Positions 1 to 64,000 of a DNA stretch of 64,000 nt are shown one piece after another. Position 1 is the first letter of the stretch. Each line of letters begins with the position of its first letter. Source of the stretch: Phascolarctobacterium faecium DSM 14760. GTDB lineage: Bacteria; Bacillota; Negativicutes; Acidaminococcales; Acidaminococcaceae. The stretch is taken from the NCBI RefSeq assembly GCF_003269275.1, contig NZ_QLTS01000009.1:1-64000 (forward strand). Direction: 5' to 3'. Below the pieces are notes generated by a model that searched no databases, was not told the DNA's origin, and was given only the letters and a program-made list of their open reading frames with translations. The position numbers and the translations under genes were made by a program.

Positions 1-2
1 GC

Positions 3-119
3 ATCGTCAGTGAAGAATCGCTGGTCAAAGCTGTTTTGAACCGCGTACCGAAAGGCACTGAAGAGAAAAATAAACAGGCATTGCAGGTTGGTATGAGGAT
101 TGCTGAAACAATTCTTTAA
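3..119 (+). CDS. C-terminal end of a 2-oxoacid:acceptor oxidoreductase gamma-type subunit (partial)
   Basis: The frame open from the left edge codes for the last 38 residues of a protein whose start lies outside the window. The ending, with VSEESLVKAVLNRVP and then a Lys/Glu-rich helix, resembles the C-terminus of the gamma subunit or domain of pyruvate/2-oxoacid ferredoxin oxidoreductases. Those enzymes decarboxylate 2-oxoacids to acyl-CoA and reduce ferredoxin in anaerobes. Only this tail is visible, so the assignment rests on a short similarity and is tentative. Confidence 0.5.
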   Translation: MVSEESLVKAVLNRVPKGTEEKNKQALQVGMRIAETIL

Positions 120-223
120 TTTTGTACAAACAATAAAAACTACAGTTAAAAATGGAGCTGCAGATATTACTTTATGCCGCTTAGCAGTGTAAAACAATGA
201 TAATAATATTGGAGTAAATTTGT

Positions 224-251
224 TTGATATTAATCTGTCTTAAGGTATAAT
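224..251 (+). promoter_or_regulatory. Promoter of an orphan transcription unit
   Basis: TTGATA (224-229) and TATAAT (246-251) are separated by 16 bases. No protein gene of credible size follows before the terminator at 346-379. Confidence 0.5.
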
Positions 252-257
252 ATTATG

Positions 258-379
258 AGTGTGCTTCCTGCCCTGTTTACGGTGTTAAAGTAAACTTTGA
301 TCAAAAGAACGTTAATGAATTATTCCGATAATCATCTGAATAAAATAAAAAAGCTTCACTGAAAAGTGAAGCTTTTTTA
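258..379 (+). ncRNA. Candidate small RNA of about 120 nt
   Basis: The segment starts about seven bases after a sigma-70-like -10 box and ends in a strong intrinsic terminator. Inside is a hairpin with arms GTTTAC (275-280) and GTAAAC (290-295). The only start codon near the 5' end (255) opens a 12-codon frame with no ribosome binding site. I infer an untranslated RNA; expression and targets are unknown. Confidence 0.4.
346..379 (+). terminator. Intrinsic terminator
   Basis: Arms AAGCTTCACT and AGTGAAGCTT around a GAAA loop, followed by a run of T. Confidence 0.85.
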
Positions 380-435
380 TTTTGCAAATGTTCCAGGGTA
401 TAAAAACTGTTTTTTTATGTTTTATAAATAATTTG

Positions 436-464
436 TTGAAAAAATGTTTGTTAGGGTGTATATT
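436..464 (+). promoter_or_regulatory. Promoter of the toxin-antitoxin operon
   Basis: TTGAAA (436-441), 17-base spacer, TATATT (459-464). The antitoxin start follows at 496 behind GAAAGGGG. Confidence 0.55.
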
Positions 465-495
465 AGAGCAATGTTATTAAGAAAGGGGCCTTGCA

Positions 496-762
496 ATGAT
501 TATCAGACCAGCTACAATTATGCGGAATGATTATAATTTGATTTCTGAATATGCGCATCAAAGCGGCGAAATTGTATATTTAACGAAGTATGGTAAAGGT
601 GATTTGGTTGTGATGAGCATCAAAACTTTTGAACAGCGTGAAGAAAAGTTTAAGTTCTATCATACTGTTATGCAGGCAGATTTAGACAGACAAAAAAGTG
701 CCGAAGAGCTTTTTGACGGAGACGACGCTATCGCCAGATTGAAGGCGAAATTTATTGACTGA
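496..762 (+). CDS. Type II antitoxin, Phd/YefM-like
   Basis: This 88-residue protein opens with MIIRPATIMRNDYNLISEYA, followed by a GEIVYLTKYGKGDLVVMS segment typical of Phd/YefM antitoxins, which bind DNA through the N-terminal fold and wrap the toxin with an acidic C-terminal helix (here EELFDGDDAIARLKAKF). It is the first gene of a two-gene operon and its last eight bases overlap the toxin start. The family is expected to neutralise the toxin and repress its own promoter together with it. Family assignment is by motif and gene order. Confidence 0.8.
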   Translation: MIIRPATIMRNDYNLISEYAHQSGEIVYLTKYGKGDLVVMSIKTFEQREEKFKFYHTVMQADLDRQKSAEELFDGDDAIARLKAKFID

Positions 763-1075
763 TTATGCAATACGTACAGGATTGAAGATATTACCGCAGG
801 CATGGCACGATCTTTTGGAAATTGGGTTTGTCTACAGCAGACAGGGTAAGAGACTTGAAGCAAGTGCTGTGACATGTAGTATTGTTAGTAAACTAAAGGA
901 ACTACAGGATTTTGCAATGCTGGGGAACAAAACACCCTTGAGCAGTTTGAATGAGAAAAAATATTTGATGCTGATGATAGATAAGTATGCCTGTATTTAC
1001 CGCAAGGTTGAAAATACTGTATATATTTATCATATTACAGAATTACAGCGTGATTATCCTAAATTAATGAAATGA
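755..1075 (+). CDS. RelE/ParE-superfamily toxin
   Basis: The 106-residue product begins at a TTG that overlaps the antitoxin stop codon, so translation is probably coupled. The ILPQAWHDLLEIGFVYSRQGKR start and the late YRKVENTVYIYHI strand fit the RelE/ParE fold, whose members cleave mRNA on ribosomes or poison gyrase. Sequence alone does not tell the two activities apart. Its partner is the upstream Phd-like protein. It sits beside polA, but I see no functional link to it. Confidence 0.75.
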   Translation: MTDYAIRTGLKILPQAWHDLLEIGFVYSRQGKRLEASAVTCSIVSKLKELQDFAMLGNKTPLSSLNEKKYLMLMIDKYACIYRKVENTVYIYHITELQRDYPKLMK

Positions 1076-1082
1076 CGGCAGG

Positions 1083-1119
1083 CAGCTTTTGCTTACAGCG
1101 AAAGCTGTTTTATTATTTT
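1083..1119 (+). terminator. Terminator of the toxin-antitoxin operon
   Basis: CAGCTTT (1083-1089) pairs with AAAGCTG (1101-1107), followed by a broken T tract. Confidence 0.5.
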
Positions 1120-1239
1120 CCGGCAAGGGTATTTTACAGTAGTTTCACATATTTTCGAGTCTAGTGAGAACACTACCCTTGTGGTATAATATTTAAATAT
1201 GAACAGGATAATTTGAGCGTTAAGGAAAGTGGTGAAGAA

Positions 1240-3843
1240 ATGGCTGATAAATTTTTAGTTATTGATGGCAGCAGTTTGATACACAGGGCATTTTTTGCTT
1301 TGCCACCATTGATGACCAAGCAGGGAGTTCATACTGGCGCAGTATATGGCTTTTGTAATATGCTGGTGAAGCTTTTGGGTGATGTAAAACCTAAATGGCT
1401 GGCAGTTGCATTTGATAAATCACGTAAAACTTTCCGAACGGAAATGTTTGCAGATTATAAGGGGCAGCGTAAACCTACGCCCAGTGAACTGAGCGAACAA
1501 TTTCCACTGGCCCGGCGTTTGCTGGAAGCTATGAACATCACTGTTCTTGAAACTGATGGTTACGAGGCTGATGATATTATCGGTACTTTTGCCGTACATG
1601 CGCCGCAGAACGCAGAAATTATTATCGTAACCGGCGACAAAGATGAATTGCAGCTTTTGGATGACAGGGTAAAGGTTTATTTTACCAAGCGAGGGATTTC
1701 TGATATCAAGGCGTATGATGTTGCAGCATTTGCCGCTGATTATGAAGGGTTGTCGCCAAAACAGCTGATTGATTTAAAAGGACTGATGGGTGACAGTTCA
1801 GATAATATTCCTGGTGTTCCCGGTGTAGGCCCTAAAACTGCTTTGAAGTTGATTTGTGAATATGGAACAGTAGAGAAGGTTTTAGAAAATATTGCGCAAA
1901 TCAGCGGAAAAAGTTTAAAAGAGAAATTAGAAAATAATAAGGATGCTGCGCTGCTTTCAAAAAAGCTGGCAACCATTTTTACAGAAGTTCCAGTCGATCT
2001 TGATCTTGATAAATATGAACTGAAAGCTATGTCGGATGAGGCAAGGCCTTTAATGCAGGAATTGGAGTTCCGAAATTTGCATGAGAGATTCCAGACTATT
2101 TTGGGCGGCAGTGACGGTACCTTTGATCTTTTTGGAGAAAGTATCGGTCAGGAAAACGCCAATATAGAAATTGCGCTTTTAGAAACAGCAGAACAGGGCA
2201 AAGAATTCTTTGCGTTATTGCAGCAAAAGCAGGAAAAGGTTGCATTTACTGCTGTTTGCGGCGGCGAGTTACCTAAAATCCATTTTACTGCAGTGGAAAT
2301 TTTTAATGATGGAAAAATTTATAAATTGCAGGAAGGCAGCGGGGCCTGGAATTTTTTTTATGAATGGCTGTCTGATTACAAACAATTGAAAGTTACATGC
2401 GACAGCAAAGAGATTTATAAGGCTTGTATGTGCCTGAATAAAAAAGCCGACGGTATAGTTGATGATATAGGTATAGCTGCTTATTTGATTGAACCAGGTC
2501 GCAGCTCCTATAGTTTGAAGGCAGTTGCAGAACGTTATCTGGCTGCAAATAACGGTGGGAATGCCGCTGATTTGCAGGCGTTACTTCCGCTTATTGAACA
2601 AAAACTGCGGGATTATGAATTGTATAAACTATATACGGAAATGGAACTGCCGCTGGCCTATTTGCTGGCAAAAATGGAATTAGCTGGAATTAAGCCGGAT
2701 GTGAAGCTGCTAGAGAGTATTACAAAAGAAATGGCAGTACAGATAACTGCTTTAGAGATTTTGGCAGAAGAACAGGCCGGTGAAAAATTTAACCTGAAAT
2801 CTCCTAAACAATTAGGTGTACTGCTGTTCGAAAAGTTGGGGCTTCCTATTATAAAAAAGACAAAGACCGGTTATTCGACAGATGTTTCTGTTTTGGAACA
2901 ACTGGAAGGTTCGCATCCTCTGATTACGACGATCCTGGAACATCGCAAGCTGACAAAACTGCATTCAACATATCTGGAAGGGCTGCGCCCACTGATCAAT
3001 CCTGCGACAGGGAGAATTCATACGCATTTTCAACAGACGGTAACGGCAACAGGAAGGTTATCAAGTACTGACCCGAATTTGCAGAATATTCCTGTACGAA
3101 CTGAGATCGGTAAAAGAATCCGTGAAATATTTATACCGGGGACTGGTTATGACTGGTTGATGTCTTGCGATTATTCTCAGGTAGAACTGCGTGTACTTGC
3201 ACATATGGCACAGGATAAGCTGCTTTTGGAATCTTTCCTGAATGGTCAGGATGTACACGCACGTACAGCGGCAGAGGTGTTTGGGGTGCCGTTGGAACAG
3301 GTCGATTCAATGATGCGTACCCGTGCGAAAGCAGTTAATTTTGGCATTGTTTATGGTATAAGTGATTTTGGACTGGCTAAACAGCTGGATATCAGCCGCG
3401 GTGAAGCAGCCGAGTATATAAAAAATTATTTTGCCCGCTATACAGGGGTAAAGAAATATATGGATGATACGGTCAATCATGCTCGGGAACAGGGTTATGT
3501 AGCTACAATGTTTGGACGTCGCCGTTATCTGCCTGATATCAGGCACAGTAATTTTAACTTACGCAGTTTTGCTGAGCGCACTGCCATCAATACGCCAATT
3601 CAGGGGACTGCGGCGGATATAATCAAAATAGCGATGCTTAAAGTTGAACAGGCGCTTTCTGATGCTAAAGTCAAGAGCCGCATTTTGCTGCAGGTACATG
3701 ATGAATTAGTATTAGAAGTTATGGAAACGGAAAAAGAGCTGGTGGCACAGCTTGTAAAAAAAGCAATGGAAAGCGCTGCTTCTCTTAGTGTGCCGCTAAC
3801 TGCCGATGTTGCCTGGGGGAAAAACTGGGCACAGACCAAATAG
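1240..3843 (+). CDS. polA: DNA polymerase I
   Basis: DNA polymerase I fills gaps and removes primers during replication and excision repair. The 867-residue product has an N-terminal 5'-3' exonuclease (VIDGSSLIHRAFFAL, then YEADDIIG and GVPGVGPKTA), a middle domain lacking the acidic residues of a proofreading exonuclease, and a C-terminal polymerase domain with motif A (DYSQVELR, about residue 644), motif B (RTRAKAVNFGIVYGIS) and motif C (VHDELVLE). I place the start at ATG 1240 behind AAGGAAAG rather than the upstream TTG at 1213. MutM follows after 11 bases, suggesting a repair operon. Confidence 0.97.
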   Translation: MADKFLVIDGSSLIHRAFFALPPLMTKQGVHTGAVYGFCNMLVKLLGDVKPKWLAVAFDKSRKTFRTEMFADYKGQRKPTPSELSEQFPLARRLLEAMNITVLETDGYEADDIIGTFAVHAPQNAEIIIVTGDKDELQLLDDRVKVYFTKRGISDIKAYDVAAFAADYEGLSPKQLIDLKGLMGDSSDNIPGVPGVGPKTALKLICEYGTVEKVLENIAQISGKSLKEKLENNKDAALLSKKLATIFTEVPVDLDLDKYELKAMSDEARPLMQELEFRNLHERFQTILGGSDGTFDLFGESIGQENANIEIALLETAEQGKEFFALLQQKQEKVAFTAVCGGELPKIHFTAVEIFNDGKIYKLQEGSGAWNFFYEWLSDYKQLKVTCDSKEIYKACMCLNKKADGIVDDIGIAAYLIEPGRSSYSLKAVAERYLAANNGGNAADLQALLPLIEQKLRDYELYKLYTEMELPLAYLLAKMELAGIKPDVKLLESITKEMAVQITALEILAEEQAGEKFNLKSPKQLGVLLFEKLGLPIIKKTKTGYSTDVSVLEQLEGSHPLITTILEHRKLTKLHSTYLEGLRPLINPATGRIHTHFQQTVTATGRLSSTDPNLQNIPVRTEIGKRIREIFIPGTGYDWLMSCDYSQVELRVLAHMAQDKLLLESFLNGQDVHARTAAEVFGVPLEQVDSMMRTRAKAVNFGIVYGISDFGLAKQLDISRGEAAEYIKNYFARYTGVKKYMDDTVNHAREQGYVATMFGRRRYLPDIRHSNFNLRSFAERTAINTPIQGTAADIIKIAMLKVEQALSDAKVKSRILLQVHDELVLEVMETEKELVAQLVKKAMESAASLSVPLTADVAWGKNWAQTK

Positions 3844-3854
3844 GAGGGATATCC

Positions 3855-4676
3855 ATGCCGGAGTTGCCAGAAGTGGAGCAGGTCAGAAAGACTTTGCTGC
3901 CGCATATTAAGGGAAAAACTATTACTAAAGTTGAAGTATATTTGGATAGGCTGGTCAAACATCCATCGTCTGAGCAATTTATCAAAAATCTGACCGGTCG
4001 TACGATTGAAGACGTTTGCCGTCGCGGAAAGTATCTGGTGCTGAAAACAGGTGTCAATCAAAAACTTATCGTGCATTTACGTATGACCGGGTCTTTGGTG
4101 GCACAGGCTAGTGATTTAGAAGCACCGCCTTATGCCAAGATAAAATTTGAATTGACTGACGGTGTTACTATGTGGTTCTGTGATATAAGAACTTTTGGAA
4201 CACTGTATTTAGTTACGGATGATGATTGTTACATTGCAGGTTATGAAACCTTGGGGCCTGAACCGCTGACAGTAGGGTTTAATCCTGAATATCTGGCTCC
4301 GATAGCTGCTAAAAGCCGCAAGCCCATCAAAACGTTGATTCTTGATCAAACGGTTATTGCCGGACTGGGAAATATTTATGCTGATGAGTGCTTGGCTTTA
4401 GCTGGAATTTTGCCTACACGTATAGCTAATACTTTGACGCGTGCGGAAATAGAAGCTGTGCATGAAGCGGCGAACAAAGTGATTGCACAGGGAATTGCCA
4501 ATCGAGGAACCACTTTTCGTGATTATAAGGATGGCGAAGGTAATAAAGGTGACAATCAAAATCATCTGCTTGTTTATGGACGTGGCGGCGAACCGTGTAA
4601 AACCTGCGGTGAGCCTTTAGCCACGACAAAGGTTGGCGGCAGAGGCACTACTTACTGTGCCAAATGCCAGCACTGA
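3855..4676 (+). CDS. mutM: Formamidopyrimidine-DNA glycosylase
   Basis: This 273-residue bifunctional glycosylase/AP lyase excises 8-oxoguanine and formamidopyrimidines. The N-terminus is the catalytic MPELPEVE; after Met removal Pro2 is the nucleophile and Glu3 assists. A conserved Lys lies in RRGKYLVL. The C-terminal zinc finger has two CxxC pairs (CKTC and CAKC) with the lesion-loop Arg in GGRGTTY. It sits between polA and coaE, with AGGAGG before its ATG and nine bases to the coaE start, an arrangement common in Firmicutes. Confidence 0.97.
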   Translation: MPELPEVEQVRKTLLPHIKGKTITKVEVYLDRLVKHPSSEQFIKNLTGRTIEDVCRRGKYLVLKTGVNQKLIVHLRMTGSLVAQASDLEAPPYAKIKFELTDGVTMWFCDIRTFGTLYLVTDDDCYIAGYETLGPEPLTVGFNPEYLAPIAAKSRKPIKTLILDQTVIAGLGNIYADECLALAGILPTRIANTLTRAEIEAVHEAANKVIAQGIANRGTTFRDYKDGEGNKGDNQNHLLVYGRGGEPCKTCGEPLATTKVGGRGTTYCAKCQH

Positions 4677-4684
4677 GTGAAGTT

Positions 4685-5287
4685 ATGAAAATTATTGGGT
4701 TAACAGGTGGTATTGCTTCTGGAAAAAGTACTGTCGCTTCGATTTTACAGAAACTGGGAGCTCATATTTTTGATGCGGATATTGCAAGCCGGCAGGCAGT
4801 TGCGCGTGGATCACAGGGGCTGCAACAGGTTATAGATGTTTTTGGCAGAGATTACCTGACAATTGACGGTGAGTTGGACCGGCAGAAGATTGCACAGCTG
4901 GTTTTTGAAAATAAAGCAGCGTTGGGGCAGTTGGAAAGCATAGTTCATACTTATGTGCGCTGTGAAGCAAAAAAATTTTTAGAACAGTGCAGGCGGCAGA
5001 ATTTCTCAGCAGCGGTGCTTGACGTGCCGCTGTTGATCGAATGCGGCTGGTATAAAGAAGTTGATTTAGTGTGGCTGGTTGCAGTTGACGAACAGACTCA
5101 GATTGAGCGTGCTATGGCACGCAGCGGAATGTCGCAGCAGGAAGTAGAGGTTCGTATTGCGGCACAAATGACTTTGGCTGCAAAGTGTCAGTATGCGGAT
5201 TTGATCATTGATAACAGTGGCAGCCTGAAACAAACTGAGCTGACAGTAAAAAAAGAATGGGAAAAAGTATTACAGATGGAGGATTGA
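4685..5287 (+). CDS. coaE: Dephospho-CoA kinase
   Basis: The last step of CoA synthesis: ATP phosphorylates the 3'-hydroxyl of dephospho-CoA. The 200-residue product opens MKIIGLTGGIASGKST, a Walker A loop, followed by an FDADIASR segment and a lid region typical of CoaE. I chose ATG 4685, which follows GTGAAGTT just after the mutM stop; earlier in-frame codons would lie inside mutM. The lytic transglycosylase gene starts three bases after its stop. Confidence 0.95.
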   Translation: MKIIGLTGGIASGKSTVASILQKLGAHIFDADIASRQAVARGSQGLQQVIDVFGRDYLTIDGELDRQKIAQLVFENKAALGQLESIVHTYVRCEAKKFLEQCRRQNFSAAVLDVPLLIECGWYKEVDLVWLVAVDEQTQIERAMARSGMSQQEVEVRIAAQMTLAAKCQYADLIIDNSGSLKQTELTVKKEWEKVLQMED

Positions 5288-5289
5288 GT

Positions 5290-5895
5290 TTGGCCAGACG
5301 TCGAAAAAAGAAAAACAACAGCCGCAAAATTTGGTTTGTACTGATTTTGCTGTGTGCAGTTTCGTTGTTGGGCTGGAAAATTTGGACGTCTGACGAAGTA
5401 CAAATGCGGTTTGTTTATATGTGGCCTTATCAAGGCGAGATTTTGGAATACAGCGGGAAAAACAAGATTGATCCTTTTTTAGTGGCGGCAGTCATAAAAA
5501 ATGAAAGTAATTTTGATCGTAAGGCTGTATCTAAGGTTGGAGCAATCGGACTAATGCAGATTATGCCGGATACCGGGGCATGGATCGCCGAACAGATGGG
5601 AATCAAAAATTTTGACCCACAGGATTTATATCGTACAGACGCTAATATCCGTTTAGGATGTTGGTATCTTGGAGAACTGGAATATGAATTTCAGCGGAAC
5701 TGGGTCTTGATGATGATTGCTTATAATGCCGGTCGTGGCAATACAAAAGCGTGGATGCAGGAAAATAATTGGGGTTACGATTTTAATAGAATCGAGGATA
5801 TTCCATACAGTGATACACGTGAATATGTGAGGAAAGTTTTGTATGATCGGGATGAGTATTACAAATTATATAAAAACAGGTTAAAAAAGTATTGA
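5290..5895 (+). CDS. Membrane-anchored lytic transglycosylase (Slt family)
   Basis: A wall hydrolase that cleaves the MurNAc-GlcNAc bond of peptidoglycan to form anhydro-muropeptides. The 201-residue product has a basic N-terminus, one membrane span (about residues 14-31) and an SLT domain with catalytic Glu in IKNESNF, the GAIGLMQIMP segment and the AYNAGRGN motif. The start is TTG 5290, seven bases after GGAGG at the end of coaE; nearer codons leave no spacing. It is probably exported into the periplasm-like space and is last in the polA-mutM-coaE group. Confidence 0.9.
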   Translation: MARRRKKKNNSRKIWFVLILLCAVSLLGWKIWTSDEVQMRFVYMWPYQGEILEYSGKNKIDPFLVAAVIKNESNFDRKAVSKVGAIGLMQIMPDTGAWIAEQMGIKNFDPQDLYRTDANIRLGCWYLGELEYEFQRNWVLMMIAYNAGRGNTKAWMQENNWGYDFNRIEDIPYSDTREYVRKVLYDRDEYYKLYKNRLKKY

Positions 5896-5920
5896 CGGAG
5901 TTGTAATAGTGTGCTATTAT
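5892..5920 (+). promoter_or_regulatory. tRNA-Leu promoter
   Basis: TTGACG (5892-5897), 17 bases, TATTAT (5915-5920). The -35 box overlaps the stop codon of the lytic transglycosylase gene. Confidence 0.65.
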
Positions 5921-5950
5921 ATCACTGTTGCTGATTTAGGCAATTGTAAT

Positions 5951-6036
5951 GCGGTAGTGGCGGAACGGCAGACGCGCTAGCCTCAGGAGCTAGTGGGGGC
6001 AACCCCGTGGAGGTTCAAATCCTCTCTACCGCACCA
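5951..6036 (+). tRNA. tRNA-Leu(CAG)
   Basis: An 86-nt class II tRNA with encoded CCA. The acceptor GCGGTAG pairs with CTACCGC, the anticodon loop CTCAGGA reads CAG, and a long variable arm (GGGGGCAACCCC) is typical of Leu tRNAs. Confidence 0.95.
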
Positions 6037-6069
6037 TTTTTGTCTATAACGGTAATTTTTAACCACAAT

Positions 6070-6153
6070 GCGGTTGTGGCGGAACGGCAGACGCACCATC
6101 TTGAGGGGGTGGCGGGGAGACCCGTGTGGGTTCAAATCCCACCAACCGCACCA
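6070..6153 (+). tRNA. tRNA-Leu(GAG)
   Basis: An 84-nt class II tRNA with encoded CCA. The acceptor GCGGTTG pairs with CAACCGC and the anticodon loop TTGAGGG reads GAG. It lies 33 bases after the first tRNA-Leu and shares its transcription unit. Confidence 0.93.
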
Positions 6154-6164
6154 AATGAGAAGAT

Positions 6165-6200
6165 AAACGCTTCACGAATTTTCGTGAAGCGTTTTTTATT
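6165..6200 (+). terminator. Terminator of the tRNA-Leu unit
   Basis: AAACGCTTCACGAA pairs with TTCGTGAAGCGTTT, followed by a T run. Confidence 0.85.
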
Positions 6201-6241
6201 TGTCAGAGCTTCAGAATTTTTTTGTTTTATTTATTGCTTAT

Positions 6242-6273
6242 AATCATATTCGTAGTATGATATGAATATGATT
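6242..6273 (+). promoter_or_regulatory. Inverted-repeat operator over the promoter of the sulfite-reductase-like gene
   Basis: AATCATATTC (6242-6251) and GAATATGATT (6264-6273) form a perfect 10-base inverted repeat with a 12-base spacer. A TTGCTT/TATGAT promoter pair overlaps it, with the -10 inside the spacer. This suggests a dimeric repressor; its identity is unknown. Confidence 0.5.
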
Positions 6274-6292
6274 AAGAATGGAGTGAGATAAA

Positions 6293-6964
6293 ATGATTTT
6301 TGGTGTATTGCCACAGAAAAAGAATCAGTATGCATTGCGTATTTTAGGAAATTGCGGTGAATTTACTTCTGAGGAGCTTTTGCGGCTGTCAGAATTAACA
6401 GCAAAGTTTGGCAATGGTAAGATTACAGCCACCAGTAGAGGAACTTTTGAATTGAATGGTGTCAGTGAGAGTGAGTTGGAGCCTGCGATTGAGGCAGTAC
6501 AGGCAGCAAAACTTCGGTTAGGTGGAACAGGTGCGACAGTTCGGGCTATTGTGGCATGCAAAGGTACTGACTGCCGTAAAGGTATGTTTGATGTGCATGC
6601 TTTTGCCTGCAGACTAGATAAAGAATTTTATGGTATTGATGTACCTAAAAAATTTAAAATCGGTGTCTTTGGCTGTCTTAATAGCCTTGGTAAGGCTATG
6701 GCACAGGATATTGGGGTTATGCCCTCTTTTACAGAACCAGGAAAATTTGAAATATATATTGGTGGATTGTTAGGGAACAGACCTGTCCAGGGAAAGCATA
6801 TCCCAGTACCTCTAAAGGAAGAGATGGTGGCAGATGCGATAAGATATGTTTTGGATATATATAAGACAAACGGTATTTATCCGCAGCGCCTGCGTACGGT
6901 ATTAGATGACAAAAAAGAGCTGTGGCAGGAAATTAATTATTATTTTAAAAGCCTGGCAAAATAA
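6293..6964 (+). CDS. Nitrite/sulfite reductase ferredoxin-like half-domain protein with incomplete Cys set
   Basis: The 223-residue product resembles the ferredoxin-like half domain plus siroheme/4Fe-4S domain of sulfite and nitrite reductases: TATSRGTFELNGV, then ACKGTDCRKG and GCLNSLGKA. Family enzymes bind the cluster with four Cys, the last two as CxxxC; here the second pair reads CLNSL, so one ligand is missing and canonical catalysis is doubtful. The start is ATG 6293 behind GGAGTGAG. It is monocistronic behind an operator-like inverted repeat. It could be an electron-transfer or sensing derivative. Confidence 0.7.
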   Translation: MIFGVLPQKKNQYALRILGNCGEFTSEELLRLSELTAKFGNGKITATSRGTFELNGVSESELEPAIEAVQAAKLRLGGTGATVRAIVACKGTDCRKGMFDVHAFACRLDKEFYGIDVPKKFKIGVFGCLNSLGKAMAQDIGVMPSFTEPGKFEIYIGGLLGNRPVQGKHIPVPLKEEMVADAIRYVLDIYKTNGIYPQRLRTVLDDKKELWQEINYYFKSLAK

Positions 6965-7119
6965 CAGTTGAATAAAAAGTATGGAAGCTGCTATTTTTAA
7001 AATCTTTAAAAATTATCTTTGACGATTAAGTAAGATTATATAACGTCATGTTTTTTCATAAAGTCCTATAATTAGATTCGTAAGCAGTAATGCAAAAAAT
7101 ATTTAAGGAAGTGGACTTT

Positions 7120-7614
7120 ATGAAATTCAAAAATCTTGTATTAACATTAGGTGTATTAATGATGCTGGCCTTTACTTCTATGGCTGCTGCCGCGCCTAGT
7201 CAGGTAAACCGCAGTATGACAGCTATTAATGCAGCAAAAGCAGAAATACCTGCTGTATGCGAACTGGTTGGTTATAATGTGGACGGTGATACCAGTATCA
7301 TAACTTTTAAAGACCCTAATACTTTGGAACGTTATGTTGTAGATGTTAATACAGCTACGGCCAAGGTGCAGGAAATCGAAGTAAAAGGTGCTACATTTGT
7401 TATGGGCAGTACTATGGTTACTAAAACTCCGGATGATATAGAAAAAATTGTTTTGAAAAATTATCCTAATGCCTATGAAATCGTTATTACTCAAGGGCAG
7501 GATGGAAATAATATTTACTATATTGCCGACTTTTTGACTGATAAATTTGATGGAGAATTAAAGTTAGATCCTGTTACCGGTGCTATTTGTGAACGTGAAC
7601 TGGAATACTTCTAA
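7120..7614 (+). CDS. Exported protein with PepSY-like fold
   Basis: The 164-residue product has a clear signal peptide (MKFKNLVLTLGVLMMLAF, cleavage near AAAA-PSQ). Two repeats follow of the type 'GYNVDGDTSIITFKDPNTLERYVVDVNTATAKV', resembling PepSY-type modules found in secreted inhibitors and sensors. I place the start at ATG 7120 behind AAGGAAGTGG instead of the ATG at 7090. It faces the GNAT gene and they share a bidirectional terminator. No specific function is recognised. Confidence 0.65.
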   Translation: MKFKNLVLTLGVLMMLAFTSMAAAAPSQVNRSMTAINAAKAEIPAVCELVGYNVDGDTSIITFKDPNTLERYVVDVNTATAKVQEIEVKGATFVMGSTMVTKTPDDIEKIVLKNYPNAYEIVITQGQDGNNIYYIADFLTDKFDGELKLDPVTGAICERELEYF

Positions 7615-7623
7615 GCGAAAAAT

Positions 7624-7660
7624 AAAAGGAGTACATCAATTGATGTACTCCTTTTATTTT
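7624..7660. terminator. Bidirectional terminator
   Basis: AAAAGGAGTACATCAA and its complement form a long stem with A/T tracts on both sides, between convergent genes. Confidence 0.85.
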
Positions 7661-7661
7661 T

Positions 7662-8228
7662 TTAGAAAAGTTTTAAAATATCATTGTTGTTAAAAGCGCT
7701 GATCGGTTTTAAAGGACGCGGAGAACCGTCAGGCTGCTGCAGCTGTTTGTCCATCCAGATAATATCCAGCCACTGGTCAAATTTATAGCCGGCTTTAGGA
7801 TGCGGACCAAGATTTCTGAAGCCAAAGGCAGCATGAAAATCGATACTGCGTTGGTTATTAGCAGTAATGCATGCATAAACATTATAAAAACCCTGTTTTT
7901 GAAGCAGGTCCAAAAGGCAGCTGTAAAGTTTTTTGCCAATACCGCTGTTTTGGGCTTCTGGAGCCAGATATATTGAAAGATCAGCGTCGTAAAGATAGGC
8001 GATGCGTTCCTGATAAGGAGAGCCGTAGGCAAAACCTAAGATTTTGCTGTTTCGTTCATAAACTAGATAAGGGTATTTACTGCTGATGTTTGAAATACGT
8101 TCAGTAAATTCTGACAGGGATGGCGGTTCATATTCAAAAGAAATAGTTGTATCCAGAATATAAGGCGTGTAAATATTTAAAATTCCGGTGCTGTCTTTTA
8201 ATTCAACAAAACGGATCTTTTCCTGCAT
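7662..8228 (-). CDS. GNAT N-acetyltransferase (phosphinothricin/amino-acid acetyltransferase-like)
   Basis: An acetyl-CoA-dependent N-acetyltransferase of 188 residues. The pattern IRFVELKDSTGILNIYTPYI, then SIYLAPEAQNSGIGKKLY (acetyl-CoA loop) and the late FHAAFGFRNLG matches the PAT/YwnH branch, which acetylates phosphinothricin, methionine sulfoximine or related amino compounds. The start is ATG 8228 with GGGAGG upstream; the TTG six bases before it is less likely. It is downstream of, and close to, the gene at 8246-9325, and both may share a transcript. Substrate is inferred only to class. Confidence 0.85.
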   Translation of the reverse strand: MQEKIRFVELKDSTGILNIYTPYILDTTISFEYEPPSLSEFTERISNISSKYPYLVYERNSKILGFAYGSPYQERIAYLYDADLSIYLAPEAQNSGIGKKLYSCLLDLLQKQGFYNVYACITANNQRSIDFHAAFGFRNLGPHPKAGYKFDQWLDIIWMDKQLQQPDGSPRPLKPISAFNNNDILKLF

Positions 8229-8245
8229 TTTCAAGCCTCCCTGGT

Positions 8246-9325
8246 CTATTGACGTTCGTTCAAAATGCGTTTAAAGATTGCAAACATGACTTCTGCTACG
8301 TCATCATTAAATTTGATTGCTATGGATTCACCGTCTTTTTTTGTAAAATAAATGATATTTACTGAAAGATTGGCATTATCCAAATCGTTGAGTTCTACAA
8401 CCTTTGCCATTTTGTTGCTTAAATAAATGATGCGCTGGTTCGTAAAGAAAAGATAGCCGATATCGACAACAGCGGTTACTTCTTCAGTAAAATGGGGATG
8501 TTCGATTTTTTCGCCTTTAAAAGAAATTGTTTCGTCTATTTCCAAGCGGCGGGTCAATTCAAAATAGTTATCTTCTTTCTCTATTGTTTTATGTTCGCAG
8601 AAACCTGCCTGCTGAGCTGCGGCATGACATATTTCTCCTTCGTTCAGCGGAAAGTCGACTTTGATATCTCCTAAAGGAGCATTTTCGGCTGACCATAAAT
8701 AACGGTATTTATCTAAAGCATTTTGAATATTGGGTTTGAATTCATAAGGTATATCGAGTTTTGTACAAATTTCCCTCAAAGCGGTTTCTTCATCAGGACT
8801 GAACCGCTGCTGCTCAGCTATTTCGTCAAATTTTTTATTCAAGTAGTCGTGAAATACCTGAACTCGTATATCATAGCCATCTTCGTAATCATAACCAAAA
8901 ACATTATTGATTTCGCTGATTGTTAGAGGTTCTTCTCCACTGATTATTTTTCGACAGCGAGAGAAGTAAGCTACTTTTTTAGCTCCGTTATCAGCTAAAC
9001 GCTGTAATTTTTCTGGAAGTTCTAAAACTTGAGCGAGATGTTTTGTTTCTTCGAAAACGGGGTCATCTTTGCTTACTGCGCTAATATATACATGGTCGGC
9101 TACCTTACGGTACATACTGCTGCGGTATTCGATATTGCTGCTGTCAAATTTTGCTCCCCAGTTTTTGATAAAATTGCTGACGATCTCTTCGGTTAATTCA
9201 GTAGCAGCAGTACTTTCTGCCAAAAAATTATTTATTTCAACTAAGGCGTTATGACCGGGCTTACTGCCAAAGAGCCTGCTCATCATTCCCTGGGTCTCTA
9301 ATTCCTGCTTTTCAAATCCGTTCAC
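8246..9325 (-). CDS. Uncharacterised cytoplasmic protein with a PH/GRAM-like C-terminus
   Basis: The 359-residue product has no signal peptide or membrane span. Its last 70 residues (VVDIGYLFFTNQRIIYLSNKMAKVVELNDL) resemble the short beta-rich PH/GRAM-like modules of bacterial proteins; the rest is helical and unassigned. The start is GTG 9325 with AGGAG seven bases upstream; the longer frame would add a hydrophobic stretch translated from AT-rich leader DNA, which I reject. The GNAT gene follows after 17 bases on the same strand. I do not recognise a function. Confidence 0.65.
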   Translation of the reverse strand: MNGFEKQELETQGMMSRLFGSKPGHNALVEINNFLAESTAATELTEEIVSNFIKNWGAKFDSSNIEYRSSMYRKVADHVYISAVSKDDPVFEETKHLAQVLELPEKLQRLADNGAKKVAYFSRCRKIISGEEPLTISEINNVFGYDYEDGYDIRVQVFHDYLNKKFDEIAEQQRFSPDEETALREICTKLDIPYEFKPNIQNALDKYRYLWSAENAPLGDIKVDFPLNEGEICHAAAQQAGFCEHKTIEKEDNYFELTRRLEIDETISFKGEKIEHPHFTEEVTAVVDIGYLFFTNQRIIYLSNKMAKVVELNDLDNANLSVNIIYFTKKDGESIAIKFNDDVAEVMFAIFKRILNERQ

Positions 9326-9547
9326 TGGTGTGCTCCTTTTCTTAGCTAAATTAAATGATATTGTAAATAATATTATAGATATTATACAAGAAAAACTGTA
9401 AAAAGTCATTTGCCCAATTTGTTAAGAAAAAATTATAGGCAGTAGTTATTTTGTTGCTGCGGCGGTTGAAAAACAGTTTTATGAGTTTTTTTTATATAAA
9501 TGCTATGATATAATCAAATTAATAATAGTTGGTTTGGAGATGAGTCT

Positions 9548-10777
9548 ATGTCCTTGTTGGATGAGAGAGGCACAGGGGCTATCAGCTGGCAGCGTAATTT
9601 AGCCGTATTATGGTGTGGCGTGTTTTTTGCATGCGCCAGTTATACGATGGTAGTTCCGTTTTTACCTGTTTATTTACTACAAGAGCTGCATGTTGAAAGT
9701 AGTGAAGTAAATTTTTGGAGCGGTCTTGTCTATTCGGTAACTTTTTTAGGCGCTTCGATTATGGCCCCGTATTGGGGGGCAAGAGCTGACAGGGTTGGTC
9801 AGCGGCGTATGGCGATACGTGCAGGATTTGGTCTCGCATTTACCTACTGGCTGGCAGGAATTTCGCAATCGCCGGAACAGCTTTTAGGTGTGCGTATTTT
9901 GACTGGTTTAATCAGCGGATTTGTACCTGCATCTATGTCGCTGGTGTCTTCGACACTGCCTGAAAGCCGCATGGGCTGGGGAATGGGCCTGATGCAGACT
10001 GCGGTTGCCAGCGGCAGTATTTTAGGACCGATGATGGGCGGTTATTTTAGTTCTTGGTTTGGTATGAGACTATCTTTTTTTGTTGCCAGCTGTTGTTTAG
10101 GATTGGCGACAGTAATGGTTGTGCTTTTTGTTCGAGATGTGCCGCACAGCCAGGAAGAACAGAAAACAAAAATCAATTTGTGGCAGGATCTGCAGGAGTC
10201 TTTGCATAATAAAGGGCTGCTGTATGTAATGACGATGTTCTTTCTGATCCAGGTCTGTACGATGATCATTCAGCCTTTGGTAACTATGTATGTTTCGCAT
10301 TTGATGGGTAGAATGGATGAATCGGTCGTTAAAGCTGCCGGTATTATTTTTTCGCTGGCAGGTATAGCCGGTATCATTGCAGCTCCGTTTTGGGGCAAAC
10401 GTGGTCAACAGCTAGGTTACACTAAGGTGCTCTGTTTTGTTTTATTTTGTGCCGGCGCTATCAATCTGTGTCAGATTTTTGTGCAGGATATCTGGCAGTT
10501 TGCAGGGATCCAGTTCGTATACGGTTTATTCCTGGCAGGAGCTGTACCTAATGTTAACGCCCGCCTGGTAGAGGTCACAGATCCGTCAATGCGCGGTAAG
10601 GCTTTTGGTCTGGTTACTTCAGCACAGCAGTTCGGCGGTGTTATAGGTCCTCTGCTGGGAGGTTTTTTGGGCGGCTATATGCTTACACGTCATATTCTGG
10701 TCATTACGGGAATTATTTTACTGCTGGCAGGCAGTTATACGTATTTTACGAAAGTGAAAAAGACTGCGGAAGTTTAA
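9548..10777 (+). CDS. Major facilitator superfamily efflux transporter
   Basis: A 409-residue, twelve-span carrier of the drug:proton antiporter type. The loop between spans 2 and 3 carries motif A as GARADRVGQRRMAI, and a second half-signature appears as PFWGKRGQQLG. The first half has the proline/glycine-rich ASGSILGPMMGGYFSSWFG stretch of the antiporter motif C region. Family members of this type (MdtG/YfmO-like) expel hydrophobic compounds. It is a single gene starting at ATG 9548. Substrate cannot be predicted. Confidence 0.9.
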   Translation: MSLLDERGTGAISWQRNLAVLWCGVFFACASYTMVVPFLPVYLLQELHVESSEVNFWSGLVYSVTFLGASIMAPYWGARADRVGQRRMAIRAGFGLAFTYWLAGISQSPEQLLGVRILTGLISGFVPASMSLVSSTLPESRMGWGMGLMQTAVASGSILGPMMGGYFSSWFGMRLSFFVASCCLGLATVMVVLFVRDVPHSQEEQKTKINLWQDLQESLHNKGLLYVMTMFFLIQVCTMIIQPLVTMYVSHLMGRMDESVVKAAGIIFSLAGIAGIIAAPFWGKRGQQLGYTKVLCFVLFCAGAINLCQIFVQDIWQFAGIQFVYGLFLAGAVPNVNARLVEVTDPSMRGKAFGLVTSAQQFGGVIGPLLGGFLGGYMLTRHILVITGIILLLAGSYTYFTKVKKTAEV

Positions 10778-10833
10778 GGAACGGTTTAAAAACTTACATT
10801 ATGAAACTTTAGTGAATTACAAGGCCTGTGCTC

Positions 10834-10862
10834 TTGACTAAAATTTAATTTGAGTGAATAAT
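10834..10862 (+). promoter_or_regulatory. Promoter of the carbonic anhydrase gene
   Basis: TTGACT (10834-10839), 17 bases, AATAAT (10857-10862). Confidence 0.45.
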
Positions 10863-10909
10863 TAAGATAGTAACGGATACTGATTATCACATGAAAGTGA
10901 GTGATTTAT

Positions 10910-11461
10910 ATGTTAAAAGAATTTGAAGGGCAAATGCCTAAAATCGACAAAAAAGCACATGCTTTTGAAAGTGCCGATCTGATTGGTAAAGTAGAAATGA
11001 AAGAATACAGCAGTGCATGGTTCAATGTTACTATTCGCGGCGATGTTAATCGTATAGAAGTAGGACGCTACAGCAATATCCAGGATAACTGCTGCCTGCA
11101 TGTTGCCGATGATTATGCCTGCATTGTTGGTGATTTTGTTACTGTCGGTCATGGTGCTATCCTGCACGCCTGTACTGTGGAAGATCATTGCCTGATAGGG
11201 ATGCATGCTACCGTACTTGATGGCAGCGTTATAGGACATGGCTCCATTGTAGCAGCTGGCGCAGTGGTGACAAAGGGAACTAAAGTACCGCCGTTTTCAC
11301 TGGTTGCCGGCATTCCCGCCAAAGTGATCAAAACTCTTGACGAAAGTAATCTGGATAATATTCATGCACAGGCTGTTAAATATAAAGATTTGTGGAGCAA
11401 ACGCCACAATATCATGCCGGATATTGACGGCGAAACTTATCATGGTGAAAAAATAGTATAG
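10910..11461 (+). CDS. Gamma-class carbonic anhydrase family protein
   Basis: A 183-residue left-handed beta-helix protein. Hexapeptide turns run from about residue 12 to 140, and the three metal-ligand His of gamma carbonic anhydrases are visible in [14 protein letters not shown] and GMHATV. The family hydrates CO2 or, in the YrdA/PaaY branch, has uncertain activity. A C-terminal helix follows the helix body. ATG 10910 fits the ribosome site better than the GTG at 10901. It is a single gene ending in its own terminator. Confidence 0.88.
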
Positions 11462-11470
11462 AATATAAGT

Positions 11471-11503
11471 AAAAGGAGCTGCTGCTGCAGCTCCTTTTTA
11501 ATT
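11471..11503 (+). terminator. Intrinsic terminator
   Basis: AAAAGGAGCTGC (11471-11482) pairs with GCAGCTCCTTTT (11487-11498), ending in T and A/T. Confidence 0.85.
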
Positions 11504-11577
11504 TGCTGTACGGCAGGAATAAACATTTCAGGCGGCGAATATATACGCTAGCTGAATTCGTGAAAGGAGTTTTAAAA

Positions 11578-12804
11578 ATGAAAGATACGATAAAAGAATA
11601 TTTGGCAGGTCAGTATGACGCTTATGTAAAAGATTTGGAGACGCTGACTAATATCGATTCAGGGAATGGAGATTTGCAGGGAACGGAAGCTGCTAATAAG
11701 TTTGTCGCGGAAAAAATGCAGGAGCTCGGAGCTGTTACTGAATTCCGTTATAATGACAGGGCGTGCCATCTGATTTCTCGCCTGAAGGGAAGCGGAAAAT
11801 TGAGTATTCTGCTTGTTGCACATGTTGACACGGTATTCAACCGCGGTGAAGCGGCTAAACGTCCTTTTAAGGTTGATGAGAATGGATTTGCCTGGGGGCC
11901 TGGCGTCGGTGATGACAAGGCTACTGTAGTGGAAGTTATTTACGGGTTAAAAGCTTTGCTGAAAGCAGGATTTTCTGATTTTAAAGAAATTATTTATTAT
12001 ACCAACGGCGAAGAAGAAGGCGGCTCCCCGACTGCCGAAGCGATTGTGGCAGAGCTTTCTCAGCAGGCAGATTTTGCCGTTATTATGGACGTAGCCCGTC
12101 CTAACTGGGGCATCGTTACACAGCGTAAGGGTAATGCAAAGTATAAGGTTCAGGTAACAGGGATTGGCGGACATCATGGCAATGCTTCACAGCATTGCGC
12201 CAATGCTATTCATCAGCTTGCTTATACAATTACAGAGCTGCATAAATTAGCAAGCCCTATGCCTGGAGATCCGGCAGATTTTACAGCAAAAGCGTTAGCT
12301 GATCGCGGCATTGTTGATTCTGGACAGTTTATTCCTCAGAATACTGTCAATGTCGGCGTTATTGGATCGACCAATGACAAGATCAGTGTCATTCCCGGCG
12401 ATGCTTATTGTGAAGTCAATGTTCGTTGTTTTTCTGTAGCGGAGCAGGAACGGTTGGACAGAGAGATCAAGGCTTTAGCAGATAAAGCAGTTGTTGCCGG
12501 AACTAAAGTTGAAATTACGGGCGGTATTGTTACAGGACCGATGGAGAAAACGCCGCAGGTCCAGAAGATGGTTGATGTTTACAGCAGGATCGTCAGGGAT
12601 GAATTTGGTGGTAATGTTACTGAATGGGTCGCCGGTGGATTGACTGACGGTAACAGAACTGCAAAATATATTCCTACTCTAGATGCATTGGGAGTAGAAA
12701 ACTACGATGAGCATACTGATCATGAATCCGTTGATTTAAAAACAGCTGTTCCCAGAACTACAGCTTTCGCTCTGACTTTAGCAGAGCTAACAAAAATATT
12801 TTAA
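11578..12804 (+). CDS. M20-family zinc metallopeptidase (glutamate carboxypeptidase-like)
   Basis: A cytoplasmic two-zinc exopeptidase of 408 residues. Zinc and catalytic motifs appear in order: VAHVDTVF, GPGVGDDKA, NGEEEGGS (catalytic and ligand Glu), MDVARPNWG, and the C-terminal DEHTDHES. The inserted dimerisation domain begins at IGGHHGNASQHCANAIHQL. This order matches the CPG2/ArgE-DapE group, which trims C-terminal amino acids from small substrates. The start is ATG 11578 preceded by AAAGGAG. The upstream in-frame extension runs through the previous terminator and is rejected. Confidence 0.9.
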   Translation: MKDTIKEYLAGQYDAYVKDLETLTNIDSGNGDLQGTEAANKFVAEKMQELGAVTEFRYNDRACHLISRLKGSGKLSILLVAHVDTVFNRGEAAKRPFKVDENGFAWGPGVGDDKATVVEVIYGLKALLKAGFSDFKEIIYYTNGEEEGGSPTAEAIVAELSQQADFAVIMDVARPNWGIVTQRKGNAKYKVQVTGIGGHHGNASQHCANAIHQLAYTITELHKLASPMPGDPADFTAKALADRGIVDSGQFIPQNTVNVGVIGSTNDKISVIPGDAYCEVNVRCFSVAEQERLDREIKALADKAVVAGTKVEITGGIVTGPMEKTPQVQKMVDVYSRIVRDEFGGNVTEWVAGGLTDGNRTAKYIPTLDALGVENYDEHTDHESVDLKTAVPRTTAFALTLAELTKIF

Positions 12805-12814
12805 TTTTTTTGTT

Positions 12815-12837
12815 GCAGGCAGTCGCAGACTGCCTGC
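12815..12837. other. Perfect 10-bp hairpin after the peptidase gene
   Basis: GCAGGCAGTC and GACTGCCTGC flank a three-base loop. The T tract lies before rather than after it on the + strand, so it is a poor intrinsic terminator. Confidence 0.4.
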
Positions 12838-12891
12838 AGTTATGTTAAACTAATAAAGATATGATAAATCTGTAAGGTAAGGGATGAAAGC

Positions 12892-13776
12892 ATGGGAAAA
12901 AAAGACAATAAATATTCTAACGCAGCGACATCATTGAGTGAAGGTGGTATTTTTGGGTTAGGACGTCCTATTGATTTTACTGATGGGATAACAAGAATAG
13001 CACTTATCTGTACTATTTTAACGTCGGTAGCGGCAACTTTTTGGAAAACTATGGGCGGTGCCGATACAGAAACTGCCATGTATTTTGGGCTCAATACGGC
13101 TGCTGCGTTTTTCTTTTCCTGGCTGATTGCCCAGGAGCTTGATCCGGATCGCAAGCTGGGTGGTATTATTGGCGGAGGGCTGAGTATTGTCGCTGCTTTG
13201 ACTCTGGGAGAAGGTAATGTTCTTGTTCTGCTGTGGCTGCTGTTTATCCTGCGGATGCTAAACCGTACTTCCGGTTCGCGGCACAAGATCGGGGATAATG
13301 TTTTCTTGATTTTTATTGCCTATTGGCTTGGGAAAGATGGATATTGGCTTTATCCAGTACTTACGGGCACGGCGTATATTATTGAAAGCCAGATCAGGGG
13401 CGGATATTACAGGAGCCTGTATTTAGGCGGTTTGGCGTTTGCTGTTACAGCAATGGCCGACACTTCTATGAAAGCGCACAGTCTTTCGATGATTTATGTC
13501 TATCTGATGGCGCTTTGTTTTATTTTGTTTTTACCTGAAATAAGAATGGCGGCAGTAACAGAAGCCAAAGGTGATATTGACGGAAAACGTATCAGTCCGC
13601 AGAGACTACAGGTGGCACAAGGCGCTTTTCTGATGATAGGGTTTTCAGTGCCGTGGGTACATGGCGACGCACAGGCTGCTGCGCTGACACCAGCCTGGAT
13701 GGCCGGAATAGGTGTAGGCGTTTTTCTGCTTGTTGATGCTATTCAAAAAGCTATGTTTGAAAAAAATAAACAATAA
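12892..13776 (+). CDS. Polytopic membrane protein of unknown function
   Basis: The 294-residue product has roughly seven to eight hydrophobic segments, including IALICTILTSVAATF, AAAFFFSWLIA, VLVLLWLLFIL, FLIFIAYWLG and a final ALTPAWMAGIGVGVFLLVDAI. The N-terminal 25 residues are polar. I recognise no catalytic or transport motif. It starts at ATG 12892 behind AAGGGATG and is followed after 18 bases by the cyclophilin gene with its own AGGAGG. Confidence 0.7.
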   Translation: MGKKDNKYSNAATSLSEGGIFGLGRPIDFTDGITRIALICTILTSVAATFWKTMGGADTETAMYFGLNTAAAFFFSWLIAQELDPDRKLGGIIGGGLSIVAALTLGEGNVLVLLWLLFILRMLNRTSGSRHKIGDNVFLIFIAYWLGKDGYWLYPVLTGTAYIIESQIRGGYYRSLYLGGLAFAVTAMADTSMKAHSLSMIYVYLMALCFILFLPEIRMAAVTEAKGDIDGKRISPQRLQVAQGAFLMIGFSVPWVHGDAQAAALTPAWMAGIGVGVFLLVDAIQKAMFEKNKQ

Positions 13777-13794
13777 ATTCAGGAGGTTTTTTAA

Positions 13795-14265
13795 ATGAGT
13801 GAAAACAGAAAAATCAGATTTACAACTAATAAAGGAGAATTTATCGTCGAAATGTTCGAAGATAAAGCGCCCAAAACGACTAAAAATTTTATTGAATTGA
13901 CAGAAAAAGGCTTTTATAATGGCGTAGTATTTCATCGTGTTATCGACGGCTTTATGATTCAGGGCGGTGACCCTACCGGTACTGGTATGGGTGGACCAGG
14001 GTATAAAATTGATGACGAATTTGGTGAGGGGCTGCAGCATGATGACGAAGGTGTTCTTTCAATGGCTAATGCCGGGCCCAACACTGGCGGCAGTCAGTTT
14101 TTTATCACTTTAGCACCTACACCATGGCTTAACGGGCATCATGCTATTTTCGGCAAAGTTGTTGAAGGGATGGATATTGTACGGTTGATTGGTGTAGTAC
14201 CTACGGATTTTCGCGATCGCCCTAAAGATCCTGTAATTATGGAAACTGTAGAGGTTATAAAATAA
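13795..14265 (+). CDS. ppiB: Peptidyl-prolyl cis-trans isomerase, cyclophilin type
   Basis: A 156-residue single-domain cyclophilin that isomerises X-Pro bonds. The core is intact: [19 protein letters not shown] carries the catalytic Arg and Phe/Met/Gln residues, and [10 protein letters not shown] plus [12 protein letters not shown] complete the pocket. There is no signal peptide, so it acts in the cytoplasm. Its stop codon is followed one base later by the TTG start of the GIY-YIG gene, pointing to translational coupling. Confidence 0.95.
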
Positions 14266-14266
14266 T

Positions 14267-14521
14267 TTGCCTGCGTATGTTTACATATTACGCTGTCGTG
14301 ATGAATCACTTTATACCGGCTGGACAAATGATTTGGAAAAGCGGCTTGAAGCGCATAACAGCGGTAAAGGAGCAAAATATACCCGTGGGCGCTGTCCTGT
14401 AACTTTGGTCTATAGTGAAACGCTGTCAACTAAGGAAGAAGCGCTGCATCGCGAATGTGAAATCAAAAAAATGACTAAAACTGCTAAATTAGCCTTAATT
14501 AAGCAAAATATGAAGGAATAG
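14267..14521 (+). CDS. GIY-YIG domain protein (UPF0213/YhbQ-YazA type)
   Basis: The 84-residue product is one GIY-YIG nuclease-like domain: AYVYILRCRDESLYTGWTNDLEKRL, with an Arg in the helix and Glu in the late HRECEIKKM segment. The YhbQ/YazA group has poorly defined roles, probably DNA-related. The start is TTG 14267, immediately after the ppiB stop, with GAGG at the end of ppiB acting as ribosome site. Confidence 0.88.
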   Translation: MPAYVYILRCRDESLYTGWTNDLEKRLEAHNSGKGAKYTRGRCPVTLVYSETLSTKEEALHRECEIKKMTKTAKLALIKQNMKE

Positions 14522-14564
14522 AAGCAAAAATATTAAAAAAATTACAAAAAATAGCAAAAGAGAG

Positions 14565-14593
14565 TTGCTTTATTGTAAATAATAGGCTATAAT
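14565..14593 (+). promoter_or_regulatory. Promoter of the cold-shock gene
   Basis: TTGCTT (14565-14570), 17 bases, consensus TATAAT (14588-14593). The transcript has a leader of about 50 bases. Confidence 0.75.
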
Positions 14594-14652
14594 GGGCTGG
14601 TGAGTGAGATGTTCTAGCTCCTCATTAAAGTAATTTTTAGGAGGCCCAGAAA

Positions 14653-14850
14653 ATGACTGGCAAAGTAAAATGGTTTAACGCAGAAAAAGGTTATGGTTTC
14701 ATCGAACGCGAAGATGGTGGCGACGTATTCGTACATTTCTCCGCTATTCAATCCGAAGGTTTCAAAACTCTTGAAGAAGGTCAAGCAGTTGAATTTGACG
14801 TTGTTCAAGGCAACCGCGGTGAACAAGCTGCCAACGTTGTTCGTCTGTAA
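14653..14850 (+). CDS. Cold-shock protein, CspA family
   Basis: A 65-residue single cold-shock domain that binds single-stranded RNA/DNA and melts RNA structures. RNP1 (KGYGFIE) and RNP2 (DVFVHFSAI) are intact. AGGAGG lies upstream of the ATG and the codons are strongly biased, as in highly expressed genes. It is monocistronic between its own promoter and terminator. Confidence 0.97.
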
Positions 14851-14903
14851 TTGATATAGATTAAAATTTTTTTTAATATATAGCAGCATATGAACAGAAA
14901 AGT

Positions 14904-14937
14904 AAGGCGCTACCTTTAAGGTAGCGCCTTTTTTCCT
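14904..14937 (+). terminator. Intrinsic terminator of the csp gene
   Basis: AAGGCGCTACCTT pairs with AAGGTAGCGCCTT, followed by TTTTCC and T. Confidence 0.9.
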
Positions 14938-15076
14938 TTTTATAAAATTTTGAGTTTAATGACAGGCGTAAAATTTTAATTACGCAGCAGTTGTGTTGTA
15001 GTGTTATGAACTTTATTGCTATAATGAGAGTTAACAAGAAACGTGAAATTATTTTTAGGAAAGGAAGTGTAAAGCA

Positions 15077-17230
15077 TTGGAAAATATACTGCAGGGACTT
15101 AATGCGTCTCAGCTTGAAGCTGTTACTTCTACGGAAGGATTTATACGTGTTATAGCTGGAGCAGGGTCAGGTAAAACAAGGGCTCTGGCTCGGCGTTTTG
15201 CCTATCTGGTCAATGAAATCGGAATTTTGCCGGGGAATATTCTATGTGTAACTTTTACTAATAAATCGGCGAATGAAATGCGTCAGCGAATCCATAACCT
15301 GACTGGTGATAATGATACTGGTTATATCAGTACTTTCCATAGTTTCTGCGTATCTGTTTTACAGGAGGACAGCCATGCTCTGCAATATCCAAAAAGCTTT
15401 CTTGTTTTAGACAATTCTGATATCGATTCTATGCTGAAAATTATTTACGAGGAACGTGGATTGACGCTTAGAAATATGACTTTCAGTAAAGCACGGGATA
15501 TGATTGAAATCAGAAAACTAATTAAAGAACCGAAATATTATCTGGATATGCTCAATATGTCATTAGATACATTGAGACAGAAATATCTTACTGCAACAGA
15601 GCCGTCTGATATAATTTTTTATGGTTATTTATATCAGGAGAAAAAATGCTTCGGACTAGATTATAATGATTTAATTAAATTTACCTTATATATTTTCGAA
15701 CAAAATGAAGCTGTTAAAATAAAATGGCAGCAACGTTTGGAATATATCATGATTGATGAATTTCAGGATATTGATGAACTGCAGTACAAATTGATGTCAG
15801 TATTGTGTGGTTACCATAAAAATCTGTTTATCGTCGGGGATCCAGACCAGACGATTTATACCTGGCGCGGTGCTAATGTGCGCTATTTACTGGATTTTGA
15901 TAAGATTTTTCCAAGTGTAAAAACTATAATGATGATGCAGAATTATCGCTCTACACCGCAGATAGTTTCGGTCGTTAATGATTTGATTGATAAAAATAAG
16001 TTTAGGATCAAGAAAAATCTTATGCCAACTATTGCAGACGGAAGGAAGGTTATATGCCATCATGCAGATACTTCTGAGCGTGAAGCGATGTGGATAGCAG
16101 AGCAGATCCAGGCATTGCATGGCGAGGGGACTTCTTACAGGGAAATCACTGTTTTATATCGTGCGCATTATATTACCAGAATCGTAGAGGAAGTTTTTTT
16201 ACGTGAAAAAATACCTTACGCTATTTACAGCGGGGTGCAGTTTTTCAACAGAATGGAAATAAAGGACGCTTTGGCATATTTACGGTTGATTGCATATAAA
16301 GATGATCTGGCGTTTTTGAGAGTAGTTAATGTTCCTAAAAGAAATCTTGGGGAGCGGCGCATAAAATTTTTGCAGGAATATGCAGTCAAGCACCAATGCT
16401 CTCTGTATATTGCTTTAGAGACAAATTTGGATAATGAAATTTTTAAAGGGACAAAAGCCGCACAGTTTGTAGCATTGATCGAAAATTTTGCCGCTAATTA
16501 TGCAGAAAGACAAATTTCGGAATTGCTGGCTGCAATTTTAAATGAGAGTGGTTATGAAAAAATGCTGCGGACAGAAGGAAGTCAGGAACGTCTGGATAAT
16601 CTGGCGGAACTTAAACAGTCGGTTTATGAATATGAAACTTCCTGCGGGGAAGAAAGTACATTGGAACATTACTTGTCACATGTTGCTTTGTTTACTAACA
16701 ACGATGCGGCTGATAATAGTGATAAAGTAAAATTAATGACGGTACATTCGGCCAAAGGTCTGGAATTTCCCTATGTATTTTTATGTGCGATGAATGAGGG
16801 TGTTTTCCCGTCTAAGAAAACAGATACTATACAAAAGATGGAGGAAGAGCGCAGACTCGCTTTTGTTGCAATGACCCGGGCACAGAAAGGGCTGTATCTT
16901 TCTGAAGCTGAAGGTAGAAATTTTGATGGCTCTCCGCGCTATCCGTCGCGTTTTCTGCTGGATATAGAGCCGGCATTGCTTGATTATACACAAAAGCCGC
17001 AGGAAGGTTTGATAATAGAAACAAAAGATTATCTTGTTATCAACGAGCGTTATCTTGCTGATGAAGAAAATCAGTTGTCACTGGCTGTTGGGCAGCGTGT
17101 AAAGCATAATATTTTCGGTTCTGGTACTGTTGTTGATGTAGATTTGATCAAGGCTGCGCATCTTGTGAAATTTGATAATATTGATACGCCGCGCAGTATT
17201 TCTTTCAGGGCGAAATTAGAAAAGGACTAG
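15077..17230 (+). CDS. UvrD/PcrA-like superfamily 1 DNA helicase
   Basis: A 717-residue ATP-driven 3'-5' helicase. Motifs appear in order: Q-motif LNASQLEAV, Walker A GAGSGKT, motif Ia TFTNKSANEM, DEFQD, GDPDQTIYTWRGA, QNYRST, VHSAKGLEF and RRLAFVAMTRAQKGLY. The C-terminus ends with a small beta-rich module (VKHNIFGSGTVVDV), as in PcrA. Members unwind DNA in excision and mismatch repair or dismantle RecA filaments. The start is TTG 15077, ten bases after AGGAAGTG. Which paralogue it is cannot be told from one sequence. Confidence 0.93.
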   Translation: MENILQGLNASQLEAVTSTEGFIRVIAGAGSGKTRALARRFAYLVNEIGILPGNILCVTFTNKSANEMRQRIHNLTGDNDTGYISTFHSFCVSVLQEDSHALQYPKSFLVLDNSDIDSMLKIIYEERGLTLRNMTFSKARDMIEIRKLIKEPKYYLDMLNMSLDTLRQKYLTATEPSDIIFYGYLYQEKKCFGLDYNDLIKFTLYIFEQNEAVKIKWQQRLEYIMIDEFQDIDELQYKLMSVLCGYHKNLFIVGDPDQTIYTWRGANVRYLLDFDKIFPSVKTIMMMQNYRSTPQIVSVVNDLIDKNKFRIKKNLMPTIADGRKVICHHADTSEREAMWIAEQIQALHGEGTSYREITVLYRAHYITRIVEEVFLREKIPYAIYSGVQFFNRMEIKDALAYLRLIAYKDDLAFLRVVNVPKRNLGERRIKFLQEYAVKHQCSLYIALETNLDNEIFKGTKAAQFVALIENFAANYAERQISELLAAILNESGYEKMLRTEGSQERLDNLAELKQSVYEYETSCGEESTLEHYLSHVALFTNNDAADNSDKVKLMTVHSAKGLEFPYVFLCAMNEGVFPSKKTDTIQKMEEERRLAFVAMTRAQKGLYLSEAEGRNFDGSPRYPSRFLLDIEPALLDYTQKPQEGLIIETKDYLVINERYLADEENQLSLAVGQRVKHNIFGSGTVVDVDLIKAAHLVKFDNIDTPRSISFRAKLEKD

Positions 17231-17265
17231 ATACTTTAGGTAAGATAATCAAAAGAAGTCGTATT

Positions 17266-17300
17266 AAACGCATTTCAATTGAGAAATGCGTTTTTCTTTT
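17266..17300 (+). terminator. Intrinsic terminator
   Basis: AAACGCATTTC pairs with GAAATGCGTTT around a short AATT loop, followed by T-rich sequence. Confidence 0.85.
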
Positions 17301-17371
17301 TGTGTTTTTCGCAGCATTCATTTATAATTATTGTAAATGATGTTAATTAATTTTAGGAGCGGAGGTGCAGT

Positions 17372-18793
17372 ATGCGCTCAATAATAAAGGTTTTAACTTG
17401 CGTTCTGCTGGCGCTGGTTGTGTTTGTGCCGGTTAGAACAAGCTGGGCGCATGAGTATACGCCTGCGGAAAAGAAAATGATTGATGCGGCGTATCGTGAT
17501 GCACATTGGACTACAGTTGCAGCAGCAGCCTGTATAGGAGCATATTCCCCGGAAAATGCTCCGGAATTTGGTTATTTGCGCGATTATGGCTGGAAGATAG
17601 TACCGCATAAAGTAAAAAAAGGAAAATTGGAAGCCAATTTTATTGTGGCAAAAAATAAAACCCGACGCGGCAGGGATGTTTATATAGTTGCTTTTCGCGG
17701 CAGTGCCAGCAAGAGTGACTGGACTGTCAACCTGAACACCGATAAGGTGCCGTACGGCGGCCGCAGCCTTGAGGAATTTATTGAATATGCAGGACATTCT
17801 GAAAAGGATAAAACTGTACCAATGGTACATAAAGGCTTTAATGATTACGTCAATACTGTTTTAGAAACAATGGTCGATACTAATGATGACGGTATTGATG
17901 AGGTTTTGTTTAATGAGATTTTGGCTAATACAGATACACGTGTATTGCTTACCGGGCATAGCCTGGGGGGAGCTGTCGCTACATTGCTGGCAGAACGCCT
18001 TGTAAGTATGGGGATAGATAAAGATCGTGTGCCGGTTATAACTTTTGGCGCGCCTGCCATAGGCAACGCTGCTTTTGCCGAAGTCTACGGTGATAAGATA
18101 GATCTGCGCAGAATAACTAATAATGCTGATCCTGTGCCGGGCAGCCTGCAGACATTTTTTGGAGGCTACAAGCAGTTTGGAAAGCATCATAAATACAATC
18201 TTTCCCGTAAGCTGAGTGATTTTCAGCATGATATGGGAATGTATTTTGATTACAGCATGCGAGAATATTATGCAGCTTTGGACAAAGCAGAGGCTGCCGG
18301 TGTACGTGAAAAACTACCCATGCAAAAACTTGAAGGAACGGAACCGTTAGTAGCTGTTTGGATCGGCAGCAGTCTTGAGGTAGATAAAAGGGACTATGTG
18401 CCTGATATTAAAAGGTTTATTATGAACGAGTATCAAATGATGCTGCCGCGGTATGTGATCGTAGATACGGAAACAAAACTTTATGACGACAGTGTCTATG
18501 CAATGGAAAAATTTTATCAGAAAGCGCGGGAGCTGGGCGCAGATTATATTTTGATCGCTGAGATTGATGGACGGGTGCTCAATGACAGGGAAAAATGGTA
18601 TATCAATATGAATCAAAGCGTATTCACAGTTGATGGCAGACTGATAACGATGAATAGTTTTGCACGTTTTGTTTCACCGGTTTCCGGGAATATTCAGGCA
18701 ACAACTTTTGTTTTAGAGCAAAGCCGTGAGGAGCTAAAAAAGCATCTGACATTTGTCAGGTTAGATCAGCACGCTTCGCCTCGCCGGCTATGA
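17372..18793 (+). CDS. Secreted class 3 lipase-like alpha/beta hydrolase
   Basis: The 473-residue product has a signal peptide (VLTCVLLALVVFVPVRTSWA) and a Lipase_3 domain at about residues 90-290. The nucleophile Ser is in TGHSLGGAVA; a likely Asp follows in NNADPVPG and a likely His in GKHHKYN. DTNDDGIDE just before the nucleophile elbow looks like a calcium loop. The last 170 residues form a separate unassigned domain. It is probably an exported esterase or phospholipase. GGAGCGGAGG precedes ATG 17372. Substrate is unknown. Confidence 0.85.
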   Translation: MRSIIKVLTCVLLALVVFVPVRTSWAHEYTPAEKKMIDAAYRDAHWTTVAAAACIGAYSPENAPEFGYLRDYGWKIVPHKVKKGKLEANFIVAKNKTRRGRDVYIVAFRGSASKSDWTVNLNTDKVPYGGRSLEEFIEYAGHSEKDKTVPMVHKGFNDYVNTVLETMVDTNDDGIDEVLFNEILANTDTRVLLTGHSLGGAVATLLAERLVSMGIDKDRVPVITFGAPAIGNAAFAEVYGDKIDLRRITNNADPVPGSLQTFFGGYKQFGKHHKYNLSRKLSDFQHDMGMYFDYSMREYYAALDKAEAAGVREKLPMQKLEGTEPLVAVWIGSSLEVDKRDYVPDIKRFIMNEYQMMLPRYVIVDTETKLYDDSVYAMEKFYQKARELGADYILIAEIDGRVLNDREKWYINMNQSVFTVDGRLITMNSFARFVSPVSGNIQATTFVLEQSREELKKHLTFVRLDQHASPRRL

Positions 18794-18824
18794 TCAAAAT
18801 TTTATAAATAGGTGTGAGAAAAGT

Positions 18825-19472
18825 ATGAAACAAGAAAAGCTGGAAAGTTTAGCCCAGGAATTAGTGGCTTGCAGAGAATGCCCTCTGCGGGAAGCAGCAC
18901 AGGCTCCTGTAGGCTGGTTTGGTAATTATGACAGTCCGATTGTTTTTGTGGGCGAAGGACCTGGCGGCGTGGAGGATGACTACGGCTGCCCTTTGATTGG
19001 TCCGTCTGGACAGTTGTTGGATAAGGCTTTGTGGGCTGCCAAGATGACGCGTGACCGTATTTTAACGACCAATGTTATCAAATGTCGTCCTAAGGGTAAC
19101 CGCACGCCGAATATTGCAGAAGCAGATTTCTGTGCACAGCGTTGGCTTGACAAGGAGTTGGCGATATTACAGCCTAAAGTTGTGGTTGCTTTGGGCAGTG
19201 TTGCTTTACATTATCTTGGCAATCAGGATATGCGCATCACCAGAGACCGTGGTAAATGGTTTAAAACAAAACATGGTTTTGATTGTATAGCGACTTTTCA
19301 TCCTGCGTATTTACTGCGCATCAGTAATATTAAAGCGCTTAATGCAGCAAAATGGGACGTTTTTCATGATTTGGAGGCAGCAAGGGATAAAGCGTTGGCG
19401 GCAGTGCCTGATTATAATTTGATGTCTGAAGAGAAAACCGACCTTTTTAAATTGTTTCAACGACGTAAATAA
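18825..19472 (+). CDS. Uracil-DNA glycosylase, 4Fe-4S type (family 4)
   Basis: A 215-residue enzyme that removes uracil from DNA. It has the family 4 signature GEGPGGVEDDYGCPLIGPSG, the second motif FHPAYLLR, and four Cys suited to a 4Fe-4S cluster (ACRECP, VIKCRP, ADFC). Family 4 enzymes are typical of thermophiles and many anaerobes. The start is ATG 18825 behind TAGGTGTGAG. The stem that ends this transcript overlaps the next promoter. Confidence 0.93.
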   Translation: MKQEKLESLAQELVACRECPLREAAQAPVGWFGNYDSPIVFVGEGPGGVEDDYGCPLIGPSGQLLDKALWAAKMTRDRILTTNVIKCRPKGNRTPNIAEADFCAQRWLDKELAILQPKVVVALGSVALHYLGNQDMRITRDRGKWFKTKHGFDCIATFHPAYLLRISNIKALNAAKWDVFHDLEAARDKALAAVPDYNLMSEEKTDLFKLFQRRK

Positions 19473-19510
19473 ATTTTCAGAAGCTGCGGAATAAAAAGGA
19501 AAAAATATAT

Positions 19511-19584
19511 AAAAATTCCAAGTTAGGTATTGCTAACTTGGAATTTTTGTGTTATACTCAAAATCAAGTTAGACGGGGCTAACC
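19511..19584 (+). promoter_or_regulatory. Promoter with two iron-box-like palindromes
   Basis: The promoter is TTGCTA (19530-19535), 17 bases, TATACT (19553-19558). AAGTTAG (19520-19526) and CTAACTT (19533-19539) form a palindrome over the -35 box, inside a larger 16-base inverted repeat (19511-19526 and 19533-19548) that can also terminate the upstream gene. A second palindrome, AAGTTAG (19566-19572) and CTAACC (19579-19584), begins at the expected transcription start. The cores resemble the DtxR/IdeR iron box TTAGGTTAGSCTAACCTAA. Control by a DtxR-family regulator is an inference. Confidence 0.55.
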
Positions 19585-19684
19585 AGACGGTGTGATTTCG
19601 ACCCTTCTTTCTTTTATCACTTATGAATAATAACCGGAGCCTTGCCGGTAGCTACGTTTGGTTAGCTAAACTAACTTTTTCCAA
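19566..19684 (+). ncRNA. Structured leader of the DUF3793-flavodoxin operon (candidate cis-regulatory RNA)
   Basis: After the promoter a leader of about 130 bases precedes the ATG. GCTAACCAGACG (19578-19589) can pair with CGTTTGGTTAGC (19655-19666) over 12 continuous base pairs with one G-U. Enclosed are smaller helices GTGAT/ATCAC and ACCGG/CCGGT. The 3' arm of the long helix also forms an alternative short hairpin GTTAG-CTAAA-CTAAC (19661-19675) followed by five T, a possible terminator. The two folds exclude each other, as in a switch. I recognise no known riboswitch class. Confidence 0.5.
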
Positions 19685-19694
19685 AGGAGTTATC

Positions 19695-20273
19695 ATGCAG
19701 TTTGAATTACATGGCTTTAAAAGTTTTGATGAATTGCTGGCTTTCCATTGCGCACCGGCGTTGACTGGAATCAAACCGGCCAATCTTGTCAGCTGCCCTA
19801 CTGCATCTATGCCTGTAGTCGCGCCGCTTTTGGCTGATTATACGGAACAGTTTGCCGATAAGGGGATTGCTTTTGAAGTTTTATGTCATTGTGCGGCACG
19901 AACTTTGGTTTTGGTTTACCAGCCGCAGCAGCTTGAAGATTTGCTGCAGAAGCAAGCGATAAGCTGTTATTTACAAGAACTTGGTTATAAGTCTGGTTCG
20001 GTGCATTCATTGCTCCGACAGTTAGGGGCAAAGATATCCTGCAGCCAGGATTTTCCGCATGAAATTGGTATATTTTTAGGTTATCCGTTAGCGGATATCC
20101 AAGGCTTTATTAAAAATAAAGGCAAGAATTGCAAATGCAGCGGTTATTGGAAAGTATATGATGATGTCGAGCATGCCAAGCGTTTGTTTGACGCATATAA
20201 TAAATGCCGGGACAGGTTGTTGAAGGCTGTAGCTGAAGGCGTACCTTTACATCTGGCAGCGGCTTCTTTTTAA
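19695..20273 (+). CDS. DUF3793 family protein
   Basis: The 192-residue product belongs to a family common in anaerobic Firmicutes. Visible are LAFHCAPALTGIKPANLVSC near the start, a Cys-rich middle (VLCHCAAR), HEIGIFLGYPLADIQGFI and KNCKCSGYWKVY. Members are usually encoded next to a flavodoxin, as here (12 bases upstream of it), so a role in iron or electron-carrier metabolism is plausible but unproven. ATG 19695 follows AAAGGAG. Confidence 0.85.
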   Translation: MQFELHGFKSFDELLAFHCAPALTGIKPANLVSCPTASMPVVAPLLADYTEQFADKGIAFEVLCHCAARTLVLVYQPQQLEDLLQKQAISCYLQELGYKSGSVHSLLRQLGAKISCSQDFPHEIGIFLGYPLADIQGFIKNKGKNCKCSGYWKVYDDVEHAKRLFDAYNKCRDRLLKAVAEGVPLHLAAASF

Positions 20274-20285
20274 GGAGGTTTTATT

Positions 20286-20702
20286 ATGGAAAAGATTCCT
20301 GTTATTTATTGGTCTGGTACCGGTAATACGAAACTGATGGCTGAGGCTGTGGCCGAAGGTATTGGAACTGCTGCAGACCTCAAAAGCGTTAGCGATATCA
20401 CTCCTGAACAGGCGGCTGAATATTCAGCATTGGCACTGGGATGCAGTGCTATGGGTGCTGAAGTTCTGGAAGAATATGAGTTTGAACCGTTCTTTACTGC
20501 ATTAGAACCGTTTTTGCAGGGGAAAAAGGTTGTGATTTTTGGTTCTTATGGCTGGGGCGGAAGTTATATGAGTGATTGGGAACAGCGTATAAAAGCAGCT
20601 GGTGCCGAATTGATTGCCCCGGGGCTTTTGGTATTGGGTGCCCCAGATGAAGCGATGGCTGAAAGCTGCCGCGAGTTAGGTGCGGCTTTAGCTAAAGCAT
20701 AA
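20286..20702 (+). CDS. Flavodoxin
   Basis: A 138-residue FMN electron carrier that replaces ferredoxin when iron is scarce. The phosphate loop SGTGNTKLMAE binds FMN; aromatic residues of the isoalloxazine pocket fall in GSYGWGG. AAGGAGG precedes the ATG. It is the second gene of the DUF3793 operon and shares its iron-box-like promoter and leader, consistent with induction during iron limitation. Confidence 0.95.
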   Translation: MEKIPVIYWSGTGNTKLMAEAVAEGIGTAADLKSVSDITPEQAAEYSALALGCSAMGAEVLEEYEFEPFFTALEPFLQGKKVVIFGSYGWGGSYMSDWEQRIKAAGAELIAPGLLVLGAPDEAMAESCRELGAALAKA

Positions 20703-20770
20703 CTTTACTTCTCCGTCATAACTACGGTAAGAGCAGACTGTGGTTATGTCCTTTAATATTCCATTTCTCC

Positions 20771-20820
20771 AAATGCAGATAACCGGGTCCTTTCGGGGAT
20801 TCCGGTTATCTGCATTTTAT
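20771..20820 (+). terminator. Terminator of the DUF3793-flavodoxin operon
   Basis: GCAGATAACCGG pairs with CCGGTTATCTGC over 12 bp, then ATTTTATTTT. Confidence 0.88.
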
Positions 20821-20937
20821 TTTAAGTGGATGTTTAATAAACGTCATAAACGAATACAAAATTTATATAATAAAGAGCTTACTTGAAAGCGTATCACAAG
20901 TAGCTTATAATAAGGATAAAGGTAAGGAGTTGTTTAA

Positions 20938-21759
20938 ATGGAATCATTGATGAAGATCAACGATCCGATTTTGTTAGCTCTGATAGCAACAGGTTTTACC
21001 TGGTTCATGACTGCGCTTGGTGCGGCGATGGTATTTTTCTTTAAAGAGATTAACAAAAGGGTTTTAAATATGATGCTGGGCTTTGCTGCAGGTATTATGG
21101 TTGCCGCTTCTTTTTGGTCGCTTTTGGCTCCTGCCATAGAAATGGCGGAAAAAAGCAGTTTGCCTGCCTGGCTTGTTGCTGCTATTGGTTTTTTGAGTGG
21201 TGCTGCTTTTTTGTGGCTGGCGGATAGAATACTGCCGCATGCGCATTTCTTTGCAAAAGAAGGGGAAGTAGAGGGGATTCCAACTAATTGGCGTCGTAGC
21301 ATTTTACTTGTATTCTCAATTACGCTGCATAATATACCTGAAGGTTTGGCGGTTGGCGTTGCTTTTGGAGCAGCGGCGAATAGTATGAGCGAAACAGGAT
21401 TGCTGGCAGCTGTAGCTGTTGCTTTGGGAATTGGTATTCAAAATTTCCCAGAAGGTGCTGCAGTTTCTATCCCACTTCGGCGCGAAGGTGTTTCGCGGAT
21501 GAAAAGTTTTATGTATGGCCAGGCTTCCGGGCTGGTAGAACCGATAGCTGGTGTTATTGGTGCGGCGATGGTTACTTCCATGGAGGCTATTTTGCCTTAT
21601 GCCTTAGCCTTTGCTGCCGGTGCTATGCTGTATGTCGTTGTCGAAGAGCTGATACCGGAGTCTCAAAGTGGTGGAGAACATGAAAGTGCGGACCTTTCGA
21701 CGATTGGGTTTATTATTGGTTTTGCGATTATGATGATTTTAGACGTAGCTTTAGGTTAA
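20938..21759 (+). CDS. ZIP-family divalent metal transporter
   Basis: A 273-residue membrane protein with eight predicted spans. The metal path motifs of the ZIP family are present: [13 protein letters not shown] in span 4 and [12 protein letters not shown] in span 5, with acidic ligands later in EELIPES. ZupT-like members import Zn, Fe or Mn. The start is ATG 20938 behind AAGGAG. It is the only gene between two terminators or gaps; no metal-responsive operator is obvious. Confidence 0.9.
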
Positions 21760-21818
21760 GCGCGGCTGAAGCCGCATTTACAATTAAGTGATAAAATTTT
21801 ATTAAGGAGTGAGTACAA

Positions 21819-22205
21819 ATGGGCGAAAAGAAGTTCTACATCTGTAAACATTGTGGTAATATGATTGGTATGATCAAAAGCAGCGGCGTAAATGTCGTTT
21901 GCTGCGGCGATCCTATGACAGAACTGAAACCTAATACAGTGGAGGCTTCACAGGAAAAACATCTGCCGGTAGTTACTATTGAAGGTAATATTGTAAAAGT
22001 AAAAGTTGGCAGTGTTGAGCATCCTATGACAGAGGAACATCATATTGCCTGGATCTATCTGGAGACAGAACAGGGCGGCCAACGGAAGAAACTGGCTGTT
22101 GGTTCTAAACCGGAAGCTGAGTTTGCATTGGCTGGCGGCGACAAGGTAGTAGGTGTTTATGAATACTGCAATCTACACGGCTTATGGCTTACAAAAGTTG
22201 AATAG
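21819..22205 (+). CDS. dfx: Desulfoferrodoxin (2Fe superoxide reductase)
   Basis: The 128-residue protein reduces superoxide to peroxide without releasing oxygen, a typical anaerobe defence. The N-terminal desulforedoxin-like part holds an Fe(Cys)4 site (YICKHCG and VVCCGD). The C-terminal catalytic domain has the His4Cys iron site: EKHLPV, EHPMTEEHHI and YCNLHGLW. AAGGAGTGAG precedes the ATG. It is monocistronic with its own terminator. Confidence 0.95.
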   Translation: MGEKKFYICKHCGNMIGMIKSSGVNVVCCGDPMTELKPNTVEASQEKHLPVVTIEGNIVKVKVGSVEHPMTEEHHIAWIYLETEQGGQRKKLAVGSKPEAEFALAGGDKVVGVYEYCNLHGLWLTKVE

Positions 22206-22216
22206 AAGTTTGTAAT

Positions 22217-22254
22217 AAAAACAGGACGGATTTTGCCGTCCTGTTTTTATTTTT
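22217..22254 (+). terminator. Intrinsic terminator of dfx
   Basis: AAAACAGGACGG pairs with CCGTCCTGTTTT, followed by T-rich sequence. Confidence 0.9.
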
Positions 22255-22347
22255 AAATAATATAATAGACGTAGCTTTATATAGCAGGACTTTTTATAGA
22301 GCTGATAGAATTAAGTCATATAAGTGATATTAAAGGAGGGACGAGAA

Positions 22348-22791
22348 ATGAGTGAATTCAGTGAAAAAATGGGCATAGAAGTCGGTAATGCTTTTAAGAG
22401 TGGTTATAATTGCAGCGAAGCGATAGTTGAAGCTTTTCGCAAATATGCTGGCGTAAATATTGATGATAACGCTTTTCGCCTGGCCTCAGGATTTGGCGGC
22501 GGTATTGGCCATGCCCGTAATATTTGCGGCGCTTTAGTCGGTTGCACAATGGTTATCAGTACATTGATCGGACGGAATACTCCTGAAGAAAAACCATTGA
22601 AAGAAATTTATCCTGTTACCAAAGAATTTCACGATCGTTTTGAAAAAGAATTTGGATCAACAATGTGTAAAGATCTGATGCCGTACGAATTCAATACTCG
22701 TGACCACCTGAAAAACTGTTTGAAACTTACAAATCGTATTGGTAAATTTTTAGCAGAGTTTTTAGAAGAAAAAGGTTTGCTTACAGTATAA
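22348..22791 (+). CDS. C_GCAxxG_C_C family protein (putative redox protein)
   Basis: The 147-residue product carries the family signature: YNCSEAI near the start, then ICGALVG, then spaced Cys at TMCKDL and KNCLKL. These conserved Cys suggest a redox or metal role, but no function is established for the family. The start is ATG 22348 behind AAAGGAGGGACG; the longer frame begins before the ribosome site. It stands alone between two terminators. Confidence 0.85.
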   Translation: MSEFSEKMGIEVGNAFKSGYNCSEAIVEAFRKYAGVNIDDNAFRLASGFGGGIGHARNICGALVGCTMVISTLIGRNTPEEKPLKEIYPVTKEFHDRFEKEFGSTMCKDLMPYEFNTRDHLKNCLKLTNRIGKFLAEFLEEKGLLTV

Positions 22792-22800
22792 TAAAGGATT

Positions 22801-22837
22801 TAGCTCAGTACCGGTTAGGGTGCTGAGCTATTTTATT
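22801..22837 (+). terminator. Intrinsic terminator
   Basis: TAGCTCAG pairs with CTGAGCTA, then TTTTATT. Confidence 0.75.
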
Positions 22838-22939
22838 AAATAAAATAGCAGGAAAACGTAACCTGGATGTATAATATAAATATATTATGCTGTTTGCCAA
22901 GCAGTATTTATTGGAAAAGGTTATGAGGGGGCGTAGCTG

Positions 22940-23311
22940 GTGATTGTTGGAATCGGTTGTGATCTAACAGAAATTTATAGAGTGAAAAAAGCTCTGACAA
23001 TAGAAATGTTTGCGGCAAGAGTTTTTTCTCCTGCTGAACAAGAATATTGTGAAGCCCGTGGCATGCAGAAATTTGCAAGTTACGCAGCAAGATTTGCGGC
23101 TAAAGAAGCTTTGCTGAAAGCTTTGGGAACAGGCTTGAGGGGCGGCAAGCTTATAGATATTGAAGTTTATAATGACTGTATGGGAAAGCCGAGTTTGCGT
23201 TTGAGCGGTTATTTTGCTACTCTGGCTGAAGAACGCGGTGTCAAAGAAATATATCTTTCGTTGAGCCATACTAAAGAACTTGCTATGGCCCAGGTTGTAT
23301 TGGAGGGATAA
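22940..23311 (+). CDS. acpS: Holo-[acyl-carrier-protein] synthase
   Basis: A 123-residue transferase that moves 4'-phosphopantetheine from CoA to the Ser of acyl carrier protein. It has the metal-binding GIGCDLTEI start and the FAAKEALLKALGTGL motif. The start codon is GTG 22940 behind GAGGGGG. The nnr gene follows two bases after the stop, forming a common acpS-nnr pair. Confidence 0.96.
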   Translation: MIVGIGCDLTEIYRVKKALTIEMFAARVFSPAEQEYCEARGMQKFASYAARFAAKEALLKALGTGLRGGKLIDIEVYNDCMGKPSLRLSGYFATLAEERGVKEIYLSLSHTKELAMAQVVLEG

Positions 23312-23313
23312 GG

Positions 23314-24867
23314 ATGAAACTGGTTTTTGCTAAGGAAATGCAGAGTTTAGATCAGCAGTCTGCAGAACAGATCGGCTTGCCGACAATGGTGCTGATGGAA
23401 AATGCTGGTAAAGCTGTAGCGGAAACAGCTGCGGATTTTTTAGAAGATTGTTTTGGGAAAAATATTGTTGTTTTTACAGGTAAGGGCAATAATGGCGGTG
23501 ATGGTTTTGCTGCTGCACGGTGGCTGTCCAATCAGGGAGCGCGGGTAAAGGTTTTTCTTGTATCACCGTGGCAGGAACTTACAGGAGATGCTGCTGCGCA
23601 GCTGCGTATTTGCCGGAAGTGTGGTATTGAACTATTTGCACTTAAGGAAGACAGAGGCAGCTGGGATGTAGCGGAAGTTAGTTGCCGCCAGGCTGATTTG
23701 GTGATAGATGCTGTTTTAGGAACAGGGTTTAATGGCGTTTTACATGGGGTACAGCAACGTGCCTGTGGTTTAATGAACAGTATTGCTGTGCCGGTTGTGT
23801 CCATTGATGTACCAAGCGGTGTCAGTGCTGATACAGGCAGTGCAGATAAAAATGCCGTGCAGGCAGATATTACAGTTACTATGGCACTTGCCAAACCAGG
23901 TTTGTTTTTGTATCCGGCAGCTGAATTAAGCGGAGAAATTATAGTTGCCGATATTGGTATGCCTAAAATACTTTTAGAACGTATGGATAGTAAAAAGTTT
24001 TTGTTAACTGAGAATATTGCTTGTGATTTACTGCCGCAGAGAAATGGAAACTGCCATAAGGGTGAAGCGGGAAGGGTAGTTATCACCGCTGGATCACCGG
24101 GTTTTACAGGTGCGGCTGCGTTATGCTCGGAAGCGGCTGTTAAGGCAGGTGCTGGTCTGGTAAGTTTGCTGACGCCGCTTTGCAGTCGTGAAGTATTAGC
24201 GGTGAAACTGACAGAAATTATGGTCGAAGGTTTGATCGAGCGGATGCCGGGAGCTTTAGGTGGAGGAGCCACTGGTGCAGTGCTGGACAAAGCCGGCAGA
24301 GCTGATGTTTTGGCTATAGGTCCTGGTCTTGGTACGTCTGGAAGTACGGTGGAAGTTATTCGGGAAATTTTGCAGTCGGTGGAAGTGCCGGTGATTATCG
24401 ATGCCGATGCGTTGACTGCATTGCAGGGACATGTTGGTATTTTAAATACCATGAGGGCTCCGAAAGTTTTAACGCCGCATCCGGGAGAGTTGGGAAGGCT
24501 GTTGGATTTGGAAGCGGCTGAAGTTGACGCAAGACGCCTGGAATTGGCAGGCAAATATGCTGCTGAGTGGGATGCTGTCCTCGTTTTGAAAGGCGCTCCT
24601 ACTGTTATAGGCTGTCCTGACGGCAATGTTTATATCAATACTACCGGCAACAGTGCTATGGCTACAGGCGGCAGCGGTGATGTGCTCACAGGAATTATTG
24701 CCGGGTTGGCTGCGCAGGGGATTTCTGTACAGGAAGCGGCGTTAGCTGGTGTATATATGCACGGGCTGGCTGGCGATTTGGCCAGTAAAGGGATTATTGG
24801 TATGGCAGCAGGAGAAATCAGCCAGTACTTGCCACAGGCCCGCAGAATTATTGAGCAGGGAGAATAA
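23314..24867 (+). CDS. nnr: Bifunctional NAD(P)H-hydrate epimerase / ADP-dependent hydratase
   Basis: A 517-residue metabolite-repair enzyme. The N-terminal YjeF domain (MVLMENAGKAVAE, FTGKGNNGGDGFAAARWL) epimerises damaged R-NAD(P)H hydrate. The C-terminal ribokinase-like domain (KGEAGRVVITAGSPGFTGAA, LTPHPGELGRL, NTTGNSAMATGGSGDVLTGII) dehydrates the S form using ADP. Both domains are complete. An antisense frame of 364 codons over the same DNA is a codon-bias shadow. Confidence 0.95.
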   Translation: MKLVFAKEMQSLDQQSAEQIGLPTMVLMENAGKAVAETAADFLEDCFGKNIVVFTGKGNNGGDGFAAARWLSNQGARVKVFLVSPWQELTGDAAAQLRICRKCGIELFALKEDRGSWDVAEVSCRQADLVIDAVLGTGFNGVLHGVQQRACGLMNSIAVPVVSIDVPSGVSADTGSADKNAVQADITVTMALAKPGLFLYPAAELSGEIIVADIGMPKILLERMDSKKFLLTENIACDLLPQRNGNCHKGEAGRVVITAGSPGFTGAAALCSEAAVKAGAGLVSLLTPLCSREVLAVKLTEIMVEGLIERMPGALGGGATGAVLDKAGRADVLAIGPGLGTSGSTVEVIREILQSVEVPVIIDADALTALQGHVGILNTMRAPKVLTPHPGELGRLLDLEAAEVDARRLELAGKYAAEWDAVLVLKGAPTVIGCPDGNVYINTTGNSAMATGGSGDVLTGIIAGLAAQGISVQEAALAGVYMHGLAGDLASKGIIGMAAGEISQYLPQARRIIEQGE

Positions 24868-24971
24868 AAGATTTCACTTAAATTTTGCAGATAAAAGTTA
24901 GGGTATGTTTACAATACTTACGCTTAAATGATAAAATTAAGTATTAGAGATGAAAGAAAGGGAGATGCCGT

Positions 24972-26051
24972 TTGCAGAAGAAATTAGTTTTTGTTTTTGC
25001 ACTTGTAAGCTGTTTGATGTTTAGTTTAACGGCTTTTGCCTCAGAAATAACAGATGTTCGTTGGGGAGTTGATAAAACCAATGTGCTGCGTTTTGTGGTG
25101 GACTGTGATAAACCGACAGGTTATAAAATAACTTTTGACGGCAATACGATGCTGATAACTATGGATGCAGATTTAAATAGCAAAGTTGGCCGTGCTCATA
25201 AGATAAAGAGCGATATTGCCAATGAAATGCGTTTAGATACGTCGGAAGGTAAAACCGTACTGAAGGTGCCTCTGCAAAAGGCCATTGGCAGTAAAGATTA
25301 TAAGGGGTTTACCTTAAAAAAAGATCCTGTTACCAAAAGACCGGACAGAATCGTTATTGATGTTATGGCTAATAAACGTCAGGCATCTGAACCTGCCAAA
25401 ACAACACCTGCAGGCGGTAAAACTACTACAGATAAAACACCGACGCCTGCTGTTAGTAAAACTGCCTATCGTACCAGCGGCGGGCTGAAGGATAAACGAA
25501 TTACGCTGGACGCAGGACATGGAGGCAGTGATCCGGGAGCTGTTGGGGCAAAAGGAACTAAAGAAAAAGATATTACTTTAAAAATAACGCAGAAAGTTGA
25601 AGAACTGCTGAAGAAAAAAGGCGCTAAAGTTACAATGACACGTGTTAAAGATGTTGACGTTTATGGCGTAAATGCTACAGACGCGCAGGAGCTTCAGGCG
25701 CGTGTCGATGTAGCTGAAAACAGTGCTGCTGATCTCTTTATCAGTCTGCATATCAATGCTTCTGTCAATAAAAACGTAGGCGGCTTCTCGTCCTATTATT
25801 ATCCGAAAACAAGTCATGATGCACGTGTAGCTACGGCCATTCAAAAACGGATGACTAATAATTTTGGTTTGGATGATTTAGGTATACGTCAGGCAAACTT
25901 CTACGTCAATAAACGCAGCAGTATGCCGTCGGCATTAATCGAAATGGCATTTATAACTAATGCCAAAGAAGAAAAACTGCTGAACAGCAACTGGTTTCAA
26001 AGTAAGCTGGCTAAGGCGATTGCTGATGGTATCGAGGACTATTTTAAATGA
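24972..26051 (+). CDS. N-acetylmuramoyl-L-alanine amidase with AMIN domain
   Basis: The 359-residue exported enzyme cleaves the amide between MurNAc and the stem peptide. It has a signal peptide, an AMIN domain at about residues 25-118 (a localisation module for wall or secretin partners), a Thr/Lys/Pro linker, and an Amidase_3 domain at about 175-357. Zinc ligands are in LDAGHGGSDPG (His), TKEKDIT (Glu) and FISLHINAS (His); the catalytic Glu is in ALIEMAFITN. The start is TTG 24972 after GGGAGATG. It is coupled to the GerMN lipoprotein gene, which starts 15 bases after its stop. Confidence 0.93.
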   Translation: MQKKLVFVFALVSCLMFSLTAFASEITDVRWGVDKTNVLRFVVDCDKPTGYKITFDGNTMLITMDADLNSKVGRAHKIKSDIANEMRLDTSEGKTVLKVPLQKAIGSKDYKGFTLKKDPVTKRPDRIVIDVMANKRQASEPAKTTPAGGKTTTDKTPTPAVSKTAYRTSGGLKDKRITLDAGHGGSDPGAVGAKGTKEKDITLKITQKVEELLKKKGAKVTMTRVKDVDVYGVNATDAQELQARVDVAENSAADLFISLHINASVNKNVGGFSSYYYPKTSHDARVATAIQKRMTNNFGLDDLGIRQANFYVNKRSSMPSALIEMAFITNAKEEKLLNSNWFQSKLAKAIADGIEDYFK

Positions 26052-26065
26052 TGTGGGAGGCCAAT

Positions 26066-26614
26066 ATGTTAAAGAAATTTGCAGTAATCTGCACTTTGAT
26101 GCTCTGCGTGTTAGTTGCAGGCTGCAGTGATGATCAAACTGCTACGGTTATCCCGCAGCCTGAAACTAAACAAACGCAGAATAATAAGAATCAAGAAATT
26201 ACGGTAACGGTGTATCGTGCACCTGTCAACGGAGAGGAATATCTGTTGCCGGAAAAGGTAACCCGCAAAGCCGGCGCGATGACTGCTCCGGAGATTGCGT
26301 TGGATATTTTGGTAAACAGCAGTCCGCAGGATACTGCGAAAATGGTCAGTCTGTTTCCTAAAGGGACAAAAATCAGAACAATGAAGATAGAAGATGGGAC
26401 TGCTTATGTTGATTTTTCCAAGGAAATAACCAATGTACCGCAGGGATCCTATACTGAGCTGATGCTGACAACTGCTATTGTCAACACTCTGACAGAGTTT
26501 CCGGAGATAAAAAAAGTACAGATTTTAGTTGATGGTAAAAAAATTGCGTCCTTGAAAGGACATACTGATATTTTAGATCCTTTGGAACGTAATACTACTT
26601 TATTGAAAAAATAA
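26066..26614 (+). CDS. GerMN-domain lipoprotein
   Basis: The 182-residue product has a lipoprotein signal ending in the lipobox LVAGC. Residues about 45-170 form one GerMN (sporulation/germination) domain, with the ALDILVNSSPQD and VDFSKEITNVPQGSYTELMLTTAIVNTLTEFP segments. The start is ATG 26066 behind GGGAGG. Association with the amidase gene suggests a role in wall turnover; in monoderm spore formers GerM acts in the engulfment complex, but no sporulation gene is seen here. Confidence 0.88.
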   Translation: MLKKFAVICTLMLCVLVAGCSDDQTATVIPQPETKQTQNNKNQEITVTVYRAPVNGEEYLLPEKVTRKAGAMTAPEIALDILVNSSPQDTAKMVSLFPKGTKIRTMKIEDGTAYVDFSKEITNVPQGSYTELMLTTAIVNTLTEFPEIKKVQILVDGKKIASLKGHTDILDPLERNTTLLKK

Positions 26615-26619
26615 ACGGG

Positions 26620-26652
26620 AGCAGTATCGGCAAAAGTCGGTACTGCTTTTTT
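26620..26652 (+). terminator. Intrinsic terminator
   Basis: AGCAGTA (26620-26626) pairs with TACTGCT (26641-26647), followed by T. Confidence 0.6.
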
Positions 26653-26670
26653 GAAATGGGAGTGCTGTTG

Positions 26671-27141
26671 ATGGAGTATTTTTGTGGTAATATTGAAACG
26701 ATGGAAGCGTTAGGAAAACTTTTGGGAAGGCTTGCTAAAAACGGGGATGTTTTTTGTCTTTGTGGGGAGTTAGGTGCCGGTAAAACTTTGTTGTGTCGTG
26801 AAATAGCTATGGCACAGGGGGTTGATGCCAGTGAAATAAACAGTCCAACGTTTTCGATTATGAATGTGTATCATGGTAAAATGGAGATCAGGCATTTTGA
26901 TTTATACAGGCTGAATACTGTTGAAGAATTGGAAAATATCGGCTATGGGGAATATGTTGGCGGTGAAGGGCTGACTCTTATCGAATGGGCGGATAATTTT
27001 TTAGAGGAAATGCCTGAAGAAAGTCTTGATATCTACATAAAAATTGTTCCGGAAGGCCGTTTGATACAATTGCTCCCTAATGGTGAAAGGTATCTGGAAT
27101 TATGTGAGGAAGTGGAAAAAAATGCTGACTTTAGCCATTGA
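26671..27141 (+). CDS. tsaE: tRNA t6A37 synthesis ATPase TsaE
   Basis: A 156-residue P-loop protein of the threonylcarbamoyl-adenosine complex. It has Walker A GELGAGKT, the TFSIMNVYHG switch and HFDLYRL. ATP hydrolysis by TsaE resets the TsaBD complex. The start is ATG 26671 preceded by GGGAG. It overlaps tsaB by 20 bases and begins a four-gene operon. Confidence 0.95.
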   Translation: MEYFCGNIETMEALGKLLGRLAKNGDVFCLCGELGAGKTLLCREIAMAQGVDASEINSPTFSIMNVYHGKMEIRHFDLYRLNTVEELENIGYGEYVGGEGLTLIEWADNFLEEMPEESLDIYIKIVPEGRLIQLLPNGERYLELCEEVEKNADFSH

Positions 27142-27814
27142 TACGGCAACTAAAGTCTGTGCCGTGGGTTTGTGTCGTGATGGACAAATTTTGGCAGAAT
27201 ATAGGATCAATATGGGCATGACTCATTCTGAGGGGCTTATGCCGCAGCTTGAGCAGCTTTTAACACGGACTAAGATCACTAAAAATGAGATCGATCTTTT
27301 AGCAGTCAGTATGGGGCCGGGGTCTTTTACCGGTTTGAGGATTGGCCTGGCATCGGCAGAAGCAATGGCTTATAGCTGGCATAAACCTATCTGCGGGGTC
27401 AATACGCTGAAAGCGCTTGCCTATAATCTGCCGATAGACGGTTATGTATTATCACCTGTTTTAGACGCACAAAAAGGCAATTTTTATCAGGCGATTTATG
27501 AATGGCAGCAGGGGACACTCATAGAGCATCAGGAGATCAAAGTTGTAGATCGCAAGAAGCTTTTGGAAAATATAGCTGTTTTGGGTATGCCTGCTTTATT
27601 ATTGGGAGAATGCCAGAAAATTGACCTTGCCGATTTGCCTTCGTGGTGCCGAAAGGCTCCAGCACATTTATGTTGGCCGCAGGCTGCCTCGGTAGCGCTT
27701 TTGGCGGAAGCCGAGTATGATCCTGATAATACCGGTGATATTTTTGGTTTAGAACCTTATTACATTAGAAGATCAGAGGCTGAAGAATTATGGGAAAAAC
27801 GCCAGCAGGAATAA
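27122..27814 (+). CDS. tsaB: tRNA t6A37 synthesis scaffold TsaB
   Basis: A 230-residue ASKHA-fold partner that binds TsaD. The N-terminus LTLAIDTATKVCAVGLCRDG and the GPGSFTGLRIGLASAEAMA motif are typical. The start is ATG 27122, inside the end of tsaE; a longer frame from 27080 would merely extend into tsaE. GAGGAAGTGG in tsaE provides the ribosome site. The stop overlaps the start of rimI. Confidence 0.93.
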   Translation: MLTLAIDTATKVCAVGLCRDGQILAEYRINMGMTHSEGLMPQLEQLLTRTKITKNEIDLLAVSMGPGSFTGLRIGLASAEAMAYSWHKPICGVNTLKALAYNLPIDGYVLSPVLDAQKGNFYQAIYEWQQGTLIEHQEIKVVDRKKLLENIAVLGMPALLLGECQKIDLADLPSWCRKAPAHLCWPQAASVALLAEAEYDPDNTGDIFGLEPYYIRRSEAEELWEKRQQE

Positions 27815-28263
27815 TGATAAGGACTTTGACAGCGGCAGATTTGACTGCTGTCAGCAGCATAGATGAAAAGTCTTTTTTTGATGTTTGGAGCCCAAGTATG
27901 TGGCTGGATGAGTTGAATAACAGCTTAACAACATATCTTGTTTTAGAAGATGCTGGGCGTATTCTTGGTTATGCCGGGTTTTGGCTGGTGGCAGGGGAAG
28001 CGCAGATAACCAGAGTCGCGGTTGCTGCTGAAGAACGTGAACACGGCTTGGGAACACGCTTGACAGCAGCCCTGATCAATAAGGCATGGGAACTTGGCGC
28101 TGTGGCGGTGACTTTGGAAGTGCGTGAGAGCAATATTGCAGCGCAAAAGGTTTATTTGACCTGCGGTTTTGCCAGCGAGGGGATAAGACCAAATTATTAT
28201 GAAGATAATCATGAAAATGCAATAATCATGTGGTTATATAAGGAGGGTAAGCCTGATGTCTAA
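27814..28263 (+). CDS. rimI: Ribosomal protein S18-alanine N-acetyltransferase
   Basis: A 149-residue GNAT enzyme that acetylates the N-terminus of ribosomal protein S18. The acetyl-CoA segment is [20 protein letters not shown], followed by [20 protein letters not shown] chose ATG 27814, which overlaps the tsaB stop; ATG 27790 in the same frame is possible. The usual tsaB-rimI-tsaD order supports the name. Confidence 0.88.
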
Positions 28264-29269
28264 AGACGTGTATATTTTGGGCATTGAAAGCAGTTGTGAT
28301 GAAACTGCGGCTGCCGTAGTCAAAAATGGACGTGAAGTGCTTTCGAATATTATTTCCTCACAGATTGTTATCCATCGAAAATTTGGCGGTGTTGTACCGG
28401 AGATAGCTTCGCGTAAACATATTGAAAATATTTTGCCGGTTATTGACGAAGCACTGCGTCAGGCTAATGTGAAGCTGGAAGAAATAGACGCTGTCGCAGT
28501 AACTTATGGACCAGGGCTTGTAGGGGCGCTTCTAGTTGGTGTATCGGCTGCCAAAGCGCTGGCTTGGGCTAATGACAAGCCGCTGATTGGTGTCAATCAT
28601 TTGGAGGGACATGTTTTTGCCAATTTTTTGAATGATAAAGATCTGGAACCTCCTTTTATGGCTTTAGTAGTAAGCGGCGGGCATACGGCGCTGCTAAAGG
28701 TAACTGATTATAACAGCTTTGAATTACTGGGACAAACTCGTGACGATGCTGCAGGTGAAGCTTTTGATAAAATTGCACGTGTGATGGGTCTGCAATATCC
28801 AGGAGGACCGGAAATAGAAGAATTGGCGGCAGCGGGGAATCCGCAGGCGATCGATTTTCCGCGGGCACTTTTGAAGGAAGATTATCAGTTTAGTTTCAGC
28901 GGCTTAAAGTCAGCTGTAATCAATTATCTGCATAACGAACAGCAGGCAGGCCGTGAAGTAAATAAAGCCGATGTGGCCGCTTCATTTCAGGAAGCGATTG
29001 TAGATGTGCTGGTGCAGAAAAGTGTGCATGCGCTGCAGGAAACCGGTTTGAAAAAAATAGTTCTGGCCGGTGGTGTTTCGGCTAATAAACATTTACAAAC
29101 AGCGTTAGCTGATGCTGTAGGCGGGATTGGAGCAAGTTTGGTACATCCAACTCCGATTTTATGCACTGATAATGCTGTAATGATAGCTTGCCGTGGTTAT
29201 TTTATGTATCAGAACGGTGAATATAGTCCTCTGGATTTGAACGCTGTTCCATCGTTAAAATTAGGTTGA
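28256..29269 (+). CDS. tsaD: tRNA N6-adenosine threonylcarbamoyltransferase TsaD
   Basis: The 337-residue catalytic subunit transfers the threonylcarbamoyl group to A37 of ANN-decoding tRNAs. Metal-binding His residues are in NHLEGH, with [14 protein letters not shown] at the N-terminus and VSGGHTALL and [11 protein letters not shown] further on. It overlaps the end of rimI by eight bases, completing the operon tsaE-tsaB-rimI-tsaD. Confidence 0.97.
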
Positions 29270-29295
29270 ACAGTGTCCACTGAAGTAAAAGAACT

Positions 29296-29398
29296 TGTGG
29301 ATTTTGTGGATAAAATGCTGAAATATAGCTAAAAAACAGTTCTTGCTGTGCATAAGTCTGTGGATAATGTGGAAAAAACTGTGGATTGATGGGGATAA
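29296..29398. promoter_or_regulatory. Array of DnaA-box-like sites
   Basis: Three sites match TGTGNATAA, the complement of the DnaA box TTATNCACA: 29305-29313, 29347-29355 and 29359-29367. Four close variants lie at 29296-29304, 29368-29376, 29380-29388 and 29390-29398. All have the same orientation, and the last five start 9 to 12 bases apart, near one helical turn. This fits cooperative DnaA binding. It may regulate the kinase gene starting at 29431, titrate DnaA, or be an origin element. Confidence 0.6.
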
Positions 29399-29430
29399 AC
29401 AAGGTAATAAGAAACAGGGGAATGAATGAT

Positions 29431-30813
29431 ATGCCCAAGAATTTGACTGTAGAACAAAAAAATATTTTATCCTCTATGAAAGTCGGCTCAGCTTTTGCTG
29501 CCGATGTTGCTCATGCATGCATAACGATGTATGTTTGGGATGATAACCCCAAATTTCTGTATATTTATCATCAGGAACTGCCAAGAACGCAATTTTTGGG
29601 TGAACTGCCTGATAAAACAGGTCGCGAACTGCGCGGTAATGAGGAGCCTTTAGTGCAGCGGGCACTGCAGAGAGGTGTGCCTTTGTCAGGGAAACGTGAG
29701 CTGTCGCTGGGGCTTTTCGTCGATTTGCGTGTTTATCCTATTCAAGATAGTAAAGGAAAATGTTTTGCCGTAGTTGCTTTTGATACCAATGAACCGGAAG
29801 AACTTTTCATTATGACGGCAGTGGAGTTTTTAAAAAATACCGGCCGACAGATTTTGAGCAGTAATTATTACGGCAGATTGCTGCCTGGCGACGGGTTGAT
29901 GATCGTTGATAAGGACAAGGTCATTATAGCCGCGAACAGGACGGCCAGACATCTTTTTAAAGTGCAGGGCTTATCTAATTTAGTTGGACGAAGGACAAAC
30001 AGTTTGCAGATCAACTGGCCTTTGGTTGGTATGGTGCTGAAGACGGGTGTCGCTGAAGGAAAGGAAATAGACATGCAAGGGCTGCTGCTTGCAATGAGGG
30101 TGATCCCTGTTACGAACAGGCCTGATACAGCGGCCGCTATTGTTATTCTACAGGATATAACAGAGCTGAAAAAGAAAGATACAGAGCTGCTTATCAAATC
30201 TGTAGTTATTCGGGAAATACATCATCGCGTTAAAAACAATTTGCAGACTATCGCCAGCCTGTTGAGACTGCAGGCACGCAGGGCTCATACAGACGAAACG
30301 AAAATGGTATTGCGTGACTGTATTAACAGGGTTACCAGTATCGCTGTTGTACATGAATTTCTTTCACAGCAGGATAGCGGTAAAATTGATGTAGCTGTGG
30401 CAGCGCAGGGAATTTATGAAGCCATTATTGCCAGTATGGCAGACCCTAATCTTAAATTGCAGACAAGCTTTAAAGCGGATAATGTTTTGCTGCCTTCCGA
30501 TAAAGCAACAAGCATTGCTTTGGTTCTGAACGAGCTTTTGCAAAATTCACTGGACCATGCTTTTGCAGGCCGCAGCAGCGGCCGGCTTGATGTTGAGTTT
30601 TATAAAATCCCTGGAAGTTATTGCTTAAAAATCTGTGATGACGGTAATGGTTTGCCGCCGGGTTTTGTTTTAGATGAGCAAACCAGTTTAGGCCTGAAAA
30701 TAATAAAAACTATGGTGGAAGCAGATCTTCGCGGTACTTTTACAATAGAAGCCCTGAAACAGGGGACTTGTGCTGTAGTTACCATACCGTCAGAGTTGGA
30801 GGGGTCAGAATGA
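29431..30813 (+). CDS. Sensor histidine kinase of the HisKA_2 (EutW/PdtaS) type
   Basis: A 460-residue soluble kinase with no membrane span. An N-terminal GAF-like sensor (about 1-140) and a PAS-like domain (about 150-255) precede the phosphoacceptor helix REIHHRVKNNLQTIASLLRLQ and an ATPase domain (LNELLQNSLDHAF, DDGNGLP, TSLGLKI). In EutW and PdtaS this architecture phosphorylates an ANTAR regulator, and such a gene overlaps its stop here. I prefer ATG 29431; ATG 29422 is an alternative. The ligand is unknown and no ethanolamine genes are in the window. Confidence 0.9.
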   Translation: MPKNLTVEQKNILSSMKVGSAFAADVAHACITMYVWDDNPKFLYIYHQELPRTQFLGELPDKTGRELRGNEEPLVQRALQRGVPLSGKRELSLGLFVDLRVYPIQDSKGKCFAVVAFDTNEPEELFIMTAVEFLKNTGRQILSSNYYGRLLPGDGLMIVDKDKVIIAANRTARHLFKVQGLSNLVGRRTNSLQINWPLVGMVLKTGVAEGKEIDMQGLLLAMRVIPVTNRPDTAAAIVILQDITELKKKDTELLIKSVVIREIHHRVKNNLQTIASLLRLQARRAHTDETKMVLRDCINRVTSIAVVHEFLSQQDSGKIDVAVAAQGIYEAIIASMADPNLKLQTSFKADNVLLPSDKATSIALVLNELLQNSLDHAFAGRSSGRLDVEFYKIPGSYCLKICDDGNGLPPGFVLDEQTSLGLKIIKTMVEADLRGTFTIEALKQGTCAVVTIPSELEGSE

Positions 30814-31394
30814 AAAATACTTTGAAAGTTGTTTTAGCTGATGATGAGGCGCTTATTCGTCTTGATATCAGAGAAATGCTGACAGAGGGAGGACATGAAG
30901 TTGCAGGTGAAGCCAATAACGGTGAAGATGCAGTTGCCATGACGAGAGCTCTGCAGCCTGACCTTGTGATCATGGATGTGAAAATGCCGCAAATGGATGG
31001 GCTTACAGCTTCTAAAATCATTACCGACGAGCATCTGGCTCCAGTACTTTTGCTGACAGCCTACAGTCAACAGGAGATTGTATCGCAGGCAAAAAGTTCG
31101 GGTGTATTGGGATATTTAGTGAAGCCGGTTCGTGAAGAACAGTTATTTCCGGCAATGGAGATAGCAATTTCTCGTTTTGAAGAAATCAAAGCCCTGGGGG
31201 CGGAGCTGGGATTATTAAAAGAAAGTTTGGAAACAAGAAAACTGCTTGATCGGGCTAAAGGAATTTTAATGTCAGCACATGGATTTACGGAACAGGAAGC
31301 ATATCGAAAAATGCAGCAGTACAGTATGAACAGGCGTATTTCCATTAAGGAGTTGGCTGAAGCGGTAATTGCATCAGCATTAAAAAATAAATAA
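30810..31394 (+). CDS. ANTAR-domain response regulator
   Basis: The 194-residue partner of the upstream kinase. The receiver domain has acidic residues ADDE, phosphoacceptor Asp in VIMDVKMP, and Lys in YLVKP. A coiled linker leads to the C-terminal ANTAR domain (LLDRAKGILMSAHGFTEQEAYRKMQQYSMN), which binds paired hexaloop hairpins in mRNA leaders and prevents termination. ATG 30810 overlaps the kinase stop (ATGA). Targets are not identified here. Confidence 0.93.
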   Translation: MKNTLKVVLADDEALIRLDIREMLTEGGHEVAGEANNGEDAVAMTRALQPDLVIMDVKMPQMDGLTASKIITDEHLAPVLLLTAYSQQEIVSQAKSSGVLGYLVKPVREEQLFPAMEIAISRFEEIKALGAELGLLKESLETRKLLDRAKGILMSAHGFTEQEAYRKMQQYSMNRRISIKELAEAVIASALKNK

Positions 31395-31400
31395 ATATAA

Positions 31401-31445
31401 AAAATTCACGCAGGAGGAATTGAGAGGCTGCGTGAATTTTTCACT
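31401..31445 (+). terminator. Terminator of the kinase/ANTAR operon
   Basis: AAATTCACGCAG pairs with CTGCGTGAATTT; T-rich sequence follows. Confidence 0.8.
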
Positions 31446-31475
31446 TTTTTGTCAAAAAATTTTACAGGAATTGTC

Positions 31476-31503
31476 TTGCATTTTTTTAGGAAACGGATAT
31501 AAT
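31476..31503 (+). promoter_or_regulatory. groESL promoter
   Basis: TTGCAT (31476-31481), 16 bases, TATAAT (31498-31503), immediately upstream of the CIRCE element. Confidence 0.8.
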
Positions 31504-31514
31504 AATAAATGTAA

Positions 31515-31541
31515 TTAGCACTCGACAATAATGAGTGCTAA
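31515..31541 (+). promoter_or_regulatory. CIRCE element (HrcA operator)
   Basis: TTAGCACTC-N9-GAGTGCTAA, a perfect match to the HrcA-binding inverted repeat at the transcription start. It implies HrcA repression relieved by heat shock. Confidence 0.97.
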
Positions 31542-31590
31542 CAAAAGAAAAATAAAAAATTTATATAGGCATCTGAAAGGGGACTTGAAA

Positions 31591-31875
31591 ATGTTGAAAC
31601 CATTAGCAGATCACATCGTTGTAGAACTTACAGTAAAAGAGGAAAAAACTTCCAGCGGTATTTATTTGCCGGATACGGCTTCTAAAGAGAAACCGCAAAC
31701 TGGTAAGGTCGTTGCCGTAGGCGCAGGTAAAGTGCTGGATAACGGTACTCGTGTCGCTCCTGAAGTTAAAGCTGGCGATGAGGTTGTATTTGCAAAATAT
31801 TCCGGAACTGAATTTAAATATGACGGTAAAGATTATTTGATCCTCAGCGAACGCGATGTGCTTGCTGTTCTCTAA
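31591..31875 (+). CDS. groS: Co-chaperonin GroES
   Basis: The 94-residue lid of the GroEL folding chamber. [20 protein letters not shown] leads into the mobile-loop region [14 protein letters not shown], and the roof and C-terminus ([16 protein letters not shown]) are standard. The start is ATG 31591 behind AAAGGGGAC; the longer frame runs through the CIRCE element and is not coding. GroEL follows 48 bases later. Confidence 0.98.
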
Positions 31876-31908
31876 GTAATGATTTTTTACTAAAAAAGTG
31901 AAATATAA

Positions 31909-33555
<1,647 letters not shown>

Positions 33556-33583
33556 TAAATTTACATCTGTACATTGAAAGTCC

Positions 33584-33614
33584 AAGGCCCCGTACTTATT
33601 GTACGGGGCCTTTT
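33584..33614 (+). terminator. groESL terminator
   Basis: AAGGCCCCGTAC pairs with GTACGGGGCCTT around a TTATT loop. Confidence 0.9.
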
Positions 33615-33696
33615 GCATTGCAATTTCAGCGTGATTATTGTATGATATTATATTATACATTATTAGTTAAATTATTTTGAGGAGGCTTACAGCAAT

Positions 33697-35238
33697 ATGC
33701 AAACAGGTAACCATGAAATGATCTTAGTTATCGATTTCGGCGGTCAGTATAACCAATTGATCGCCAGGCGTGTAAGGGAATGCGGCGTTTACTGTGAAAT
33801 AGTTCCCTATACCTACACTTTAGAACAAATCAAAGCTAAAAACCCTAAAGGGATCATCTTTACAGGCGGGCCTAATAGTGTTTATGGTGATGATACTCCT
33901 AAGATCGATCCTGGCGTATTTGAACTAGGCGTACCTGTACTTGGTATTTGCTATGGACATCAGCTGATGACTCAGACGCTAGGAGGCAGAGTTGAAAGCG
34001 CTGATGTGCGTGAGTACGGGAAAACGGCTGTAAAACTCAATAAAAATAATATTCTTTTTAAGGATATCGAAGAGCACAATATTTCCTGGATGAGCCACAC
34101 TGATTATGTGTCAGAGGTCCCGGAGGGATTTGTAGTAACTGCTGATACAAGTGAATGCCCTGTAGCCGGAATGGCTAATGATTTGCGTAAATTATATGGA
34201 GTGCAGTTCCATCCTGAAGTGGAGCATACACCATTTGGACGTAAGATGATTTCTAATTTCCTGTTTGACGTCTGCGGAGTTAAAGGTGACTGGACTATGA
34301 GCAGTTTTGCACAGCGTAAAATTGCCGAGATTAAAGAGGCCGTTGGCGATAAAAAAGTTCTCTGTGCATTGTCCGGCGGGGTTGATTCTTCCGTTGCGGC
34401 AGTATTAGTACATAAAGCAGTGGGTAAGCAGCTGACCTGTGTTTTTGTAGATCACGGCCTGCTGCGTAAAGATGAAGGCGATCAGGTCGAAACGGTTTTT
34501 AAAGAACAATTTGATATGAATCTGATCCGCGTCAATGCAGCGGAGCGCTTTCTTGGCCGGTTGGCAGGTGTGTCTGATCCTGAAACGAAGCGCAAGATTA
34601 TCGGTGAAGAATTTATTCGTGTTTTTGAAGAAGAATCTAATAAACTGGGCAAGGTAGATTTTCTGGTGCAGGGAACTATTTATCCTGATGTTGTCGAAAG
34701 CGGTACCAGTACTTCAGCGACAATCAAAAGCCACCATAATGTTGGCGGCTTGCCGGAGGATATGCGGTTGGCTTTGATTGAACCGCTGCGCGAACTGTTT
34801 AAAGACGAAGTTCGTGCTGTCGGAGAAGAATTGGGAATACCTTCTGCCTTAGTCTGGCGTCAGCCATTTCCTGGACCTGGTTTAGCTATCCGTGTGCTAG
34901 GGGAAGTTACTCAGGAGAAATTAGAAATAACTCGTGAAGCTGATGCTATCTTTCGAGAAGAAATTGCTAAAGCTGGTTTAGAGCGCAAAATATGGCAGTA
35001 TTTTGCGTGTCTGCCCAATATCCGTTCTGTAGGCGTTATGGGGGATGGACGGACATATTCGCATACCGTTGCACTGCGTGCTGTAACCAGCAGTGATGGT
35101 ATGACCTCTGATTGGGCGCATATTCCTTTCAGTGTTCTGGATATTATTTCCAGACGTATTGTCAATGAAGTGCAAGGCGTTAACCGCATTGTTTACGATA
35201 TTACATCTAAACCGCCTGCAACGATTGAGTGGGAATAA
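33697..35238 (+). CDS. guaA: GMP synthase (glutamine-hydrolysing)
   Basis: The 513-residue enzyme converts XMP to GMP. The N-terminal class I amidotransferase has Cys in GICYGHQLM and His/Glu in QFHPEVEH; the ATP pyrophosphatase part has [11 protein letters not shown]; the C-terminal dimerisation domain ends in TIEWE. GGAGG lies upstream of ATG 33697. I looked for a purine riboswitch in the 80-base leader and saw none. Confidence 0.98.
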
Positions 35239-35252
35239 AAAGATACTAAATA

Positions 35253-35288
35253 AAACCGCAGTCCATTTTTATGAACTGCGGTTTTTAT
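35253..35288 (+). terminator. guaA terminator
   Basis: AAACCGCAGT pairs with ACTGCGGTTT, followed by a T run. Confidence 0.85.
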
Positions 35289-35302
35289 TTGGTGTTTTAG
35301 AA

Positions 35303-35326
35303 ATCCAAATATATATATATTTGGAT
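35303..35326. repeat. Perfect 24-base palindrome
   Basis: ATCCAAATATAT and its reverse complement abut directly with no spacer. It may be a cruciform or dimer-binding site; function unknown. Confidence 0.5.
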
Positions 35327-35605
35327 AGTAGATGTTTGTATGAATACACGGGAGAGCATTTGTAGTAACAGCAGTTATTTTTCTGTTGATAGATATCTGG
35401 GAAATTATAATGATTAAGCATTTTATGGGAAGATGCTTTGTTATAATAAAAATACATAGTTATTAACTGGATAAAAAATAATACTAAATAATCATTCGAT
35501 AAAGAATAGAGCCTATTAAAGAAAGAAAAATGTAAAATTATACAAAAATATAAAAACGGACAATAGTGAATAAAAATTAATAATTTTAAAGATTAATATA
35601 CTTCG

Positions 35606-35659
35606 GCAGCTTATTTTACAAGACAAATATTTTGTTCTGTAAAATAGGCTGCTTTTTTT
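35606..35659 (+). terminator. Orphan long-stem terminator
   Basis: GCAGC at 35606 pairs with GCTGC ending at 35652, enclosing ATTTTACA/TGTAAAAT; seven T follow. No gene ends here, so a small RNA may be made from 35330-35650; I found no clear promoter. Confidence 0.6.
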
Positions 35660-35875
35660 ATTTAAAATAAGATTTAAATGGTGAATTAAATTGGCTGTTT
35701 AAGGAAATGCGGCTTGTTAAGCGGGTAGTTAACGATAGTTGCATTATCTGTAAAAGATTGATTATTATTAAATAAATACCAGATGAAATAACTAAAAGTT
35801 AAAAAATAATAATAAGAGAAAATCATTATAATGTGAATAAAATGTAACTGAAATGCAAAAATATTCCTAAAAATA

Positions 35876-35904
35876 TTGACAAATCAGTTTTTAACAATTA
35901 ATAT
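35876..35904 (+). promoter_or_regulatory. Autotransporter promoter
   Basis: Consensus TTGACA (35876-35881), 17 bases, TAATAT (35899-35904). It gives a leader of roughly 155 bases before the ATG at 36069. Confidence 0.65.
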
Positions 35905-36068
35905 TACATTGCTAGAATATAATTTTATAAACTTAAAGAAGGTAGATGCTTTAAAAAGAAATAAATAAATTTTAGTAAAGTGATTTTTAATATATTTAAA
36001 GTCGTTGGGGAGCGATTTTAATATATAAAAATTATAAATTTTAAAACTCAATAAAGGAGAGGGTTGCA

Positions 36069-38660
36069 ATGAAAAATAAGAAGACTTTGCATTTGGCTAT
36101 AGCTTTAGCTATAAGTTCAATGCCTTTATTCGGTGTTGCAGAGGCAGCTAGAGGTTCGATGTATGGTGGAGAATCTGTCGGTGATGATGTTACGATTGAA
36201 GCTTCTGCTAATGCGTATCCGAGTTTAGTAGGACATGCTTTTGGTATTTATACGAATGTTACCAATTCAGCAACAGTTACTTCGGCGGGAAATCGTTTGA
36301 CAATTACTACTACAGGTGAAGCTGGTGACGGAATCCGTTCAAATCCGAGCGGTAATTCTGACTGGCAGAATGCTACTGGTACGATTAATATTGGTAACGA
36401 TTTGACAATAACTGTCAGCGGTAACAGTGCCGATGGTTTGAACATCAACGGTTCTACAGTCCTCAACATTGGGGATAATGCTACGATCAATACTTTGTAT
36501 AATGGGGAATTGAAGTATTCCAATGGTGATACTTCTGACGGAGCCCATGCTGTGCGTGCAAATTTCCATGCTACAATAAATATTGGTGATGGGTTAACGG
36601 CCGGAACACTGGGTGAAAGTTCGCATGCGGTTTATGCGGCACAGGGCAGGTCTACAACTAATCCGACAGGCGGGTCTAAAATCAATATTGGTAAAGGCGC
36701 GGTTTTGTCTACGGCAGGTGATGGTTCTCATACCGTAATGATGGCTTCCAATAATGGCAAGATCGTTATTGAAGAAGGCGCGGAGATGACTACGCTGGGT
36801 GATGGTTCTCATGGTGTTGCTGCTTATGCTGATACTTCGGCAAAAGGAAGTGTCGCAAACGGTGCTGTTGAAATTGGCGCCGGTTCTACTATTGCTACAG
36901 CTGGTGGTGGCTCCCATGGTGTATTTGCAAACATGACAGGTTCGGTTTTATCTTTAGATGATAATGTTGGTATTACAACTGAAGGCGATGCTTCACATGG
37001 CTTGCTGGCACAAAGAGGTGTTATTGAAGCAGGCGACGGTTTGAATATTTCTGTTGAAGGCAGCGGATCTCATGGTGCATATGTAAATGCTGCAACCGGC
37101 AGCATAGAATTTTTAGGCGGCGCTACTATAGATAATAATGACAATGATGGCTACGCTATTTATGCCGATAAGGGAACTATAACAGGTACGGCTGGTAATT
37201 CTACTTTTAATATTACCGGCAATATGTATGCTGATAACAGCGGTTCCATTGATTTGGACATGGATAATAATTCTGTGTTTACTGGCAGTACCGCACTTGC
37301 AAACAGCGGAACGATTAATTTGAATTTGAAAAATAACAGTTACTGGCATGTTACCAGCAGTTCTGAAGTGAGCAGTTTACATGTCAGTGGCGGCAGTATG
37401 GTTAATCTCAGTCATGAAGCTGGTATGAATACCGTTGTGACTGTTGATGATCTGAGCGGCAGCGGCGGTGTGTTCAAATTCAATACTGAACTGGACAGTG
37501 AAGCCAATGGCGATAAACTGGTAATCAATTCTTCGGAAACCGGCAGCACACATTATGTGCATGTTAATGACCTGAGTTTGATCAATGGCGAGGTTTCAGG
37601 TGAAAAGAAACTGCATTTGATCACAGATAACAGCAGTAATGCTTCTTTCGTTGGCGAATATATGGATACCGGTGGATTATGGGATGTACTGCCGACTGTT
37701 GAGCGCGGGGATACTTTAGGTGAAAGTGCGAATGAGTGGTATCTGACAAAAATTGAAAAGAAGGAAAATGGCAATACTGAAACCATCAACGATGGTTTTG
37801 CCAGTGATTACAGCTTGTGGAGAGCTACTAATGACACTTTACGTAAACGTTTAGGCGATATTCGCAGTGGTGAACATGGAACAGACGGTGTCTGGGCTCG
37901 TATGTATCATGGTAAATTGAAAGGTCAGAGCTATACTGATAAATACCATACCTATCAGTTGGGTTATGATAAGACCAGATATGACGAGAAAAATGGTCAG
38001 CGTACTAATGGTATCGTATTGGAACGCAGCGAAGGTAAATTAAGCTATACGGCAGGCAAGGGTGAAACAGGCCTGACTGCTCTCGGTTTATATACGACAT
38101 GGTTTGGCAATAAAGGCCATTATACAGATATAGTGCTGCGTGCTGGACACTTGGATCACAAGATGAATACTTATGGCGAATATGCTGAACGCAGTGATTA
38201 TGACAATGCTGCTTACAGTATCAGCTTTGAGTATGGCAGGCAGAAGAATTACGAAAAAGGCTGGTTCTTTACACCGCAGGCACAAATTACTTTAGGCAGA
38301 ATGAACAGTGTTGATTTTACGACCGAACGCGGAACCAAGATCGATGTAGATGGTTTAACCAGTGCTATTGGCCGTATCGGTTTTGAAGTTGGACGGAAGA
38401 TTAGCCCGGAAAGCAGCTATTATTTTAAACTGGGAGCGTTCCATGAATTTGACGGTGACCGTGATGTATCGATGGTTGCTGCTAACGGCGAAAATCTGCG
38501 TAAACGCTATGACAATGGCGATACCTGGTATGAATTCGGTATGGGCGCGCAGGTTCAGTTAAGTCGTAATACCCATTTCTATGGTGATATTGAACGCAGC
38601 TTTGGCGGCGACACGAAAAAGGAATGGCAGGTAAATACAGGTATTAGATGGGAATTCTAA
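36069..38660 (+). CDS. Type Va autotransporter adhesin-like protein
   Basis: The 863-residue product has a signal peptide (about 1-26, ending GVAEA), a passenger of about 560 residues and a C-terminal 12-strand beta-barrel (about 590-863) ending in the outer-membrane signature GIRWEF. The passenger is a repetitive beta-helix: blocks of about 40-45 residues return to a T-x-G-x-GSHGV motif, for example TLGDGSHGV and TAGGGSHGV. No protease triad or RTX nonapeptide is seen, so it is probably a surface adhesin. AAAGGAGAGG precedes the start. An HlyC-like acyltransferase gene follows after 73 bases without a terminator, suggesting co-expression. Confidence 0.9.
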   Translation: MKNKKTLHLAIALAISSMPLFGVAEAARGSMYGGESVGDDVTIEASANAYPSLVGHAFGIYTNVTNSATVTSAGNRLTITTTGEAGDGIRSNPSGNSDWQNATGTINIGNDLTITVSGNSADGLNINGSTVLNIGDNATINTLYNGELKYSNGDTSDGAHAVRANFHATINIGDGLTAGTLGESSHAVYAAQGRSTTNPTGGSKINIGKGAVLSTAGDGSHTVMMASNNGKIVIEEGAEMTTLGDGSHGVAAYADTSAKGSVANGAVEIGAGSTIATAGGGSHGVFANMTGSVLSLDDNVGITTEGDASHGLLAQRGVIEAGDGLNISVEGSGSHGAYVNAATGSIEFLGGATIDNNDNDGYAIYADKGTITGTAGNSTFNITGNMYADNSGSIDLDMDNNSVFTGSTALANSGTINLNLKNNSYWHVTSSSEVSSLHVSGGSMVNLSHEAGMNTVVTVDDLSGSGGVFKFNTELDSEANGDKLVINSSETGSTHYVHVNDLSLINGEVSGEKKLHLITDNSSNASFVGEYMDTGGLWDVLPTVERGDTLGESANEWYLTKIEKKENGNTETINDGFASDYSLWRATNDTLRKRLGDIRSGEHGTDGVWARMYHGKLKGQSYTDKYHTYQLGYDKTRYDEKNGQRTNGIVLERSEGKLSYTAGKGETGLTALGLYTTWFGNKGHYTDIVLRAGHLDHKMNTYGEYAERSDYDNAAYSISFEYGRQKNYEKGWFFTPQAQITLGRMNSVDFTTERGTKIDVDGLTSAIGRIGFEVGRKISPESSYYFKLGAFHEFDGDRDVSMVAANGENLRKRYDNGDTWYEFGMGAQVQLSRNTHFYGDIERSFGGDTKKEWQVNTGIRWEF

Positions 38661-38733
38661 GACTGTTTAAATGATGCAGAATATTGCATAGGGGATTTGG
38701 TGGAGGAAAGACGACCAAAGGAGAACTCGGATC

Positions 38734-39303
38734 ATGGATAAAATTCAAGGAAAAATTAAATTTATAGCACCGTCTTTACAGGATGAACATTATAGCACAG
38801 CATATATTTTAGGTAATATTACCTGGCTGATGATGCATTCTAAACAACATGAGACGATGCCGCTGCATATGATGGCTTCGCAAATCTTTCCGGCGATCGC
38901 CAATAAGCAGTATGTACTGGGAATGTCAGAAAAAGGCAGCCCGTTGTTTTATATGGCCTGGGCCAATTTTGATGATGCTGCTGAAGCGGAGTATTTAACA
39001 AACTATAACCTGGCGTTAACACCTCATAACTGGAACGGCGGCGATCGTCCCTGGATACTGTTTTTTGCTGCACCGTTCGGTGGAGCTTATGAAGGTGAAC
39101 GCTGGATAAAAGAAAATCTTTTTAAGGATTCGCCTGAAGTGCGGTTTCTTTATCATGAGGGTAAAAAACGTGGTAAACGTATTTTATGTAAACGCGGCAA
39201 AAATGTCTCTGCGATGGCAAGCTTGAAGTGGCATAATGAAAATATGCCGTTAGTAGCGGCGCCGATGCAGCTTGAAAAAGATGTGGCGTCACTGCTTGGT
39301 TAA
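38734..39303 (+). CDS. HlyC-like toxin-activating lysine acyltransferase
   Basis: The 189-residue product matches the HlyC/RtxC family along most of its length: LGNITWLMMHSKQH, FPAIANKQYVL, AWANFDDAAEAEYL, NWNGGDRPW and AAPFG align with the corresponding HlyC blocks. HlyC transfers a fatty acyl chain from acyl-ACP to internal Lys residues of RTX protoxins. His39 aligns with catalytic His23 of HlyC, but from remembered family sequences the catalytic Asp92 position is Phe and Asn34 is Gln. AAAGGAG precedes ATG 38734. It probably shares a transcript with the autotransporter. No RTX toxin or type I exporter is in the window. Confidence 0.85.
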   Translation: MDKIQGKIKFIAPSLQDEHYSTAYILGNITWLMMHSKQHETMPLHMMASQIFPAIANKQYVLGMSEKGSPLFYMAWANFDDAAEAEYLTNYNLALTPHNWNGGDRPWILFFAAPFGGAYEGERWIKENLFKDSPEVRFLYHEGKKRGKRILCKRGKNVSAMASLKWHNENMPLVAAPMQLEKDVASLLG

Positions 39304-39311
39304 TCAAAAAT

Positions 39312-39346
39312 AAAAATCCTCAACCAATTTTGGTTGAGGATTTTTT
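39312..39346. terminator. Bidirectional terminator
   Basis: AAAAATCCTCAACCAA and its complement form a long stem with T tracts on both strands, between convergent genes. Confidence 0.9.
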
Positions 39347-39350
39347 GTTT

Positions 39351-40907
39351 TTAAATTATTTTTGTAGTCCAATCTTCGATGTTCCAAACTGAAGTTACCC
39401 AATCTTCATAAAATTCAGGTTCATGCGAAACCAGAAGGATACTTCCTTTAAATGAGATCAGCGCGCGTTTAAGTTCTTCCTTTGCGTCAACGTCCAGATG
39501 GTTTGTTGGTTCGTCTAAAACAAGCCAATTGATATCACGAAGCATCAGCTTGCATAAACGGACCTTAGCTGCTTCGCCGCCGCTCAAAACAAAAACTTTG
39601 CTGGTAATATGTTCGTTAGTTAAACCACAGCCCGCTAAAGCGGCGCGGACTTCATAATTGGTAAGACCGGGATATTCGTTCCATACGTCTTCTAAAGCTG
39701 TATTTTCGTTTTTAGTGCGTTCTTCCTGCTCAAAATAACCAGGTTCTAAAAATTCACCCAGTTCTACAGAGCCTGACACTGGCGGTATCAGTCCTAAAAT
39801 AGTTTTTAAAAGGGTCGTTTTGCCTAGTCCGTTTACACCGCGGAGAGCTATTTTCTGACCGCGTTCAAGATTGAAGCTTACAGGACGAGTAAGCGGTGTA
39901 TCATAGCCTAAAACTAAGTTTTTAGCTTCAACTATGAAACGGCTTGGAGTCCTTGCTTCTGTAAATTTAAAGGTTGGTTTAAGTTTTTCACGTGGTTTTT
40001 CAATGATTTCCATTTTATCAAGCTTGCGCTGCCGGCTTTTAGCCATATTAGTAGTAGCGACGCGTGCTTTATTGCGGGCGACAAAATCTTCCAGTTTGGC
40101 AATTTCCTGCTGCTGACGTTCATAAGCGCTTTCACGCTGGGCTTTATAAATAGCGTACATTTCCTGAAATTTGTCATAGTTGCCGGTATAGCGGGTCAGT
40201 TCACAGTTTTCCAAATGGTAGATAACGTTGACTACCTGATTGAGGAAGGCTATGTCGTGAGAAATAAGAATGAAGGCATGCTCATAGTTTTGTAAAAACC
40301 TTGTCAGCCATTCGATATGCTCAACGTCTAAATAGTTGGTAGGTTCATCTAATAACAAAATGGAAGAGTTCTGCAAAAGCAGCTTGGTAAGCAAAACCTT
40401 ACTGCGCTGACCGCCGGAAAGTTTGCTGACATCTCTGTCAAGCCCGATACTGCCTAAGCCGAGACCGTTAGCCACTTCTTCGATTTTAGTATCTAATGAA
40501 TAGAAACCACTGTGTTCGAGCTCTGTCTGGATCTCGCCTACAGTATTCATCATTTTATCTATTTCTTCAGGTGCAGCTTCAGCCATCTTGTCGTAAAGTT
40601 CCAGCATCTGTTTTTCTGCTTCGTACATATCATTGAAAGCAGTGCGCAGGACCTCGCGGATAGTTTTACCGGCCTCTAGTGTACTTTGCTGGTCTAAGTA
40701 ACCAACAGTAACGCGTCCGGGCCATTCTACCTTGCCTCCATCCGGCAGTAAATGGCCGGTAACGATATTAAGGAAGGTCGATTTACCTTCGCCGTTGGCA
40801 CCGACGAGACCGACATGCTCGCCGCGCAGTAATTTAAAAGAAACATTTTCCAAGATCTGGCGGCCGCCAAAAGTATGGGAAACATTAGTAACATTCAAAT
40901 AGCTCAT
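39351..40907 (-). CDS. ABC-F family ATPase
   Basis: A 518-residue soluble protein with two ABC domains and no membrane part. The first has Walker A GANGEGKST and signature LSGGQRSKV; the second has GVNGLGKTT and LSGGEAAKV. The linker between them contains a long charged helical pair. ABC-F proteins act on the ribosomal E site (EttA/YbiT group) or protect it from antibiotics. The linker is not obviously of the long resistance type, so a housekeeping translation role is more likely. AGAGGT precedes the ATG. Confidence 0.92.
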   Translation of the reverse strand: MSYLNVTNVSHTFGGRQILENVSFKLLRGEHVGLVGANGEGKSTFLNIVTGHLLPDGGKVEWPGRVTVGYLDQQSTLEAGKTIREVLRTAFNDMYEAEKQMLELYDKMAEAAPEEIDKMMNTVGEIQTELEHSGFYSLDTKIEEVANGLGLGSIGLDRDVSKLSGGQRSKVLLTKLLLQNSSILLLDEPTNYLDVEHIEWLTRFLQNYEHAFILISHDIAFLNQVVNVIYHLENCELTRYTGNYDKFQEMYAIYKAQRESAYERQQQEIAKLEDFVARNKARVATTNMAKSRQRKLDKMEIIEKPREKLKPTFKFTEARTPSRFIVEAKNLVLGYDTPLTRPVSFNLERGQKIALRGVNGLGKTTLLKTILGLIPPVSGSVELGEFLEPGYFEQEERTKNENTALEDVWNEYPGLTNYEVRAALAGCGLTNEHITSKVFVLSGGEAAKVRLCKLMLRDINWLVLDEPTNHLDVDAKEELKRALISFKGSILLVSHEPEFYEDWVTSVWNIEDWTTKII

Positions 40908-41039
40908 ACTAAACCTCTTTCATCAAAATATATGTTACAATTTTAACGTAACTAATAGTAGTTTGTCAAAGCAGAAAACAGGATTTTACATGGAAATGTC
41001 GAATAAAGCAATACTGAATTTAATAAGGAGGCTTTTATA

Positions 41040-41513
41040 ATGATCTGCGGAAATAAGCAAGATATAGAAAAAATACTGCCATATGTATCAGAGGGTTTAC
41101 AGAAAGCTTTACAATATATAAAAGAAACAAACTTTGCCGAAGTAAATAACGGTGAATATGAAATAGATGGCAGGGATGTATTTGTAAGAATTAATACCTA
41201 TGCGACAGAAGATAAAATAAATAAAAAGCCCGAAGCTCATAATCAGTATATTGATGTCCAGTATTTAGGTGCAGGGGAGGAAATAATTTATTTTACCCCC
41301 AGAAGAGCTGAACATATTGTTGTGGAAGATCATGCAGATGAAAGTGATCTGCTTTTTTACGAAGAAATAGAGGAGAAGGATCACGTAGTTTTGCAGACTG
41401 GTGATTTTGCTGTATTTTTTCCGTGGGAATTACATCGGCCTGGCTGCAGTACCAAGAATGGAATGCAAGAAGTGCAAAAAATAGTTGTTAAGATTAAACA
41501 TAAAAATCAGTAA
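41040..41513 (+). CDS. YhcH/YjgK/YiaL family protein
   Basis: A 157-residue cupin-like protein. The EAHNQYIDVQYLGAGEE block and the late FAVFFPWELHRPGC with metal-binding His/Glu are family hallmarks. Members are linked to sugar acid and sialic acid metabolism; one group is a sugar anomerase. No sugar genes adjoin it here, so substrate is open. AAGGAGG precedes the ATG. Confidence 0.9.
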   Translation: MICGNKQDIEKILPYVSEGLQKALQYIKETNFAEVNNGEYEIDGRDVFVRINTYATEDKINKKPEAHNQYIDVQYLGAGEEIIYFTPRRAEHIVVEDHADESDLLFYEEIEEKDHVVLQTGDFAVFFPWELHRPGCSTKNGMQEVQKIVVKIKHKNQ

Positions 41514-41530
41514 AAATTTCAAAAAAAGTG

Positions 41531-41559
41531 TTGACAAGATTACAAAATTGCCATATAAT
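41531..41559 (+). promoter_or_regulatory. tRNA operon promoter
   Basis: Consensus TTGACA (41531-41536), 17 bases, TATAAT (41554-41559). Confidence 0.9.
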
Positions 41560-41592
41560 ACCACTTGTGACGTTGAGAAACGTCAGTGACCT

Positions 41593-41668
41593 TCCCCGAT
41601 AGCTCAATCGGTAGAGCACTCGGCTGTTAACCGAGTTGTTGTAGGTTCGAGTCCTACTCGGGGAGCCA
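41593..41668 (+). tRNA. tRNA-Asn(GTT)
   Basis: TCCCCGA acceptor pairs with TCGGGGA; anticodon loop CTGTTAA; CCA encoded. Confidence 0.96.
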
Positions 41669-41671
41669 ACT

Positions 41672-41746
41672 GGCCGGTTGGTCAAGCGGTTAAGACACCG
41701 CCCTTTCACGGCGGTATCGGGGGTTCGATTCCCCCACCGGTCACCA
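41672..41746 (+). tRNA. tRNA-Glu(TTC)
   Basis: GGCCGGT acceptor pairs with ACCGGTC; anticodon loop CTTTCAC; CCA encoded. It lies three bases after tRNA-Asn. Confidence 0.96.
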
Positions 41747-41749
41747 TTC

Positions 41750-41825
41750 GGGCGCTTAGCTCAGCTGGGAGAGCGTCTGCCTTACAAGCAGAATGTCGGC
41801 GGTTCGATCCCGTCAGCGCCCACCA
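41750..41825 (+). tRNA. tRNA-Val(TAC)
   Basis: GGGCGCT acceptor pairs with AGCGCCC; anticodon loop CTTACAA; CCA encoded. Last gene of the tRNA operon. Confidence 0.96.
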
Positions 41826-41833
41826 GAAATCAG

Positions 41834-41867
41834 GCATATCCAAGAAACTTGGATATGCTTTTTTTAT
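41834..41867 (+). terminator. tRNA operon terminator
   Basis: GCATATCCAAG pairs with CTTGGATATGC, followed by seven T. Confidence 0.93.
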
Positions 41868-42025
41868 TTGATTTTTAGGAATAATTGCTTTCATAATGTT
41901 TTACAAAAGTAACAAACCAGCAGGGAAGCCCTTAAAGAGGTTTTTTTGATAATTTGCATTTCTCCTGGCTTTGTAGTAAAGTCAAATTAGCAATAAAAGA
42001 GTATTTATAGTAAGGAGGCATAATT

Positions 42026-42625
42026 ATGAAAAAAACTTTTCTTTCCAGTATTCATGAACGCCGCAGCGTTTACAGTATTACCAACACTTCTCCGATTCCC
42101 AAAAATAAAATTGTAGCACTGATAGAAATGCTGTTGGAGGATGTTCCTTCGGCCTTTAATTGTCAGAGCGCCCGTGTTGTAGTATTGTTTGAGCAGGCTC
42201 ATAAAAATTTTTGGGATATTGTTATGAGAACTTTGCGTGAACGTGTACCGGCTGAAAAATTTGCGCCTACTGAAGCTAAAATCAATAGTTTTGCAGCAGG
42301 GTATGGTACTATTTTGTATTTTGATGATGAAGGCATTACAGAAACTTTTGCCAGTAATTTTCCTACTTATGCGGCAAATTTTAAAACTTGGGCAGATCAG
42401 GCTAACGGCATGCTGCAGTTTGCTATCTGGACAGCTTTAGAAGAGGAGGGGTTAGGTGCCAATCTGCAGCATTATAACCCAATTATTGATGCGGAAGTAA
42501 AAGAAGTATTCAATATCCCAGATCAGTATCGTTTGATTGCGCAAATGCCGTTTGGCGCTAAAACAGCTGAGCCTGATGAAAAAGAAGTTATATCCGGTTC
42601 GGATAGAATGCGTATCTTAGAATAA
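42026..42625 (+). CDS. Nitroreductase family FMN oxidoreductase
   Basis: A 199-residue protein of the nitroreductase fold, dimeric in known members, using NAD(P)H to reduce nitro, quinone or peroxide substrates. The FMN-binding start IHERRSVYSIT, the SAFNCQSARVVVL segment, ALEEEGLGANLQHYNP and the late MPFGAKTAEP are characteristic, closest to the YdgI/Frm2-like branch. AAGGAGG precedes ATG 42026. It stands alone with its own terminator. Confidence 0.9.
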   Translation: MKKTFLSSIHERRSVYSITNTSPIPKNKIVALIEMLLEDVPSAFNCQSARVVVLFEQAHKNFWDIVMRTLRERVPAEKFAPTEAKINSFAAGYGTILYFDDEGITETFASNFPTYAANFKTWADQANGMLQFAIWTALEEEGLGANLQHYNPIIDAEVKEVFNIPDQYRLIAQMPFGAKTAEPDEKEVISGSDRMRILE

Positions 42626-42631
42626 AAGATG

Positions 42632-42665
42632 AAAATCCCCCGATTAAACGGGGGATTTTTTTTGA
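42632..42665 (+). terminator. Intrinsic terminator
   Basis: AAAATCCCCCG pairs with CGGGGGATTTT, followed by T. Confidence 0.9.
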
Positions 42666-42731
42666 AAAGACATTCTTTTGACATTTAATAATGTTATACT
42701 AATAATATAACTATTCTTGGAGGTGCAACAG

Positions 42732-43550
42732 ATGAAGATGTCGCGGAAATTTATAACTGCTGGTGTGGCAGGAGTCATGGCTTTGGGGATAGCTGTTTCA
42801 GCATGGGCTGCAGAACCTCAGATTACTGATCAAAAAATACGTTCTGGAGGAGTAACAGTTAATATCCCTGTTGTGAAAGGCGCCGTAGGCGGTGCAGAAG
42901 TTGATGACAAAGTGAATATGGCAATTGATTTTAATATTGTGAAAAAGTTGTATGCTTATTTGCCCGGAGGAAGTAATGGACTGAGTTTACAGGAAAATTA
43001 CTATCCTGAGTTTGACGGTTACGGTGGTGCGAAGGCGAGCCGTGAGTTTGTGACTGATATAGCAGGCTTTATCAATCGTCAACTGCAAAATCAGGCGCAG
43101 GCAGCTCATAAAGCCGGTTCTCATGTCAAACAGTATACGTTTGACGGCAGATATCAAGTGCGTTTTAACAGTGAAGAGTTACTTTCTTTAGAACAAACTT
43201 ATATGGATTATTTGGGTGGTGCCCATCCGAATACATATTTGGATACGATCAACGTAAATTTAAAAAACGGTAAATTACTGAGTTTAGGCGATATGTTTAA
43301 AGCTGGCAGCAATTATCTGCCGCGTTTGAATGCCATTGTTGCAAAACAGGTGGCAGACGAACAGCAGTTAAAGGGATTTTTTGATAAAAAAGTAGAAGTG
43401 AACGGAACAGAAAATTTTTATATTACGGATAATGCTGATCTTGTTATAGTATATCCGCCTTATGCTGTTGCTCCGTATGCTGCCGGAACGATCGAGTTTA
43501 TCATTCCTGTTAGCCAGGTTGCAGATATTTTTAATTTTAAATTAGAATAA
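42732..43550 (+). CDS. Exported DUF4163/DUF3298 (RsiV-like) protein
   Basis: A 272-residue secreted protein with a signal peptide (about 1-27). The N-terminal DUF4163 part has VNIPVVKGAVGG, and the C-terminal DUF3298 part has LGGAHPNTYLDTINVNLKNGKLLSLGDMF and FYITDNADLVIVYPPYAVAPYAAG. These modules occur in RsiV anti-sigma factors (lysozyme binding) and in PdaC deacetylases, but here no sigma factor or catalytic domain is attached. The start is ATG 42732, eight bases after GGAGG; TTGACA lies upstream at 42676. Confidence 0.87.
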   Translation: MKMSRKFITAGVAGVMALGIAVSAWAAEPQITDQKIRSGGVTVNIPVVKGAVGGAEVDDKVNMAIDFNIVKKLYAYLPGGSNGLSLQENYYPEFDGYGGAKASREFVTDIAGFINRQLQNQAQAAHKAGSHVKQYTFDGRYQVRFNSEELLSLEQTYMDYLGGAHPNTYLDTINVNLKNGKLLSLGDMFKAGSNYLPRLNAIVAKQVADEQQLKGFFDKKVEVNGTENFYITDNADLVIVYPPYAVAPYAAGTIEFIIPVSQVADIFNFKLE

Positions 43551-43564
43551 AAGACTGATATTTT

Positions 43565-43592
43565 AGCCCTGCTGAAGCAGGGCTTTTTTTAT
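43565..43592 (+). terminator. Intrinsic terminator
   Basis: AGCCCTGCT pairs with AGCAGGGCT, followed by T. Confidence 0.85.
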
Positions 43593-43776
43593 TGTCTGAT
43601 CAAGCGAAATACTTTTATGACATAAATGACAGGGATTTTTCAAATAATGTTAACGCGATTATGTATTATAGTGCACATATTTGAACTATTATTGAAAACA
43701 TAAAAATGAATAGCTGGATATAATAAAATTGATGTAATTAATATTACAGAAGAATAAAAGTGTGGTTGGTGAAATT

Positions 43777-44001
43777 ATGTTTAGCAAGAAATTCAAAAAA
43801 ATAGGATTGAAAATAGCCTATTACAGAAAAAGAAAGGCATTGAAACAGATGGAAGTAGCGGAAAAGGCTGGTATCTCCTGTTCATATCTTTCTAAAATTG
43901 AAACAGGGAAAGTGCGTTACAGTCTGGCTGTTTTGATACAGATCGCAAAAGTACTCGAGATTGATCCAGGGGAACTGTTGACAGATGGGAGCAGTTATTA
44001 A
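43777..44001 (+). CDS. Small XRE-family regulator, cassette 1 gene A
   Basis: The 74-residue product is a single Cro/C1-type helix-turn-helix domain (LKQMEVAEKAGISCSYLSKI) with almost nothing added. It is paralogous to the gene at 44889: 45 of 70 aligned residues are identical. A second small XRE gene follows after 29 bases. I place the start at ATG 43777, matching the paralogue, although its ribosome site is weak. Targets are unknown. Confidence 0.75.
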   Translation: MFSKKFKKIGLKIAYYRKRKALKQMEVAEKAGISCSYLSKIETGKVRYSLAVLIQIAKVLEIDPGELLTDGSSY

Positions 44002-44030
44002 GTTAAGAAAAAGTAAAGAGGTGTAAGAAA

Positions 44031-44243
44031 GTGGAAGAACCTAATTATAAAACGATAGGTATTAATATAAAAATTAAAAGGATACGTCAAGGTATCAGTC
44101 AGGCTAAATTGGCTAAGCTTTTAGGAGTATCCGCAGCTCATTTGTGTAATATAGAAAATGGTAAAGTTAAAATAAGCCTGAAAATGTTGTATAAGCTTAC
44201 CGGTTTTTTTAAGTGTAGTTTAGATGATTTGCTAACCGTTTAA
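44031..44243 (+). CDS. Small XRE-family regulator, cassette 1 gene B
   Basis: A 70-residue Cro/C1-type helix-turn-helix protein (ISQAKLAKLLGVSAAHLCNIENG). The start is GTG 44031 behind AGAGGTG. It is paralogous to the gene at 45273 but lacks that protein's C-terminal tail. It follows gene A in the same order as the second cassette, so the two genes were probably duplicated as a unit. Confidence 0.75.
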   Translation: MEEPNYKTIGINIKIKRIRQGISQAKLAKLLGVSAAHLCNIENGKVKISLKMLYKLTGFFKCSLDDLLTV

Positions 44244-44327
44244 GATACTTAAAAACATAAATGCTCAGTAAAAGCAGTAGAATAAAAACTTTTGACTTAT
44301 TGTCTATATAATATGTATATATTACTG

Positions 44328-44358
44328 AACCTCCATAAAAAAATGGAGGTTTTTCTTT
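44328..44358 (+). terminator. Terminator of XRE cassette 1
   Basis: AACCTCCAT pairs with ATGGAGGTT, then T-rich sequence. Confidence 0.8.
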
Positions 44359-44888
44359 TTTATGTAAATAAAGATATAATATTTCAAAAGATAGTATTGA
44401 ATGTAAAAATAAAATAAATAATAAAAAGAAATAAAAATAATATAAAAAGTAATTTTGAAACTTAAACTTAAGACAAAAACATATCCATTATGATAATATA
44501 TAACCAATGCAACAAGAATACTTTTGTTAGAAATAAATTTAAATATAATGAATTGTATAGTGTATGTAAAATATCAAAAAAATTATTGCAGATTATTCTG
44601 ATAATTATAAATGCAATATTGAAGACATAATATGAAGTAATTTTTTGAATAGCATTTAAATAATGTAAAATGTTTATTGATATAAATTAATGGAAGTTGA
44701 AAAAATTAACACATAAAATAAAAAAGATATAATTTATTTATTTCTGTGCACTAAAGAACACATATGTTAACTATTTCTGAACACCTAAATATTAATAAAA
44801 TGTGATAATAATATTAATAAAGTATAAAGAATAGCAAAGAAGGGATAAATAATTAACATCTTGGATTAGTATGGAAATGGAGATTTAA
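44359..44888. other. Very AT-rich non-coding gap between the XRE cassettes
   Basis: About 530 bases dominated by A and T with frequent stops on both strands. I see no gene, strong hairpin or convincing promoter. Confidence 0.6.
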
Positions 44889-45110
44889 ATGTTTTCGACA
44901 AAATTTAAACAATTAGGATTAAAAATTCAATATTACAGACAAATGAAAAATATAAGTCAGGTAGAATTAGCTGATGAGGCAGGAATCTCACGCTCGTATC
45001 TGTCGAAAATAGAAACAGGGAAAGCGCAGTGCAGCGTACCAGTTTTGCTGCAGATTGCGCAAGTCCTGAATGTTGATGCAGGTATTTTGCTGACAGATAA
45101 GGACATTTAA
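44889..45110 (+). CDS. Small XRE-family regulator, cassette 2 gene A
   Basis: The 73-residue product is one helix-turn-helix domain (ISQVELADEAGISRSYLSKI), paralogous to the protein at 43777. The shared MFS-KFK start and LSKIETGK recognition region support common ancestry. ATG 44889 follows ATGGAGAT. Gene B of this cassette starts 162 bases later, a wider gap than in cassette 1. Confidence 0.75.
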   Translation: MFSTKFKQLGLKIQYYRQMKNISQVELADEAGISRSYLSKIETGKAQCSVPVLLQIAQVLNVDAGILLTDKDI

Positions 45111-45272
45111 GTAAGATCAGAATAATTTTCTGGTATGTTTATCTGCATACCGGTTTAATTTTGAAAAGCTAGCAAACAAATGGTTTTATCCTGATGTTTA
45201 GCTTTTATAAAAATATAGTTCTAAAATTTTCTGGGATTATATTTTATACAGTTCAGGGAGGAGATGGCAGTT

Positions 45273-45584
45273 ATGAGCGTAGAACCCAATTTTGTAAAAA
45301 TCGGACAAAACATCAAGATTATGCGTATCCGTAAAGGTGTTACCCAATCAGAGCTTGCGAAAAAACTTGGTATTTCTCAAACACATATGAGTAATCTGGA
45401 ACATGGGCGTGTGAGTGTTAATTTGAAAGTTTTGTTAAGACTTTCACATTATTTCAGCTGTGGCGTTGATGCACTTTTAGGCTTAACTTTGAATACTGAG
45501 GTTAAACCTCAAGAGGTAGAAGACAAATATACCGCAGAAGAATTATTGGATATTCTGAAAGTACTGAAAAAACAGGTTATTTAA
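45273..45584 (+). CDS. Small XRE-family regulator, cassette 2 gene B
   Basis: The 103-residue product has a Cro/C1-type domain (VTQSELAKKLGISQTHMSNLEHG) and about 30 extra charged residues (EVEDKYTAEELLDILKVLKKQ) that may dimerise. The start is ATG 45273, spaced correctly from GGGAGGAG; ATG 45264 lies too close to it. It is paralogous to the 70-residue protein at 44031. Confidence 0.75.
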   Translation: MSVEPNFVKIGQNIKIMRIRKGVTQSELAKKLGISQTHMSNLEHGRVSVNLKVLLRLSHYFSCGVDALLGLTLNTEVKPQEVEDKYTAEELLDILKVLKKQVI

Positions 45585-45690
45585 AATCTAGATTGAAGTG
45601 AAGCTTTTAAGATGCAACTCAGATGCTTTGTATATTGGCTTCCACTGATTGGAAAAGTGAGTTTTGCTTTACATTTTTCAAATAACTCCT

Positions 45691-45733
45691 AAAGAACAAA
45701 AAAGCGCACTTTTAGTGCGCTTTTTTGTTCTTT
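45691..45733 (+). terminator. Long perfect terminator hairpin
   Basis: Two perfectly complementary 20-base arms (45691-45710 and 45714-45733) flank a TTT loop, with GCGCACT at the top of the stem and A/T tracts at its base. Confidence 0.85.
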
Positions 45734-45812
45734 ATTTTTAATACTAATTGCATACTGTATACACAAATGCGGGTGAAATAAGAAGAATACTTGTATACAA
45801 TTGCCTAAATGC

Positions 45813-45840
45813 TTGAAAAAAGTTCCGATTGTGTTACAAT
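45813..45840 (+). promoter_or_regulatory. Symporter promoter
   Basis: TTGAAA (45813-45818), 16 bases, TACAAT (45835-45840). Confidence 0.5.
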
Positions 45841-45928
45841 AGAAAACGTTGTTGGATATTGTTAGTTAATATTTTCGTGGAATACCAACGAAATAAAATT
45901 AATTTATTTGAGGGGTTGAGCTAGGATA

Positions 45929-47317
45929 ATGATGGATATTTTAAACACTATCAATAGTTTTGTGTGGGGACCGCCGTTAATGGTTTTGCTTATTGGCACA
46001 GGTATTTTACTGACTGTAAGATTAGGTTTATTACAGGTCATAAAGCTGCCAACCGCATTGAAATTGATTTTTACTGCAAGAAATACAGGCAACGGCGATA
46101 TCAATAGCTTTAAAGCCTTGTGTACGGCGTTGGCAGCTACTGTTGGTACAGGTAATATCGTAGGTGTTGCTACAGCGATCAAGGCAGGTGGTCCCGGAGC
46201 GTTGTTCTGGATGTGGATGGCGGCTTTTTTCGGTATGGCAACTAAATATGCCGAAGGTGTTTTAGCAGTGAAATACAGAACGGTTGATGCCAACGGCAAT
46301 ATTTCCGGCGGACCGATGCATTATATTGAACAGGGACTTGGTAAAAAATATAAACCTCTGGCAGTTATGTTTTCGGTATTCGGAGTGATGGTTGCCTGTT
46401 TAGGCAGCGGTACTTTTACACAGGTCAATGCTATCGTTGAGATCACTAATCTTTCCATAGGGATCCCGGTCATGTATACGGCAGCTATTCTGACTGTTTT
46501 GGTGGCAATCGTAACTATCGGCGGCTTGAAATCTATCGCGATGGTAGCAGGAAAAATAGTGCCATTTATGGCGTTAGTTTATATGCTTACTACAGCGGCA
46601 GTACTGATCGTATTTGCAGATCAGGTACCTGCAGCATTTGCTCTTATCATTGAAAGTGCTTTTAATCCTACGGCGGCAGCTGGTGGATTTTTGGGTGCTA
46701 CTGTTATGCTGGCGATGCGCAGTGGTATTGCGCGCGGTATTTTTTCTAACGAAGCCGGTTTAGGCAGTGCTCCGATTGTAGCAGCGGCGGCAAAAACAAA
46801 ATGGCCTGCTGAGCAGGGGCTGGTATCAATGACGGGAACTTTTATCGATACGATCATTATTTGCACAATGACAGGTTTGGTTCTGGTGGTTTCCGGAGTT
46901 TGGACAGGCGATTTGAATGGTGCGGCTATGACTCAATCTGCTTTTGCAATGGCTTTCCCTGCAATGGCAAAATATTTATTGATGATAGGTTTAGTGTTAT
47001 TTGCTTTTACTACTATTTTGGGTTGGAATTATTACGGTGAACGCTGCATTGAATACCTTTTTGGCACGAAAAGTATCATGCCTTATCGTTTAGTCTTCAT
47101 TGGTCTTGTGGCGTCCGGTGCTTTTTTAAAGCTGGAAACGATTTGGGTTTTGGCTGATATCGTTAACGGTTTAATGGCGATTCCGAATCTGATTGCTTTG
47201 CTGGGATTGAGTGGAGTAGTTGTGGCAGAAACAAAAGCTTATTTTACATATTGGGAAAAAGTGCGTTCCCGGAAAAAAAGAATTGATATTATTGGTGAAC
47301 CTGAATATAGTGAATAA
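45929..47317 (+). CDS. Sodium:alanine symporter (AGCS family)
   Basis: A 462-residue membrane carrier that imports alanine, glycine or related amino acids with sodium. About eleven spans are visible. Family motifs include ALCTALAATVGTGNIVGVATAIKAGGPGA, with the signature near residue 60, and SNEAGLGSAPIVAAAAKT. Two adjacent ATG codons (45929, 45932) could start it. It is a single gene with its own promoter and terminator. Confidence 0.95.
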   Translation: MMDILNTINSFVWGPPLMVLLIGTGILLTVRLGLLQVIKLPTALKLIFTARNTGNGDINSFKALCTALAATVGTGNIVGVATAIKAGGPGALFWMWMAAFFGMATKYAEGVLAVKYRTVDANGNISGGPMHYIEQGLGKKYKPLAVMFSVFGVMVACLGSGTFTQVNAIVEITNLSIGIPVMYTAAILTVLVAIVTIGGLKSIAMVAGKIVPFMALVYMLTTAAVLIVFADQVPAAFALIIESAFNPTAAAGGFLGATVMLAMRSGIARGIFSNEAGLGSAPIVAAAAKTKWPAEQGLVSMTGTFIDTIIICTMTGLVLVVSGVWTGDLNGAAMTQSAFAMAFPAMAKYLLMIGLVLFAFTTILGWNYYGERCIEYLFGTKSIMPYRLVFIGLVASGAFLKLETIWVLADIVNGLMAIPNLIALLGLSGVVVAETKAYFTYWEKVRSRKKRIDIIGEPEYSE

Positions 47318-47354
47318 AAAATATCCCGCAGCTTAAGCTGTGGGATATTTTTTG
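47316..47354 (+). terminator. Intrinsic terminator
   Basis: AAAAAATATCCC-GCAGCTT pairs with AAGCTGTGGGATATTTTTT through one G-T pair. Confidence 0.88.
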
Positions 47355-47424
47355 ACTTCTGGCAGAAGTCATTTTTTTGTGGTAATATGAAAGCAGAGAA
47401 AGACAAGGTAAAGGAGCTGGAGGT

Positions 47425-47763
47425 ATGGAAAAGGCAGAGGTAATTAAAGCGTTTCATTTGATGTGGGATAATTATCCGGAGTCGGCAATGCTTATTGATA
47501 AAAAGCGTAATATTATTGCTGCCAATAAAGTCGCACCCAGTACAGGACGCATAGAGGGCAACAAGTGTGCTTTAGTTGAGCCGTTAGAACAGCACAAGGG
47601 CTGCAGGGCAGAAGAAGCGTGGAAGAATGGTGAAGCCAGTTATCGTAAAAAAGTCGGTAAATTAGGTGACGTAGTTTCTTTTTGGATCCCTGTCGATGGT
47701 TATCCTGATTATTTGGTGCATTTTTCTGTCGGTTCGATTCAAAAATATGAATATAACGTTTGA
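47425..47763 (+). CDS. Small PAS-like protein
   Basis: The 112-residue product looks like an isolated PAS-type sensor fold: ESAMLIDKKRNIIAANKVAP near the start, a Cys pair (NKCALVEP, HKGCRAEE) and a final VSFWIPVDGYPDYLVHFSVG strand pair. There is no output domain. The two Cys could bind a cofactor or form a disulfide. AAGGAGCTGGAGG precedes ATG 47425. Function unknown. Confidence 0.6.
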   Translation: MEKAEVIKAFHLMWDNYPESAMLIDKKRNIIAANKVAPSTGRIEGNKCALVEPLEQHKGCRAEEAWKNGEASYRKKVGKLGDVVSFWIPVDGYPDYLVHFSVGSIQKYEYNV

Positions 47764-47766
47764 AAA

Positions 47767-47800
47767 TAAACCCTGCTGTAATTTGCAGCAGGGTTTTATA
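47767..47800 (+). terminator. Intrinsic terminator
   Basis: AAACCCTGCTG pairs with CAGCAGGGTTT. Confidence 0.85.
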
Positions 47801-47849
47801 TGACCAGAATAAACGAAGTATTATATTTCGTTCTTTATGATTTATGCAA

Positions 47850-47887
47850 AATAAAAAAGACGCAGAACAAGTCTGCATCTGTCTTTT
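47850..47887 (-). terminator. Terminator of the tRNA-Arg gene, minus strand
   Basis: On the minus strand AAAAGAC-AGA-TGCAGA pairs with TCTGC-GTCTTTT and ends in T. It lies just past the 3' end of the tRNA-Arg remnant. Confidence 0.6.
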
Positions 47888-47891
47888 CCAT

Positions 47892-47938
47892 TGGTACGCC
47901 CGAGTGGAATCGAACCACCGCACACGGCTCCGGAGGGC
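47892..47938 (-). other. Left attachment site: 3' half of tRNA-Arg(CCG)
   Basis: On the minus strand this reads CTCCGGA (anticodon loop, anticodon CCG), then GCCGT, a short variable region, a GGTGG-TTCGATT T arm and CGGGCGT-ACCA. The 5' half is absent: upstream bases do not pair with the anticodon stem. This is the duplicated core left by integrase-mediated insertion, which should restore a full tRNA-Arg at the far end of the prophage. Confidence 0.88.
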
Positions 47939-47968
47939 TTATTGCAAGCTTGAAAACCATTGATATAA

Positions 47969-49087
47969 CTAGCTTTGTTGCTTTATGGTCGCAGTTTTGG
48001 TCGCACTCTTTGTTTTTTTCTTCTGAAAAAGGTCTATTATATGTCTGTTAAATCCTGGCATTGCATGTCCGTACATTTTAAGTGTTGTGTTTGCGTCAGC
48101 GTGTCCAAGACACCTTGATACTTCTAAGATGGGTATATCTTTGGTGAGTGCTGCTGTAGCAAATGTATGCCTGAATGTATGGATATTTTTATTTATTCCG
48201 GCCAACTCACATATCTTTACCCAAGCACGTCGGATATTTCCATAGTTAAGGGCTTTGCCGCTTTCGGTACAAAATACGAAGCCGTTTATATAAGTGATTT
48301 TACCGCTTGTCTGCATAGCTTTTAGTCTTTCTATGCATGCATCATAGACGATCGGGATGTGACGTATACCTGCTTTTGTTTTAGGATCATGGAATACTTG
48401 ACCAGTACCACTGTCTTTTGCGCGTTGTATACAAATTTCTCTTTTATCAAAATCAATATCTTCCCATTTTATTGCAAGAAGTTCACCTATCCTGCAGCCA
48501 AGTACTAGGAGCAAATAAAATAATGTGTAGTATTTTTTATAGTATTTATTGGTCCGTAGTACACGGAAGATGCGGAGCAGTTCACTAAAAGAAAATACTG
48601 ACATTTCTTTATATTTGATTTTCACCGGTTCAACAGCTTGCATTGGATTATATTGTACCATTCTCAGAGCCACAGCTTTCTTGTAAGCGGAGAAAAGTAA
48701 CTTATGTATCTTACTTATTGAAGAGGTACTTAAAACACCGTCATAGCTATTATACAGCTTTTGTATTTCTTTGCCGCTGAGCTGGTCAATGGGTATATGT
48801 GCAATAGGAGCAAGCTTATTAGCACTTTGTTTTTGCCTTGCAAAACTGCTGCTGCGTAGGTGTGGTTTTTGATATGTTTCTAAAAATTCTATTACCCATT
48901 CACCAATGGTAATAGAAGATGCTGTGAGATTACCTTTATCACGTTCTGCACGTATTTCTTTCTTAAATTCTTTAGCTTCTTTTTCGGTGGCAAAGCGTTT
49001 ACGGTGACGTTTGCCGTCGTTGTCGCAGTAGTCGTAACAATATTTTTTTCGTACTTTGTCGTACCATATTGTTCCGTCGCCGTACAT
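47969..49087 (-). CDS. int: Tyrosine recombinase integrase
   Basis: The 372-residue protein catalyses integration and excision. It has an N-terminal arm-type DNA-binding part (YCYDYCDNDGKRHRKRF), a core-binding SAM-like domain and a catalytic domain with Arg in GCRIGELLAI, Lys in KTKAGIR, HxxR in HTFRHTFA, His in LGHADANTT and nucleophile Tyr in LKMYGHA. Its stop lies about 30 bases from the attachment core. Confidence 0.97.
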   Translation of the reverse strand: MYGDGTIWYDKVRKKYCYDYCDNDGKRHRKRFATEKEAKEFKKEIRAERDKGNLTASSITIGEWVIEFLETYQKPHLRSSSFARQKQSANKLAPIAHIPIDQLSGKEIQKLYNSYDGVLSTSSISKIHKLLFSAYKKAVALRMVQYNPMQAVEPVKIKYKEMSVFSFSELLRIFRVLRTNKYYKKYYTLFYLLLVLGCRIGELLAIKWEDIDFDKREICIQRAKDSGTGQVFHDPKTKAGIRHIPIVYDACIERLKAMQTSGKITYINGFVFCTESGKALNYGNIRRAWVKICELAGINKNIHTFRHTFATAALTKDIPILEVSRCLGHADANTTLKMYGHAMPGFNRHIIDLFQKKKTKSATKTATIKQQS

Positions 49088-49128
49088 TGCTTCACTTCCT
49101 TTTTTTATTATATTTTTGGGGATGTTTT

Positions 49129-49347
49129 TTACAAACTTATAAGGTAAGAATGTATATCAGACAGTTCGCGTTGAATATAGCGCAAGTCGTGATATATATC
49201 ATCCATACCAGATTTAATAAGCCAAAGGCTATCAATTTCTTGTGATATTAAATTTATTTGATACGCTTGGAAACAAAGCATACATATGATAATTAATAAC
49301 AAAATGTTAGTAAGATTAATAGTGTTAATTTTAAATTTATTATCCAT
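49129..49347 (-). CDS. Small phage membrane protein
   Basis: A 72-residue protein with one span (TNILLLIIICMLCFQAY) followed by a charged amphipathic helix that may form a coiled coil. GAGGCAC precedes the ATG. It lies between the metallopeptidase-like gene and int in the lysogeny operon, where phages often place exclusion or lysogenic-conversion proteins, but no specific function can be assigned. Confidence 0.6.
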   Translation of the reverse strand: MDNKFKINTINLTNILLLIIICMLCFQAYQINLISQEIDSLWLIKSGMDDIYHDLRYIQRELSDIHSYLISL

Positions 49348-49383
49348 AATTTAGTGCCTCTATACTTATAGTTTTTATTAAAT

Positions 49384-49596
49384 TCATTTATGACGTTGAG
49401 CTTCAAGTTCATCAACAAAACAATAGTTATCAAAGTCATTATTTATAATATGCTCCTGCTCATGCAGAAGAGTTTTTCTGTTTGCTTCATAGGTAAGACG
49501 TGCATTCAAGACACATATTTTTTCTCCATCCGCATTTGTAACGCAATATCCACCTATTTTGCAAGGAAGGTCTGCAAGAACCACCCTTGATATCAT
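49384..49596 (-). CDS. Small ImmA/IrrE-like metallopeptidase
   Basis: The 70-residue product carries a zinc-protease motif, LLHEQEHIINNDFD (HExxH), and sits directly behind the repressor gene, the usual place for ImmA-type proteases that cleave phage or ICE repressors. It is much shorter than typical ImmA proteins, so it may be a minimal form. The start is ATG 49596 with GGAG eight bases upstream; the GTG at 49605 overlaps the ribosome site. Confidence 0.65.
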   Translation of the reverse strand: MISRVVLADLPCKIGGYCVTNADGEKICVLNARLTYEANRKTLLHEQEHIINNDFDNYCFVDELEAQRHK

Positions 49597-49610
49597 GGTT
49601 ATCACTCCTG

Positions 49611-49988
49611 TTACTCTTCGTATTCTTCTTTCTTTTTCATTCTTGAAATGAGTTCTGCAGCTACTTTTAAATCTTCCGGAGATACATTTTTGGCCGCATC
49701 AAATAATATACGCATACCTGGATTTTCATAAAGTTCTTGGGCCATCTTTGCTGCCTCAGGATCAATGTAATAACCCTGTTTTTCGGTAAGGCCGTTATCT
49801 TCAATGAGATTACTTTTTTTTAATCCAAAATGATCTGCTATTTTTTGAATGGCACCCATTCGCGGTTCTTTTGCACCACTTTCCCATGTAGAAACAGCCT
49901 TATCCGTAACTCCCGCGATAAGGGCCAAATCTTTTTGAGATAGTTTATATTTTTCTCTTAGTAATTTTATGTTCTCTTTTATTCCCAA
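49611..49988 (-). CDS. Phage XRE-family repressor (CI-like)
   Basis: The 125-residue protein has an N-terminal Cro/C1 helix-turn-helix (LSQKDLALIAGVTDKAVSTWESG) and a short C-terminal region with no LexA-type protease fold. It likely keeps the prophage silent by binding operators in the divergent region 50008-50096. I place the start at TTG 49988, six bases after AGAGGTG; the GTG at 49997 is part of that ribosome site. An ImmA-like gene follows it. Confidence 0.85.
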   Translation of the reverse strand: MGIKENIKLLREKYKLSQKDLALIAGVTDKAVSTWESGAKEPRMGAIQKIADHFGLKKSNLIEDNGLTEKQGYYIDPEAAKMAQELYENPGMRILFDAAKNVSPEDLKVAAELISRMKKKEEYEE

Positions 49989-50007
49989 TGATTTCACCTC
50001 TTTTTAT

Positions 50008-50096
50008 ATAATACACTGAAAGTAGAAGAAAATCAATGATGATATGAAAAAAATCTACTTTTAGCGGTTGACAATCTACTGAAAGTAGATTAAAAT
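50008..50096. promoter_or_regulatory. Lysogeny switch: divergent promoters and operators
   Basis: Rightward promoter: TTGACA (50068-50073), 17 bases, TAAAAT (50091-50096). Its spacer is filled by the palindrome AATCTACT-GAA-AGTAGATT (50073-50091). Leftward promoter: TTGATT (complement of 50031-50036), 17 bases, TATTAT (complement of 50008-50013), with a half-conserved site ACTGAAAGTAGA (50015-50026) in its spacer. A third copy, ATCTACTTTTAG (50053-50064), lies between. This is a typical phage repressor/Cro switch. Confidence 0.8.
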
Positions 50097-50128
50097 ATTA
50101 TCAGAGGCAACACATAGGAGGCGATAAA

Positions 50129-50323
50129 ATGGAAGATATTTCGTTAAAACAAGCCAGGTTACTTAGAGAAAAGACACAAGATTATATGGCGGAACTTCTA
50201 GGAATCCATGTTCAAACGTATCGTAAACTTGAACAAAACCCAGATAGTGTTACCATTGGTCAAGCAAAGGTTATTTCGAAAAACTTAGGCTTTCCGTATG
50301 ACACTATTTTTTTTAACAATTAG
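50129..50323 (+). CDS. Cro-like XRE regulator
   Basis: The 64-residue product of the first rightward gene is a lone helix-turn-helix domain (ISLKQARLLREKTQDYMAELLGIHVQTYRKLEQ). TAGGAGG precedes ATG 50129. Position opposite the repressor suggests a Cro-type role in turning off the lysogeny promoter. Confidence 0.75.
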   Translation: MEDISLKQARLLREKTQDYMAELLGIHVQTYRKLEQNPDSVTIGQAKVISKNLGFPYDTIFFNN

Positions 50324-50324
50324 C

Positions 50325-50339
50325 TCTACCTAAAGTAGA
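50325..50339. promoter_or_regulatory. Additional repressor-operator-like site
   Basis: TCTAC-CTAAA-GTAGA repeats the half-sites of the switch region just after the Cro-like gene. Confidence 0.5.
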
Positions 50340-50378
50340 AGGGGCTTGATGAAATTGAAAGAAAGGAGGATCAGGAAG

Positions 50379-50630
50379 ATGGAACTTGTGACGTGTGACG
50401 AGTATGCGAAAAGCAGAGGATTATCGTTGGTTACCATTCGAAGGTATTGCCGTGAAGGAATTGTCCCATACCTTCGGATTGGGAAGGTATATAGGTTAGA
50501 TCCTCCGCTAGTTGATGAAGCTTTAGCACAAGTTATGCGTGAGAATATGGAATATCGATCTAATGGGATAAAGCGAAGTCGTAAGCGAAGGAAAAATTTT
50601 GATTTTGAAGCAGCGTTAAAGGCTTTATAG
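50379..50630 (+). CDS. MerR/excisionase-like DNA-binding protein
   Basis: The 83-residue product has a winged-helix domain of the excisionase/HTH_17 kind (VTCDEYAKSRGLSLVTIRRYCREGIVPYLRIGKVYRLD) and a basic tail (KRSRKRRKNFD). It may help integrase in excision or regulate early genes. The start is ATG 50379 behind AAGGAGG; a longer frame from the previous gene is possible. Confidence 0.7.
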   Translation: MELVTCDEYAKSRGLSLVTIRRYCREGIVPYLRIGKVYRLDPPLVDEALAQVMRENMEYRSNGIKRSRKRRKNFDFEAALKAL

Positions 50631-50641
50631 GAGATGAGAAA

Positions 50642-50824
50642 ATGAAGAACATTTATGAAGATATTCACTTAGCATACTTAGCAGCGGTTGATATAATAGC
50701 AGGCTTACTTAATAGTATTGCAAGGTATCCGGCTATGTGGTTACTGACTGTAGTAGCAACACTGGTAGCAGTACGAATGATCTACAATATTGGTTACGCT
50801 ATGGGGCAGGTGGCAGGCTTATGA
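50642..50824 (+). CDS. Small phage membrane protein
   Basis: A 60-residue protein with a membrane span (AMWLLTVVATLVAVRMIY) after an amphipathic N-terminus. GGAGATG precedes the ATG. The stop overlaps the start of the next tiny gene. Function unknown. Confidence 0.55.
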   Translation: MKNIYEDIHLAYLAAVDIIAGLLNSIARYPAMWLLTVVATLVAVRMIYNIGYAMGQVAGL

Positions 50825-50916
50825 TTAGAGATTTTACCGTAGCAACTACTGCAATATTTGTCGGAACATACATTGCTATTATGGCTGCTGTAGTGACAGT
50901 AGGGGTGTTGAGATGA
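50821..50916 (+). CDS. 31-residue membrane peptide
   Basis: ATG 50821 overlaps the previous stop (ATGA), and GGGGCAGGTGG lies upstream. The peptide is almost wholly hydrophobic (TTAIFVGTYIAIMAAVVTVGV). Tight coupling and hydrophobicity support a real gene; function unknown. Confidence 0.5.
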   Translation: MIRDFTVATTAIFVGTYIAIMAAVVTVGVLR

Positions 50917-50931
50917 TAGGCAAAAGAAAAA

Positions 50932-51001
50932 GAGCTACCGAAGTTGCAGCTTCGATAGCTCAGGGTGGACATGTAAATTTTACGAAGTTTAGCGTCCACC
51001 T
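50932..51001 (+). other. Two tandem RNA hairpins
   Basis: GAGCTACCGAAG (50932-50943) pairs with CTTCGATAGCTC (50950-50961) over 11 bp with one mismatch. Then GGTGGAC (50964-50970) pairs with GTCCACC (50994-51000). They lie in the leader of the next gene and may control early transcription or translation. Confidence 0.5.
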
Positions 51002-51034
51002 TCATTTTAGCAAAAGAATTGGAGGATTGCAAGT

Positions 51035-51277
51035 ATGGATAAATTTGATGATTTAGTATATTCGCTTCGGTATGAAGCAGAGGCTATTCTAGAGAATCTG
51101 AAGGAAATGGATGATCTGGATGGTGATGAAGCTAAAGTCAGTACATTGCTGAAATGGATCAAAAGTAGTGCAAATAGTATTGAAAATAAAATTGAAGATT
51201 ATCAACCTAACCAGGGAATAACAACAGCTGAATTACGTAGCAAGATGATACTAAGCTATCCGGGGAGGGCATTATGA
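51035..51277 (+). CDS. Phage protein of unknown function
   Basis: The 80-residue acidic, helical product (EAILENLKEMDDLDGDEAKV) shows no recognised motif. ATTGGAGG precedes ATG 51035. Its stop overlaps the start of the recombination gene, so the two are coupled. Confidence 0.6.
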   Translation: MDKFDDLVYSLRYEAEAILENLKEMDDLDGDEAKVSTLLKWIKSSANSIENKIEDYQPNQGITTAELRSKMILSYPGRAL

Positions 51278-51963
51278 TGGACGATAGATATACAGCTGTA
51301 TCTAATCCACCAAAAGATGCTTTAAAAGAAATAGAATTTGGTGCATTGCGTGGTAAAAGTGATATTAATCCGCAATGGAAAATAGAAGCAATGACGGAAA
51401 AATATGGGATGTGTGGAATTGGTTGGAAATTTGAAATTGTTGATATACGTACTACTTGTATGCAGGATGACGGAAGAATATTGCTTTTTATGCAGGTGAA
51501 TTTGTTCATAAAAGACGGTGAAAATTGGAGTGCTCCTATCCCTGGTTATGGTGGGGATATGATTGTAAAGAAAAATAAGAATGGGATTGAACCTAATGAT
51601 GAAGCTTATAAGATGTGTTTAACAGATGCACTCGGAAATGCTTTGAAGTACGTTGGTGTTGCGGCTTCTGTATATCGCGGTTTTTATGAAACAAAACATG
51701 AAAAACGGCAAGCTGATAAACGTGAAGAAAAGAAACGTCAAGAAGAAAGCCCAATTCAAATTACGTCTACCAGTGCATCTGGTTATGTAAGATTTATAAA
51801 TGGTATTCAGTGTCAAGTTAAAAGTACTCGAAATAACGAATGGTATGACGTAGAATATTTAACTCTGAAAAATTTAGAAGAAATTCTTGAAGATGAAAAA
51901 TATTCTGATGCTTATGATGCTATTAGATCAATGATCAATGCTAAGGCAGCTGGGATGAAATGA
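51274..51963 (+). CDS. Phage recombination protein, Rad52/single-strand-annealing-like
   Basis: The 229-residue product resembles a common firmicute phage protein: FGALRGKSDINPQWKIEAMTEKYG, CGIGWKFEIVD, and TDALGNALKYVGVAASVYRGFYETK. Such proteins are placed with Rad52/Sak-type annealing proteins that promote phage recombination. A charged linker (about 145-160) separates this core from a C-terminal domain. Neighbouring NinB-like and HNH genes support a recombination module. I recognise the family by pattern, not by exact match. Confidence 0.6.
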   Translation: MMDDRYTAVSNPPKDALKEIEFGALRGKSDINPQWKIEAMTEKYGMCGIGWKFEIVDIRTTCMQDDGRILLFMQVNLFIKDGENWSAPIPGYGGDMIVKKNKNGIEPNDEAYKMCLTDALGNALKYVGVAASVYRGFYETKHEKRQADKREEKKRQEESPIQITSTSASGYVRFINGIQCQVKSTRNNEWYDVEYLTLKNLEEILEDEKYSDAYDAIRSMINAKAAGMK

Positions 51964-52535
51964 AGTTCACGGTTAAAGGGTTACAGAGATTAAAAGGGAT
52001 GGGATACATAAATTTAGTAGTACCTGTCCCTTTATCAGAGGAAGAAGAAATCAATAAAATCGATCCTGAAAAGCAGTATGTTGTAGAGGTCAAGCAATGG
52101 CGCAAAGGGCGTTCTAACGACGCTAATAAATACGCTTGGGTATTGTGTCAAAAAATAGCAGAAAAGCTGTCAGAAGAGAGCTTTCATAGCAAGGAAGATG
52201 TTTACAGGAAGGCGATCAGGGAATGTGGTTACGGCAGAATATGGCCAGTGCCAACTGATGCTGTAAACAGAACTATTGAAATTTGGCAAAGCAATGGTGT
52301 TGGCTGGATAGCTGAATTGCTTGGTGAATGTCAGAACATTAAAGGCTATAGCAATGTAAGGGTATATTACGGTAGCAGTGCTTATGACACGAAAGAGATG
52401 AGCCGTTTTATAGATTGTTTGGTATCTATGGCAAAAGATATTGGCGTAGAAACTAGGCCGCAGGAAGAATTAGATGAGCTGATCAAGGAGTGGGGCGTTA
52501 AAGATGATTCCAAAAATAAAGAGGATAAGACTTAA
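51960..52535 (+). CDS. NinB-like phage recombination protein
   Basis: The 191-residue product has the RSNDANKYAWVLCQKIAEKL motif seen in NinB-like proteins ('RS-x-x-N-x-Y-W') that act in phage recombination. ATG 51960 overlaps the previous stop. The HNH gene starts within its last 32 bases. The exact function is not proven. Confidence 0.6.
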   Translation: MKFTVKGLQRLKGMGYINLVVPVPLSEEEEINKIDPEKQYVVEVKQWRKGRSNDANKYAWVLCQKIAEKLSEESFHSKEDVYRKAIRECGYGRIWPVPTDAVNRTIEIWQSNGVGWIAELLGECQNIKGYSNVRVYYGSSAYDTKEMSRFIDCLVSMAKDIGVETRPQEELDELIKEWGVKDDSKNKEDKT

Positions 52536-52794
52536 GGGTAAAGCGCTTAAAAAACTCTGCGAGGAAGTATATCGGCGTGATGATTGTTTGTGTGTAAACT
52601 GCAATAGCTTTGTTGAGCTTGGAGTTAAGCCACACCATGAGCCACTAAAGTCACAAGGCGGACAGGATAGATTGGAAGATATGGCAATGCTTTGTAATAA
52701 ATGCCATTACCTGCGCCACAATGCCGCCGAGGGCGTTGTAATTGGGCAAAAGGTAAAAGCGTATTTATCTACAAAATATGACCATCAGGAGTAA
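52504..52794 (+). CDS. HNH endonuclease
   Basis: A 96-residue single-domain nuclease. Zinc-binding CVNCN and CNKC pairs flank the catalytic HHEPLKSQGGQDRLEDMAMLCNKCHYLRH. Its position after recombination genes is typical of phage HNH proteins that aid recombination or packaging. Confidence 0.88.
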   Translation: MIPKIKRIRLKGKALKKLCEEVYRRDDCLCVNCNSFVELGVKPHHEPLKSQGGQDRLEDMAMLCNKCHYLRHNAAEGVVIGQKVKAYLSTKYDHQE

Positions 52795-52800
52795 AGTGCT

Positions 52801-53724
52801 ATGAATACTGGGTTTATTGCTTTACATCGAAAATTGTTAGATAGTCCGATTTGGCAGGTTACGACAGTTGAGCAAAAGGTAATTTTAATCACTCTGCTTT
52901 TAATGGCAAATCACAGTGAAAAAAAGTGGTATTGGCAGGGAGAAGAATTTATTTGCCAACCGGGACAATTTATAACCAGCTTGCCTAATATCGTAAAAGC
53001 TTGCGGAAATGGACTAACAGTCCAAAATGTAAGGACTGCGTTAAAAAAGTTTGAAAATATGAATTTTTTAACAGACCAATCAACAAAGACTGGAAGGCTG
53101 ATAACTATAGTAAACTGGCAGGTTTATCAAGGAAAAAGGGAAGTCGACAACAGACAACCTAACAGTCAGCTAACAGACGGTCAACAGACACCTAACAGAC
53201 AACCTAACAGTCAGCTAACATCTAACAATAATGATAATAATATAACAATGATAAACAATGATAATAATAATAACGCGCACGCACGCGAGCAAACCAAAAA
53301 TAGATTAGAGGTTAACGAAAAAGAAAAAGGTTTTGAATTATTTTGGGAATTATATCCGTCGAAAAGGAAAAAGCCTGTTGCAAGAATAGCATGGATGAAT
53401 ATGCGTGTACACTCTGAAGAACAGTATGCATTGATTAATGCTGCTGTTGAGCGATACAAAAAAACTAATCAGTGGCAGGAGGAGAACGGAAGGTACATAC
53501 CTGATCCTGATACTTTTTTGCAGGATGAACGTTGGACGGATGAGATCAAATTACCGAAATCAGTGCAAGCTGCTGACAGGGAAGCACAAGAGAAAGACGA
53601 ATGGATTGCAAAAAATAAGGAGCGCTGGGCAGCGATACCTCCAGAGAAAAGAAAATACAGACTGGCTTGTTTTATGGGGCTGGACTGGGAAGAAGTGAGG
53701 GACATGCCATATGTTGGAACTTAG
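52801..53724 (+). CDS. Phage replication initiator-like protein (DnaD/replisome organiser type)
   Basis: The 307-residue product has an N-terminal winged-helix region (FIALHRKLLDSPIWQ, GQFITSLPNIVKACG, VRTALKKFENMNFLT), a low-complexity linker with repeated RQPNSQLT, and a C-terminal domain (FELFWELYPSKRKKPVARIAW) found in phage replication proteins. Such proteins bind the origin and load the helicase. The repetitive linker DNA resembles origin iterons next to an AT-rich stretch, as in lambda O. Confidence 0.8.
   Translation: MNTGFIALHRKLLDSPIWQVTTVEQKVILITLLLMANHSEKKWYWQGEEFICQPGQFITSLPNIVKACGNGLTVQNVRTALKKFENMNFLTDQSTKTGRLITIVNWQVYQGKREVDNRQPNSQLTDGQQTPNRQPNSQLTSNNNDNNITMINNDNNNNAHAREQTKNRLEVNEKEKGFELFWELYPSKRKKPVARIAWMNMRVHSEEQYALINAAVERYKKTNQWQEENGRYIPDPDTFLQDERWTDEIKLPKSVQAADREAQEKDEWIAKNKERWAAIPPEKRKYRLACFMGLDWEEVRDMPYVGT
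53149..53275. other. Candidate phage replication origin
   Basis: Two identical 27-base repeats (53149-53175 and 53194-53220, beginning AACAGACAACCTAACAG) lie 45 bases apart, with more CTAACA units between and after. A pure AT-rich tract (53221-53272, repeated AATGATAATA) follows, a plausible unwinding element. All lie inside the initiator gene. Confidence 0.55.
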
Positions 53725-54361
53725 AGAGATAACGGCAGCTTATGAAGTGTGGCAGGCGGCGGGATTAAAGCCAAACTGGGGAAGCGAAGATGCAAAAAAA
53801 ACTATCGAAAGGCAAACCCTGGAGCGTTATAAATACACAGACATTGAGATGTGGGGCGATACTGTTGATTATATCGCTGATAATAATAAATATTGGCCAA
53901 CATGGGCAGATATTAATAATACTTTATCAATCCTACGACAAAATAAAATCGGTGCAGAGAAGAAGGCTATTGAGCGTAATTCTAAAGCGGCAAATGAGTT
54001 TGTTAAAAAGTTGTTTGCTGATCTTGCTGCCGGTAAAACATTTGGCGAACTACGGCAGCCAGTGAGTGAGAAAGTCAGAGCTGCAGCAAAGAGGATTTTT
54101 CCTGACGCCGATGATAGCTTTATAAAGCGTAATTACAACGATATCAGCTTTATCGCAGACGTTGAACGAAAATGCGCTGAATGTATTAACACTGTTGATT
54201 GTCCATACAGCGGACATCAACCGTTTTTGAGGGTAGATAAAGAAAGCGGATTTACTTATGTGGTAGCTGATCGTGAACGGTGTTATAAATATCATCCGTT
54301 AGTGCCTGATGTAGTACCAAAACGGTCAGCATGTCGTCAAGGTGATTTAGCTAAAGTTTAA
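53711..54361 (+). CDS. Phage protein with DnaI-like zinc domain at its C-terminus
   Basis: The 216-residue product has a helical N-terminus (ITAAYEVWQAAGLKPNWG) and a C-terminal Cys/His block (ERKCAECINTVDCPYSGHQPFL, then RERCYKYHP) that resembles the zinc-binding N-domain of DnaI-type helicase loaders. No AAA+ ATPase follows, so it is not a complete loader. Position behind the initiator suggests a replication role. It overlaps the end of that gene by 14 bases. Confidence 0.55.
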   Translation: MLELREITAAYEVWQAAGLKPNWGSEDAKKTIERQTLERYKYTDIEMWGDTVDYIADNNKYWPTWADINNTLSILRQNKIGAEKKAIERNSKAANEFVKKLFADLAAGKTFGELRQPVSEKVRAAAKRIFPDADDSFIKRNYNDISFIADVERKCAECINTVDCPYSGHQPFLRVDKESGFTYVVADRERCYKYHPLVPDVVPKRSACRQGDLAKV

Positions 54362-54374
54362 AGGAGCGGTAACT

Positions 54375-55070
54375 ATGAAAAAGTATGAGTTGACAGCAGA
54401 GTTTATAGAACAATGGGGCAAGAAATTATTTAGGATTAAGGCTTTAATTAGCTTTGGAAGTGTTGAAGCTGGTGAACTTGGTGGATATGTGGAAAAAGAA
54501 GATAACTTAGCGCAAGATGGCGACGCTTGGGTGTACGGCAACGCTTGGGTGTACGGCAACGCTAGGGTGTGCGACGACGCTTGGGTGTACGGCAACGCTT
54601 GGGTGTACGGCAACGCTAGGGTGTGCGACGACGCTAGGGTGTGCGGCGACGCTTGGGTGTACGGCAACGCTAGGGTGTGCGACGACGCTAGGGTGTACGG
54701 CAACGCTAGGGTGTGCGGCAACGCTAGGGTGTACGGCGACGCTGAGGTGTACGGCAACGCTGAGGTGTGCGACGACGCTTGGGTGTACGGCAACGCTTGG
54801 GTGTACGGCAACGCTGACTATTTATTGATCGGTCGCATTGGTAGTAGATTTAGTTTTACGACATTTTTCAAAAATAAAGACAAAGGTATAACAGTGTCTT
54901 GTGGTTGTTTCTTAGGGACTATTGCCGAATTTAGAGCTAAGGTTACCGATACACATGGAAATAATAAGCACGCAAAAATGTATAACCTTGCTGCAGATAT
55001 GGCAGAACTACAGATTTTAGGGGAAGAACATTTTGACAAGCTGAACACTAATAAGTCAGAACCGTTTTGA
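54375..55070 (+). CDS. YdcK-like left-handed beta-helix repeat protein
   Basis: The 231-residue protein begins with ISFGSVEAGELGGYVEKEDN, like E. coli YdcK, then sixteen six-residue rungs of the type A-[WRE]-V-[YC]-[GD]-[ND] (residues 51-146) that should stack as a left-handed beta-helix. A mixed C-terminal domain (DYLLIGRIGSRFSFTTFF) follows. The hexapeptide fold is shared with acyltransferases, but no catalytic His is evident, so a structural or binding role is likely. AAAGGAGCGG precedes the ATG. Confidence 0.75.
   Translation: MKKYELTAEFIEQWGKKLFRIKALISFGSVEAGELGGYVEKEDNLAQDGDAWVYGNAWVYGNARVCDDAWVYGNAWVYGNARVCDDARVCGDAWVYGNARVCDDARVYGNARVCGNARVYGDAEVYGNAEVCDDAWVYGNAWVYGNADYLLIGRIGSRFSFTTFFKNKDKGITVSCGCFLGTIAEFRAKVTDTHGNNKHAKMYNLAADMAELQILGEEHFDKLNTNKSEPF
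54525..54812. repeat. Sixteen 18-bp tandem repeats
   Basis: Units follow GCT-NNG-GTG-TRC-GRC-RAC (R is A or G). The Ala and Val codons are invariant. The second codon is TGG, AGG or GAG, and the other changes are A/G transitions at three sites. The repeat keeps all six frames open, which explains false overlapping frames. Confidence 0.9.
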
Positions 55071-55079
55071 GGTGAGATT

Positions 55080-55277
55080 ATGAATTGCGATATATGCCAT
55101 AAGGATACAACGGCGGGGAGTCTCGTAACCAGAGGCCGACGTTTTAAGGTGCATATTTGCCCGAACTGCTTGATGTGGTCAGATGATACACGGGCCGTGA
55201 AGGCACGGGAGATATTTAATAATATTAAAAGATTGCAGGACAAGGAATACGTTAGCATAAGTGGCGAGCAGGAGTGA
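55080..55277 (+). CDS. Small Cys-pair phage protein
   Basis: The 65-residue product has two CxxC pairs (CDIC and CPNC) spaced as a zinc ribbon. GAGGTGAG precedes the ATG. Likely a small DNA, RNA or protein-binding factor; function unknown. Confidence 0.6.
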   Translation: MNCDICHKDTTAGSLVTRGRRFKVHICPNCLMWSDDTRAVKAREIFNNIKRLQDKEYVSISGEQE

Positions 55278-55300
55278 GGACAATGAATTTATTTTAGTTA

Positions 55301-55385
55301 AAACGGCCGCGCATACTAACTATATACAAGCATAAAGGGAAGTATACCCCTGCGGAGGTGATTAGCCCGTAGGGGGCGGCCTTTT
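55301..55385 (+). ncRNA. Candidate structured RNA (three-way junction)
   Basis: GGCCGC (55305-55310) pairs with GCGGCC (55376-55381), extended by AAAA/TTTT outside a bulge. Within it ATACT (55313-55317) pairs with AGTAT (55341-55345), and CCCCTGCGG (55347-55355) pairs with CCGTAGGGG (55367-55375) over nine base pairs. The three helices join with almost no linker bases. The segment lies in a gene-free gap and the 3' end is T-rich. No known class recognised. Confidence 0.55.
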
Positions 55386-55406
55386 AAATATAAGGAGTTG
55401 GAAATA

Positions 55407-55631
55407 GTGAAACCAATAAATATAAAAATTATGATGGCGTTAATCGAAAAAGAACCAGGCGATCAGTATGTACCGGTATTGAAACCAGTACTTATGCAGA
55501 TACTGACTGAAATCAAACATTTGCGCCGGAAAAATAGTCAGCTCGGCGGTAAAAATGCCCGGTTAAGGCGAGAGAAGAAAGCTCTAGAAATTATGTTATC
55601 GGCGGTAGTAATAAATGACGACGTGGAATGA
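55407..55631 (+). CDS. Small basic coiled-coil phage protein
   Basis: A 74-residue product with a helical, strongly charged second half (EIKHLRRKNSQLGGKNARLRREKKALEIML). The start is GTG 55407 behind AAGGAG; a TTG at 55398 overlaps that site. It overlaps the next gene by 17 bases. Function unknown. Confidence 0.6.
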   Translation: MKPINIKIMMALIEKEPGDQYVPVLKPVLMQILTEIKHLRRKNSQLGGKNARLRREKKALEIMLSAVVINDDVE

Positions 55632-56037
55632 ACTACCAGCACACCTTGTAAGTAAAATACGTTCGGACAGCGTAACGGCGCCGGCGAATTTACCCGGGGC
55701 TGTACCTGTGCTGAAATATGGCAATAGAGTTACCGAGGTAGACGGCATACGGTTTGACAGCGAAAAAGAAGCTGACTATTACTGGCAATTACATTGGCTT
55801 ATGCGAGAAGGTACAGTAAAAGAGGTTGAACTACAGCCAAAATTTGTTTTACAGCCTGGTTATAAGAGGGAAGGTAAAAAGATAAGGCCGATTATTTACA
55901 AGGCTGATTTTAAGGTGACGGAAGCCGGCGGTCATGTTTATTACGTCGATACAAAGGGTATGAAAACACCGGTATATCTATTGAAAAAGAAGATGCTGCT
56001 ATATCGTTACCCGGACATTGACTTTAGAGAAGTTTAA
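55615..56037 (+). CDS. DUF1064 phage protein (PD-(D/E)XK nuclease-like)
   Basis: The 140-residue product shows the DUF1064 pattern: VDGIRFDSEKEADYYWQL, VELQPKFVLQPGYKREGKK, YKADFKVTEAGGHVYYVDTKG and LKKKMLLYRYPDIDFREV. The D and D-x-K residues in KADFKV and VDTKG fit a restriction-like nuclease core. Members may resolve junctions or trim DNA during phage replication. Confidence 0.82.
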   Translation: MTTWNELPAHLVSKIRSDSVTAPANLPGAVPVLKYGNRVTEVDGIRFDSEKEADYYWQLHWLMREGTVKEVELQPKFVLQPGYKREGKKIRPIIYKADFKVTEAGGHVYYVDTKGMKTPVYLLKKKMLLYRYPDIDFREV

Positions 56038-56049
56038 GGTGGTGGAGTA

Positions 56050-56472
56050 GTGGAGAAAATTAGAAGTCTTGTAGGTATGGTATCAAAAAAGAAGTTTTTT
56101 TCGGCCTGCAAATGTTATGAAAATAATAAATATGGTGTTGATTATGTCAAACCACAACTTTGCATAGATGAAGAAAGTCATCTCATATTTTGCGACCGAT
56201 GCGGTGCAGTTATAGATCCGTTTGCAGCAATGCTCATGGTCGCAATTTTTGAAGAACGGCAAAACCGTGAATGGGGTAGATACATGGAAAGTGCTAGACG
56301 GTTTTGGAAAATAGCCCACAGCTATAAACCATACAGAGTAGCACTTAAAGAAATGGAAAAGAATATGGGTCGGGGTAATAATGCTATGTTGCCCTGCTGC
56401 CCAAAATGTGACAGAGCATTTGATCCTGCAGATATCAAAGCGTATGTTAATAAAAAATATGTATGTGACTAA
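56050..56472 (+). CDS. Phage protein with two zinc-ribbon-like Cys pairs
   Basis: The 140-residue product has FCDRCGAVIDPF and CCPKCDRAFDP, two half zinc ribbons about 60 residues apart, plus the start SACKCYENN. The start is GTG 56050 behind GGTGGAG. No function recognised. Confidence 0.6.
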   Translation: MEKIRSLVGMVSKKKFFSACKCYENNKYGVDYVKPQLCIDEESHLIFCDRCGAVIDPFAAMLMVAIFEERQNREWGRYMESARRFWKIAHSYKPYRVALKEMEKNMGRGNNAMLPCCPKCDRAFDPADIKAYVNKKYVCD

Positions 56473-56485
56473 GGCGGTGGAGTAG

Positions 56486-56752
56486 ATGAAAAAAGGTGTA
56501 AAGATCGATAATAATAGACTGAAGAAATTGAAGTTATTTGCGCCGTATGAAGGAAAAAGCAAATTCTCAATCAGTTTTAATAAGAAAATTCGAGAACAAT
56601 TAAAAACATGTCGAAAGGCTCGTAATAAAATAAAATGTCGGGTCATGCTGGCGAAAGCGATCATTATATTCGGGTACCACAACATGACAAAGGCGTATGA
56701 TGCAAAATATCGTTATGAAATGAGGCGACGCTGTGCAAAGAATGGACAATAG
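56486..56752 (+). CDS. Small basic phage protein
   Basis: An 88-residue, Lys/Arg-rich product (KKIREQLKTCRKARNKIKCR) suited to nucleic-acid binding. GGCGGTGGAG precedes the ATG. It overlaps the next gene by 20 bases. Function unknown. Confidence 0.5.
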   Translation: MKKGVKIDNNRLKKLKLFAPYEGKSKFSISFNKKIREQLKTCRKARNKIKCRVMLAKAIIIFGYHNMTKAYDAKYRYEMRRRCAKNGQ

Positions 56753-56942
56753 AACAGAACGTATATTCTCAATGCTTGCTTATAGATATCTTCGGAATAG
56801 ACATGATAAGGCTATAGTGAGTACATATTATTCTTATTATGAGGAAATATCAGATGGTTTAGTAAAATGCAAAAGGGCAGAAATAACGTACCGAAATAGA
56901 ATGCTTGTCAGAATAATGGTCAAAAGGCGGTGCAAATTATGA
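56733..56942 (+). CDS. Small basic phage protein
   Basis: A 69-residue product rich in Arg and Tyr (YRYLRNRHDK, ITYRNRMLVRIMVKRRCKL). The start is GTG 56733, seven bases after GAGG; ATG 56742 is an alternative. It overlaps the next gene by four bases. Function unknown. Confidence 0.5.
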   Translation: MQRMDNRTERIFSMLAYRYLRNRHDKAIVSTYYSYYEEISDGLVKCKRAEITYRNRMLVRIMVKRRCKL

Positions 56943-57100
56943 AAAAGCCTGAAATAAAGTACGTAGGCTGGTGCCATGAGTGTAAGCATCTAGGAAGTTT
57001 TATTTGTGGTAACTGTAAGCCTAATGAGAAATACAGTTTTGCTAGACCTTCTGAATTTATGCCTAAGGACAAAAAACGTTGGGTAAGAATGGAGGAATAA
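56939..57100 (+). CDS. 53-residue Cys-pair phage protein
   Basis: ATG 56939 overlaps the previous stop. The product has CHECKH and CGNC, a compact zinc-ribbon pattern, followed by a basic tail (PKDKKRWVRMEE). It is too short for ordinary gene-length cut-offs but has the same features as its neighbours. Confidence 0.55.
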   Translation: MKKPEIKYVGWCHECKHLGSFICGNCKPNEKYSFARPSEFMPKDKKRWVRMEE

Positions 57101-57103
57101 AAA

Positions 57104-57283
57104 ATGAAATACTTAGACTATTGTTATTTATGCATTAATAACAGAAAGGACAGTGAGTTGAGCGAAACCCCAGAATGTAGCAACTGTATTCAGCTTACTG
57201 TTATGTCTATGCCAACTAAGTTTAAATCGCGTAGGATTCCTTGGGCTGACAGAACGGAGTTAGAAAAACATGAAAATAATTAA
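57104..57283 (+). CDS. 59-residue Cys-pair phage protein
   Basis: ATG 57104 lies three bases after the previous stop, with GGAGGAA upstream. The product contains YCYLC and ECSNC and then a basic region. It overlaps the next gene by 14 bases. Confidence 0.55.
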   Translation: MKYLDYCYLCINNRKDSELSETPECSNCIQLTVMSMPTKFKSRRIPWADRTELEKHENN

Positions 57284-57494
57284 ATTGGCTAACGTAGTAG
57301 TACAGATACACGTTAGAGATGAATATTCAAAGCAGAGAGTACTATATTGTCCGTGGGTTAATTGCAAGCATTATAGTAATGGGGAATGCACTTATAAAGA
57401 TAGCTATAGTTATAATGCCTGTCATTTTGTGCTAATGAACGGTTTTGCTTATTGTCAAGATTACGAGGGGGATGAAAAGAATGATAGCAATTAA
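57270..57494 (+). CDS. Cys-rich phage protein
   Basis: The 74-residue product has six Cys in the central part (LYCPWVNCKHYSNGECTYKD, NACHFV, YCQDY). This pattern could hold zinc. It overlaps both neighbours, pointing to a coupled operon. Function unknown. Confidence 0.55.
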   Translation: MKIIKLANVVVQIHVRDEYSKQRVLYCPWVNCKHYSNGECTYKDSYSYNACHFVLMNGFAYCQDYEGDEKNDSN

Positions 57495-57948
57495 AGGAAT
57501 AGACATGCCTGCAAACTGCGATGAATGCCCGTTGATATATCCAGTTGGCTTTTATAGGAATCTACCATTTTCTATTGATAAGAGCAAAGGCTGCTGTATT
57601 CTTGTTCGTGAAATTGAAGATCCAAACATTAGGCTGATAGATTGCCCATTAATTGAGATAAAGGGGTATGAAGAAACGGTAAAGTTTATTTCTTATGACG
57701 GCGCGTATCCAAACCTTTGTAGAGGAACTCTTGTTTTAGAGTTTGAAGGTGTGAGATATGAGATTGAGGATTGCTTATTGTCTGGTGGCAGAGTTTGGTT
57801 TGATGTTGATTGGAAGGAATACGTCGAAGAAGGTCTATGGAGCGTTGATGATGATAAGTTGCCAGAAATTCTTAAACCTTACGCTAAATACATTGAATGT
57901 TTAGTAAATGAAAACGTGCCACTTGGTTGTTGTGGCGGTTGCATATAA
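57481..57948 (+). CDS. Phage protein with Cys-rich N-terminus
   Basis: The 155-residue product begins MIAIKGIDMPANCDECPLIY, a start shared by many small phage proteins, with further Cys (KGCCIL, IDCPLIEIKG). The C-terminal part (ISYDGAYPNLCRGTLVLEFEG) may be separate and ends in LGCCGGCI. The start is ATG 57481 behind GAGGGGGATG. Role unknown. Confidence 0.6.
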   Translation: MIAIKGIDMPANCDECPLIYPVGFYRNLPFSIDKSKGCCILVREIEDPNIRLIDCPLIEIKGYEETVKFISYDGAYPNLCRGTLVLEFEGVRYEIEDCLLSGGRVWFDVDWKEYVEEGLWSVDDDKLPEILKPYAKYIECLVNENVPLGCCGGCI

Positions 57949-57963
57949 GGAGTGTAAAGAACA

Positions 57964-58173
57964 GTGAATAGCATGGATTTTATTTATTTACTAATGAATT
58001 GTGTCGTTACAGCATCTATTATTGTGGCTATAGCGTCAGCTCTTTGGTCTATATTGGTACGTCTGACTGACAGCAGTGACAGACATAGCCGCTTATATGT
58101 CATTACTCACATTATAGGGGCTATAACACTTATGTTATTTGGAATAGCATTGCTCACAGATAAGGGAGTGTAA
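57964..58173 (+). CDS. Small two-span phage membrane protein
   Basis: A 69-residue protein with two spans (CVVTASIIVAIASALWSIL and VITHIIGAITLMLFGIALL). The start is GTG 57964 behind AAGGAGTG, with ATG 57973 possible. No lysis genes adjoin it, so a holin role is not supported. Confidence 0.5.
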   Translation: MNSMDFIYLLMNCVVTASIIVAIASALWSILVRLTDSSDRHSRLYVITHIIGAITLMLFGIALLTDKGV

Positions 58174-58179
58174 AGAACA

Positions 58180-58398
58180 ATGAAAAAACGTGAACTTTGC
58201 GGCATTTATTTCAGAGTAAAGCGAGATGGTAAGTATGAAAATATCTGCTTTACTGATATGACAGAAGAAGAACAAAAAAGAGCAATTTATGATTTTTCGC
58301 CAGAATCTCTGCGAAATATGTGTATGGTTTTGGCGGGAGTTGTCAGAAATTTAGGCGATATGTTTGATATTAGTGCTGAGAAAGGTGAAGAACAATGA
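58180..58398 (+). CDS. Small phage protein of unknown function
   Basis: A 72-residue product (YFRVKRDGKYENICFTDMTEEEQ) with no known motif. AGGGAGTG precedes the ATG. Its stop overlaps the start of the next gene. Confidence 0.55.
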   Translation: MKKRELCGIYFRVKRDGKYENICFTDMTEEEQKRAIYDFSPESLRNMCMVLAGVVRNLGDMFDISAEKGEEQ

Positions 58399-58559
58399 CT
58401 AAAGCAGAGCTAATAAAGGCAATAGAAACTTTATCTGACGATACAGAAATTTATATGATTGAAAACTACGAAGATCTTGATAGTTCAGATGAATATCGTT
58501 TGCATAGCGTCGCGGTCATTAGCAAAATGGATAGTAGCCCGATTATTTGTTTGAGGTGA
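58395..58559 (+). CDS. 54-residue acidic phage protein
   Basis: ATG 58395 overlaps the preceding stop, with AAAGGTG upstream. The product begins MTKAELIKAIETLSDDTEIY, similar in style to the protein at 60734. Such short proteins are common in phage early regions and unassigned. Confidence 0.55.
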   Translation: MTKAELIKAIETLSDDTEIYMIENYEDLDSSDEYRLHSVAVISKMDSSPIICLR

Positions 58560-58565
58560 AGAAAA

Positions 58566-58835
58566 ATGACTAACGAAAAAATGGAACAGATTGTGAAACT
58601 TTTAAAGGATAGCGGCGAAGATTATATTTTGTGTTACCCCATAAAAATTGACGGTGAAGATGGTTGCGATGTTTGTAATAAATCTGCCAGTATTTCACAA
58701 ATCAAAATGCTTGAATGTATTTTAAACTTTATAATCAGCACTGGTAAAGACAATGGTGTTGATGATATCACCGCTAGGGTGTATTTGCGTCAAACACTAG
58801 ATAACATAATTGACTATGTGTATAGGTTGGGGTGA
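58566..58835 (+). CDS. Small phage protein of unknown function
   Basis: An 89-residue acidic product (VKLLKDSGEDYILCYPIKIDGEDGCDVCNK) with one CxxC-like pair. GAGGTGAAG precedes the ATG. No recognised family. Confidence 0.5.
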   Translation: MTNEKMEQIVKLLKDSGEDYILCYPIKIDGEDGCDVCNKSASISQIKMLECILNFIISTGKDNGVDDITARVYLRQTLDNIIDYVYRLG

Positions 58836-58842
58836 ATAGATT

Positions 58843-59118
58843 ATGCGATTAATAGACGCTGATAAGGCGAAAGCTGAATTATTAAGAATAGCTAGAGATA
58901 TACACGGTTGGGGTGAGTTTTTCGACGGAATTAGAAGCGGTTATCAAAGTGCTGCTGATAGGCTTGATACAATGCCTACAGAAGAACGTAAAAATGGGCA
59001 TTGGCTTACTAAAAAAGCATGGCACGTAGAGTGTTCCGAATGCCATCATGTTTTAGAGTTTATTTGCGACGTTAAAAAATATTGTCCGAACTGCGGCGCA
59101 AAAATGGAAGGTGAATAA
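58843..59118 (+). CDS. Zinc-ribbon phage protein (RLIDAD type)
   Basis: The 91-residue product starts MRLIDADKAKAEL and ends with a complete zinc ribbon (VECSECHHVLEF and YCPNCGAKM), a widespread layout of small phage proteins. It probably binds zinc; function unknown. It is paralogous in design to the next gene. Confidence 0.65.
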   Translation: MRLIDADKAKAELLRIARDIHGWGEFFDGIRSGYQSAADRLDTMPTEERKNGHWLTKKAWHVECSECHHVLEFICDVKKYCPNCGAKMEGE

Positions 59119-59119
59119 T

Positions 59120-59422
59120 ATGGAATTGATAGATAAAAATGCTTTAGTGGAATATTTAGAGAGAATGGGAAATGAAATATATGCAGGCAATGACGAATAT
59201 TTTATAGGACAGAAAGCGGGTTTGATGAAAGTCGTTGGCGTTATAATGACCTTTCCTACTGTAGAGGAACGTAAGCACGGACGTTGGGAAGGGGGCGGTG
59301 CTTACTACTGTTCTAATTGCAACTCATATGCCGCAACAGATGTATTTGGCGGCGGGTTGGATATTACTGAACAGCATTATTGTTATAATTGCGGGGCTAT
59401 TATGGACGGTGAACCCGAATGA
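59120..59422 (+). CDS. Zinc-ribbon phage protein (RLIDAD type), second copy
   Basis: The 100-residue product starts MELIDKNALVEYLERMG and ends with CSNC and CYNCGAIMDGE. Both halves resemble the preceding protein, suggesting tandem duplication and divergence. The start is ATG 59120; the GTG at 59111 overlaps the ribosome site. Confidence 0.62.
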   Translation: MELIDKNALVEYLERMGNEIYAGNDEYFIGQKAGLMKVVGVIMTFPTVEERKHGRWEGGGAYYCSNCNSYAATDVFGGGLDITEQHYCYNCGAIMDGEPE

Positions 59423-59697
59423 ACATACTAAAGTTAGAAAGATCAATAGCTTTATTAAAACCAATCATTTGGAAAATGCCTATGAATAAGAAAAGAGAGG
59501 CTTATATGACTTTATTGACGGCTGCTCAAAAGCAGATACCGCAAGAAGTAAATTTGGTAGTCGAAGAGCATTTTATACCAAACTGTCCTTTTCCACAACA
59601 AATACCTAAAGGCTGGGCATGTCCTGTATGCGGACGTGAGGTAGATGATGGTGCTCACTACTGTAAATACTGCGGCCAAGCTATATGTAATGATTAA
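59419..59697 (+). CDS. Zinc-ribbon phage protein
   Basis: The 92-residue product has a helical N-terminus and a C-terminal double CxxC ribbon (WACPVCGREVDDGAHYCKYCGQAI). ATG 59419 overlaps the preceding stop by four bases. Function unknown. Confidence 0.62.
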   Translation: MNILKLERSIALLKPIIWKMPMNKKREAYMTLLTAAQKQIPQEVNLVVEEHFIPNCPFPQQIPKGWACPVCGREVDDGAHYCKYCGQAICND

Positions 59698-59708
59698 GGA
59701 GTGAAGAC

Positions 59709-59873
59709 ATGAATTATCCTGATCTAATAAAATGGATATTTGAATTTGTATATGAACATTGGATATTAACGTTTTTGTTTATATTAGTTTTAAGAAGGTT
59801 TAGTATTTTTACAATAAATCTATCAGATAAGAAGGGCGATACAAATGTTATTAACAATAGAAAGCAAGTTTAA
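59709..59873 (+). CDS. 54-residue membrane phage protein
   Basis: AAGGAGTG precedes ATG 59709. The product has one span (HWILTFLFILVLRRFSIF) and a polar tail. It overlaps the next gene by 29 bases. Function unknown. Confidence 0.5.
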   Translation: MNYPDLIKWIFEFVYEHWILTFLFILVLRRFSIFTINLSDKKGDTNVINNRKQV

Positions 59874-60123
59874 TATAGGTGATAATGTACATGTGCCTAA
59901 GGGAGAACGTAAAGTACTTGGTGTTAAATTAGATTCTAAAGGTATCTTATATTTGCTTGAAAGTGCAGACGGTACGAGAGAATGGGTGCGAGAATATTGG
60001 ATTGTTGTGGGCGAACAAGAACATAAACACGGAGAGTTTGAGGAGGCTATTTTGAACCAACTCGTAGAAGACAGTATGAATCCTTTTGGAGCATTATTTA
60101 GGCGATTTAGAAAGCAAAGCTAG
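59845..60123 (+). CDS. Small phage protein of unknown function
   Basis: A 92-residue product with a small beta-rich start (IGDNVHVPKGERKVLGVKLDSKGI) reminiscent of SH3-like modules and a basic end (LFRRFRKQS). AGAAGGGCG precedes ATG 59845. No family recognised. Confidence 0.5.
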   Translation: MLLTIESKFNIGDNVHVPKGERKVLGVKLDSKGILYLLESADGTREWVREYWIVVGEQEHKHGEFEEAILNQLVEDSMNPFGALFRRFRKQS

Positions 60124-60135
60124 AAGGAGACTGAT

Positions 60136-60579
60136 ATGCTAATAGAACAGTATATTAAGCATGTAGAGCGGTACTTTTGGGATCGTAAGCAAATACAAAA
60201 AGTTGTTGATGAAGAAAAAGAGCAACGTACTGCAAGGAAAGGGCATACTGGCGGTGGGGGGCATGCTTTTATCAGTAATCCAACAGAAACAGCAGCGTTA
60301 AAAAACATTGAGCCAGTACGTATGATATCATTTGGATATGGACCATATCAGTCGATAATAATGAACCCGGAGCTATGGCTTGAAGTTGTCACAGAAACCT
60401 ATAAGATACATGAGAATCAGCTTACTGGTAAAGTTATGTATCAAAAATATGAAAAAAGGAAGCCGATGAAAATAATTGCAGAATTAACCGGCGTAAATAG
60501 AGATACCTGTTATGAATTTCGTAAGGAGTTTCTCCGAGATGCTGTTGGTTTGGCATTGAAAAAAGGTTTGATAAAATAA
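60136..60579 (+). CDS. ArpU/RinA-like late transcription regulator
   Basis: The 147-residue product lies just before the packaging genes. Its C-terminal half (VMYQKYEKRKPMKIIAELTGVNRDTCYEFRKEFL) is a sigma-like helix-turn-helix typical of ArpU/RinA-family regulators that activate late phage genes. The N-terminus (LIEQYIKHVERYFWDRK) is also typical. AGAAGGAG precedes the ATG. Confidence 0.75.
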   Translation: MLIEQYIKHVERYFWDRKQIQKVVDEEKEQRTARKGHTGGGGHAFISNPTETAALKNIEPVRMISFGYGPYQSIIMNPELWLEVVTETYKIHENQLTGKVMYQKYEKRKPMKIIAELTGVNRDTCYEFRKEFLRDAVGLALKKGLIK

Positions 60580-60623
60580 AAAAGTTTCCGACATATTACC
60601 TGTTTTAATGAGTTAAAATAGTA

Positions 60624-60703
60624 TTGTAAGTTAGTAGGCTTACAACAAGCTTGGTGAAACGTTCAAGCTTAGCGCTTGGACATTACCCTGCCGTTGGGGT
60701 AAT
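60624..60703 (+). ncRNA. Candidate structured RNA with three hairpins
   Basis: TTGTAAG (60624-60630) pairs with CTTACAA (60639-60645). GTTCAAGC (60661-60668) pairs with GCTTGGAC (60674-60681) with one G-T. ATTACCC (60682-60688) pairs with GGGTAAT (60697-60703). The last two helices abut. The segment lies between the late regulator and a small gene, and could be a regulatory RNA or part of a packaging or late-promoter region. Confidence 0.5.
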
Positions 60704-60733
60704 ACAGCGGCTTATTTATTGGAGTGTGATTAA

Positions 60734-60901
60734 ATGCTAGTAAAAGAACTAATAGAAAAGCTCAAGGAAATGCCCCAAGATGCACTAGTGATGTATGATT
60801 ATGATTGTGAACTTGTTCCTGTAGATAAAGTGGAAACGTATCCATTTGAAGGAACTATAGCTGTGGAACTGTCTACAGATTGGAATAAGAATATACGTTA
60901 G
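60734..60901 (+). CDS. 55-residue acidic phage protein
   Basis: TTGGAGTG precedes ATG 60734. The product (MLVKELIEKLKEMPQDALVM, then DYDCELVPVDKVE) matches a common style of tiny phage protein found before terminase genes. Function unknown. Confidence 0.6.
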   Translation: MLVKELIEKLKEMPQDALVMYDYDCELVPVDKVETYPFEGTIAVELSTDWNKNIR

Positions 60902-60980
60902 TCTACATGAATAATTCGGCGTTAAAAAGTCGATAAAACACGGTAATATATATCAAAATTTAGCATAAAGCTTAATATAA

Positions 60981-61013
60981 AGGCACTTAACTTCGGTTAG
61001 GTGCTTTTTTATT
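60981..61013 (+). terminator. Intrinsic terminator before the packaging genes
   Basis: GCACTTAAC pairs with GTTAGGTGC around a TTCG tetraloop, followed by six T. Confidence 0.88.
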
Positions 61014-61031
61014 TGCAAAGGTGGTGAGTAT

Positions 61032-61412
61032 ATGACAAAAGAAAGAACATTAACAGAGAAGGAAGAAAGATTTTGTCTTTCTTTTGCCAAAACAGCGAAT
61101 GCAACTGCAGCAGCTATAGAAGCTGGATATAGCAAGAATTCTGCAGGAGTAACAGCATCAAGAAAGCTAAGAAAGGCTAATATTAAAGCTCGACTAAAAG
61201 AACTTGCAGCAAGGAAAGACAAGAAAAACATAATGGATATAAATCAGCGACAGGAATTACTAACAAAGATCGCCACAGAAGAACCTGATCCAAATGCAAG
61301 GATAAGGGCAATAGATACTTTAAATAAAATGGATGGTCTATACATACAAAAGCATGAGGTCGAAATAAAGAAAAGCCTTGCGGCAATTATTGAGGAAATA
61401 GATGATGCTTAG
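61032..61412 (+). CDS. terS: Terminase small subunit
   Basis: The 126-residue packaging protein recognises phage DNA and feeds it to the large subunit. LTEKEERFCLSFAKTANATAAAIEAGYSKNSAGVTASRKLRKANI is the helix-turn-helix typical of the Terminase_2 family. GGTGGTGAG precedes the ATG. Its last bases overlap the large subunit start. Confidence 0.92.
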   Translation: MTKERTLTEKEERFCLSFAKTANATAAAIEAGYSKNSAGVTASRKLRKANIKARLKELAARKDKKNIMDINQRQELLTKIATEEPDPNARIRAIDTLNKMDGLYIQKHEVEIKKSLAAIIEEIDDA

Positions 61413-62787
61413 CCAACAAGACGCCGAATTTTTGAAAAAGAAAATCCCACAATGGCGAAAAGATCCTGCTCGTTTTGTAAAAGAAGTATGGAGAGTTGAG
61501 CCAACAGATCAACAAAAGGAATTTCTGCAGGCAATAGCTAAGCCGGGAGCTAAGGTTAGTGTTAAGTCTGGACATGGTACAGGAAAGACTACTTGTTTTG
61601 CTTGGATTATTCCTTGGTTTTTAACGTGCTTCGCAAAAGCTAAGATTCCTGTTACAGCTCCCACAAGCGCACAACTTAAAGATGCTTTATGGGCAGAGCT
61701 AAAAATGTGGTGGAATGCTATGCCAGTGCAACTGCATGATTTATTTGAATGGACTAATGACCATTTTACTTGTGAGACAGGGAGCTTTGCTATGGCAAGA
61801 ACAGCAAGCAAGGATAGACCAGAGGCATTGCAAGGTATACACGCTGATAATATTTTGTTTTTGGTAGACGAGGCGTCGGGCGTGTTTGAAGAGGTCTTTG
61901 TAACAGCAGGAAGTGCTTTGTCGGCAGAAAATGCAAGAGTAGCAATGGCGAGTAATCCTACAAGAGTAACTGGTTATTTTTACAATAGCCACAATATAAA
62001 CCGCCACTTTTGGGAAAAACTTACATTTAATGGCGAAGAAAGTCCAAGGGTTTCAAAACAGTATATAGAAAGTATTGCAAATGAATATGGACGAGACAGT
62101 GATGTATATCGAGTTCGTGTTCTTGGTGAATTTCCTAATGCAAGTGATTTACAATTTATTAGCTTAAAAATTGTTGAAGAAGCTAAGAACAGAAATATTA
62201 GGAAAGAACAGTTTAACTTTGCGCCTACTATTATTGGGTGCGATCCAGCATGGACTGGACCTGATGAGTTGGTAGTTTACTTGAGGCAAGGCCTCTATAG
62301 TAAACGATTATATACTTGTTTAAAGAATGATAACGATATTGTTACAGCAGGTATTATTGCTAGATTTGAGGACGAATATAATGCTGATGCTGTATTCATA
62401 GACCAAGGATATGGAACAGGTATATGGAGTGCGGGCGAAACAATGGGCAGATCTTGGAATCTTATTGCATTTGGTGGAAAATCTTCTGATTTGGGTTATG
62501 CTAATAAACGGGCTGAGATGTGGGGAAATATGAAAGAGTGGTTAATTAATGGTGGTGTAATTGAAGATGATGAAATTTTAACTAATGATTTGATAGGCCC
62601 TGAAGCTGGTGTTAATTTAAAAGGACAAATACAGCTTGAATCTAAGGATGATATGAAGAAAAGAGGTCAACCATCTCCTAATAGAGCGGATGCATTGGCC
62701 TTAACTTTTGCCTACCCTGTAATTAAAAAAGAATGTTATTTGGGGAATAATAGGCAGCAGTCGTATGATCCGTTTGCCGGTATGTGA
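61402..62787 (+). CDS. terL: Terminase large subunit
   Basis: The 461-residue packaging motor. The ATPase has Walker A KSGHGTGKTTC and Walker B ILFLVDEASG; the C-terminal RNase H-like nuclease has acidic residues in IIGCDPAWTG, FIDQGYGTG and NRADALALTF. ATG 61402 or 61405 inside the terS end starts it. Whether it uses cos or headful packaging cannot be told. Confidence 0.95.
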   Translation: MMLSQQDAEFLKKKIPQWRKDPARFVKEVWRVEPTDQQKEFLQAIAKPGAKVSVKSGHGTGKTTCFAWIIPWFLTCFAKAKIPVTAPTSAQLKDALWAELKMWWNAMPVQLHDLFEWTNDHFTCETGSFAMARTASKDRPEALQGIHADNILFLVDEASGVFEEVFVTAGSALSAENARVAMASNPTRVTGYFYNSHNINRHFWEKLTFNGEESPRVSKQYIESIANEYGRDSDVYRVRVLGEFPNASDLQFISLKIVEEAKNRNIRKEQFNFAPTIIGCDPAWTGPDELVVYLRQGLYSKRLYTCLKNDNDIVTAGIIARFEDEYNADAVFIDQGYGTGIWSAGETMGRSWNLIAFGGKSSDLGYANKRAEMWGNMKEWLINGGVIEDDEILTNDLIGPEAGVNLKGQIQLESKDDMKKRGQPSPNRADALALTFAYPVIKKECYLGNNRQQSYDPFAGM

Positions 62788-62801
62788 AGGGAGGTGAGAC
62801 T

Positions 62802-63035
62802 ATGCATAAGATTATGATGCAGTTACACGGTGGCGGCGGTGGAGGTGGCAGTGTTGAGCCTATAAAACAAAGCGCACCTGGCAGTACAGCAGCGGCCACT
62901 ATTGATAGTGCGACAGAGGGAGAGAGACAAAGCCTGCTTGAAAAACTCTCTAAAGCTCGTGGCAGAAGCTTTACCAATAAGACTGGCGGGCAACTTACTT
63001 CTGATAGTGTCAAGAAAATGTTGTTGGGAGAATGA
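62802..63035 (+). CDS. Small Gly-rich phage protein
   Basis: The 77-residue product contains an uninterrupted Gly run (HGGGGGGGSVEP) and a helical C-terminus (RQSLLEKLSKARGRSF). Located between terminase and the connector, it may be a head-assembly or packaging accessory. The start is ATG 62802 behind GGGAGGTGAG. Confidence 0.65.
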   Translation: MHKIMMQLHGGGGGGGSVEPIKQSAPGSTAAATIDSATEGERQSLLEKLSKARGRSFTNKTGGQLTSDSVKKMLLGE

Positions 63036-63037
63036 TT

Positions 63038-64000
63038 ATGGATATCAAAGATATGCTGCGTGACAGCGATAAATTAACACGAAAACAACATACTATCTCC
63101 CAGCTTTATACATTGCGCAGCCAATATGAGCCAACGTGGAGGATGCTTAGCCGGTATATAAATCCGACAAGGGGCAGGTTTGAAGAAGATATCCAAAGCA
63201 CAGAAGGGCATAGACGTGATGAATACCTTATAGACCCACATCCCCAAAAAGCAGTTGGTAAATGTGCGGCTGGTATCCACAGTGGGTTGACATCGCCGTC
63301 AAGGCCTTGGTTTGAGCTTGGTCTGCAAGATGAAGAAAAAGCTAATTACCACGCTGTAAGGATGTGGTTAGATGATTGCCAGGAGATTATGAGCAGCATT
63401 TATTCTAAGAGTAATGCTTATAATATGCTGCAGCAGATTGAGGCTGAAATGGCTCAATTTGGTACAGGGGCTTCTCTGATGCTGGAAGACTACAATTATG
63501 GCATATGGATGCGGCCGTACACCTGCGGTGAATATGCTGGTGGTGTAGATGCAAGGGGAAGAGTTTATACGTTCGCTAGACGCTTCAGGTTAAGCGCAGA
63601 CCAAATCGTTAAAGAATATGGTATTGATAACGTATCGGAAAGCGTGAAATCTGCTTATAAGAACGGAAATATCACAACATACTTTGATATTGAAATGCTT
63701 ATAGAGCGTAATGATGATTATGATCCTAACAAATTGGCTTTAGGCAATTTCCCCTGGCGCTCGTATCACTATGAAAAAGGTGCTAATGACAAATTCCTGA
63801 AGATATCAGGGTTTAGGGAATGCCCGTTCCTTATGCCACGCTGGACCTTGATTGCAAATGGTGTATATGGCTCTGGACCTGGACATAATGCTTTGGGCGA
63901 TTGTATGCAGCTACAGAAGATTGAGAAGAATAAACTTAGGGCTATTGATAATGCTGCAGATCCAGCGATGGCATTTCCTGCTTCAATGAAGAAGCTTGAC
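63038..64000 (+). CDS. T7-type portal / head-tail connector protein (partial)
   Basis: The frame stays open to the right edge (321 codons seen). YEPTWRMLSRYINPTRGRF, AAGIHSGLTSPSRPWFELGL and ECPFLMPRWTLIANGVYGSGPGHNALGD match the head-to-tail connector family of T7-like podoviruses, which forms the dodecameric portal. The start is ATG 63038 behind GGGAG. The C-terminus lies outside the window. Confidence 0.9.
   Translation, partial: MDIKDMLRDSDKLTRKQHTISQLYTLRSQYEPTWRMLSRYINPTRGRFEEDIQSTEGHRRDEYLIDPHPQKAVGKCAAGIHSGLTSPSRPWFELGLQDEEKANYHAVRMWLDDCQEIMSSIYSKSNAYNMLQQIEAEMAQFGTGASLMLEDYNYGIWMRPYTCGEYAGGVDARGRVYTFARRFRLSADQIVKEYGIDNVSESVKSAYKNGNITTYFDIEMLIERNDDYDPNKLALGNFPWRSYHYEKGANDKFLKISGFRECPFLMPRWTLIANGVYGSGPGHNALGDCMQLQKIEKNKLRAIDNAADPAMAFPASMKKLD

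Follow-up and report, generated by a model that had tools for sequence, protein, structure and literature searches.

A gap between two small genes in a prophage of Phascolarctobacterium faecium DSM 14760 can be folded into a compact RNA structure, raising the question of whether it is a phage RNA motif and what such a motif might do. We studied it in a window of 64,000 nucleotides (contig NZ_QLTS01000009.1, positions 1 to 64,000) and in its relatives. Little work has been done on phages of the Negativicutes, a class of gut bacteria, and no Rfam family matches the element. Probably, it is a controllable transcription stop in phage early genes.

Fold and genomic setting

On the minus strand, at 47.9-50.0 kb, the prophage carries genes of integrase and repressor-like type. 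The element lies in the rightward early operon, whose gene order is NinB-like, HNH, DnaD-like, beta-solenoid and small genes. The beta-solenoid gene (window positions 54375-55070) is of the YdcK type and consists of 18-nt-type tandem repeats, whose arrangement varies among sister prophages. The element fills the gap between the neighbouring small genes, which measures 120 nt (55278-55397) and not 80 as initially annotated. The same annotation described the gap as having no reading frame, which holds apart from four codons just before the first helix, P1. The features are as follows.

55080..55277, + strand: upstream gene, encoding a 65-aa small Cys-containing protein (ORF, annotation)
55283..55297, + strand: 4-codon remnant ATG-AAT-TTA-TTT-TAG, whose stop codon abuts P1 (sequence, comparison with the sister prophage L026)
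55298..55387, + strand: whole structured element, closed by P1 (fold, covariance-model match, homologues)
55298..55310, + strand: P1 5' arm, UUAAAA-C-GGCCGC with C55304 bulged (conserved in all four members, with C-G, U-G or U-A at one pair)
55313..55317 with 55341-55345, + strand: P2, AUACU/AGUAU, 5 bp (fold)
55321..55332, + strand: conserved core block 1, UAUAUACAAGCA (identical in all four members)
55323-55327 with 55342-55346, + strand: alternative P2, UAUAC/GUAUA (UAUAC alone is present in all members)
55337..55345, + strand: conserved core block 2, GGGAAGUAU (identical in all four members)
55347..55375, + strand: P3 hairpin, CCCCUGCGG/CCGUAGGGG, lineage-specific (one two-sided change in L026; absent in two members, G022 and G005)
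55376..55387, + strand: P1 3' arm, GCGGCC-UUUUAA, a terminator-like GC stem and U-run (fold, comparison of members)
55398..55631, + strand: downstream gene, 77 aa, with a ribosome-binding site starting about 5 nt past P1 (ORF)

The element in the window folds into three helices with a minimum free energy of -35.9 kcal/mol (z -3.1). P1 has an A-U part (UUAAAA/UUUUAA, 6 bp, 55298-55303 with 55382-55387) and a GC part (GGCCGC/GCGGCC, 6 bp, 55305-55310 with 55376-55381), while P3 has 9 bp, one of them G-U (55347-55355 with 55367-55375). The junction linkers are 2, 1 and 0 nt long. At this place, the three helices with almost no linker that were originally proposed are confirmed, as is the AT-leaning setting (surrounding GC about 40%). 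Only 1 of 200 dinucleotide shuffles is as stable as the 96-nt fold of the element, which ranks 11th by minimum free energy among 1598 windows of 96 nt, so the stability is unusual yet not unique by energy alone. The energy model prefers the AUACU pairing over UAUAC by 1.6 kcal/mol in the window, and by more in L026. Folding does not pick the strand, as the reverse strand, relative to shuffles, folds equally well or better in G022 and G005.

Relatives in other prophages

The exact element is present in one IMG/VR contig, which matches the window over kilobases. We found three diverged relatives, each in a single copy: one in the sister prophage L026, one in G022 (a Phascolarctobacterium MAG) and one in G005. 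The family of four belongs to Acidaminococcaceae prophages, and a search of the host genome and each related prophage region found one copy apiece.

The first relative occurs in the sister contigs L025 and L026, at the same syntenic spot and behind the same 65-aa gene. Between the window and L026, four long blocks of the element differ by one base, and the compared stretch of the upstream gene is about 70% identical. An ORF in L026 (2319-2399) fuses a DNA methylase N-terminus (MNKIICGDAL...) to a tail whose last residues before the stop codon are INLF. The 4-codon remnant in the window has the same NLF and stop and is all that is kept there, so the methylase gene beside the RNA element seems to have been lost through an internal deletion. 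Two other sister contigs, L023 and L024, lack the element. In its place (L023:2050-2510 and L024:165-630) they carry an N-terminal methylase fragment and, after it, the C-terminal remnant of an IS605-like TnpB with a long structured tail.

The G022 member was found with a covariance model built on the window and L026 sequences. The route to the G005 member was a prophage with a DnaD-like protein sharing about 45% identity with its G022 counterpart. An unfiltered model search scores this member as a weak match (E 5.7), yet its core is exact, its P1 exceeds 10 bp and it occupies the same place before a sliding-clamp-like gene. The search models R2 and R3 were partly built from fitted or excised core sequences, with R3 lacking the variable inserts, and so the scores that they give to the window, L026 and G022 do not count as independent evidence; G005 is absent from every model.

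A scan of 85k species genomes for the exact core gave nine places, only one of which has P1 (CASDXO010000008.1, from an uncultured Phascolarctobacterium, which corresponds to the G022 member). Pattern scans of 380 genomes across the class recovered three true members, all of them known ones, and three chance places without P1. Scans of viral contigs using the neighbouring genes gave zero further members, and BLAST against plasmids and phages gave no full-length or structured match. Weak model matches elsewhere in the class are mainly ordinary bidirectional terminators with the stem AAAA-GGCYGC...GCRGCC-UUUU.

None of 4227 Rfam families matches any of the four members at its curated cut-off, even when matches with E up to 10 are listed. 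We rejected a GAIT match on the G005 member, which is below the cut-off and belongs to a eukaryotic family. Our literature searches gave no account of such an element in these phages. It may overlap with candidates of a human-microbiome RNA survey, which reports phage-associated and palindromic terminator-like candidates (PMC8040213).

Conservation across the four members

Common to all four members is P1 enclosing UAUAUACAAGCA and GGGAAGUAU, the gap between the two blocks being 4, 13, 21 or 64 bases. Every member is sense to its operon and has the same layout: a stop codon, 0-3 nt, P1, the core, P1 and the next ribosome-binding site.

In a four-member hand alignment checked by script, P1 pair 12 is C-G in the window, U-G in L026, U-A in G022 and C-G in G005. 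In G005, the bulged C acquires a partner, giving two extra P1 pairs. P3 occurs in the window and L026 and has no counterpart in G022 or G005. In L026, it has a two-sided change (C-G to U-A) and one-sided changes that keep the pairing, such as G-U to G-C, and under the alignment used seven of its nine pairs form, the two missing ones being outer pairs. Shuffle controls on two to four sequences cannot give significance to these changes.

The covariance-model search proposed at the outset thus has a divided outcome: changes in P1 and P3 keep the pairing, but P2 and P3 are missing from G022 and G005. The compact three-way junction was initially put forward as the motif, yet P1 is found in 4/4 members, P3 in 2/4 and the original P2 is feasible in 2/4 (the window and L026), so the junction is not the conserved feature. 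The broader proposal of a phage RNA motif is borne out by relatives in three other prophages, none with an Rfam match, and by the pairing kept in P1 and P3. The core blocks, which the first model left mostly unpaired, could pair as UAUAC/GUAUA, or with a one-step shift, in all members. Since the core is invariant, covariation does not support its pairing.

In both G022 and G005, the element comes immediately before a phage sliding-clamp-like gene (phrog_947 in G022). The clamp-like proteins of the two prophages are 32% identical and the DnaD-like proteins 45%, while the core is identical; at the element itself, blastn between the two detects no similar DNA. An unchanged core next to proteins that retain only a third of their residues points to strong selection on some function. 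About 60 kb of the window's contig contained no recognizable relative of the clamp gene, and the link between the element and this gene is therefore not a fixed one. The divergent sliding-clamp-like proteins right after the RNA element are encoded at L046:15259-16407 (G022 prophage) and L069:6183-7328, in prophages of two genera.

Possible functions

We tentatively favour the view that this undescribed phage RNA element is a cis-acting conditional terminator with a recognition core in its loop. The element would be carried in the mRNA of the early or replication operon of Acidaminococcaceae prophages, with the A-run, GC stem and U-run of P1 acting as an intrinsic terminator or attenuator between the stop codon and the next ribosome-binding site. 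The core UAUAUACAAGCA...GGGAAGUAU, most likely a short stem interrupted by an internal loop rich in purines, would be recognized by a phage or host factor that determines whether transcription continues. Alternatively, the stem could be governed by a ribosome that terminates on the stop codon next to it; such a ribosome would cover the P1 5' arm, which would couple the control to translation. Additional hairpins such as P3 may be lineage-specific additions. If this is true, phages have in it a small natural switch for their early genes.

We favour a terminator with a core-bearing loop because of the placement between stop codon and ribosome-binding site, the A-run, GC stem and U-run of P1, and the terminator-like nature of the weak matches. 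Termination, its regulation and the nature of the factor are what we infer; the observations themselves are the fold, the four-member family, its placement and orientation, and changes in P1 and P3 that preserve pairing. In the window, L026 and G022, GCGGCC or GCAGCC directly precedes UUUU, and in G005 GCGGCCCG precedes UUUUU. The U-run is thus only 4-5 long, and the loop between the P1 arms, at 46-88 nt, exceeds the short loop of an intrinsic terminator. A simple terminator scan with loops of 3-8 did not report the element on the + strand. The downstream gene differs among the window, L026 and the clamp-gene members; hence there is no single regulated target, which counts against a conditional terminator. 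The more ambitious idea of a new phage riboregulator family, whose core within a terminator stem responds to a factor, a ribosome or RNA polymerase and so switches downstream early genes, is possible, but we consider it on the unlikely side.

Intrinsic terminators, including bidirectional ones, share with the element an A-run, a GC-rich stem, a U-run and a position between co-directional genes, and the stem sequence of the element is close to that of ordinary terminators in the class. It could therefore be a plain, unregulated terminator that insulates gene modules, with a passive inner sequence that spread with the stem by recombination. The resemblance of P1 to ordinary terminators fits this idea, as does the gene turnover at the gap, where relatives show a methylase deletion, one additional gene and a remnant of IS605-like type. 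However, intrinsic terminators have loops of a few bases, whereas this loop holds two blocks conserved across divergent prophages and, in two members, a branched junction. Blocks of 12 and 9 nt that are identical although adjacent proteins are 32-45% identical are not expected of a passive loop, and we regard a plain terminator as unlikely.

Rather more doubtful is a free phage small RNA, transcribed or processed from the operon, that would end at the U-run of P1 and use the core blocks to act in trans. The stable closed structure, the terminator-like 3' end, conserved stretches with little predicted pairing and the variable downstream genes all suit it. By contrast, we found no recognizable promoter at a constant distance, and every member sits tightly between a stop codon and a ribosome-binding site, a position that favours cis action over a free RNA. 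Other phage-borne structured RNAs, such as c4 antisense RNA and further phage motifs in Rfam, differ in that cmscan finds no match to them at E up to 10.

Improbable, in our judgement, is a riboregulator or antiterminator that acts in cis on the nascent RNA, either riboswitch-like or binding RNA polymerase as put does, in which the stem is a scaffold only. A two-block core over variable loops inside a closing stem does have the usual aptamer-like look; a common downstream function and similarity to Rfam families are absent. The put antitermination RNA of HK022, compared by description, likewise belongs to an early operon of a phage, is nascent and has a similar size, but it consists of two adjacent hairpins without the core of our element. 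Riboswitch-type attenuators such as the crcB and pfl motifs (PMC2864571) also combine a conserved core with an overlapping terminator in a leader, whereas the present element has no Rfam match or shared downstream function and is found in prophages only.

A DNA-level element, namely a hairpin for recombination, transposition or replication, is very improbable: its inverted terminal repeats, the gene-turnover spot and the folding of both strands are outweighed by one copy per prophage, no visible target-site duplication, the same orientation in each operon, and U-G and G-U intermediates, whose pairing requires the sense RNA. The constant orientation and these intermediates lean towards a sense RNA.

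Several other readings were rejected. A DNA site would have fixed spacing, and the 4-64 nt between the core blocks suit an internal loop of an RNA better; as half-sites of a DNA-binding site the blocks would be spaced just as variably, and the sites do not recur. Possible promoter hexamers at the core are too variably spaced, and the single copy rules against a MITE or multicopy repeat. Coding was discarded on account of stops in the window frame reading YTS across the core; a weak match, L053, lies within a coding gene. Small self-cleaving ribozymes (hammerhead, twister, pistol, hatchet, HDV-like) gave only sub-threshold chance Rfam matches, and HEARO, twister, hammerhead or HDV-like RNAs are not supported as identities of the element.

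A second intergenic hairpin pair occurs in the G022 prophage (L046:17101-17190). It is plain, has a T-run and shares TGGGAAGTAT with core block 2.
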